Assembly: GCA_019637855.1 (NCBI GenBank)
Contig: JAHBUX010000022.1
Span: forward strand, 1 to 32,461
Direction of reading: 5' to 3'
DNA: 32,461 bases
From: Bdellovibrionales bacterium
GTDB taxonomy: Bacteria; Bdellovibrionota; Bdellovibrionia; Bdellovibrionales; UBA1609
Below the pieces are notes generated by a model. It searched no databases and was not told where the DNA came from. It saw only the letters and a list, made by a program, of their open reading frames with translations. A program made the position numbers and the translations under genes. This document shows positions 1 through 32,461 of the stretch, piece after piece (position 1 is the first letter of the stretch; every line of letters begins with the position of its first letter).

Positions 1-3000
1 TCGGCTTTACGGTTCAGAATATTGATCGTTCTCATACCGCTGTTGCCCAAGTTGTCTGAGACGTTGAGATCCATTTGGATATAGCTCGCGTTTCTTACAT
101 TCATTGCTTTGACATAGAAAAGCTTGGCACGATCACCGCTACTCCACGGCATCATTCCGCCGAGCGAGCTAAAGCACTGAGCGTCCGAGTAGAACTGAAT
201 GTTGGCACCCATAAGTGCGCCAGAAGGACTGAAATTGATCGTGGTAGCCGTAGACGGCGTGCTGCGGCCGGCGGGATCTACTGCTGAGACCGCGAAAGCC
301 TGACACTGATCTTCGATCATATCAGATAAACCGAGAACCTCATAAGTGGTGTGCGCGCCTGCGGAAACGGCGACTTTGGTGAAGTTGAAATCCAACGGAT
401 CAGCGCCGTAGCTACCGCCAGCGCTGAGTGTGATCGACTCACTTCCTGTCGATCCAGTCGACTTCACATAAAGCAGGCGAGCGGATTGATTCATTTCCAC
501 CAAATTGCCGCTGGTGATGGGGCCGCCTGTCGAGCAATCCCCGGTGGCGTAGAATGCCACCTCGGTGGCGCCAGTGATACTGACCAAGTTGGGCAGAGCA
601 TTGCCGCCTGATTCCGCCAGGAAGGACGGCTTATAGATGGTGCTAGTCTCCGAGATATAGGGAGTTATACCGTAGGTCATGATCATATGCGGCTGACAGT
701 TGTTGGTCGAAGCTTCGCTATTGGTACCAGCGACCGTGGTCAGGTTAGTCGCTTTCAAAGGAGCCTGATAGACGTTCACGTAGGGCATATAGATTTGCGA
801 AAGACCCCAGGATTGCATCAAGTACATCGGATACAGCTGAAAGCTGGTGGTCGCCCACATCGGAGTGATAGGCACACTGATCGATCCTGCATCGCTCAAC
901 AAGAAAGACGCGGTTCCATAAGTTGAAAACGGAGCCGAGCCGGAGAACGCCAGGCCAACGCCGGGAGGCGATGTGTAGCTAGTGGCTCTTTGGTAACTAT
1001 ATTGGGTCATCGCAATCACCGGAACTGTATAGGTCTCACCTACGAACATCGGAATCGATGCTCCACCTTGTGAAGTGCTGCCTGGCATAAATGTACGACC
1101 GGGGAAAAGCATGGAAACGGCGGCGACCGGCTCCGGACCCACCGTCACATCTTGACTGAGTGAAAGGGTCGGCGCCGACGAGCTGATATTGATTGTCGTC
1201 GGTCCTGAAGAGTTGGTCTTGAGATAAATCGTTTTCTGCGTGGTTTCGTCATCCAGCGGCCACGTCACTCCGGGAGATGAGCAGCCCGAATAGTCGTAGA
1301 ATTGCAGACGTGAGTTCGTGTCTGTGGTCGTGATACCCATGCTGCCGCCGCCGGTGAGCGGTACCAGTTTGCCTGCGACATCCGTCGACTCTAAGACAAA
1401 CGGTTGGCAAGTGCCGTAGCCTAAGTTCGAACCCAGACCGCGCAAACGCCATTTGATCGGGGCTCCGGGAATATTGATTGAGCCCGAACCATAGACGATG
1501 TTTTGCGAAGTGACTGATCCCCAGTTGCCGGAAGCCGAGATCGTGGTGTTGAACGCGGACGAGCTGTTGTACTTAAAGTATTTGAACACCGTTGAGATTT
1601 GGTAGGGCGGTGTGCCCGACATGTTGAAACCGGGCGAGGTTCCGTAGCTATCGCACATCGCCGAGTCATAGAACTTCAGAGCTGGGTTGCTGCTATTGAT
1701 GGTCGACGTCGAGGGTCCGCCGTAGTTAGGATTTGCGGCTTGCGTGCTGGTGCTGCCATAGACCGCTTGCAGAGTGAGGGGATAGCACTCATAGGCATTG
1801 ATGGTCGGAGGCGCACCGATCATGCGGATGTAGTTGGCTGCGCTGCCTTGATCCGTCAGAGTGACCGCCGCCGAGCCATAGCTGGGCATTCCGCCTGAGT
1901 AAGCGGTGATGTAGCGGGTGCTCGGACCTGAATCAGCCGAACGATACCAAAGGCGCATCGTGGGCATCATGGTCCCGGGAATGTAGCCGGCGTTGATCGG
2001 GTATTGGCAAGTGCTGTCGGAAGCGAAAATCTGCGAGCCTGTACCGATATCGGATGTCAATGTGATGCCAGACATGGCACCTGCACCCAGCGTTTGTGCC
2101 GCCGCACCGGTGTTGTCCACGGCTTGAATCGTGAGCGGAACACAAACGCCATTGTGCACGTTGTTGCCCGGGCTTGCTTCCAAAGTGACTTTCCAGGCCG
2201 TACCCATGACGTTGTTGCTGGGCGGGTAGTATTGGAAGGCGTAAGAGCCGATGTAGATACCTATGTCGTACATGCTACCATCGGTGCGCACAGCGCAGAG
2301 AATGGCCGCAGTGTTGTTGGCTGCGTCGTTGTCATTGATCGTGCTGTTGATCGTGAACGTGTTGGTGGAGTTATTGATCGTGCCTTGACCTGCGAACACA
2401 TAGCCTGTGGGTAAGGCGTTGCAAGACGGATCGTTGAGCCACGAGTTAGGATCTACACCTTGTTTTTTATAGACTTTCAATGACGAGATGATCGAGCCCA
2501 TGCCGGGCAGAACCGATCCGGTCAACACGCGGTTGGCGGATTGGTTGACACTGACCACTTGATTGCTGCCGTTGCCTGTGTCCATCAAACGGAAAGGACC
2601 GCGATAACCGGAAGCGCTGTCTTTACCATTGCCATCCACGAGATTTTTAACGATCGGGATGTACTTGATAAACTCATCAGCTGCCGTGTTGGGCGAATTC
2701 GGGCAGCCCGAGTTGTCGCCTCCCAGGAAAGTCACGTAAGAGTAAGGCGAAACCTGATCGATCAACTGACTTTCGCTTGGCAAAGTCAGACCAACATTGA
2801 TCAAGTTGCTCACACTCAAAGGTTCAGTCGTGCCCCATTCAGCGGGTGTTTGGCTGTACTCATCCATGCGCGACAAGGTGCCGCTCAAGCCACTCTTACA
2901 AATCGAGCGTGTGGACCATGGTGCCGCGGCTTTGGCGGCCGCATTTCCCCAATATCCCCATATATAGTACTGCGCCTCTTCGGGGCGATAGCCACTGCTG

Positions 3001-3749
3001 CCACCGTCCGCTCGAATTGCTACGGGTAAGGCGGCCTTAACACGACGGTTCCATTCGGCACCGCTATTGGCGTTGGGGTCAAACACGGCGCTGTTCAAGG
3101 ACACGGGCTCACCCCAAAGAGTTTCGCCGTTCACTTCATAACGGAAAGCCACGTTAGACAAACCGAAAGCCGAAAACCAGCCGTTGAGCATCAATGTGCT
3201 TTCGATCAACATTTCAGGTTTGGTAGAGCTGGGTAAAAACTTGATGTTCAAAACCCCGGTCGGTCCTGAGTCTGCGGCTGTTAGATAGCGGCCCATAATT
3301 TGACCGCCAATGGAGGTCGCGCCGTTGCTCAAGGGCGACACCACGACGGTGGCCGATTGCGGGCCTGGATTCAGAGATTGGGTCACATCGCCGTAGTAAA
3401 AATTCATGCTGCCCGAAGCGTCGTCTTCATACACAGCCAACACTTGGATCAAACGGTTGTTACCGCTCGGCACTTCGATATCGAATTCGGTGGGCAAGGT
3501 GTGGCCGTCGTTAGCATCCCAAACCTTCAGGCGTTGGCCGGAAATGCCCGAGCCGGAAACGTTCACGATCACATGAGTTAAAGAGGCCGTGCTAAATGCG
3601 GTGATGCCTTTGCTCTGCGCTTTGTTGTGTTGCGAAGGAACAGAAGTAGGTGGAAGTCCGATCGATAGGCGCGAGGTATCGCCTTTGCCGCGGGCACAAC
3701 CCATCGAACACAAGAGTACTGCTGCGCTGAATAGCACCACGTTCCGCAT
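1..3749 (-). CDS. Giant repeat-containing lipoprotein, C-terminus beyond the window
   Basis: The reverse strand is open from an ATG at 3749 to the left edge: at least 1249 codons with no stop, and the gene is unfinished. A GGGGG ribosome site lies about 5 nt before the ATG. The first 18 residues form a lipoprotein signal (short positive start, hydrophobic stretch, LLCSMGC with Cys18 as lipidation site), so the product is probably exported and membrane-anchored. After an N-terminal part of about 430 residues there are at least five loosely similar Ser/Thr/Gly-rich modules. Each has a Cys-x-Pro-(Leu/Phe) opening, and most have a later FY-x4-C motif (FYDSAMC, FYDYSGC, FYATGDC, FYSDAQC), suggesting paired cysteines in beta-sandwich modules. 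I do not recognise a named family. A surface, adhesion or prey-contact role is inference from architecture only. It is divergent from pckG. Confidence 0.85.
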   Translation of the reverse strand, partial: MRNVVLFSAAVLLCSMGCARGKGDTSRLSIGLPPTSVPSQHNKAQSKGITAFSTASLTHVIVNVSGSGISGQRLKVWDANDGHTLPTEFDIEVPSGNNRLIQVLAVYEDDASGSMNFYYGDVTQSLNPGPQSATVVVSPLSNGATSIGGQIMGRYLTAADSGPTGVLNIKFLPSSTKPEMLIESTLMLNGWFSAFGLSNVAFRYEVNGETLWGEPVSLNSAVFDPNANSGAEWNRRVKAALPVAIRADGGSSGYRPEEAQYYIWGYWGNAAAKAAAPWSTRSICKSGLSGTLSRMDEYSQTPAEWGTTEPLSVSNLINVGLTLPSESQLIDQVSPYSYVTFLGGDNSGCPNSPNTAADEFIKYIPIVKNLVDGNGKDSASGYRGPFRLMDTGNGSNQVVSVNQSANRVLTGSVLPGMGSIISSLKVYKKQGVDPNSWLNDPSCNALPTGYVFAGQGTINNSTNTFTINSTINDNDAANNTAAILCAVRTDGSMYDIGIYIGSYAFQYYPPSNNVMGTAWKVTLEASPGNNVHNGVCVPLTIQAVDNTGAAAQTLGAGAMSGITLTSDIGTGSQIFASDSTCQYPINAGYIPGTMMPTMRLWYRSADSGPSTRYITAYSGGMPSYGSAAVTLTDQGSAANYIRMIGAPPTINAYECYPLTLQAVYGSTSTQAANPNYGGPSTSTINSSNPALKFYDSAMCDSYGTSPGFNMSGTPPYQISTVFKYFKYNSSSAFNTTISASGNWGSVTSQNIVYGSGSINIPGAPIKWRLRGLGSNLGYGTCQPFVLESTDVAGKLVPLTGGGSMGITTTDTNSRLQFYDYSGCSSPGVTWPLDDETTQKTIYLKTNSSGPTTINISSSAPTLSLSQDVTVGPEPVAAVSMLFPGRTFMPGSTSQGGASIPMFVGETYTVPVIAMTQYSYQRATSYTSPPGVGLAFSGSAPFSTYGTASFLLSDAGSISVPITPMWATTSFQLYPMYLMQSWGLSQIYMPYVNVYQAPLKATNLTTVAGTNSEASTNNCQPHMIMTYGITPYISETSTIYKPSFLAESGGNALPNLVSITGATEVAFYATGDCSTGGPITSGNLVEMNQSARLLYVKSTGSTGSESITLSAGGSYGADPLDFNFTKVAVSAGAHTTYEVLGLSDMIEDQCQAFAVSAVDPAGRSTPSTATTINFSPSGALMGANIQFYSDAQCFSSLGGMMPWSSGDRAKLFYVKAMNVRNASYIQMDLNVSDNLGNSGMRTINILNRKA

Positions 3750-3998
3750 ACGTCCCCCATAGAGATTTGAATGTACGCACTGTACTTTTCGGCGCGATAA
3801 CGCTGGGGATTTAATATTCTCACTGCGAGTCAGGTTGTGTGTGATTTCAGCACATGTCGCGCATTGAGACGCTAGCGATACATGTGCACAGAAGACCGGC
3901 AGCGTGGCTTTGCACTTTTTTACGCGACGCATTTTCTGGCGCTATTCCCTGCCTCGACCATTATATACTGCTGCATCTCACTTTAGAGGGGGGCTTCC
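3750..3998. promoter_or_regulatory. Divergent intergenic region between giant lipoprotein and pckG
   Basis: This 249-bp gap must hold promoters for both flanking genes. Toward pckG, a TATACT hexamer at 3964-3969 is a good -10 match. The hexamer 17 bp upstream (GCTATT, 3941-3946) is a poor -35, so the promoter may be activator-dependent or use another sigma factor. The expected transcript would start near 3976 and include the GGGGGG ribosome site before the ATG at 3999. No clear promoter was recognised for the lipoprotein. Confidence 0.35.
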
Positions 3999-5825
3999 AT
4001 GAAACCGCAACCGGCTTTGAATTGGCCGACTGAAAACATCCATGTTCGCCGCTTTGTACAGGAAATCGTTGAGCTTTGCGAACCCTCCGAGGTTCACTTT
4101 TGTGACGGCAGTGAAGACGAAGATCGTCGTCTGCTGGAGCAAATGGTCCAGCGCGGAACGCTCAAACCGCTGAACCCGAAATTGCGTCCTAACAGTTACT
4201 TGGCTTTGTCGGACCCAAAGGATGTGGCGCGAGTCGAAGATCGCACCTTCGTGTGCTCGCAAGACGCCGTGTCTGCAGGGCCCAACAACAACTGGCGTGA
4301 TCCATCCGAGATGCGCGAGAAAATGCAGCCCCTGTTCAAAGGCAGCATGCGCGGTCGCACCCTTTATGTCGTCCCGTTCTGCATGGGTCCTTTGGCTTCA
4401 CCGTACTCCATCATCGGTGTTGAAATTTCCGACTCACCCTACGTCGCCATCAATATGAAACGTATGACCCGTATGGGACAGGCCGTATGGCAAAAGCTCG
4501 GCACGGAGAGCACCGATTTCGTTCGCTGCGTGCACACCGTCGGTGCGCCTTTGGCTGACGATCAAGTCGATGTGGCTTGGCCTTGTAACGCGGAAAAATA
4601 CATCGTGCATTATCCGGAGACGCGCGAGATTTGGTCGTTCGGCAGCGGTTACGGCGGTAATGCTTTACTCGGCAAAAAGTGTCTGGCGCTGCGGATCGCC
4701 TCCACCATGGGCCGTGAGCAAGGTTGGTTGGCGGAGCACATGCTGATTCTGGGAGTAGAGAATCCGCAAGGCGAAAAGATGTACGTCACCGCGGCCTTTC
4801 CCAGCGCTTGCGGAAAAACCAACTTCGCGATGCTGCGTCCACCGAAGGCTTTTGCCGGTTGGAAGATCACCACCGTCGGCGATGATATCGCCTGGCTGCG
4901 CGTTGGCGAAGACGGTCGCATGTACGCCATCAATCCAGAGTCGGGATTTTTCGGAGTGGCGCCGGGCACCTCGGTCTCGACCAATCCGATTTGTATGGAG
5001 ACCATTCAGCGCGACACCATCTTCACCAATGTGGCCATGACGGAAGACGGAGATGTGTGGTGGGAAGGCATGACCGGCGAAAAACCCGCGCGTCTAACCG
5101 ATTGGCAAGGTCAAGAGTGGACGCCGGACTGCGGTCGCTTGGCCGCGCATCCGAACTCGCGTTTCACTGTCAGCATGAAGCAATGCCCTTCGCTCGATAG
5201 CGATTTTGAAAATGCCAAAGGTGTGCCGATTTCGGCCATCATCTTTGGCGGCCGTCGCGCACAGCTTGTTCCCCTCGTCACTGAGCTTGAAAGCTGGACC
5301 GCCGGCGTTTACTTCGGCGCTACCCTGGCTTCCGAAACCACCGCCGCCGCTGCCGGTGCGACCGGAGTTGTTCGTCGGGACCCTCTCGCTATGCTGCCGT
5401 TCTGCGGTTACGACATGGGTTCGTACTTTAAGCACTGGCTATCCTTTGACCGCAAAGATGTGAAGCTGCCCGCCGTGTTTGGCGTGAACTGGTTCCGTCG
5501 GGACGAAAACGGCAAGTTTCTATGGCCTGGTTACTCCGAAAACATGCGCGTTTTGGAGTGGATCTTCCGCCGTGTAAAAGGTCAGGCGAAAGGTCGCCCG
5601 CAGGCTCTGGGCACCGCACCTGGTTTTGAAGATCTGAACTGGCAGGGCTTGGAAGCGTTTTCCGCCGCCGCCTTTGTTGAGTTGAATAAGATCGATCATC
5701 CGGCCTGGCAGGCGGAGCTCAAAGAGCACCGTGAGTTTTTGAGTCGTTTCGGCGAAAATCTGCCGCATCAGCTAATGGCCCACCAAGAAAGCCTCAATCA
5801 CAAACTGATCGACGGGGAGCCGTAA
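3999..5825 (+). CDS. pckG: Phosphoenolpyruvate carboxykinase (GTP)
   Basis: This cytoplasmic enzyme converts oxaloacetate plus GTP to phosphoenolpyruvate, CO2 and GDP, the entry step of gluconeogenesis from TCA intermediates or amino acids. The product has 608 residues, the usual length for the GTP-dependent family. The P-loop [13 protein letters not shown] contains the family's reactive Cys271 and Lys273. Other family signatures are [26 protein letters not shown] and the [12 protein letters not shown] segment. The start is fixed by a GGGGGG ribosome site 6 nt upstream. It is transcribed alone; the next feature is a non-coding 200-bp stretch. For an organism feeding on amino acids, as predatory bacteria do, this would be the main route to sugars (inference). 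Confidence 0.97.
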
Positions 5826-5837
5826 GGCTCCACCGTG

Positions 5838-6007
5838 ATATTGATGCGGGGCATTGCGGCGTTTAGGGCGGCAAATCCGTCCATTCACTCCGCGTCAAGC
5901 ACTGGACCTTGCTACCTTTCGCAACAAACGTTCAATATTATGATTTCAATGAATGGGTGAGTCCCCGTGGTAACGGTGGAGCCCTCCGAGAATGCGTATT
6001 TCGATAT
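5838..6007 (+). ncRNA. ssrS: Candidate 6S RNA
   Basis: This non-coding gap lies immediately before zapA and fau. In Escherichia coli and many proteobacteria, 6S RNA (which sequesters the sigma-70 holoenzyme) is encoded in the same neighbourhood. The ends pair over about 170 nt: 5838-5844 with 6001-6007 (7 bp, one G-T), 5851-5855 with 5991-5995, 5857-5859 with 5986-5988, and 5865-5869 with 5981-5985. An inner stem joins 5881-5887 to 5950-5956. Between inner and outer stems lies an open region whose 3' side holds a small hairpin (CCGT-GGTA-ACGG, 5965-5976). This closing stem, central bubble and terminal stem is the 6S shape. No promoter was pinned down, so the ends are approximate. Identification rests on context and hand-folding, not on a covariance model. 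Confidence 0.6.
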
Positions 6008-6026
6008 AGATATATAGAGGACAATC

Positions 6027-6347
6027 ATGCAACCCGAGAAAAACACTTCCGAGACTTACGAGGTGCAAGTTGCTGGTTTGCCATTGCGGCTAAAGTCCTC
6101 ACACGATGAAAAGACGGTTCAAGAGTTGGTTGATATGATTGACGGCAAAATCAAAGAGGCTTTGTCGGCGAACTCCAATATTTCCTTTCAAAAGGCGCTT
6201 TTACTCGCGTCCCTGCATGTGGCCGAGGATCTGGTGTTTTTAAAGCGCGCTGTTCGTAACCGTCTAGATACCTTGGAAGATAAGACCAAAAGCATTCTCA
6301 CGGAGCTGGATTCCACACCACTGGCGCGACTCACTGTAGATCAGTAG
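6027..6347 (+). CDS. zapA: Cell division protein ZapA
   Basis: This small cytoplasmic protein of 106 residues binds FtsZ and bundles protofilaments at the division ring. The sequence fits the ZapA family: an N-terminal beta-rich head (YEVQVAGLPLRLKSS) followed by a long helical region suited to dimer and tetramer coiled coils (roughly residues 28-100). The ATG is preceded by GAGGA at 6017-6021. It begins a five-gene plus-strand run (zapA, fau, rny, tyrS, ferredoxin), with fau 21 nt downstream. The zapA-fau pairing next to 6S RNA is a conserved arrangement, which supports both assignments. Confidence 0.85.
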   Translation: MQPEKNTSETYEVQVAGLPLRLKSSHDEKTVQELVDMIDGKIKEALSANSNISFQKALLLASLHVAEDLVFLKRAVRNRLDTLEDKTKSILTELDSTPLARLTVDQ

Positions 6348-6368
6348 TTTTATTGCGTTAGGAAAAAA

Positions 6369-6953
6369 GTGGAAGCGCTCTCAACCCAAACGGTCAAAGC
6401 GGACACGCGCCGTCGATTTCGCGAAGCCCGTCAAAAGTTTACCGCGGCACAGGGCCGTGAGGTCTCTGCCGCTTTATCCAACAATCTGAAGCGGTTGCTT
6501 AAAGACCTGGTCACTCCGGAAACTCAGGTGGCTTTGTACAGGGCCTTACCTGAAGAGGCTTCCGCCGTGTTGGAGCCTATGACCGACTACTTCTTTCCGC
6601 GCATCCGCGGGGAGACTCTCGAATTCCGTAAGCCGCTCAATGCGCACGGTTTCGAATTGAACTCGTTTAAAATTCCCGAACCCATCGAGCATTCCTCCCA
6701 AATCATCGACGTGCGCCGGCCGCTGCTGGTGTGTTGCCCGGCTGTGGCGGTCGATTGGCAAGGGGGACGCATCGGTATGGGCAAGGGCTATTACGACCGT
6801 TTTTTTGATGAACACCCGCACGCGTTGCGCGTCGGCGTGGTCTATCAGATCCAAGTCTCCAAGACCCGGTTGCCCGCAGAGAGCTGGGATGCATCTTTAG
6901 ATTGGATCGTTACCGAAAAGATGATTCTGCGTACATCTGATAGGAGTCTGTAA
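6369..6953 (+). CDS. fau: 5-formyltetrahydrofolate cyclo-ligase
   Basis: The enzyme uses ATP to convert 5-formyl-THF to 5,10-methenyl-THF, salvaging a dead-end folate. The product has 194 residues, normal for the family. The C-terminal half carries the diagnostic nucleotide/Mg-binding segment, PAVAVDWQGGRIGMGKGYYD, near residues 125-145. The start codon is GTG, chosen because AGGA lies about 6 nt upstream at 6359-6362 and the N-terminal helix with basic residues (RRRFREARQKF) is typical. It lies 21 nt after zapA and 2 nt before rny, so it is almost certainly co-transcribed with both. Confidence 0.92.
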   Translation: MEALSTQTVKADTRRRFREARQKFTAAQGREVSAALSNNLKRLLKDLVTPETQVALYRALPEEASAVLEPMTDYFFPRIRGETLEFRKPLNAHGFELNSFKIPEPIEHSSQIIDVRRPLLVCCPAVAVDWQGGRIGMGKGYYDRFFDEHPHALRVGVVYQIQVSKTRLPAESWDASLDWIVTEKMILRTSDRSL

Positions 6954-6955
6954 CA

Positions 6956-8527
6956 ATGGATATGACTGCAATCGTGAGTTTGCTTGGGGGGATCAGCGTA
7001 GGGGCCTTTGGCCTTTACGGGATTCTGAAGCTCACCGGCCAAAAAGCCATGCTCTCGGCCGAAAAAGAAGCTGAGAAGATCATTCAGCGCGCCAAGGGCC
7101 AGATGGCCAAGATCGAAAAAGACGCCACTCAACGTGCCAAGGATTTCGAAGTCCGCGCGCGCAAGAACGTCGAGGCGGATATTCGCAAAGAAAAACAGCG
7201 CATCTCGCAAACCGAGAACACTTTGAAAGAAAAAGAGGCCAAGCTGGATCGTGAAGTGCGTCGCCGCGAAGAGCAGCTCAATCAAAAGACGCGCGAGCTT
7301 GATGAAGCTGCCGAACGCCTGAACGTCAGCGAGAAGCGCTTGGGAGAGATGGAGCAGAAGGCGCATCAGCAGGTCAGTGATTTGGAAATGAAACTGCAGT
7401 CCGCCGCCAATATGACGCCGGAGCAAGCCAAGAACGAACTGCTCAACGCCATGACCGCCGATGCGCAAAAAGAAATGTCGGCCCGTATCGCTCAGATCGA
7501 AGAGGAGACGGCGGGTGAAGCCAATCGCCGCGCTCGTCGGATTCTGGCCACCGCCGTAGCTCGTTACGCATCTGAAGTCGCAACTGAGCGCACGGTGAGC
7601 TCTATTCCTCTGACCGGAGAAGAGATGAAGGGAAAAATCATCGGTCGCGAAGGCCGCAACATTCGCGCTCTTGAAGCCGCCTGCGGTGTGGATTTGATCA
7701 TCGATGAAACACCCGAGACGGTGATCATCTCGAGCTTCGATCCGGTCCGCCGCGAAGTCGCTCGCAAAGCGCTGGAAAAGCTTATGGAAGACGGCCGCGT
7801 TCATCCGGCGCGTATTGAAGAGGTGGTTGAGAAAGTAAAATCCGAACTCTTCACCTCGATGCGCGAAGAGGGTGAAAAGGTGTGCTTCGAGCTCGGCGTG
7901 CACAATGTGAACCCGAACATCATCAAAATTTTGGGTGGTTTGAAGTACCGTCAAGGCGAAGGTCAGAACATGCTTCACTACAGCGTTGAGGTGGCGAATT
8001 TGGCCGGCCTCATCGCCGAAGAGATCGGTGCGGATGACAAAACGGCTCGTCGCGCGGCTCTGTTGCACGCCATCGGCCGCGGTTTAGATCATACTTTTGA
8101 AGGCAGCTATGCTCAGGCCGGCGCGGAATTCGCCAAGCGCAACGGTGAGCGTGAAGAGATCGTGCACGCTATTCGCGCCCACGGCGATGAAGTGAAGCCG
8201 GAAAGCACATTGGCCCATATCGTACAAAGTGCTTATAATCTGACGCGTTCCAGACCCGGCGCGCGCCGCTCGAATTTAGATACCTTTATCAAGCGTTTGA
8301 GCGATCTGGAGAGTGTGGCGAATTCGTTTGATGGAGTGGCTCGCAGCTATGCCATTCAGTCGGGTAAAGAGATCCGCGTGATCGTCGACAGTGGCAAGGT
8401 CACTGACGATCAGGCCTCGATGTTAAGCCGTGACATCGCCCGTAAGATCGAGCGCGAGTTGAACTACTCCGGTCAGGTGCGCGTGGCCGTTGTGCGTGAA
8501 ACCCGCATCGTTGAACACGCGAGGTAG
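6956..8527 (+). CDS. rny: Ribonuclease Y with degenerate HD active site
   Basis: By family this is a membrane-anchored endoribonuclease that initiates mRNA decay. The 523 residues show the full layout: one N-terminal membrane segment (about 4-25), a long charged coiled coil (about 35-150), a KH RNA-binding domain containing [15 protein letters not shown] (about 222-240), and an HD domain (about 330-430). The HD metal ligands are largely lost. The family HS-EVA histidine is Tyr342 (HYSVEVA), the HD dyad is His371-Ala372 (LLHAIGR instead of LLHDIGK), HHGD is reduced to AHGDE (His409 only), and the later Asp of the AADA motif is Tyr427 (SAYN). The frame is intact and the rest well conserved, so this looks like a maintained non-nuclease form rather than a decaying gene (inference). 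AGGAG precedes the ATG. There are gaps of 2 nt to both neighbours. Confidence 0.92.
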
Positions 8528-8529
8528 AC

Positions 8530-9753
8530 GTGTTTCGAGCGCCCGAAGAACAGCTCAAGCAACTAAAGAAAGGTGCGGCTGAGATCATCAGCGACGCCGA
8601 GTTGCTGGCTAAGCTCAAGAAGAGCCATAAAGAAAACAAACCTCTACGTATCAAGGCGGGCTTTGATCCGAACCGACCTGATCTGCATGTCGGTCACACG
8701 GTCTTGCTTAACAAGATGCGCCAGTTCCAGCAGCTGGGGCATCATGTGATCTTCTTGATCGGCGATTTCACCGCTTTGATCGGTGATCCTACCGGTAAGA
8801 ATGAAGCGCGTCCGCCGCTCACTCCCGACGAAATTCGCCAGAACGCCGAGACCTACGCACGTCAGGTGTATAAGGTCTTGGACAAAGACAAGACCGAAGT
8901 GGCCTACAACAGCACTTGGATGGGCAAGTTTACGCCGGCGGACTTTATTCGACTGGCTTCGCAGTACACAGTGGCGAGGGTTTTGGAGCGTGACGATTTT
9001 TCGAAGCGTTACGCCGCCCACACGCCGATTCACTTGCATGAATTCTTATATCCATTGGTTCAAGGTTACGACTCCGTGGCTTTGAAGGCCGATGTGGAAC
9101 TCGGTGGTACTGATCAGAAATTCAACCTTCTGGTGGGGCGTGAGTTGCAGAAGAGCGCCGGCCAAGAGGCTCAGTGCATTTTGACCGTGCCGATCTTGGA
9201 AGGTCTGGACGGCGTGCAAAAGATGTCGAAGAGTTTGGATAACTACATCGCCGTCGAAGATACTCCGCGCGATATGTTCGGCAAATCCATGCGTGTTTCG
9301 GACGAGCTGATGTTGCGTTACTATGAATTGCTGACCGATATTAGCGTCGAGGAACTGGCGCAGTTACGCGCCGATTTGAGCGGCGGGATTAAGCATCCGC
9401 GTGCGGTGAAGGTCGAGCTCGGGCGTTTGCTGGTCGAGCGCTTTCATGGCCCCGAAGCCGCCCAGCGCGCGGTCGAAGAATTTGACCGCATCTTTGTCGA
9501 TAAAGGGTTGCCCGACGAAATACCGATTAAAAGCATACCCGCGCAGGCCGGAGTTTCGATCTGTAAGCTCATGGTGGAAGTCGGGTTGGCCGCATCCAAT
9601 GGCGAAGGCAAGCGCCTGATCGAAGGCCGCGCCGTCGAACGCGACGGCGAGAAGATCACCGACCCGCAAATGAAAGTGGACCTGACAGTTGGCGAATCGT
9701 TCGTATTGAAGGCCGGCAAGAAGAAATTCGTGCGGGTTCAGGTGAACGCATGA
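8530..9753 (+). CDS. tyrS: Tyrosyl-tRNA synthetase
   Basis: This cytoplasmic class I enzyme charges tRNA-Tyr. The product has 407 residues. The HIGH-type signature is HVGH at 53-56, after the family segment [11 protein letters not shown]. The KMSKS loop is exact at 231-235, within [12 protein letters not shown]-terminal S4 RNA-binding domain is present (about 340-407, with [12 protein letters not shown]). The start codon is GTG, 2 nt after the rny stop, with GAGG at 8521-8524 overlapping the end of rny as ribosome site. The stop overlaps the ferredoxin start (ATGA), so translation is likely coupled. Confidence 0.96.
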
Positions 9754-10352
9754 AGGTGAAATTCGTTCCGCAAGATGTGGAGTTTGAAATCAAGCAGGGG
9801 CAGACGGTGATGGACCTGGCCCACGAAAAAGGCGTCCCCATCCGTTCAACTTGTAACGGTATGCCCTCTTGTGCGGAATGCCGCGTGCGTGTGACCGATG
9901 GCGATTGGAATGTGAATCCACCCTCGCGCAAAGAGCTCGGCCTGATCGGAACGGGCTACTACATCGATCAACGTCGTTTGTCCTGCCAAATGCTTTGCTT
10001 CGGCGACATCACTGTCGACACCACAGAGCAGATTGAAAAATCGGCGGAAGGGCCGGTGACGAAAAAATTCCTTACCAAAGTGCACAAGTCGAGTGCGCAA
10101 GAGTCCCACTCTTTGGGTGGAGTTTTGATCGAGCAAGACGAACAGCTTTTGCAAGAATTGAAAAAAGATGTGCCTGATGCGCCCCAGCCCAATACGCAAG
10201 CTTCACTGCGTGAGAAGGGTGGCGGCGGCGGTGCTCGTCGCGAGCGCACTGGCGAGAAGCGTGCGGATGGCGGCGGCGATGGAAATCGCGAACGCGGTGG
10301 TGGACGTGGTCGCCGGCGGCGTCGTGGTGGACGTGGTCGCGGTCGTAGTTAG
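9750..10352 (+). CDS. [2Fe-2S] ferredoxin with Arg/Gly-rich C-terminal tail
   Basis: Residues 1-100 form an adrenodoxin/ISC-type 2Fe-2S ferredoxin: cluster ligands Cys35, Cys41, Cys44 and Cys79 (C-x5-C-x2-C then a distant Cys, with one more at 83), in the context [14 protein letters not shown]. Such proteins supply electrons, often for Fe-S assembly, and the two genes just downstream on the other strand are Fe-S assembly factors. Residues 101-150 are a variable linker. Residues 150-200 are low-complexity Gly/Arg/Glu sequence ending in GGRGRGRS. That tail resembles RGG boxes that bind RNA and is not part of a normal ferredoxin of about 100-120 residues. The gene overlaps tyrS by 4 nt and ends 1 nt from the stop of the convergent iscA-like gene. 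Confidence 0.85.
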
Positions 10353-10679
10353 TTAAACGCCGAAGGAGCTGCCGCAGCCACAGGTTTTGGTGGCGTTGGG
10401 ATTGGAAAAGATAAAGCCTTTTCCATTCAGGCCGCCCTCGTAATCCAGGGTCATGCCGATCAAGTAGAGGAGCGATTGGCCATCGACGACCACTTTGGCG
10501 CCGTTGCCTTCAAAAACTTTGTCGCCCTCTTTGAGGTTCGAATCGAATTCCATCTTATAAGAGAAGCCTGAACAACCGCCGCGCTTCACAAACACGCGTA
10601 AAAACGCGTCTTGCGAGGCTCCGTCTTCGGATTTAAGAGCAGTGATTTTCTTGGCCGCAGACTCTGAAACTTGGATCAT
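10353..10679 (-). CDS. A-type iron-sulfur carrier protein (IscA/ErpA family)
   Basis: This 108-residue HesB/IscA-family protein receives nascent Fe-S clusters and passes them to apo-enzymes. The three family cysteines are present: Cys36 in RGGCSGFSY, and Cys100 and Cys102 in the C-terminal CGCGSSFGV. The start is well supported by an AAGGA ribosome site just upstream of the ATG. It lies 55 nt downstream of the cysteine desulfurase on the same strand and is probably co-transcribed. It ends immediately against the ferredoxin gene. I cannot decide between IscA and ErpA from sequence alone. Confidence 0.92.
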   Translation of the reverse strand: MIQVSESAAKKITALKSEDGASQDAFLRVFVKRGGCSGFSYKMEFDSNLKEGDKVFEGNGAKVVVDGQSLLYLIGMTLDYEGGLNGKGFIFSNPNATKTCGCGSSFGV

Positions 10680-10734
10680 GTCCTTATATATAGCACAGTC
10701 GGCGGCTGGACGGAAGACCCAAGGCGCGGGAGAA

Positions 10735-11907
10735 CTAGCGACTAGCGTAGGCTTTCTCTAGCATTTTCAGTACTTTATCGATGACCGTGGAGACTTCGCT
10801 TTCGGTGGTAAAACGGCCCATTCCCAGGCGTAACGTGGCTCGCGCCATGGGATCACTCACGCCCATGGCCTTGAGTACGTGGCTCGGCTTCGCACTGGCC
10901 GAATTGCACGCACTGCCTGAGCTAAAAGCAATGCCCGAAAGATCCAGGGCCATATCATCCGCATGCAGGTCGGGGAATGAGAGGCTGATGTTGTTGCACA
11001 GTCGTTGGCCTTCAGGCGGACCATTCAACTTCACTTGCGGAAAGCGTGCGCGCAGCGTTTTGAGTACTCGCGTTTGGAAAGCCTGCAAGCGAGTGCACTC
11101 GTCCTGCATCACCTGAGCCGCGGTTTCGCAAGCGGCCCCCAGGCCGACAATTCCCGAAACATTCAAAGTTCCGGGGCGCAGTTTTTTCTCCTGATCGCCG
11201 CCGAACAAGATCGGTTTCAAGGTGAATTCACGATTGAGCGCTCGCACCACAAGGGCGCCGATCCCCTTCGGTCCGTAAAGCTTATGGCCAGACAAAGAGA
11301 CCAAGTCGGCAGGAATCGAATGTAAATCAAATTTATACTTGCCGACGCTTTGGGCGGCGTCGGTGTGGAAGATCAGTTTGTGCTCGCGGCAGATTTTGGC
11401 GATCTCCTCCACCGGTTGCAGAGCACCCACTTCATTGTTGGCCATCATGATAGAGACCATTACGGTATTGGGGCGAATGGCTTTGCGCAGATCATCGATT
11501 GAGATCAGACCCTCGGCGTTCACCGGCAAGACGGTGGTGTCGGCGCCCCAATCGCCACCGGCTTCACATACTTCCAGTACGGCTTTGTGCTCGGTGGCTT
11601 GCGTGATGATATGCGGTTTCTCTTTGCAGTAGGCGCGAACGACGCCGAGAATCGCCAGATTGTTACTTTCGGTGGCGCCTGAAGTCCAAACAATGTCGCC
11701 GGCACGACAACCCAAAAGATGCGCCACTTGCTCGCGTGCTTTTTTGACCGCTGATTGCGCCTGCCAACCATAAGCGTGCGAAGCCGACGAAGCATTGCCA
11801 AAGCTGTCTTCCAAATACGGGCGCATAGCCTCGCGTACGCTCGGGTCGAGTGGAGTCGTGGCGTTATGGTCCATGTAGATGGGTAGGCTTAACGGTTTGG
11901 GAGTCAT
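10735..11907 (-). CDS. iscS: Cysteine desulfurase (NifS/IscS family)
   Basis: This PLP enzyme takes sulfur from cysteine and hands it to Fe-S and thio-cofactor assembly. The product has 390 residues. Lys209 in SLSGHKLYGPKG is the PLP Schiff-base lysine. His108 in ATEHKAV stacks on PLP. Cys334 in SSGSACNSASAKPSHVL is the persulfide cysteine on the mobile loop of the IscS/NifS (class I) type. It heads a minus-strand pair with the A-type carrier. No IscU-type scaffold or IscR regulator is in the window, so it may serve as NifS or IscS; the symbol is given by family. The 71-bp gap to nrdJ holds divergent start regions. Confidence 0.9.
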   Translation of the reverse strand: MTPKPLSLPIYMDHNATTPLDPSVREAMRPYLEDSFGNASSASHAYGWQAQSAVKKAREQVAHLLGCRAGDIVWTSGATESNNLAILGVVRAYCKEKPHIITQATEHKAVLEVCEAGGDWGADTTVLPVNAEGLISIDDLRKAIRPNTVMVSIMMANNEVGALQPVEEIAKICREHKLIFHTDAAQSVGKYKFDLHSIPADLVSLSGHKLYGPKGIGALVVRALNREFTLKPILFGGDQEKKLRPGTLNVSGIVGLGAACETAAQVMQDECTRLQAFQTRVLKTLRARFPQVKLNGPPEGQRLCNNISLSFPDLHADDMALDLSGIAFSSGSACNSASAKPSHVLKAMGVSDPMARATLRLGMGRFTTESEVSTVIDKVLKMLEKAYASR

Positions 11908-11978
11908 TGCTCTACGAATTTAGGTGGCCGCCGCTTACGGAGCTATCCCTTTTGCGCGGCATTATGTAAGAATGAAGC

Positions 11979-14090
11979 ATGGCGGGCAGAGACGAAGGGA
12001 TTCTATCCAGGCATTTCACGCGCGGGGGCGAGAACCCCTATACGCGCTCGAACTGGAAGACGTGGGAAATTCCCGGCTACCCGCACCCGGTCGAGGCTCC
12101 TGCAAGTTGGAGCGCCAATGCTGTTGAAATCGCCGCTACCAAGTACTTTCGCCGTGCGGAGACGAGTGTCCGCCAGTTGGTTTATCGTGTGGCCAAAACT
12201 CTGCGCAGGGCAGGTGAATGGCAAGGCTATTTTGCAACAACCGCCGAGGCCCAGACTTTCGAAGACGAGCTGACGCATATCTTGCTCACGCAAAAGGCTT
12301 CGTTCAATTCGCCGGTGTATTTCAATGTGGGGCTGTTTCCCGAGTATGGAGTGTTGGGGTCGGGCGAGAACTTTGTTTTCGATGCCCAGGCTGGCCAGGC
12401 GCGTGCGCTGTCGTCGGCCTACCTGCATCCACAGGCCTCGGCCTGCTTTATTCAAGATGTGAAAGACGATTTGATCAGCATTTTTGATCTGCTTAAGAGT
12501 GAAGCTAAGCTGTTCAAATATGGCTCAGGTACCGGCACCAATTTTTCGCGCCTGCGCTCCAAGGGCGAAGCGCTCGATGGCGGCGGTGGGTCGACCGGTC
12601 TAATCTCGTACTTGGAAATCTTCGATAAGGCTGCCCAAGCGATCAAGTCCGGCGGTACCACTCGACGTGCGGCCAAGATGGTGGTGCTCGATGCCGATCA
12701 TCCGGAGATTCAGGATTTCGTGCGCTGGAAGATGAATGAAGAGCGTAAAGCCCGCGTGCTTTTGGCCGCAGGATTTTCGGGCGGTATGGAAGGCGAAGCG
12801 TTTCGCACGGTCTCGGGACAGAATTCGAACAACTCTGTGCGCGTGACGGATGAATTCCTGCGTCGGGCGCAAAACGGTGAGATGTGGGCTTTGCAAGCGC
12901 GTAAAGGCCAGAGCGTGGTGGCCGAGATTCGCGCCGATGCACTTTTGCGTGAAATGGCGCGCGCTGCCTGGGAGTGCGCGGATCCGGGAATCCAGTACAG
13001 TGACACCATTCAGAGCTGGCATATGTGCCCGCGCTCGGGGGAGATCCGCGCTAGCAACCCTTGCAGTGAATACATGTTTCTCGACAACTCAGCCTGCAAT
13101 CTGGCTTCGCTCAACTTAGTCTCCTTCTTGCGTGAGGATGTGCGTGAGCCGATCGATTGGCCTGCTTTCACGCAATGCGTGCGTGTGATGCTTTTGGCGC
13201 AAGAGATTTTGGTCGACTATTCGTCTTACCCCACCGCAGCCATTGCCGAGAACAGCCACGTGTATCGTCCACTGGGGTTGGGTTACGCTAATCTCGGTGG
13301 GCTTTTGATGCGTTTGGGCTTGCCCTATGACAGTGAAGAGGCAGCGCAGTGGACGACCCGTCTGACCGCCGCCATGCATGCTTTGGCCTTAGAGACTTCG
13401 CAAAAGATGGCAGCGACCCGTGGCGCCTTCGCCGGCTGGCAGGCCAATCGCCCGGAAGCTCTCGCCGTGATCGATAAGCACAAACAGGCGTGGCAGAGCT
13501 CGGGTGTGAAAATGCCGTGGGTGGAAAAGACGTTCTCTCAGACTTTGAAAGCGGCCGAGAAAACGGGCTTGAGGAACGCTCAGGTCACGTTGATCGCGCC
13601 GACGGGAACCATCGGTCTGTTTATGGATTGCGACACGCTCGGCATCGAGCCGGAATTTGCCTTGGTAAAACGCAAAAGCTTAGCTGGCGGCGGCGAGATG
13701 AAGATCGTCAATCATTCGGTAGAACCGGCCCTTCGACGCTTGGGCTATAGCGCTGGGCAGATTCAAACCATCGTAGCCTTCGTGCATAGTAAGGGCACGG
13801 TGGTGGGGGCCCCCGAGTTCAATGAAACCCATGCCGCCATTTTCGACGGCGCTCTTCCCCCGGCGGGGCGGCCCGATCGCCGCGTTTCTCCCGAAGGTCA
13901 CTTGCGCGTGATGGCCGCCGCTCAGCCTTACTTAAGTGGCGCCATTTCCAAAACCGTGAATCTTCCGGCGACGGCCACCGTAGAGGACGTCGAAGCAATT
14001 TTTCTGCGCGGTTGGCAGTTGGGTTTGAAAGCGCTTGCCATTTACCGTGACGGCAGCAAGTCACTGCAGCCTTTGTGCGCGGAGTGCTAA
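11979..14090 (+). CDS. nrdJ: Adenosylcobalamin-dependent (class II) ribonucleotide reductase
   Basis: The enzyme reduces ribonucleotides to deoxyribonucleotides using a B12-generated thiyl radical, so it needs neither oxygen nor a second subunit. The product has 703 residues. Active-site residues are visible: Cys156 in ASACFIQDV, the NPCSE motif with radical Cys362 and Glu364, and partner Cys373 in NSACNLASLNLV. The last four residues are Cys-Ala-Glu-Cys (Cys700, Cys703), the likely C-terminal pair that re-reduces the active site. It is on the short side for NrdJ and ends right at that pair. The ribosome site before the ATG at 11979 is weak, so the start is less certain than the identity. Confidence 0.93.
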   Translation: MAGRDEGILSRHFTRGGENPYTRSNWKTWEIPGYPHPVEAPASWSANAVEIAATKYFRRAETSVRQLVYRVAKTLRRAGEWQGYFATTAEAQTFEDELTHILLTQKASFNSPVYFNVGLFPEYGVLGSGENFVFDAQAGQARALSSAYLHPQASACFIQDVKDDLISIFDLLKSEAKLFKYGSGTGTNFSRLRSKGEALDGGGGSTGLISYLEIFDKAAQAIKSGGTTRRAAKMVVLDADHPEIQDFVRWKMNEERKARVLLAAGFSGGMEGEAFRTVSGQNSNNSVRVTDEFLRRAQNGEMWALQARKGQSVVAEIRADALLREMARAAWECADPGIQYSDTIQSWHMCPRSGEIRASNPCSEYMFLDNSACNLASLNLVSFLREDVREPIDWPAFTQCVRVMLLAQEILVDYSSYPTAAIAENSHVYRPLGLGYANLGGLLMRLGLPYDSEEAAQWTTRLTAAMHALALETSQKMAATRGAFAGWQANRPEALAVIDKHKQAWQSSGVKMPWVEKTFSQTLKAAEKTGLRNAQVTLIAPTGTIGLFMDCDTLGIEPEFALVKRKSLAGGGEMKIVNHSVEPALRRLGYSAGQIQTIVAFVHSKGTVVGAPEFNETHAAIFDGALPPAGRPDRRVSPEGHLRVMAAAQPYLSGAISKTVNLPATATVEDVEAIFLRGWQLGLKALAIYRDGSKSLQPLCAEC

Positions 14091-14108
14091 ACAAGTATCG
14101 TACTTGTT
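14090..14108 (+). terminator. Possible weak terminator or attenuator after nrdJ
   Basis: A perfect 8-bp inverted repeat (AACAAGTA, loop TCG, TACTTGTT) overlaps the last base of the nrdJ stop codon. It is AT-rich and not followed by a T-run, so it may be an RNA 3'-end structure rather than a true intrinsic terminator. Confidence 0.3.
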
Positions 14109-14235
14109 TCACGGGGCGAACATCCCTCGTTAAGAGAACAATTGGGACTTTGTCCACCGTCCTCTCACGTGTATTCGCTACCGCTCATGGAACGGGAATT
14201 GAAAGCGGGTTAGTACAACGAAGGGAGACCACAAC

Positions 14236-14427
14236 ATGCGTACAGAAATGCACATCAGAAAACCGGCAAAAGTGATTCCCATGCATCATCGTTGGGCTCA
14301 AGAAGACGTGACGGTTGAGGCCGAAATCGACCTGAAGACCCGTCGCGAAGACTTTTTGCGCGAAGAGGCCGTCAGCATCCTTAAAAACATGCTGGAATCT
14401 TTCCGCCTTCCGAAACCCAAAGCCTAA
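14236..14427 (+). CDS. Small conserved-looking protein of unknown function
   Basis: This is a 63-residue basic protein with no signal peptide or membrane segment. The ATG has a strong ribosome site (GAAGGGAG at 14220-14227), and the gene ends just before a strong hairpin terminator, which supports it as a real gene. The N-terminal 20 residues are rich in His and basic residues. The rest (about 25-58) is predicted amphipathic helix (DLKTRREDFLREEAVSILKN). I do not recognise a family. Its neighbour across the shared terminator is a possible ribosome-hibernation-type protein, but a functional link is unproven. Confidence 0.6.
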   Translation: MRTEMHIRKPAKVIPMHHRWAQEDVTVEAEIDLKTRREDFLREEAVSILKNMLESFRLPKPKA

Positions 14428-14432
14428 AATAA

Positions 14433-14462
14433 AAAGGCGATACCTGATCTGGTATCGCCTTT
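14433..14462. terminator. Bidirectional intrinsic terminator
   Basis: A perfect 12-bp stem (AAAGGCGATACC / GGTATCGCCTTT) closes a 6-nt loop (TGATCT). The minus strand continues into TTTATTTTAGG, a good T-tract for the gene ending at 14494. The plus strand has a shorter T-run. It sits between two convergent small genes and probably ends both. Confidence 0.85.
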
Positions 14463-14493
14463 CCAGACGGTTCATTTTTGTTTCTCTCCTCAT

Positions 14494-14781
14494 TTAAGAG
14501 GCGAAACGATGAGCCCGCCAATCCACGATCTGGCTAAGTAACTTAGATTTGATGTGCTCAAGCACATCTGTAAGTGCCGAAGCCTGATCAATGGCCTGCA
14601 TATAAACACATTCCGAGGCGACGCGAATTTCCGCTAGGAAGCGGTCGTGCATTTTACGCACACTGGCTTTAATGTTCGCGTCCGAGGGACATAACTCACT
14701 TAAGTCTTCAATCAGCGACTTCACTTGGCCGCGCAATGTGGGACATTCGATATCTTCAATGGTGATTTGCGGTTCGAGCAT
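14494..14781 (-). CDS. Small protein resembling HPF/RaiA ribosome-hibernation factors
   Basis: This 95-residue soluble protein has an excellent ribosome site (GGGAGG, 6 nt before the ATG). The pattern of secondary structure is like the HPF/RaiA (S30AE) domain, which binds the 30S decoding region in stationary phase: a short beta start (PQITIEDIE), a helix with LRGQVKSLIEDLSEL, a central beta-hairpin (KMHDRFLAEIRVAS), and a final helix after a conserved-looking Ala (YMQAIDQASALTDVLEHIKS). The match is by overall pattern, not by a diagnostic motif. If wrong, it is a small unknown protein. It ends at the bidirectional terminator. Confidence 0.6.
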   Translation of the reverse strand: MLEPQITIEDIECPTLRGQVKSLIEDLSELCPSDANIKASVRKMHDRFLAEIRVASECVYMQAIDQASALTDVLEHIKSKLLSQIVDWRAHRFAS

Positions 14782-15046
14782 AAGCTACCTCCCTTTTCTG
14801 ACGGGATAGGATGTCCACATCATCATGAGTTCCTTGTAGAGCTTTAAGTGCAAGTGGCTTGCCAGGTGGGTCCACTGTGGGACCAGTTGCTTTTTGGTGT
14901 CCCCAAGAGGCATTGACGTTAATAAGCGGTGCAGCAATCGACGTGGATAAAACGTACTTTATGGCGGATTGCCCCATGGTTCCGAGGCGTGTTTGGGCTT
15001 TTTTGAACGGTGTCGCTTCCGTCTTCGCGCTTGAGAATGCGCTCAC
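14756..15046 (-). CDS. Doubtful small ORF upstream of the HPF-like gene
   Basis: This 96-codon frame covers most of the 313-bp gap 14782-15094 and overlaps the next gene's start by 26 nt. It has only a mediocre ribosome site (GGAAGTGAG), no recognised family and no clear hydrophobic or domain pattern. The strong ribosome site of the HPF-like gene lies inside it. It may be a leader ORF or chance. The same gap also carries the acyl-CoA dehydrogenase promoter at its right end. Confidence 0.2.
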   Translation of the reverse strand: MSAFSSAKTEATPFKKAQTRLGTMGQSAIKYVLSTSIAAPLINVNASWGHQKATGPTVDPPGKPLALKALQGTHDDVDILSRQKREVAYARTANHH

Positions 15047-15059
15047 TTCCGATTAATTT
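15031..15059 (+). promoter_or_regulatory. Candidate sigma-70-type promoter of the acyl-CoA dehydrogenase
   Basis: TTGAGA (15031-15036) and TAATTT (15054-15059) are separated by exactly 17 bp. Transcription would start near 15066, giving a leader of about 29 nt that contains the AAGGAG ribosome site. It was found by eye from hexamer match and spacing. Confidence 0.45.
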
Positions 15060-15094
15060 CGTTTTTCATCGACATTATAAGGAGAATTCACACA

Positions 15095-16306
15095 ATGGCC
15101 GACACGCAACAATGGCAGAGCTTTGATCTCTATAATCCCACCGAAGAGCATCGCATGTTGCGCCAGATGGTGCGTGAATTTGTCGAGGGTGAAGTCGAAA
15201 CACAGGCCGCCGAATATGATCGCAAAGAGAACTTTAACCTCGACCTATTCCGTCGTTTAGGTGAGCTCGGCCTGCTGGGCATCACGGTCAGTGATAAATT
15301 TGGTGGTTCGGGCATGGATCCCTTGGCCGCGGTGATCGCGCACGAAGAGCTTTCGGCCAGCGACCCGGGCTTTTGCTTAGCCTACTTGGCGCACGCTATG
15401 CTCTGTGTGAACAATGTGGCAGCCAATGCTTCTGATGAACAAAAGCAGCGCTGGTTGCCCAAGCTGTGCAGTGGCGAGTGGGTCGGTGCGATGGCCATGT
15501 CGGAGCCGCACGTGGGCACGGACGTGCTGGGGATGAAGAGCACAGCCGTTCGTAGCGGCGATCACTACGTTTTGAACGGTCGTAAGATGTGGATTACTAA
15601 CGGCACTTTGGATGAAAACCGTACCGCTTGTGATGCTGTTTTGGTCTACGCCCGCACCGGAGAGAAGAACGGCAAACCGCAAATCTCCACTTTCTTGGTC
15701 GAGAAATCGAATGCGGGATTTTCTGTAGGACAGAAGATCCAAGACAAACTGGGAATGCGCGCCTCCAACACGGCGGAGCTGGTTTTCCAGGATTGCAAAG
15801 TACCCGCCGCCAATCTGATTGGCAAAGAGGGCGAGTCGATGCTGCATATGATGCGCAACCTGGAGATCGAGCGTCTGACGTTGGCTGCCATGAGTTTGGG
15901 GATTGCCCGTCGCTCGGTTGAGATCATGACCAAGTACGCGAGTGAGCGCGAAGCTTTCGGTCAGCCGCTCAGCTTCTTCGGTCAGGTGCAGAAGATGATT
16001 GGCGACAGTTATGCTGAATATCGCGCCGCCAAAGCCTATGTTTATGAAACCGCTCGCCGCATGCGTTTGGATTCGCACGGTCAGCGTTTGGACTCCGATG
16101 GCGTGAAGCTGGTCGCTTCAACGGCCGGAAAGAACATCGCCGATCGCGCCATTCAAGTCTTAGGCGGCTACGGTTACGTGGGTGAGTATGTGGTGGAGCG
16201 TTTGTGGCGTGATGCCAAGCTGCTTGAGATCGGTGGCGGTACGCTGGAAGCGCACCAAAAGAACATCACTCGGGATCTGGCAAAAAACGGTCTGGCTGGT
16301 CTTTAA
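15095..16306 (+). CDS. Acyl-CoA dehydrogenase, isovaleryl-CoA-dehydrogenase-like
   Basis: This FAD enzyme makes the alpha-beta double bond in acyl-CoA thioesters and passes electrons to ETF. The 403 residues have the N-terminal helical domain, a middle beta domain with AMAMSEPHVGTDVLGM and KMWITNGT, and the C-terminal helical domain with REAFGQPLSFFGQVQ and QVLGGYGYVGEYVVER. The usual catalytic Glu in the EGT motif (as in medium-chain enzymes) is Gly here (IGGGTLE). Instead Glu259 sits in LEIERLTLA, the position of the catalytic Glu in isovaleryl-CoA and long-chain enzymes. That favours branched-chain (leucine) substrate, though substrate cannot be fixed from sequence. AAGGAG precedes the ATG. 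The 3' end overlaps ubiB by 41 nt. Confidence 0.9.
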   Translation: MADTQQWQSFDLYNPTEEHRMLRQMVREFVEGEVETQAAEYDRKENFNLDLFRRLGELGLLGITVSDKFGGSGMDPLAAVIAHEELSASDPGFCLAYLAHAMLCVNNVAANASDEQKQRWLPKLCSGEWVGAMAMSEPHVGTDVLGMKSTAVRSGDHYVLNGRKMWITNGTLDENRTACDAVLVYARTGEKNGKPQISTFLVEKSNAGFSVGQKIQDKLGMRASNTAELVFQDCKVPAANLIGKEGESMLHMMRNLEIERLTLAAMSLGIARRSVEIMTKYASEREAFGQPLSFFGQVQKMIGDSYAEYRAAKAYVYETARRMRLDSHGQRLDSDGVKLVASTAGKNIADRAIQVLGGYGYVGEYVVERLWRDAKLLEIGGGTLEAHQKNITRDLAKNGLAGL

Positions 16307-17606
16307 GATAAGACTTGAGTGCCGCCTCGACCGCGGGGCGGCCATCCATTTTGCATTTCAAAACCGAAAGAAAGATAAACACTCCGCCCAGCTTGCGATC
16401 TAAGAACACCAGCTCGCGCGGAGGAGCTCTGAGTTTATAGCTAACGGCAATGCGTGAGACTTTGGCGGCTACGCGTTTGGGCAAGTCACTTGCGCCCCAA
16501 TCGTAAACGCTGTTTTTAAACGGCTCGGTCAGCAAGAAGCACAGGTCAACATAGTCCTTCACTAACTCAAGCGTGTCCTGCGGTTGCAGCAGACCGAGGC
16601 GACGACCGCCTTTTTCTACCAAGCGGGCTTGTTCATATATGCCGCCTTCGACCAATAGGGCGTAGCTCTTTAAGAACTCGGTGGGGACATCGCGAACCGC
16701 ACCGAAATCAAACAGCACCAGACGATCGTGTCCGTCAGGCGAAATGTGAATACGGTAGTTGCCCAGATGTGGATCGGTTTGCATTTGGCGAATCTCGAAC
16801 AGCTCGCGCAAATAGAGATGCAAAAAACTGAGACCCAATTGATTGCGTCGCTCTAGCGGCAAGGCTTGCGCTTGGCTTGAGTCCGCCGACACACCTTCGA
16901 TAAATGCCGTCGTCAAGATTTTGCGGGTGCAGTAGCGCTCATAGGGCTTTGGCACAATGTAGCGTTCGTCGTCTTTGAGCAGCCGGTAAAACATTTGCGC
17001 GTACTCGAGCTCGCGCTCGTAGTTGATCTCTTGGTGAAACATCACGCGGATCTCTTCGAAAACTTGATCGAAGCGCGGTCCGCGCGGCACCAGATCGGAA
17101 ACGTTTAAAATAAATTTAAGCAGCTTCAGGTCTGTTTCGACCGCGCTATCGACGCCGGGATATTGCACCTTTACGGCCAACACTTCACCTGTTGCTTTGA
17201 TGCGGGCCCGATGCACTTGACCGATCGAGGCCGAGGCCACTGGTGTCGGCTCGATTTCAAGCTCTGAGAGTTTGTCGGCACCCAGCTGTTTTTCTAGAAT
17301 CGGGAGGATGGCGTCCCAGTGCAGGGGCGGTGAGTTCGACTGCAAGGTCTTCAGCAGCTCATTCACTTCTTTCGGCAAAAGATGTTCGCCATACATCGAT
17401 AGGGTTTGGCCAACCTTCATGGCCGTGCCTTTGAGCTGCCCGAGCTCTGCAATCAAAGATTCCACTTGGCCGAGCCAAATCGGTCGGTCGGTGAGTATTC
17501 CTTGGGCGGCCATACGACTCGCCTTGATGGAGGCTTTGGCCAGCGACAGCCCGCGCGATAGGATTCCGGTGCGGATTTGTCTCAGCGCCTCTTTCTTTTG
17601 CGGCAT
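16266..17606 (-). CDS. ABC1/UbiB-family atypical kinase
   Basis: This 446-residue protein belongs to the UbiB/ADCK protein-kinase-like family, which supports ubiquinone biosynthesis or lipid homeostasis at the membrane. Family signatures appear in order: the KxGQ motif (MKVGQTLSM), an Ala-rich nucleotide loop (VASASIGQVHRA), the ATP Lys (LAVKVQYPGVD), the catalytic-loop motif (TDPHLGNY), and the metal-binding DFG (LFDFGAV). No C-terminal pair of transmembrane helices is obvious. The 3' end overlaps the acyl-CoA dehydrogenase gene by 41 nt on the opposite strand. The 5' end faces cinA with a 27-nt gap. No quinone-biosynthesis gene is nearby, so the exact role is open. Confidence 0.88.
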   Translation of the reverse strand: MPQKKEALRQIRTGILSRGLSLAKASIKASRMAAQGILTDRPIWLGQVESLIAELGQLKGTAMKVGQTLSMYGEHLLPKEVNELLKTLQSNSPPLHWDAILPILEKQLGADKLSELEIEPTPVASASIGQVHRARIKATGEVLAVKVQYPGVDSAVETDLKLLKFILNVSDLVPRGPRFDQVFEEIRVMFHQEINYERELEYAQMFYRLLKDDERYIVPKPYERYCTRKILTTAFIEGVSADSSQAQALPLERRNQLGLSFLHLYLRELFEIRQMQTDPHLGNYRIHISPDGHDRLVLFDFGAVRDVPTEFLKSYALLVEGGIYEQARLVEKGGRRLGLLQPQDTLELVKDYVDLCFLLTEPFKNSVYDWGASDLPKRVAAKVSRIAVSYKLRAPPRELVFLDRKLGGVFIFLSVLKCKMDGRPAVEAALKSYLKDQPDRFLPDPE

Positions 17607-17633
17607 CCAGGTAGTTATGCCATAAGATGGGCC

Positions 17634-18719
17634 ATGCGCAAGGCCCGCCTAATCACCATCGGTACCGAGATCACCAGCGGCGAAGTGGTGAACGTCAATG
17701 CTTCCTGGGTGTCTTTAAAGCTCGAGGACATGGGTATGCGGGTGTTCTCGCACCTGAGCGTGCGCGATCAGCGCGATGAGATTTTACGCGCATTAAAAAC
17801 CTGCGGCGCGGATGATCTCATCGTAGTCACAGGTGGGTTGGGTCCCACGTCAGATGATCTGACGCGCGAGTGTTTGGCGCTTCATTTAAATCAAGTGTTA
17901 GAGTTCGATGAGAAGGTGTGGCGCGACTTAAGCGCCCTTTATGCACAACGGCAGTTGCCTTTGCGTGAAGCTCATAAGCACCAGTGCTATTTTCCCTCAG
18001 GCAGTGAGCGTTTGCGCAATCCGGTGGGCACCGCTCTTGGGTTCGCAGCGCAGTTCGGAGATCAGCGCTATTTCGTCTTGCCCGGGCCGCCGCGCGAGTT
18101 GGAGGCCATGTGGATGGCCGAGGTCGTGCCGCGCTTGCGGAGTGAGCTGCCGGTGAGCTCAAGGCAGTGGCTGCGCTGGACGTGCCTGGGAGCGCCCGAA
18201 AGCGAAGTGGCCGAGTTGGTGGAAGCGACAATCAAGGGTTTAGACCTTGAAGTCGGCTATCGCGCGCAAGTGCCCTATGTAAAAGTGAAGGTGTATTTGG
18301 ATCCGCACAAAGATCGTGCGGTGGTCGAAGGGTTGGAGAAAGTCTTGGCGCCATTTGTCGTCGGTCGCGCCTTTGAAGATTTGGCTGAAGAGCTCTTACA
18401 GCGCTGGCCGCTACCTGACTTGCATGTATGCGATGCTTTGACAGAGAGGGTTTTGTTCGAGCGTTTGCTGAAAGCCGCTCCCAATAGAAGCCCGCGTTTG
18501 GCCTTGGACCTTAGCGCTCCAGTTCACGGCTTAGTTTTGCGTGCTGACGGCGAAGAGTTTGTTACTGAAGTGCGTTTGCCTTCCGGCGTGCATTTGGAGC
18601 GTAAGATCCTGCCCTACAAGCTGAAGCTGGATTCCGAGCGCGGTCGCCGGTCGGCGGTGGAGTGGGCTGTGTGGAGCGCGGTGCGAGCCTTGCGCAGCCA
18701 ATCTTCCACCTCGACATAG
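17634..18719 (+). CDS. CinA-like protein lacking a recognisable nicotinamide-amidase domain
   Basis: Residues 1-170 form the molybdopterin-binding-like (MoCF/COG1058) domain of CinA: IGTEITSGEVVNVNASWV, then VVTGGLGPTSDDLTRE, then FVLPGPPRELEAMW. In CinA this domain acts as an ADP-ribose/NAD-salvage pyrophosphatase. Full CinA also has a C-terminal PncC amidase with an SCTGG-type motif. Here the last 100 residues (HVCDALTERVLFERLL onward) show no such motif, so that activity is probably absent. The start is set at the ATG at 17634 (361 residues) because the family begins right at MRKARLITIGTE; a frame extension to 17577 would run into ubiB. The end overlaps the GT2 gene by 106 nt. Confidence 0.82.
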   Translation: MRKARLITIGTEITSGEVVNVNASWVSLKLEDMGMRVFSHLSVRDQRDEILRALKTCGADDLIVVTGGLGPTSDDLTRECLALHLNQVLEFDEKVWRDLSALYAQRQLPLREAHKHQCYFPSGSERLRNPVGTALGFAAQFGDQRYFVLPGPPRELEAMWMAEVVPRLRSELPVSSRQWLRWTCLGAPESEVAELVEATIKGLDLEVGYRAQVPYVKVKVYLDPHKDRAVVEGLEKVLAPFVVGRAFEDLAEELLQRWPLPDLHVCDALTERVLFERLLKAAPNRSPRLALDLSAPVHGLVLRADGEEFVTEVRLPSGVHLERKILPYKLKLDSERGRRSAVEWAVWSAVRALRSQSSTST

Positions 18720-19495
18720 TTGGCAAAGTTGGAGTGCTTCTCATATCCCTTAAGTAAAATTTCACATTTGCGCGCTAGAGACTTGGCCACATAGTCGCGG
18801 TTTACGCGTTCGTCGGAAAGAAATGGCACTAATGCTTTGGCACGAAAGTAGTCCATCGCTTTGTACGTCATCGAAAGCTGGTCAGCATGCCCCCCATGCC
18901 GCACAATCAACGCTTCAGGGATATATCCCACCTCATGGGCGGCGCAGACCTTCAGCCACAAGTCGTAGTCTTCGCACACCGGGAAGTCTTCCCGAAACCC
19001 TCCAAGGGCGAAAAAGAGATCGCGCCGGATCAGCGTGGTCGAAGGCGAGATACAGCACACATCCACGCAGCGTTCAAAAATGGAGCCGCCGCTTTTGGCA
19101 TATTTTTTGGTCGCATTCACACGCACGCCGTGGCGGTGCCAAATCTCTTCGCTGTGGATCAGTGGATAGTGTTCTGCAAGTTTTATTTGTGTCGAGAGTT
19201 TGTGTGGCAGCCATTCATCATCGCTATCCAAAAAGGCCAACCATTCGCCTCGGGCGCTGCGGGCCGCCTGATTGCGGGCATGGCTGACGCCACGATTTTG
19301 CCGCGAAGATAGGTAAATTCCACGTCCGCTTTGAGTCGAAAAATCTTTGACGATTTCAGCGGTTGTATCACTGGAACCATCATCGGCAACAATCAGTTCC
19401 CAATCTTGGAAATCCTGTGCCAGCACGGATTTTAGAGCCCTCGGCAGAACAGATGCGCGATTGAATGTTGGCACGATCACACTAAATATTGGCAA
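18614..19495 (-). CDS. Family 2 glycosyltransferase
   Basis: This 293-residue inverting glycosyltransferase has a GT-A fold. The N-terminus FSVIVPTFNRASVLPRALKS is the classic nucleotide-sugar-binding start. VADDGSSDTTAEIV and the metal-binding LDSDDEWLP (DxD region, about residues 91-99) follow, with an acceptor region FREDFPVCEDYDLWLKV. There is no membrane helix, so it is a cytosolic enzyme working at the membrane, probably on cell-surface polysaccharide. The acceptor cannot be predicted. The last 35 codons are antisense to the end of the CinA-like gene, and the basic, low-complexity C-terminus suggests that part is dispensable. It is divergent from the polyamine operon. Confidence 0.9.
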   Translation of the reverse strand: MPIFSVIVPTFNRASVLPRALKSVLAQDFQDWELIVADDGSSDTTAEIVKDFSTQSGRGIYLSSRQNRGVSHARNQAARSARGEWLAFLDSDDEWLPHKLSTQIKLAEHYPLIHSEEIWHRHGVRVNATKKYAKSGGSIFERCVDVCCISPSTTLIRRDLFFALGGFREDFPVCEDYDLWLKVCAAHEVGYIPEALIVRHGGHADQLSMTYKAMDYFRAKALVPFLSDERVNRDYVAKSLARKCEILLKGYEKHSNFANYVEVEDWLRKARTALHTAHSTADRRPRSESSFSL

Positions 19496-19524
19496 GCCGA
19501 AAACCCTTTGTTAGGGTCACCATA

Positions 19525-20457
19525 ATGTATTTTGAAGGCAGCGAAAAGAAATTCGAGGTGATTGCTCGGGGAGCCGCATTCCGCACCCGCCCTGAGTCCT
19601 ATTGGGCCACATTGGTGGAGCTCGCCGGCGCAAAAATTTTATCTAAAATTTCCAATGAGGCGTGCGACGCTTATCTGCTTTCTGAGTCCAGTCTTTTCGT
19701 GTGGGATGATCGCCTGACGATGATCACCTGTGGCCGCACGACGCTGGCGCGATCGGCGGCCTATTTGTTGAAAGATTTGCCGAGTCTGGAGTTCATCAGC
19801 TTCGAACGTAAGAACGAGTCCTTCCCGCACCAGCAAGAGACGGATTTTCAAAAGGACGTCGAGATTTTGCGTCAGCATACGGATGGTCGGGCTTATCGCT
19901 TTGGTTCACCTGACGAACATCATTTGTTTCTGTATCACATGAACAAGCCGTTCCGCCCCCAGGGCATCGACTGCACGCTTGAGATCCTGATGTACAACCT
20001 GCAAGGCCAACCGTCGGAGATTTTCCACAGCGGCCAAACCATTGAGCGCGTGCGCCAGCTGACTCGAATGGATTCGATCTTCCCGGGTTTTCAGATCGAT
20101 GATCATTTGTTTCATCCCTGCGGCTATTCACTCAATGCCATCAAGGGCAGCGAGTACTACACCATTCATGTCACTCCGGAAGAGACAGGCTCTTACGTGA
20201 GTTTTGAAACCAATGTGCGATTGGGTAACCGTATCGCCACCGCCCTACGGGCGGTGGTGGACGTCTTTCAGCCGCGTTCGTTTGATGTGATTTACTTTCA
20301 TCCTGAAAAAGAATTAAAGTCCGTCGATATCTCCCCCTTTATCCAGCTCAACTATGTCCGGCAATCCTTGAACTGCGGTTATGAAGTGGGCTTTTCCACC
20401 TACGGTCAGCGGGTCGTTGAGCCTCAACCGGCGGTGGCGCTGGAGTTCAATCCATGA
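19525..20457 (+). CDS. S-adenosylmethionine decarboxylase, eukaryotic type
   Basis: This pyruvoyl enzyme makes decarboxylated AdoMet, the aminopropyl donor for spermidine. The 310 residues align with the eukaryotic class rather than bacterial SpeD. FEGSEKKFEV at the N-terminus matches FEGTEK. YLLSESSLFV gives the self-cleavage site Glu54-Ser55, which becomes the pyruvoyl group. Cys69 in ITCGRTT lies the same 15 residues further on as in the human enzyme. GYSLNAIKGSEYYTIHVTPE carries the processing Ser and His, and YVSFETN follows. It overlaps spermidine synthase by 4 nt, which confirms the pathway. I chose the ATG at 19525 rather than the TTG at 19489 because the family starts there and the longer form overlaps the divergent gene. 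Confidence 0.92.
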   Translation: MYFEGSEKKFEVIARGAAFRTRPESYWATLVELAGAKILSKISNEACDAYLLSESSLFVWDDRLTMITCGRTTLARSAAYLLKDLPSLEFISFERKNESFPHQQETDFQKDVEILRQHTDGRAYRFGSPDEHHLFLYHMNKPFRPQGIDCTLEILMYNLQGQPSEIFHSGQTIERVRQLTRMDSIFPGFQIDDHLFHPCGYSLNAIKGSEYYTIHVTPEETGSYVSFETNVRLGNRIATALRAVVDVFQPRSFDVIYFHPEKELKSVDISPFIQLNYVRQSLNCGYEVGFSTYGQRVVEPQPAVALEFNP

Positions 20458-21281
20458 TCGAAGAGCGTTACAAAGAGGGTTTGAGTTTTGGCCTAGGGTT
20501 GGTGCGCAAGCTGTTCGAAGGTCAAAGCGCGTTCCAAAAAGTCGAGGTTTTCGAGAGCACCCATCACGGCCGCGTTCTGCTCAATGATGGTTGTTTTATG
20601 CTGAGCGAGCGTGACGAGCGCATCTATCACGAGATGATGGTGCATGTACCGTTGAACGTGCACCCCTATCCACGCCGCGTGCTAATCATTGGCGGCGGTG
20701 ACGGTGGTACGGCCCGGGAAGTTTTGCGCCACGAAAGTGTCGAGCGTTGTGTGATGGTTGAGATCGACGCCATGGTGGTCGATGCGTGCCGCAAGTTCAT
20801 CCCGCAAACGGCTGGGCAGTTGGGCGATGCGCGAATGGATTTGCGTATTGAAGACGGCGTGCGCTTTATGAAGACAAGCGACGAGCGCTTTGATGTGATT
20901 TTGATCGACTCCACCGATCCGAATGGCGCCGCCACTCCTTTGTTCGGTCGTGATTTTTACAAAGATGTGGCCGCCCATTTGGCACCTGAGGGCATTGTGA
21001 TCGCCCAAGGCGAGAGCGTGTTCTATGAACAAGAGACGCAAGTCTCGCTTCTTACGCTCGCTTCGGAGCTTTTTCCTTGTACGGGTATGTTTAACTTCAC
21101 CAATATGACCTACCCGGGTGGTTTATGGTCGTTTCTTTGGGCGTCGCGGGGGCCGCATCCATTGCGCGATCTGCGCCCGCACCGGCTCGAGACCTTTTAT
21201 TACAACGAAGATGTGCATCGCGCCGCCTTTCAATTGCCTGAATTCCAACGTCAGAGTTTAAAGCCATGGACGACGATTTAG
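20454..21281 (+). CDS. speE: Spermidine synthase
   Basis: The enzyme transfers aminopropyl from decarboxylated AdoMet to putrescine. The 275 residues contain the N-terminal beta domain with the HHGRVLLNDG segment, then the AdoMet-binding fold: IIGGGDGGTAREVLRH (about 80-95), acidic VEIDAMVVDACR, and the catalytic-loop region ILIDSTDPNGAATPLFG with the key Asp. YPGGLWSFLWAS near the C-terminus is a family signature. The ATGA overlap with the AdoMet decarboxylase upstream implies translational coupling. The 3' end overlaps the TrmH-type gene by 16 nt, so the three form one operon. Confidence 0.95.
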   Translation: MIEERYKEGLSFGLGLVRKLFEGQSAFQKVEVFESTHHGRVLLNDGCFMLSERDERIYHEMMVHVPLNVHPYPRRVLIIGGGDGGTAREVLRHESVERCVMVEIDAMVVDACRKFIPQTAGQLGDARMDLRIEDGVRFMKTSDERFDVILIDSTDPNGAATPLFGRDFYKDVAAHLAPEGIVIAQGESVFYEQETQVSLLTLASELFPCTGMFNFTNMTYPGGLWSFLWASRGPHPLRDLRPHRLETFYYNEDVHRAAFQLPEFQRQSLKPWTTI

Positions 21282-21997
21282 ATTTTAGCCGGGCTCGTTT
21301 GGCCTGGTCCAATCCCCTGCAGGTCGGCGATCTCAGCGTTACTGCAGAGCAGGTGCTGTCTTTACTCGACAACAACTTGACCGATGAGCGTCGCGCCCGT
21401 CTGCATGAAGTGGTGGCCATGCGCTCTTTGCATTTGGTGCCGGTGCTTGAGAACATCTACGACCGTGGCAATGTGAGTGCAGCCATGCGTTCCAGTGAAG
21501 CCTTCGGCTTTTTGCAGATGTGTTTGGTGGATGGTCCGGGTGCCAAGTTTAAGGCCGCCAATCGTGTTACCCGCGGGGCTGAGAAGTGGTTGGACGTGAA
21601 GTCGTTTTCAACCCCGGCGGCTTGCGTCTCCGACCTCAAGGAGCGTGGCTATCAAATCTGGGCGACGGACCTGGACACACAAGATTCCATCGACACTCTC
21701 GATTGGACTAAGCCAACGGCGATTGTTTTAGGTAACGAGAAGGACGGTGTTTCGGCCGAAATGCGCGGTTTGGTCGACGGGCGTTTTCGTATTCCGATGT
21801 TGGGCTTTTCGCAGAGCTTTAATATCTCGGTGGCCGCCGCCTTGATCTTCTATCGTGCTCATCTGGAGTCGCGCCGTTTGGGCGACAAAGCTTTGCTCAA
21901 TGAAGAGCAGCGCCGTCAGGTGCTGGCCAATTACTATCTGCGCTGTTTTGATAACCCGGAGAATTTATTGAGAGCGAAGCTCGAGCGGATGAGCTAA
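21266..21997 (+). CDS. tRNA/rRNA 2'-O-methyltransferase (SpoU/TrmH family)
   Basis: This SPOUT-fold methyltransferase methylates a ribose 2'-OH in structured RNA, most likely Gm18 of tRNA. The 243 residues carry the three SpoU motifs: motif 1 NIYDRGNVSAAMRSSEAFG (Asn and the catalytic Arg), motif 2 IVLGNEKDGVS (about 153-163), and motif 3 IPMLGFSQSFNISVAAALI, which forms the trefoil knot. The C-terminal extension rich in charged residues is as in TrmH proteins. It starts inside the end of speE and is the last gene of the polyamine operon. It faces a convergent lipoprotein gene 4 nt away. Confidence 0.88.
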   Translation: MDDDLDFSRARLAWSNPLQVGDLSVTAEQVLSLLDNNLTDERRARLHEVVAMRSLHLVPVLENIYDRGNVSAAMRSSEAFGFLQMCLVDGPGAKFKAANRVTRGAEKWLDVKSFSTPAACVSDLKERGYQIWATDLDTQDSIDTLDWTKPTAIVLGNEKDGVSAEMRGLVDGRFRIPMLGFSQSFNISVAAALIFYRAHLESRRLGDKALLNEEQRRQVLANYYLRCFDNPENLLRAKLERMS

Positions 21998-22001
21998 GGG
22001 A

Positions 22002-22538
22002 TTACTTGGTCACGCGGTTCAGTTCACGCTCATTCACCGCGCGCAATTTCTTAAGCTGAGCGAGCTCGCTATTGATACTGCGGTTTTCATAGCTGTCGGC
22101 GTGTGTTTGCAAAAGGCGCTCGGTCAGTGTCTCGATCTTGGCGTCCAAATCCTTAGCCCGCAGTTGCAGCACGCGTGCCTGTTGGCCTTTGCGAAAAGCC
22201 AGAAGAAAATCCTCTTCCATGGTGGAGGGGCAAACGTTCATGTAGGAAAGGCCCATGCGGCCGAGTTCGTAGGCATTTTCGGAGGCGCAAAACTCCACCA
22301 GGCCGGCGTTACGGCCGTTGGTGTAGAGAGTTTCCCAGGGACTTTCAAAACCACCGCAGTCTTTTTTGTAATTGCTCAAGCGTTCCAGGGTGCGGCCTTG
22401 TGAACCGTCACGGCGACCGACTTCATACCAATCGCGCTGGGCGCAGGTGACGCGTTCAGAGCGTCCGGCGCAGGCGCCAAGCAGCACCATCAGTGCCGTC
22501 CAAAGGCTCAAGTGAAAGGCAGGGGAGATAGAAATCAT
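22002..22538 (-). CDS. DUF2799-type lipoprotein
   Basis: This 178-residue exported lipoprotein has a hydrophobic signal ending LLGAC, with lipid-bearing Cys23. The mature part shows the DUF2799 pattern: Trp-x-x-x-Gly repeats and evenly spaced cysteines (CAQRDWYEVGRRDGSQG, YKKDCGG, TNGRNAGLVEFCASENAYELG, YMNVCPS). A C-terminal coiled coil follows (about 130-178, KDLDAKIETLTERLLQ). Function of the family is unknown. The ATG at 22538 is preferred over one 12 nt earlier because a GAGTGGG ribosome-like site precedes it. The coiled-coil tail suggests oligomerisation or a partner at the envelope (inference). Confidence 0.82.
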   Translation of the reverse strand: MISISPAFHLSLWTALMVLLGACAGRSERVTCAQRDWYEVGRRDGSQGRTLERLSNYKKDCGGFESPWETLYTNGRNAGLVEFCASENAYELGRMGLSYMNVCPSTMEEDFLLAFRKGQQARVLQLRAKDLDAKIETLTERLLQTHADSYENRSINSELAQLKKLRAVNERELNRVTK

Positions 22539-22653
22539 GCGCCCACTCATATCAATTTATGCATCGCAGCACAAGCCCTGTCGCATTGCTGTCAGAGCGC
22601 ACTAAATGCTAGACGTTGCAAGGAATTACCGACTTTTTTCAAAGGTGTAAAGC

Positions 22654-23052
22654 ATGTCTACAGAGGGCGGCTCCAAAGGCGGCGAACTCTACGGTGAGAT
22701 CGCCATCCGCAACAACGAACTTGAGCGTTTCGAAAACCGCACCCGCGTGCGTCGCTACACGGTCGAGTTCACCTGTCCCGAGTTCACTTGCCTGTGTCCG
22801 CGCTCGGGCTTTCCGGACTTTGCCACAATCCGCATCAAGTATGTTCCGCACGAATTCTGCGTCGAGCTGAAGTCACTAAAACTTTACATCAACGGCTTTC
22901 GCGATCAGAAGATCTTCCATGAGGATGTGACCAATCGGATTTTGGATGATTTGGTCAAGTTGCTCGATCCTTGGGATATCGAAGTGGTGGGTGACTTCAG
23001 CGTGCGCGGCAATATTCACACCGTCATCACGTCCAAACACTCTAAAAAGTAA
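22654..23052 (+). CDS. queF: NADPH-dependent preQ0 reductase QueF
   Basis: The enzyme reduces the nitrile 7-cyano-7-deazaguanine to preQ1 in queuosine (tRNA) synthesis. The product has 132 residues, the short unimodular type. The active-site segment [16 protein letters not shown] carries the nucleophile Cys48 and Asp55, seven residues apart as in known QueF. The substrate/NADPH segment [20 protein letters not shown] follows. AAGGTG precedes the ATG by about 6 nt. I looked for a preQ1 riboswitch in the 100-bp leader and saw none. It ends at a strong terminator. The other queuosine genes are not in the window. Confidence 0.95.
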
Positions 23053-23082
23053 AACGGACCGGAGGGTCATCCGGCCCGTTTT
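23051..23082 (+). terminator. Intrinsic terminator of queF
   Basis: A 13-bp stem with one mismatch (AAAACGGaCCGGA / TCCGGcCCGTTTT) and a 6-nt loop begins at the queF stop codon and ends in a TTTT run. The stem could also act in the reverse direction, having AAAA on the other side. Confidence 0.8.
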
Positions 23083-23260
23083 GGGGTTGGCAAGGCCCAG
23101 GTTTCGCACAATCTCTTAGAGGATAATTGGCGATTGCCCTTATCTATTTCGAAAAACATGCCCAGCGGCACGCCATTTATTGCCGGAAAATTACCGCAAA
23201 GCGAAGACCTGGACGGCGCTGTCGATAACAGTGACAATGTGGGCAGAAGTAAGGAGCATC

Positions 23261-24010
23261 ATGAGCGAATCTAAGAACGCGAAATCGCGCGCTGCCATCA
23301 AAGATCTGCTGTTTCAAAAAGTGGCGATTTTCGTGGATGCGGAGAACATCGAGATGTCGAGTCTCAAGCATCACGAAGGGCGCACGGACTATAAGAAAAT
23401 TCTAGAGCGTGTCGGCGACCGTGAGATCATACGAATTTTGTACTATAAACCGATTTATAAAGAGATCTCCGCGGAGTTCGAAGCCTTCTGGTCCAGTCTG
23501 GGTGGTGAAATTCGCCGTCCAAGCAAGAATGCCGACACCTTTTTGGTGATCGATGCGGTGACCATGGCGGAAAAAATCGATGTGGCCATTATCCTTGGCG
23601 GCGATAAAGATTTTCAGCCGCTAGTCTGGTATCTCCGCTCGCGCGGTTGCAGGGTTGAGATCTGGTCCTGGCCCGAAACCACATCACCCGAGATGCAAGA
23701 AGCGTCGGATTTCTATCAACCGTTGACCGAAGAATTTGTGATCAAGATGCCGAGTTCCGGCTCACGTGGTGGGAGTGCTGGTGCGGGCAGCGAGGGGCGC
23801 AGTGCGGACCAAAGCGCTGAGACGCGTCCGTCATCCTCCAGTCGTGGTGGAGGCGGCCGAGGCGGTGGTGGGCGCGGCGGCGGTGGCCGTGGTGCAACAA
23901 GTGGGGGCACTACCCGCGGCGCAACAGGCGGCGGTCGGTCTTCGGGCGGTAGCTCCGGTGGTGGCCGAGGCGGCGGTGGCCGCTCGGGTCCCGGACGCGA
24001 CGACTACTAA
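23261..24010 (+). CDS. NYN-domain (LabA/DUF88) protein with Gly/Arg-rich tail
   Basis: The 249 residues contain a NYN (PIN-like) nuclease domain, a metal-dependent RNase fold. The acidic residues are in place: Asp26 in VAIFVDAENIE, Asp98 in FLVIDAVTM, Asp107 in EKIDVAIILGG, and Asp115/Asp117 in GGDKDFQPL. RNA cleavage is the likely activity but unproven; some family members act in regulation. From about residue 165 the protein is low-complexity Gly/Ser/Arg with GGGGRG repeats ending GPGRDDY, resembling RGG RNA-binding tails. The start is the ATG at 23261 because AAGGAG lies 4 nt upstream; the frame is open earlier but unsupported. It ends 6 nt from the convergent unknown gene. Confidence 0.88.
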   Translation: MSESKNAKSRAAIKDLLFQKVAIFVDAENIEMSSLKHHEGRTDYKKILERVGDREIIRILYYKPIYKEISAEFEAFWSSLGGEIRRPSKNADTFLVIDAVTMAEKIDVAIILGGDKDFQPLVWYLRSRGCRVEIWSWPETTSPEMQEASDFYQPLTEEFVIKMPSSGSRGGSAGAGSEGRSADQSAETRPSSSSRGGGGRGGGGRGGGGRGATSGGTTRGATGGGRSSGGSSGGGRGGGGRSGPGRDDY

Positions 24011-24016
24011 ATACTC

Positions 24017-24727
24017 TTAGTCCTTGGGAGCCAAAGCGATGCTTTGGCTGACCTTGGCGTATTGATCTGCGAGCAGCTTTTCGAATCTTCCAGCCTCACT
24101 CGCATAGATGGCCGCCAAACGTGCGGCCAGTGATTCGAAGCGAGGCCCGGCATTCTGCATTTGGGTCAACAGGGCGTTGTTGTCCGCATCAGCCGCAGAC
24201 AACACCTCATCCACATGGGTCACCATGTTGGCACCCAGTTTCATTTCATCGGTGTTGGATTTTGCGTAGTGTTTCCGCAAAACTGAAAGTAGTGCGGTTT
24301 TCATATTGGTGCGGGTGAAGCGCTGGGCTTCTTGCGCGGCTTCACCGTGGTGCGCTTTCATTGAGATGCTGGTCAAAGAGTAGCCTGTCATGACCAGCGC
24401 TAGATCATGATCAAGACCGGGTGTGGCTTTCAAACCATTCTGCTGTGCGAACTGCACGATTTGAGATCCCGTGCCGGCGATATTCTTGAGTGCGAGCTCG
24501 GCCAGAGCGCGTGCATTCAAGGTTGGGATCACTGGCCGTGGCGCCGTCCGTTTGGGTGGGGGCGGTGCGGGAATAGTGGCCGCCGGTTTGGCGTCTGCCG
24601 CGGGCGGGCTCACAGTGCGACCCGCGGGCGTAGGGACGGAGTCTGGAGTCGCAACACTTGTCGTTGTGGCGTCAGTCTCACGCTGCAAAAAACCTTTGAT
24701 CTTGTCTATCCATCTGGGCGTACTCAT
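24017..24727 (-). CDS. Helical protein of unknown function with Pro-rich linker
   Basis: This 236-residue protein has no signal peptide or membrane segment. Residues 1-17 form a short amphipathic helix (PRWIDKIKGFLQRE). Residues 18-66 are a Pro/Ala/Thr-rich linker. Residues 67-236 appear mostly helical, with TLNARALAELALKN and a long stretch ending SQSIALAPKD. I recognise no family. The linker between a short N-terminal helix and a helical body suggests a tethered or scaffolding protein (inference). It is convergent with the NYN gene; the tRNA-Arg lies 90 bp upstream on the other strand. Confidence 0.65.
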   Translation of the reverse strand: MSTPRWIDKIKGFLQRETDATTTSVATPDSVPTPAGRTVSPPAADAKPAATIPAPPPPKRTAPRPVIPTLNARALAELALKNIAGTGSQIVQFAQQNGLKATPGLDHDLALVMTGYSLTSISMKAHHGEAAQEAQRFTRTNMKTALLSVLRKHYAKSNTDEMKLGANMVTHVDEVLSAADADNNALLTQMQNAGPRFESLAARLAAIYASEAGRFEKLLADQYAKVSQSIALAPKD

Positions 24728-24816
24728 TCAGTTTCTCTTCGGCCGTTGTTTTTCCAAAGTGAAGTCGCATTGACTTAAGGCCAGCCCATCTGATCAGATG
24801 TCGGCGATAACCGCAA

Positions 24817-24893
24817 GCACCCGTAGCTCAATTGGATAGAGTATCTGACTTCGGATCAGAGGGTTCCAGGTTCGAGTCCTGGCGGGTGCGCCA
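24817..24893 (+). tRNA. tRNA-Arg (anticodon UCG)
   Basis: This 77-nt cloverleaf has CCA encoded. The 7-bp acceptor stem GCACCCG/CGGGTGC is perfect, with discriminator G. The D-arm is AGCTCAATTGGATAGAGT. The anticodon stem TCTGA/TCAGA is perfect with loop CTTCGGA, giving anticodon TCG (reads CGA and probably other CGN codons). The T-arm CCAGG-TTCGAGT-CCTGG is perfect. Confidence 0.97.
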
Positions 24894-24914
24894 CGTTGCA
24901 AAGCGGGAAGATGT

Positions 24915-25535
24915 GTGGATCTCTTGCAGATAAAAAATATTTTAGTGTTGTGCGTTGCACTTCTGCATCTCTACTTCCTTGTGCTTGAGATGTTTTTATG
25001 GACTAAGCCGACGGGGCTTAAGGTATTCCGCATGTCTCTTGAGAGGGCAAAAAGCACCGCTGTTCTGGCCGCCAATCAGGGGTTGTACAATGGCTTTTTA
25101 GCCGCCGGTCTTGTTTGGTCGGTGTTGGCCGATGGCGAGACTTCATGGCAGCTTTCCGCCTTCTTTTTAGGCTGCGTGATTGTCGCCGCTCTCTATGGCG
25201 GCTACTCGGTGGGACGAAGGATTCTTTTTATCCAGGGCCTGCCTGCGACCTTGGCGCTAGCGGCAGTCTTTACTATTCCGCATGAGTCTCATTCACGGGC
25301 CTTTGTTGTAGAACGGCTCCATTCCAAATTCGTCTTGCTGGTAATCTTGACGATGAGTCAGCCCCCATTTCACCGCGCTTCGGATCAGTGGTTTCAGCGA
25401 TTCGCCTTTCACGCTAAGACGGTACATAACGGCGGGCGGGTAGGTGTCCGTGCTTTCGCGCACGATCAAATCGCTGCCTTCGAGTTCGCGCACGGCTGCC
25501 GAGAAGGCGGCAGGACTGATGCCAGGCAATCGTGA
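24915..25535 (+). CDS. DUF1304 membrane protein with antisense C-terminal extension
   Basis: The first 120 or so residues match the DUF1304 family of small four-helix inner-membrane proteins (MFLWTKPTGLKVF, LAANQGLYNGFLAAGLVW, FFLGCVIVAALYGGYS, ILFIQGLPATLAL). The family normally ends right after that last segment, around position 25285 here. In this gene no stop follows, and the frame continues for about 80 codons entirely antisense to the HxlR gene. That extension is basic, non-hydrophobic and unlike any domain I know, so either it is tolerated junk or the true stop was lost. The start is GTG at 24915, 22 nt after the tRNA, with GGGAAG upstream. Family function is unknown. Confidence 0.8.
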   Translation: MDLLQIKNILVLCVALLHLYFLVLEMFLWTKPTGLKVFRMSLERAKSTAVLAANQGLYNGFLAAGLVWSVLADGETSWQLSAFFLGCVIVAALYGGYSVGRRILFIQGLPATLALAAVFTIPHESHSRAFVVERLHSKFVLLVILTMSQPPFHRASDQWFQRFAFHAKTVHNGGRVGVRAFAHDQIAAFEFAHGCREGGRTDARQS

Positions 25536-25658
25536 GCGTAGTTTTCCGCTGCGTTGAGGGCCGCGCCGCAGGAGCCACAGCACGATGGGCTTCCAGCGTC
25601 CGCCGATCAGATCGAGTGTGAGTTCTCCTGGACAGTTGTATTTCTTCTTAGTGGCCAT
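25293..25658 (-). CDS. HxlR-family transcriptional regulator
   Basis: This 121-residue winged-helix DNA-binding protein of the HxlR/DUF24 group has the N-terminal CPGELTLDLIGGRWKPIVLW signature with Cys9 at the conserved sensor position; several relatives sense electrophiles or disulfide stress there. The helix-turn-helix region includes LPGISPAAFSAAVRELEGSDLI, and the wing TYPPAVMYRLSVKGES. An inverted repeat lies just upstream, suggesting self-regulation and control of the divergent GNAT gene. The ribosome site is poor, and a candidate promoter sits so close (its -10 box ends 5 nt before the ATG) that a leaderless message is likely. Its 3' two-thirds is antisense to the DUF1304 extension. 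Confidence 0.9.
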   Translation of the reverse strand: MATKKKYNCPGELTLDLIGGRWKPIVLWLLRRGPQRSGKLRSRLPGISPAAFSAAVRELEGSDLIVRESTDTYPPAVMYRLSVKGESLKPLIRSAVKWGLTHRQDYQQDEFGMEPFYNKGP

Positions 25659-25663
25659 GGCGC

Positions 25664-25706
25664 TAGTTAGTACTGAAAATCATACCAGTCAAATTTTTAG
25701 TACTAT
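25664..25706. promoter_or_regulatory. Divergent promoter with inverted-repeat operator for HxlR
   Basis: An inverted repeat AGTACTGAAAAT (25669-25680) and ATTTTTAGTACT (25693-25704) pairs at 11 of 12 positions across a 12-bp spacer. It overlaps a minus-strand promoter, TTGACT (complement of 25687-25692), 17 bp, TAACTA (complement of 25664-25669), serving hxlR. On the plus strand TACTAT (25701-25706) is a good -10 for the GNAT gene, though its -35 is poor. Binding here would block both. Confidence 0.55.
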
Positions 25707-25740
25707 TGAATCCCCCGTGGAAGTGATCTACCAATGTCTT

Positions 25741-26199
25741 ATGGATGCGCAAGTGGTGACCTACCAAGAGCAGTACAAAAGCGTTTTTCGGGATCTCAAT
25801 CTCGAATGGATTCGCAAGTACTTCGCGGTCGAAGTTAAAGATGTCGAGCAAACCTCGGCGCCGGAGCAATGCTTGCGCGAGGGTGGGGAGATCTTTTTTG
25901 TGGTGGTCGACGGAGATGCCGTTGGCACCTGCGCGATGTACAAAATCGGCGACGGTGTTTTTGAGCTGGCTAAGATGGCCGTTAGCCCTTTGTTCCACGG
26001 CAAAGGCTTTGGCGACTTGCTGATGCAAGCCGCTGAGAACTGGGCGCGTGAACGCTGCGCGCGCGAGATCCATATTCTCTCCAACACCGTGTTGGAGCCG
26101 GCCATAGGCCTTTATAAGAAGCATGGCTATGAAACCATACACCTGGGCGCGCATCCGGATTACGAGCGCTGCAATATTGAGATGCGTAAAGTTCTCTAG
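25741..26199 (+). CDS. GNAT-family N-acetyltransferase
   Basis: This 152-residue cytoplasmic acyltransferase uses acetyl-CoA. The N-terminus QYKSVFRDLNLEWIRKYFAV and the GGEIFFVVVDGDAVGTCAMY strand pair match a common GNAT subgroup. ELAKMAVSPLFHGKGFGDLL carries the acetyl-CoA pyrophosphate loop (about 79-98), and AIGLYKKHGYETI is the final motif. The substrate is unknown. The frame is open to 25585, but starts upstream of 25707 would lie before the likely promoter and inside hxlR. The ATG at 25741 gives the family's usual N-terminus; GTG at 25717 or 25723 is possible, and no start has a strong ribosome site. It is probably co-controlled with hxlR. Confidence 0.85.
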   Translation: MDAQVVTYQEQYKSVFRDLNLEWIRKYFAVEVKDVEQTSAPEQCLREGGEIFFVVVDGDAVGTCAMYKIGDGVFELAKMAVSPLFHGKGFGDLLMQAAENWARERCAREIHILSNTVLEPAIGLYKKHGYETIHLGAHPDYERCNIEMRKVL

Positions 26200-26212
26200 G
26201 TGGGCTTTCGAC

Positions 26213-27283
26213 TTAGTATCTGGGGCGCGCCACAGCTTGGCGATAGACGTTGATGGTTTGGCTGGCGCACTTGGCCCAAGTGAAGTGCGCGGCGCGCGCT
26301 CTTCCTTTTGCGGCCCAGGTGCGCCGTTCCTCGGGCGAAAGCTTCTCTACCGCCAGCATCGCGCGGGCGATGGCCGAAGTGTCGGCCGGGTCTACCAAAA
26401 AGGCTGAGTCCTCGGCAATCTCTTGCATCGAGGAGCCCTTTGACGTGATCACAGGACAACCCGAATGCAGGGCTTCCACCACTGGAATACCAAAGCCTTC
26501 AACCCAGGATGGATACACCAGTGCTGTTGCATGGTGATAGTAAGAGTGAATCTCCGCCAACGAGCAGTAACCTTGCAGTTGTATGCGCGCGACCTGAGGG
26601 CTCGCTTGAATGCGGGTTAAAATACGCTGACCTTGGAATCCGGGTTTGCCCACCAACACCAGATCCGCGGGGTCGGAGGTGCCCGCGCAGTAGAGTTCAT
26701 AGGCGGCCACGATACCTTCGACATTCTTGCGTGCCTCTAAGTTGCCGACGAAAAGAAAGTACGGTTTCGTTCGTGCCCGGTTGGTCGACGCGGGCATTTG
26801 AATATGATCGCCGCCCAGATGTACGGCATAAGTAATGTTGTCCAGCTCGGGCCGATAGGCGATCAAGGCCTCACGCGTGGCATTTGAGACGGTGATGATT
26901 GCCTGTGGATGGCGCTCCAGTTGGCGGTCCAGATCTCTTTTTTTCTTGGCGGCGAAATCTGGTTCGGTCATTTCCGGTTGCAAGAAGGCCAGATCGTGAA
27001 TGGTCACCACACGCGCCATGCGGGAGGTGGAGGGCACGCGAAAATCAGGTCCGTGCACCACCTCAGTCGCAAAGCCAAGCCCTCCGGGCCACCATAGTCT
27101 TGCACCGGGCACGTGAGCGTGAATCTGATCGCGTTTCTTGAATCGAGAAAGCCGATAGGAGGTGGAGAGAGAGACTTCACCTGCCGCGCGCAGAGCCTTG
27201 ATTAGCTCGAGCGTGTAGACTCCTACGCCGGAGATGCGTGGGTCTGTCAGATGCGAAACATCCATGGTGATATTCATGGCCAT
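26213..27283 (-). CDS. Family 4 glycosyltransferase
   Basis: This 356-residue retaining GT-B enzyme is probably for cell-surface polysaccharide or lipopolysaccharide. The N-terminal glycine loop is DPRISGVGVYTLEL (about 14-27). TIHDLAFLQPE and a SNATREAL segment follow. The donor domain begins FVGNLEARKN (about 194-203), and YPSWVEGFGIPVVEALHSG carries the E-x7-E motif (Glu in EGFG and Glu in VEAL) that grips the nucleotide-sugar. No signal or membrane helix is seen. Three in-frame ATGs occur in the first seven codons (1, 3 and 7) and the ribosome site is weak, so the start may shift slightly. It is followed on the same strand by nothing and lies 43 nt downstream of the barrel gene. Confidence 0.92.
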   Translation of the reverse strand: MAMNITMDVSHLTDPRISGVGVYTLELIKALRAAGEVSLSTSYRLSRFKKRDQIHAHVPGARLWWPGGLGFATEVVHGPDFRVPSTSRMARVVTIHDLAFLQPEMTEPDFAAKKKRDLDRQLERHPQAIITVSNATREALIAYRPELDNITYAVHLGGDHIQMPASTNRARTKPYFLFVGNLEARKNVEGIVAAYELYCAGTSDPADLVLVGKPGFQGQRILTRIQASPQVARIQLQGYCSLAEIHSYYHHATALVYPSWVEGFGIPVVEALHSGCPVITSKGSSMQEIAEDSAFLVDPADTSAIARAMLAVEKLSPEERRTWAAKGRARAAHFTWAKCASQTINVYRQAVARPRY

Positions 27284-27326
27284 ACAGTCGGTTTGCCGTG
27301 TGGGCGGGGATCCGTCAAGCTTGCGC

Positions 27327-28022
27327 TTAATAACGGATGAGCAGAGTGACCATCGGACTTAACGTGGCGTCCTGCGCCTTTGAAAACAGCGAGGCATCGG
27401 AATAGTTTTCCGAGGCATTCAAGTTGTTGGTCTTTGATTGCTTCTTATAGCTCACAGTTCGGTAGACGAGCGAGGGGCCTACTTCCACATTCGAGAACAT
27501 TCCGAATGTGTAGCCTGCGGTGATTTGAAAGCCGCTCATTTCTTTGGTTTTGATCGAAATGTCTCCGGTGATGCCCGTATTGTCGGCGTTCTTAGTGGCC
27601 ACCGTTTGGCTGCCGCTCAAGAACAGCGTCGCCAAAAAGCGAAAGCCACCGTGCAAGTATCCGATGGTGGGGCCGTACTCGCTGCGTGAGGTGGTCTCAT
27701 CCAACCCAGAATCACCGCCGCTCACATAGGCGCGTTTGGTGTTGAGTGCATAGAGGTTGTATGTGAAGCCGAGTAGAGCTTGCCCAAAGAAAGTGTAACC
27801 GATCGTTGTGCGGAAGTCGTAACCTAAGCCGGATTCCGTAGCCACGCCCGGGGACGTGGTCACGCTGCGCGTGTCATTCTTATTTACGTAGACGGGAAAA
27901 AAAGTCTCTTCGAGGTAAAATCCTTTGTCGCCTCCGGAGCCAGCGCTGCTGCGGGTTTGCGCGAATGTGTGTCCCGAGATGAGAAGGAGAAATCCTAAAG
28001 CGAATTTGGTGAATGTATACAT
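27327..28022 (-). CDS. Outer-membrane beta-barrel protein
   Basis: This 231-residue protein has an N-terminal signal peptide (about 1-21, ending HTFAQ). The mature part is rich in alternating polar/aromatic strands (YDFRTTIGYTFFGQALLGFTY, GFRFLATLFLSG, GFQITAGYTFG), with Ser/Thr/Asn-rich loops. It ends LLIRY, a typical aromatic beta-signal for barrel assembly. I count roughly eight to ten likely strands. No specific family was recognised. The start shares a 166-bp divergent region with the Ig-like lipoprotein gene, suggesting co-regulation. A second small barrel gene lies on the far side of that gene. Confidence 0.82.
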   Translation of the reverse strand: MYTFTKFALGFLLLISGHTFAQTRSSAGSGGDKGFYLEETFFPVYVNKNDTRSVTTSPGVATESGLGYDFRTTIGYTFFGQALLGFTYNLYALNTKRAYVSGGDSGLDETTSRSEYGPTIGYLHGGFRFLATLFLSGSQTVATKNADNTGITGDISIKTKEMSGFQITAGYTFGMFSNVEVGPSLVYRTVSYKKQSKTNNLNASENYSDASLFSKAQDATLSPMVTLLIRY

Positions 28023-28188
28023 GGCGCCTCACTGTGCGACTAAGTCTCATAATAATTCTGCGACCAATGTTCATGATTTTGTAGACGTTTGCGGCTTTCC
28101 CAATTTGAGGCGCATTCCTGTCGAAGTTCTGTACTTCGGTCGTGTTAGAATTAAAGGACTTAGGGCCGATCTAAGGTCGGAGGGTCTT
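28023..28188. promoter_or_regulatory. Divergent leader region with hairpins
   Basis: This 166-bp gap separates the barrel gene and the Ig-like lipoprotein. It contains a perfect inverted repeat CGAAGT-TCTGT-ACTTCG (28122-28138) and a short CCGA/TCGG hairpin ending at the GGAGGG ribosome site of the lipoprotein. These could be an operator and a translation-control element. No clear -35/-10 pair was found. Confidence 0.35.
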
Positions 28189-31059
28189 ATGGGACGTAAG
28201 TTCATATCTCCGCCAAGATTCCCTGCTGTTTCCGTTGTCTTGGCGGCATTCATGTTAACCCTAACTTCCTGCTGGCATGGTGGGAATGGGGATGATTGCG
28301 AAAAGCCTTTTGATAAACTCGTCGAGCCCGACGAGATCAAAAACTCTTCTCAAATTTATATTGGCATCAACAAGCTCGATTTCCTCGATGGCGGCAACTT
28401 CGTTATCGACGATGTGACTTTGGAGTCAGGCTTGAACGGCGCTCACACGCAGAACGAGGACATCACACTCGATATGAACGGGATAAAACTGTCCCGTCGT
28501 GACGGCGCTCCTTATTGCGACCGCATGGATCGTGATGGTGCCCATAGCCGCAGCTACCACAAGCTGCATAAGATGTATCTGAACGGCGGTATGAGCTTTG
28601 AGCTGTTCTTGCTCAAGCTCAAATTGCAGCGTGGAACTTTGCGTCTGTCGGTGAACGGCAAGAAGATCGTGCTGCGCGATGCTCTGGTGCGCTTTAAAGG
28701 CCGCCATTGGGGCAAATGCCCCAATCCCGACCCGGGCAACCCGGCGCCCAAGCCGGCACCGGTGAGCGAGATCACGGCGGTGTCTCCAAATGAGACATTG
28801 ACCGCTTCGTCTAATATATCCTTCACCTTTAGCGCCAATCAGACGGGTGTGACTTTCTGGTGTGCGTTGGATAGTGCAACTCCTGCGATGTGTACGTCGC
28901 CGAAGGCATATACGGGCGTGGCCAATGGCACACACACGTTTAAGGTCTACGCGGTGAACTCTTCGAATAAACAGGAAGACCCGCCGAAGTCTTACACGTG
29001 GACGGTGGATTCTGTAGCACCGACGGTGACGATCACTAACGCGGCTCAGCTGCCGACGCTGACCAAGCAGACGGCGATGAGCTTTCAGTTCGCGGCCAAT
29101 GAAGCTTCGAGCTTCCAGTGCAGCGTAGACGGTTCAGCTTTTGCGCCTTGTACTTCGCCGCAAAGCTACTCGGCTTTGCAAGAGGGTGCTCATAGCTTCG
29201 CGGTTCGCGCTGTCGACAGCGTGGGCAATGTGAGCGGCACGCCGGCGATGTTCAATTGGAATATCGATTTGACCAACCCGGTGACCACCATCTTGGCGGT
29301 CGAACCGGCTGCTGCGATCAGCAACTCGCGCACCCGCAGCTTTGAGTTTGCCGCATCCGAAACTTCGACTTTCGAATGCTCGATTGACAACGGTCCTTTT
29401 GCCGCTTGCCAATCGCCTCTCGCCTTGGCGGATTTAGTGGAAGGTGCACATTATTTTGAAGTGCGTGCGACCGATTTGGCCGGCAATTTAGGCGTGTCGG
29501 TGGGTGTGGCTTGGAAGAACGACTACACCGCGCCGGTATTGAGTTTCGGCACAGTCACGCCTCCAGTCGGTTTGACCAATGCTAAAAATCTTTCGGCCGA
29601 ATTCGTCAGCGATGAACCTGCGAGTCTGTATTGCTCGGTCGATGGTGCAGTCGCTGCGGAGTGTGCTTCGCCCTTCGTAATGAGTGACATGGCCGATGGC
29701 AACCACCAACTCACGGTGTACGCCGTGGATGTGGCGGGAAATCAGAGCGCCACCGGTTCGTTAAACTGGACTGTGGACTCGATGGCTCCGACTTTGAGCT
29801 TCGCAGCGATCATGCCCTCGGCTTCGACCTACCTGGGTTCGGGCTCGATCGGCTTTGAGTTGGCTGTTAGCGAAAACGCCGATTTGACCATGAGCTTAAA
29901 CGGTGCGCCGGTTGTCACCAGCAATCCGATTCAATTCGATGGTTTGAGCGATGGGGCTTACATCTTTGAAGTGAGTGCCAAAGACAGCGCCGGTAACGTG
30001 TCGGCCACCATTCGTCATGAGTGGGTGTTCGATCGCTCGGCCCCGAGTCTGACGGTGACTTCGGATGACACTGCGGAGATCACGCGTTCCGATATGCGTA
30101 CATTTGAGTTCGCTTCGGATGAAGCTGTAACTTATGAGTGCAATGCGGACAGCGCAGGCTTTGCGGCTTGCCAAACTCCGTTGGCACTCTCTGGTTTGGC
30201 CGATGGCGTTCATACGTTGGAAGTGAAGGCGATCGATCTGGCTGGTAACTACACTCTGGCGAGCAAGACGTGGAGTGTGGATACGCGTGCGCCTGTGACT
30301 ACTGTGGTCGCATCGCAGACGGGTAGCAGCATCCTGTTCTCATTCACCGCCGATGAAGAAGCGACATTTGAGTGTAGCTTGGATTTCGTGACACCGGTTA
30401 GCTGTACGGACCCTGTGACCTACGCCAACTTGGCGAGCGGTCATCACAATTTCACTGTGTGGGCCACCGACGTTGCGGGTAACAAAGATCCGGCTGGTGC
30501 GAGCTATGCCTTTGACGTGCTCAATCCGATTGTGACTACGATCACTGGTCGTATTCCGTCGTCCGACGTCTCGAACCAATCGAGCGCGACGTTTGAGTTC
30601 AGTGCGAACCAAGCCACGTCGTTGTTCCTGTGTTCGTTGGATGGCGCACCGGCGACGGTGTGTAACTCGCCGGTTTCCTATTCGGGATTGAGTGATGGTC
30701 CTCACACCTTCAACGTGAAGGGTGTGGATGTGGCGGGCAATATGGATGCAGTGGGTGCTTCGTCGAGCTGGTCCGTGGACACCACGGCTCCGGTTCCGAA
30801 CAACATTTCGCCGACGGCGACGACCAACTCGATCACTGTGAACTGGACGACGTCTGAGCCAGCCACTGAACAGTTGCGCTATGGCGTAGGTGTGGCAGTG
30901 ACCAGCCAAACGCCTGAGACGGCAACGTACACGACGTCACATTCGATCCGCATCACCGGTCTATCGCCCAACACCATGTACACGATCCAGGTGTTTGGCC
31001 GTGACCAAGCTGGCAACACGTACTTGAGCGCGACGCGCACGGTTCGTACCAGCCGCTAG
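28189..31059 (+). CDS. Surface lipoprotein with eight Ig-like repeats and an FN3 domain
   Basis: This 956-residue exported lipoprotein has a basic N-terminus, a hydrophobic stretch and LTSC with lipid-bearing Cys28. Residues 30-190 are a unique N-terminal domain. From about 195 there are eight tandem repeats of about 85 residues, each built as F-x-F-x-A, Cys-(S/A)-x-D, a second Cys 9-10 residues later followed by a Pro, then dG-H-F-V-A-D-aGN and W-x-D at the end. These are bacterial Ig-like sandwich domains of the kind found in adhesins. A final fibronectin-III-like domain (NSITVNWTTSEPATEQLRYG) closes the protein. The start at 28189 is chosen for GGAGGG upstream and the signal; the frame is open 88 codons further up without support. 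Prey or surface adhesion is inference. Confidence 0.9.
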   Translation: MGRKFISPPRFPAVSVVLAAFMLTLTSCWHGGNGDDCEKPFDKLVEPDEIKNSSQIYIGINKLDFLDGGNFVIDDVTLESGLNGAHTQNEDITLDMNGIKLSRRDGAPYCDRMDRDGAHSRSYHKLHKMYLNGGMSFELFLLKLKLQRGTLRLSVNGKKIVLRDALVRFKGRHWGKCPNPDPGNPAPKPAPVSEITAVSPNETLTASSNISFTFSANQTGVTFWCALDSATPAMCTSPKAYTGVANGTHTFKVYAVNSSNKQEDPPKSYTWTVDSVAPTVTITNAAQLPTLTKQTAMSFQFAANEASSFQCSVDGSAFAPCTSPQSYSALQEGAHSFAVRAVDSVGNVSGTPAMFNWNIDLTNPVTTILAVEPAAAISNSRTRSFEFAASETSTFECSIDNGPFAACQSPLALADLVEGAHYFEVRATDLAGNLGVSVGVAWKNDYTAPVLSFGTVTPPVGLTNAKNLSAEFVSDEPASLYCSVDGAVAAECASPFVMSDMADGNHQLTVYAVDVAGNQSATGSLNWTVDSMAPTLSFAAIMPSASTYLGSGSIGFELAVSENADLTMSLNGAPVVTSNPIQFDGLSDGAYIFEVSAKDSAGNVSATIRHEWVFDRSAPSLTVTSDDTAEITRSDMRTFEFASDEAVTYECNADSAGFAACQTPLALSGLADGVHTLEVKAIDLAGNYTLASKTWSVDTRAPVTTVVASQTGSSILFSFTADEEATFECSLDFVTPVSCTDPVTYANLASGHHNFTVWATDVAGNKDPAGASYAFDVLNPIVTTITGRIPSSDVSNQSSATFEFSANQATSLFLCSLDGAPATVCNSPVSYSGLSDGPHTFNVKGVDVAGNMDAVGASSSWSVDTTAPVPNNISPTATTNSITVNWTTSEPATEQLRYGVGVAVTSQTPETATYTTSHSIRITGLSPNTMYTIQVFGRDQAGNTYLSATRTVRTSR

Positions 31060-31080
31060 TCCAGACCTCTACTACAGCCG

Positions 31081-31100
31081 GGGCCAGTTTGAACTGGCCC
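31081..31100 (+). terminator. Possible terminator after the Ig-like lipoprotein
   Basis: A perfect 8-bp GC-rich stem (GGGCCAGT / ACTGGCCC) with a 4-nt loop TTGA lies 22 nt past the stop codon. Only a short, interrupted T-run follows (TCGGTTTC), so termination may be partial and may allow read-through into the next barrel gene. Confidence 0.55.
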
Positions 31101-31135
31101 TCGGTTTCAAAGCGAAGTGATTTACAATTGAAGGC

Positions 31136-31714
31136 ATGAAAGCTCTCGTTCTTGCTTTTGCTGTGATGTTGGCGGCTCCCTCGGCCCATGCTGTATTGCC
31201 GGTCTTTGAAGCCGGCTTTTTTTATTTCAGCGACACCTTTAACTACTCGAGTGAGGACGCCAAGAGCAATCGCATGTTCTGGGACATCATGGTTGGTATG
31301 CCGTTGACCAAGAAGGGCCGTTGGATCTTGGGTTGGAACTACAACTCCATGAGTTTCTCCGACCAGCCGGCGGGCGAAGAGGCCACCAAGCTTACGGTCA
31401 CCGACATGGGGCCGAAGGTGGTTTACTATTTGGACAAAGAACGCACCTGGGTTGTAGGAGTGACGTACAACTTGATCACGAAGGGGAAGTACACGGCTGC
31501 GGCGGCCTCAGCCACTGAGTTGCGCGGCACGAGCTTAAAAGGCGAATTCGGCTATGTAACCCCGATGAGCGAAAGCCTTTTGATGGGTGCCAAGTTGATT
31601 TATTACAAGCCGAGCTTAGCCGAAGAAATCACAAACGACACATCGATCGAGAAGACCTCAAACTCAAGAACGGTCATCTACCCAAGCTTCGCAATCACCT
31701 ACCGCTTCGATTGA
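31136..31714 (+). CDS. Small outer-membrane beta-barrel protein
   Basis: This 192-residue protein has a clear signal peptide (MKALVLAFAVMLAAPSAHA, 19 residues, AHA cleavage). The mature part shows alternating strands (FEAGFFYFSDTFNYSS, GRWILGWNYNSMSF, TWVVGVTYNLIT, SLLMGAKLIYY), and the C-terminal strand TVIYPSFAITYRFD ends in an aromatic beta-signal. About eight strands are expected. GAAGG precedes the ATG. It resembles the other barrel at 27327 in size class and layout but not obviously in sequence. With the lipoprotein between them, they may form an envelope module (inference). Confidence 0.82.
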   Translation: MKALVLAFAVMLAAPSAHAVLPVFEAGFFYFSDTFNYSSEDAKSNRMFWDIMVGMPLTKKGRWILGWNYNSMSFSDQPAGEEATKLTVTDMGPKVVYYLDKERTWVVGVTYNLITKGKYTAAAASATELRGTSLKGEFGYVTPMSESLLMGAKLIYYKPSLAEEITNDTSIEKTSNSRTVIYPSFAITYRFD

Positions 31715-31753
31715 CCAAGATCGCGCCCCCAGGGTGGGGAGCGAAATTTGGTC
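31713..31753 (+). other. Long imperfect hairpin at the end of the barrel gene
   Basis: The segment folds as GACCAA/TTGGTC outside, TCGC/GCGA in the middle and CCCC/GGGG inside, with small bulges, starting within the stop codon of the barrel gene. No T-run follows, so it is not a standard terminator. It may protect the mRNA 3' end. Confidence 0.4.
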
Positions 31754-32014
31754 GAAACGAACCGCCGGGAGGAGCCGAGCCGTTGTTTTCTAGTAGCTTG
31801 TTTTAACGAACCCTAAATCTTCTATATAAATCTCCGAAATTTTACTGTTCCGAGCCCATGGATGGGCGAGGAATTGCGTTCTCATGGATGGAAAGGCCCT
31901 GTGAGCACGCGCACAGCACCTCGGAGATGTGGATTTTTCGCTGGGTACGATTCGAACGTTCACGTTGTGAAGGTTGGTGTTGTTGAGAGAAGTGTGGAGA
32001 GTGGAGCGGCGGGC

Positions 32015-32043
32015 GAGAGGAGAGGAGAGGAGAGGAGAGGAGG
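32015..32043. repeat. GAGAG pentanucleotide microsatellite
   Basis: There are five perfect copies of GAGAG followed by a partial copy. Nothing similar occurs elsewhere in the window. Such tracts can vary in length by replication slippage. Confidence 0.9.
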
Positions 32044-32150
32044 TTTCGTGTGAAGCATAGCTGCGTTGAACGAGAGAAAGTTGCGTCAATATCACTCCTC
32101 TGCTAAATCAAGATTGACGAGTGATTTGAGAGCTAATACATATGGCGACA

Positions 32151-32163
32151 ACCCGAATCGGGT
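32151..32163. repeat. Short palindrome upstream of the transposase-like gene
   Basis: ACCCGA and TCGGGT are perfect 6-bp arms around a single A. It is followed by a T-rich run (TTCGGTTTTGGTTTTTA), so it could be a weak terminator, or a REP-like hairpin associated with the nearby RAYT-type gene. Confidence 0.4.
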
Positions 32164-32200
32164 GAGGTTCGGTTTTGGTTTTTAAGGCTAGAGTCAGAAT

Positions 32201-32247
32201 TTAGAGTCTTAGAGATGAAGCCTTAGAGCTTTAGCTAGAAATTAGAT
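32201..32247. repeat. TTAGAG repeat cluster
   Basis: TTAGAG occurs at 32201, 32209 and 32223, with variants TTAGCT and TTAGAT at 32231 and 32242. Spacing is irregular (8-14 bp). The cluster is AT-rich compared with the coding DNA to the left. Confidence 0.5.
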
Positions 32248-32289
32248 CTAAAAGGCGAAGCTGAAGTTAGATTGAGTCGGAGTTTTTAA

Positions 32290-32461
32290 ATGGCGAAGCA
32301 GTTAGAAATGACAGGATGCACAGGCTGGGGTGGGAAGCGCTCTGGAGCTGGTCGTCCTAATAGAACTGGAACTGTTTCGCATGGTCGGCGTGAGACTGTG
32401 AACTTTAAGCTGCCGTTGAACTTAACCTTGCGCCTACGTAAAGGTATTCCCACCATTCGAA
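32290..32461 (+). CDS. N-terminus of a probable RAYT/IS200-like Y1 transposase, cut by the window end
   Basis: An ATG with CGGAG about 9 nt upstream opens a frame that runs to the right edge without a stop (57 codons). The protein begins with a basic, glycine-rich GWGGKRSGAGRPNRTGTVSH segment, then LPLNLTLRLRKGIPTIR. This matches the start of REP-associated tyrosine transposases (Y1_Tnp family) common in deltaproteobacteria, which read GG-R-GAGRK...VSH...PVHVTLR...LP-LR. The histidine pair and catalytic Tyr would lie beyond the window, so neither activity nor completeness can be judged. The repetitive, AT-rich upstream flank fits a mobile-type locus. Confidence 0.55.
   Translation, partial: MAKQLEMTGCTGWGGKRSGAGRPNRTGTVSHGRRETVNFKLPLNLTLRLRKGIPTIR

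Follow-up and report, generated by a model that had tools for sequence, protein, structure and literature searches.

What does the large lipoprotein gene that runs off the left edge of this contig serve? The window, a whole contig of 32,461 b, starts with a minus-strand frame (3..3932) that is open up to the contig edge. The first-pass annotation had claimed an open minus-strand frame over the first 3.7 kb, encoding at least 1249 residues, and the ORF reading confirmed this, with a Met codon at 3749. It had also assigned the protein to no known family, and this was correct: Pfam and NCBIfam searches with the window protein gave no family match, and a PDB sequence search returned nothing useful. 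We found no description of the lipoprotein family in the available parts of the open-licence PMC literature on Bdellovibrio lipoproteins, fibres and adhesins, on Bd2635-Bd2646 and on CHASE2/FecR. Here we tentatively propose, at a little less than even probability, that this lipid-anchored modular envelope protein is a candidate for the exposed antenna of a FecR/CHASE2 cAMP system.

The gene and its conserved head

Judging from sequence comparison, Met at 3749 is the likely translation start. The homology of relatives also begins at that Met, and thus the 61 residues upstream of it are probably untranslated. The N-terminus of the lipoprotein is MRNVVLFSAAVLLCSMGC, and 1249 residues are visible from Met 3749 (Table 1). 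PEPCK, ZapA, RNase Y and TyrS are encoded next to the lipoprotein gene in the window; no matches to them were found beside the relatives.

Table 1. Features of the lipoprotein gene in the window
Feature	Positions	Strand	Basis and remarks
Lipoprotein gene, visible part	3..3749	-	1249 codons; stop outside contig; homology of relatives starts at Met 3749
GGGGGA, ribosome-binding-site-like, precedes Met codon	3753..3758	-	read from sequence
Lipoprotein signal peptide, residues 1-18, lipobox Cys18	3696..3749	-	C18 invariant in 18 aligned heads
Head, N1 beta-sandwich (predicted), residues 24-177, resembles fimbrillin / DUF4876 N-domains	3219..3680	-	model; best Z 9.5, 8.4
Head, middle part, residues 178-382, C284/C349	2604..3218	-	alignment; model low-confidence in stretches
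Head, FnIII-like end (predicted), residues 383-508, C443/C485	2226..2603	-	C443 and C485 invariant in aligned heads; FnIII rows Z about 6
Module 1, residues 516-634, C536/C581	1848..2204	-	cysteine positions, module profile
Module 2, residues 636-757, C655/C699	1479..1844	-	cysteine positions, module profile
Module 3, residues 762-874, C781/C823; folded module	1128..1466	-	cysteine positions, module profile, model
Stretch lacking Cys, residues 875-997, separating modules 3 and 4	759..1127	-	same place in five relatives
Module 4, residues 998-1128, C1018/C1072	366..758	-	cysteine positions, module profile
Module 5, residues 1131-1246, C1149/C1192; contig edge next	12..359	-	module profile, tails of relatives

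All 78 heads having an N-terminus carry a Cys residue at the same place after a hydrophobic stretch. A loose lipobox pattern was fitted by 64 of these 78, and the remaining 14 also carry the Cys, which supports the earlier claim that the protein is a lipoprotein. Asp at position +2 is an inner-membrane signal in E. coli, and it was present in 8 of the 64 pattern-fitting lipoboxes.

The first-pass annotation missed a conserved head of ~480 residues, which makes up about 40% of the window protein. By its sequence, this head is what defines the lipoprotein family. It is nearly confined to Bdellovibrionales, the order of the window. The parts after the head are exchangeable; other members bear propellers or other folds, many of them often used for binding. 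The head is a putative anchoring part that has not been described; structural models predict that it consists of a fimbrillin-like N1 sandwich at one end and an FnIII-like part at the other. The N1 model gave Z scores of 9.5 (4q1z) and 8.4 (3up6), followed by rows of 6.5-7.8, and most rows were Bacteroidota type V fimbrillins or their anchors (FimA, Mfa2, Mfa3) or DUF4876, although Foldseek E values were above 0.001. Type V fimbrillins and their anchors are lipoproteins too. However, the rest of the head differs from them, and such Z scores could reflect a common arrangement. The Pfam families of type V fimbrillins, Mfa2-type anchors and DUF4876 had no match in 18 heads at E<=1, and Foldseek gave no rows at E<=0.001 for the head or for the module. 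N1 was also found alone in other lipoproteins. In the middle of the head there is a YegP match (E 6e-5), which is unexplained and possibly due to chance.

Genomic partners and a possible route to cAMP

The gene of the head lipoprotein precedes a gene encoding CHASE2 and a cyclase by 14-22 bp in three loci of Bdellovibrio, and TPR and FecR genes adjoin. The closest full-length relative of the window protein (L082/L186; 32% identity over 915 residues) is encoded in a locus where the FecR, TPR, lipoprotein and cyclase genes are together within 9.3 kb. FecR was next to TPR in all ten TPR loci that were read, and all four genes were together in six of these ten, which were partly chosen for it (L180-L182, L186, L188 and L189). 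Locus L180, from a genome that we take to be that of B. bacteriovorus HD100, runs from a PHB-depolymerase-like gene (Pfam) to the CHASE2 cyclase. In the available parts of published reports, bd2637 is the PHB-depolymerase-like gene (PMC4834554), and bd2640 carries an adenylate cyclase annotation (PMC6717892). From the locus order we infer that the HD100 lipoprotein gene is probably bd2639 or bd2638. The window genome also has CHASE2 (1e-42) plus Guanylate_cyc, FecR and TPR genes, but the lipoprotein gene is not beside its partners there; the head (C15), FecR with TPR (C22) and the cyclase (C3) are on separate contigs.

We counted these genes in 140 Bdellovibrionales genomes (both/lipoprotein only/partner only/neither). 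The counts were 83/3/6/48 for the lipoprotein and the cyclase, and 80/6/5/49 for the lipoprotein and the TPR protein. The E-value limits of the genome searches (1e-8 and 1e-40) were our own choice, and the cut for long cyclases (1e-80) was set after viewing the list. These associations are partly inherited because the genomes share ancestry and many of those without any of the parts are small.

We propose the following arrangement. Family members would form the exposed antenna that contacts the ligand in an envelope signalling system, with the head adjacent to the membrane and the chain of Cys-paired Ig-like modules extending away from it. The TPR outer-membrane-type protein would hold or export the lipoprotein, and the FecR protein would stand between, in the periplasm. 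The CHASE2 domain of the inner-membrane adenylate cyclase would read the state, and cAMP would be made. Evidence against it includes the dispersal of the genes in the window genome, the Asp at +2 in some lipoboxes, and a spacing of <=5 kb between the TPR and lipoprotein genes in only 15 (a lower bound) of the 80 genomes having both. That the arrangement constitutes an undescribed outer-membrane-to-cAMP relay, in which swappable lipoprotein antennae are presented by TPR and read via FecR by a CHASE2 adenylate cyclase, is a speculative extension that we consider rather unlikely. If the relay were true, it would allow predatory and related bacteria to convert prey or surface contact into cAMP, and CHASE2 domains would gain a defined input. 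The lipoprotein family travels with the CHASE2 cyclase, directly upstream of it in Bdellovibrio, and for the question of how Bdellovibrio registers prey contact it provides a single testable gene with a defined cAMP read-out.

Parts of this arrangement have counterparts elsewhere. The BiofilmReg operon of Burkholderia pairs a CHASE2 sensor with a FecR protein, both of which also belong to the set here, but it uses a histidine kinase; the available part of that report calls the signal recognised by CHASE2 domains unknown (PMC5192318). In S. meliloti, a CHASE2 cyclase (CyaD1), FecR and TPR proteins belong to one cAMP pathway, a set like that found here (PMC5498481). Neither report, in its available parts, mentions a large modular lipoprotein (PMC5192318, PMC5498481).

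Adhesion or export as less likely alternatives to signalling

The lipoprotein could instead be a display adhesin in the manner of the mosaic adhesive trimer (MAT) fibres of Bdellovibrio, which we regard as unlikely but worth weighing. A constant head would sit on the cell and a variable outer part would bind prey or surfaces, with no signalling, and the link to the cyclase would be co-regulation only. The constant head and the exchangeable outer parts are consistent with this, and N1 is similar to domains of fimbrial anchors and adhesins. A precedent comes from the available part of the description of B. bacteriovorus MAT proteins; like the protein here, they are exported, are of the same order and have a constant beta-rich N-domain with diverse outer domains at variable tips (PMC10769870). 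Membership in the MAT superfamily is defined by a conserved N-domain of ~130 residues after the signal peptide and by a trimeric fibre. However, the protein here differs from MAT proteins in having a lipobox, and the window protein has no S74 match. Its family is distributed along with the cyclase and TPR genes and independently of S74 MAT genes; in the control count, the lipoprotein and S74 fibre proteins did not co-occur (59/27/36/18 in the same 140 genomes). The head also showed no relation to the N-termini of 13 S74 MATs (head profile, best E 0.16; profile-profile probability 0.1), and its homology to MAT proteins was rejected on this comparison, which covered S74 MATs only.

It is quite improbable, in our estimate, that the lipoprotein is a passenger of a TPR protein acting as a Slam-like exporter, with the cyclase system monitoring export and not an outside ligand. 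Slam surface-lipoprotein exporters have a TPR part and a C-terminal region, and so does the TPR protein here. It occurs in one copy per genome, tracks the lipoproteins and adjoins them in at least 15 genomes. Unlike Slam, however, the TPR protein had no SLAM/DUF560 Pfam match in seven members at E<=1, and it is present without the lipoprotein in five genomes. Its C-terminal barrel is only putative, one of seven members having a weak Omp85 match.

Cysteine-paired modules and the end of the gene

Repeated Cys-paired modules had been noticed in the first pass, and they are borne out by strict pairing and by the model of module 3. Cys-x-P and FY-x4-C are strictly paired in five modules, the C-x-P half of the last pair being CQA. 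The head adds two Cys pairs (284/349 and 443/485), and besides all pairs the only cysteines are 14 and 18. The paired cysteines may form disulfides. Module 3, folded as a single module, was modelled as a seven-strand Ig-like sandwich (mean pLDDT 77.7), with Z up to 7.6 against Ig-like domains and Foldseek E above 0.001, and the best rows were Ig-like domains of many unrelated proteins. Bacterial Ig-like domains (S-layer SbsC, InvE, the CLIPPER domain and intimin D00) were among the Foldseek and VIA rows, with Z up to 7.6 overall. In contrast to these domains, the module has no Pfam match and has its own cysteine pair, the characteristic motif C-x-P ... FYxDxxC. The module is thus a predicted Ig-like sandwich, for which only a common fold is indicated. 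As for a repeated fold, the repetition is clear in sequence, whereas structure prediction covered one module.

Five relatives with an identical layout (head, three modules, gap, two modules) end 13-21 residues past the last module, and the window shows 20. No further copies of the module were found elsewhere in the window genome, and the missing gene end was not recovered. From the tails of relatives and the absence of other modules in the genome, the window protein is probably almost complete, and its end is predicted to lie a few codons beyond the contig edge, with the stop no more than about ten codons away. The long disulfide-stapled surface fibre suggested by the first-pass annotation is very improbable: tandem modules with paired cysteines are present, and other members of the phylum have the module in frames that are thousands of residues long, but this protein has five Cys-paired modules and one Cys-less stretch, probably ends at the contig edge, has relatives that swap modules for propellers or other folds, and gave no sign of polymerisation.

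The module is found widely across the phylum. No Pfam model matches the head family or the FYxDxxC module, both of which are common in the group, so that many 'hypothetical' proteins could be named. Cys was present at both positions in all 139 module matches with letters there, a count biased by a profile built from Cys-containing modules. Relatives do carry the FY-x4-C repeat; the module profile matched 144 times in 45 frames, the window included.

The window gene and its head family

The minus-strand frame at the left edge is open from position 3932 to the contig edge, and this contig, one of 26 in the 3.37 Mb genome, is the entire window. Because homology to relatives starts at the Met at 3749, the visible protein is taken as 1249 residues with lipobox Cys18. 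Two of its 16 cysteines (14 and 18) are in the signal region and the rest form seven pairs, five in C-x-P/FY-x4-C modules and two in the head, the conserved N-terminal part. The first-pass annotation was right about an open frame with Cys-patterned modules, and its idea of a long fibre is unsupported. A layout of head, three modules, Cys-less gap and two modules is common to the window protein and L073, L076, L080, L082 and L101, complete relatives that have 19, 21, 13, 14 and 13 residues, respectively, past the last module. The window protein shows 20 residues there, and therefore its stop is predicted from this comparison and should lie just outside the contig edge. The gene is nearer complete than could be known from the window.

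Of 20 relatives searched, 15 match the window protein, mostly inside the first ~490 residues. C18, C443 and C485 are invariant among 18 aligned heads (17 relatives and the window). The window protein matched no family in Pfam or NCBIfam, and a family scan of the 18 heads at E<=1 found none matching more than one head. In the order Bdellovibrionales, the head profile finds matches in 77 of 140 genomes (44/65 genera); in a phylum-wide draw it finds them in 61 of 290 genomes, 58 inside the order and three outside. Two outside matches are weak; the third is strong (G312, E 1.7e-92) and may reflect transfer or contamination. Relatives bearing names are mostly Bdellovibrionales MAGs. One head lipoprotein is in a MAG titled Streptomyces griseus (L032), which groups with Bdellovibrionales; the label is probably wrong. 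Two relatives (L025, L037) are broken across several reading frames, being either broken genes or assembly errors.

Coordinates of additional features
Feature	Location	Strand	Remark
Head middle	window 2604-3218		profile match to E. coli YegP (2k8e), E 6e-5, possibly by chance
Second Cys-patterned protein	window 27925-31059	+	1044 codons, lipoprotein-like start
Second N1 lipoprotein of window genome	L127:9950-12289 (G000:C23)		
Cyclase and LptD genes, window genome	L185:4336-9401 (C3)		gene end of cyclase overlaps LptD gene by four bases
Strong out-of-order head match	G312:C47:27220-28719		

Predicted folds and exchangeable outer parts

Modelled from 11 sequences, the head (503 residues) is mostly beta, with mean pLDDT 71.5 and pTM 0.77. 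The N-part of the model resembles a DUF4876 protein (Z 9.5) and a Bacteroides putative adhesin (Z 8.4), below which come mostly fimbrillins, anchors and adhesins (Z 6.5-7.8), and the C-part resembles FnIII domains (Z ~6). Foldseek with the head model gave no row at E<=0.001, and therefore this modelled likeness counts as a lead rather than a family assignment. For the module (122 residues, modelled from 19 sequences; mean pLDDT 77.7, pTM 0.70), the model has seven strands, and its structural matches are varied Ig-like domains, with Z reaching 7.6.

Counting fragments and near-duplicates, 83 frames have a head match, and 43 of these bear one to five modules. Pfam analysis of 73 C-terminal regions after heads found RCC1, FG-GAP, Calx-beta, SBBP, NHL, Kelch, DUF5122, FGE, Lcl_C, ASH/Cep192, Chlam_PMP and other families; any one of them occurs in one to five members. 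Head-only members also exist, such as the 520-residue frame in L024 and L029. After one class of heads (both copies in L019, and L020, L022, L023, L027, L030) there is a shared Gly-rich region with a terminal Cys pair, for which the members scanned gave no convincing Pfam match. Tandem head lipoproteins with differing outer parts occur in L031, L019 and L024, as if duplicated with swapped cargo. The module is present in 120 of 290 genomes across the phylum; in the window genome it is confined to the window gene. The second Cys-patterned protein of the window has distinct repeats (FECSLDG...C.SP) of Ig-like look.

The N-terminal ~100-200 residues of the head, called N1, are also found without the remaining head in other lipoproteins; L178, for example, is N1 plus three modules. 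An N1 profile hits 79 of the 140 genomes, each of them one to five times. In the window genome's other N1 lipoprotein, N1 is followed by about five repeats, which by sequence look like ASH/choice-of-anchor domains.

Association with a CHASE2 cyclase system

In the Bdellovibrio loci L180, L181 and L182, an 881-residue protein, CHASE2 plus cyclase in L180 (Pfam), lies 14-22 bp after the head lipoprotein. Beyond it, convergent genes encode a TPR outer-membrane-type protein and a FecR protein; a second N1 lipoprotein comes next to these, bearing an RCC1 propeller in L180. Seven further TPR loci were analysed: L184 (window genome), L186 (the fuller locus of L082), L187-L189, L190 and L191. In L186, the genes for FecR, TPR, lipoprotein and cyclase all fit within 9.3 kb (Pfam-checked). 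FecR adjoins TPR in 10/10 TPR loci, and all four occur together in 6/10 (L180, L181, L182, L186, L188, L189), where L187-L189 had been picked for a known nearby lipoprotein and L190 and L191 had not. TPR and an N1/head lipoprotein are <=5 kb apart in at least 15 of 80 genomes having both. In the window genome the genes are apart: FecR and TPR on C22, cyclase on C3, head on C15.

Co-occurrence was counted over the 140 genomes, taking head or N1 as lipoprotein and E<=1e-80 as cyclase, a cut-off fixed after the list was inspected. Lipoprotein and TPR are both present in 80; 6 have the lipoprotein without TPR, 5 have TPR without the lipoprotein, and 49 have neither. The corresponding counts are 83, 3, 6 and 48 for lipoprotein and cyclase, and 83, 2, 6 and 49 for TPR and cyclase. 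Fisher values (4e-25, 5e-27) are not for literal reading, because the genomes are related by descent, many that have none of the parts are of small size, and the cyclase threshold was post hoc. In 24 genomes of one genus (g37; G023-G046) the counts are 9/1/0/14 with either partner, and they are not independent of the neighbourhood because the genes are mostly adjacent there. The S74 (MAT) control showed no association with the lipoprotein (59, 27, 36, 18; p 0.85).

The lipobox, head, modules, relatives' gene neighbourhood and shared distribution are observed, and the linked cyclase system is the point of interest. We propose that the lipoprotein would stand in the envelope with its modules pointing outward, that TPR may present or export it, that FecR would act as relay, and that the CHASE2 cyclase may respond by making cAMP. 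Two papers offer precedents: CHASE2 and FecR within one Burkholderia operon (PMC5192318), and a S. meliloti cAMP pathway that includes FecR and TPR proteins besides a CHASE2 cyclase (PMC5498481). The association is strong and the mechanism is a proposal. The closest functional analogue in Bdellovibrio is the mosaic adhesive trimer (MAT) proteins (PMC10769870). However, their distribution is independent of that of the lipoprotein and the head showed no relation to 13 S74-MAT N-termini; as far as tested, the lipoprotein is not a MAT. The cyclase/LptD overlap in the window genome hints at a link with LPS transport.
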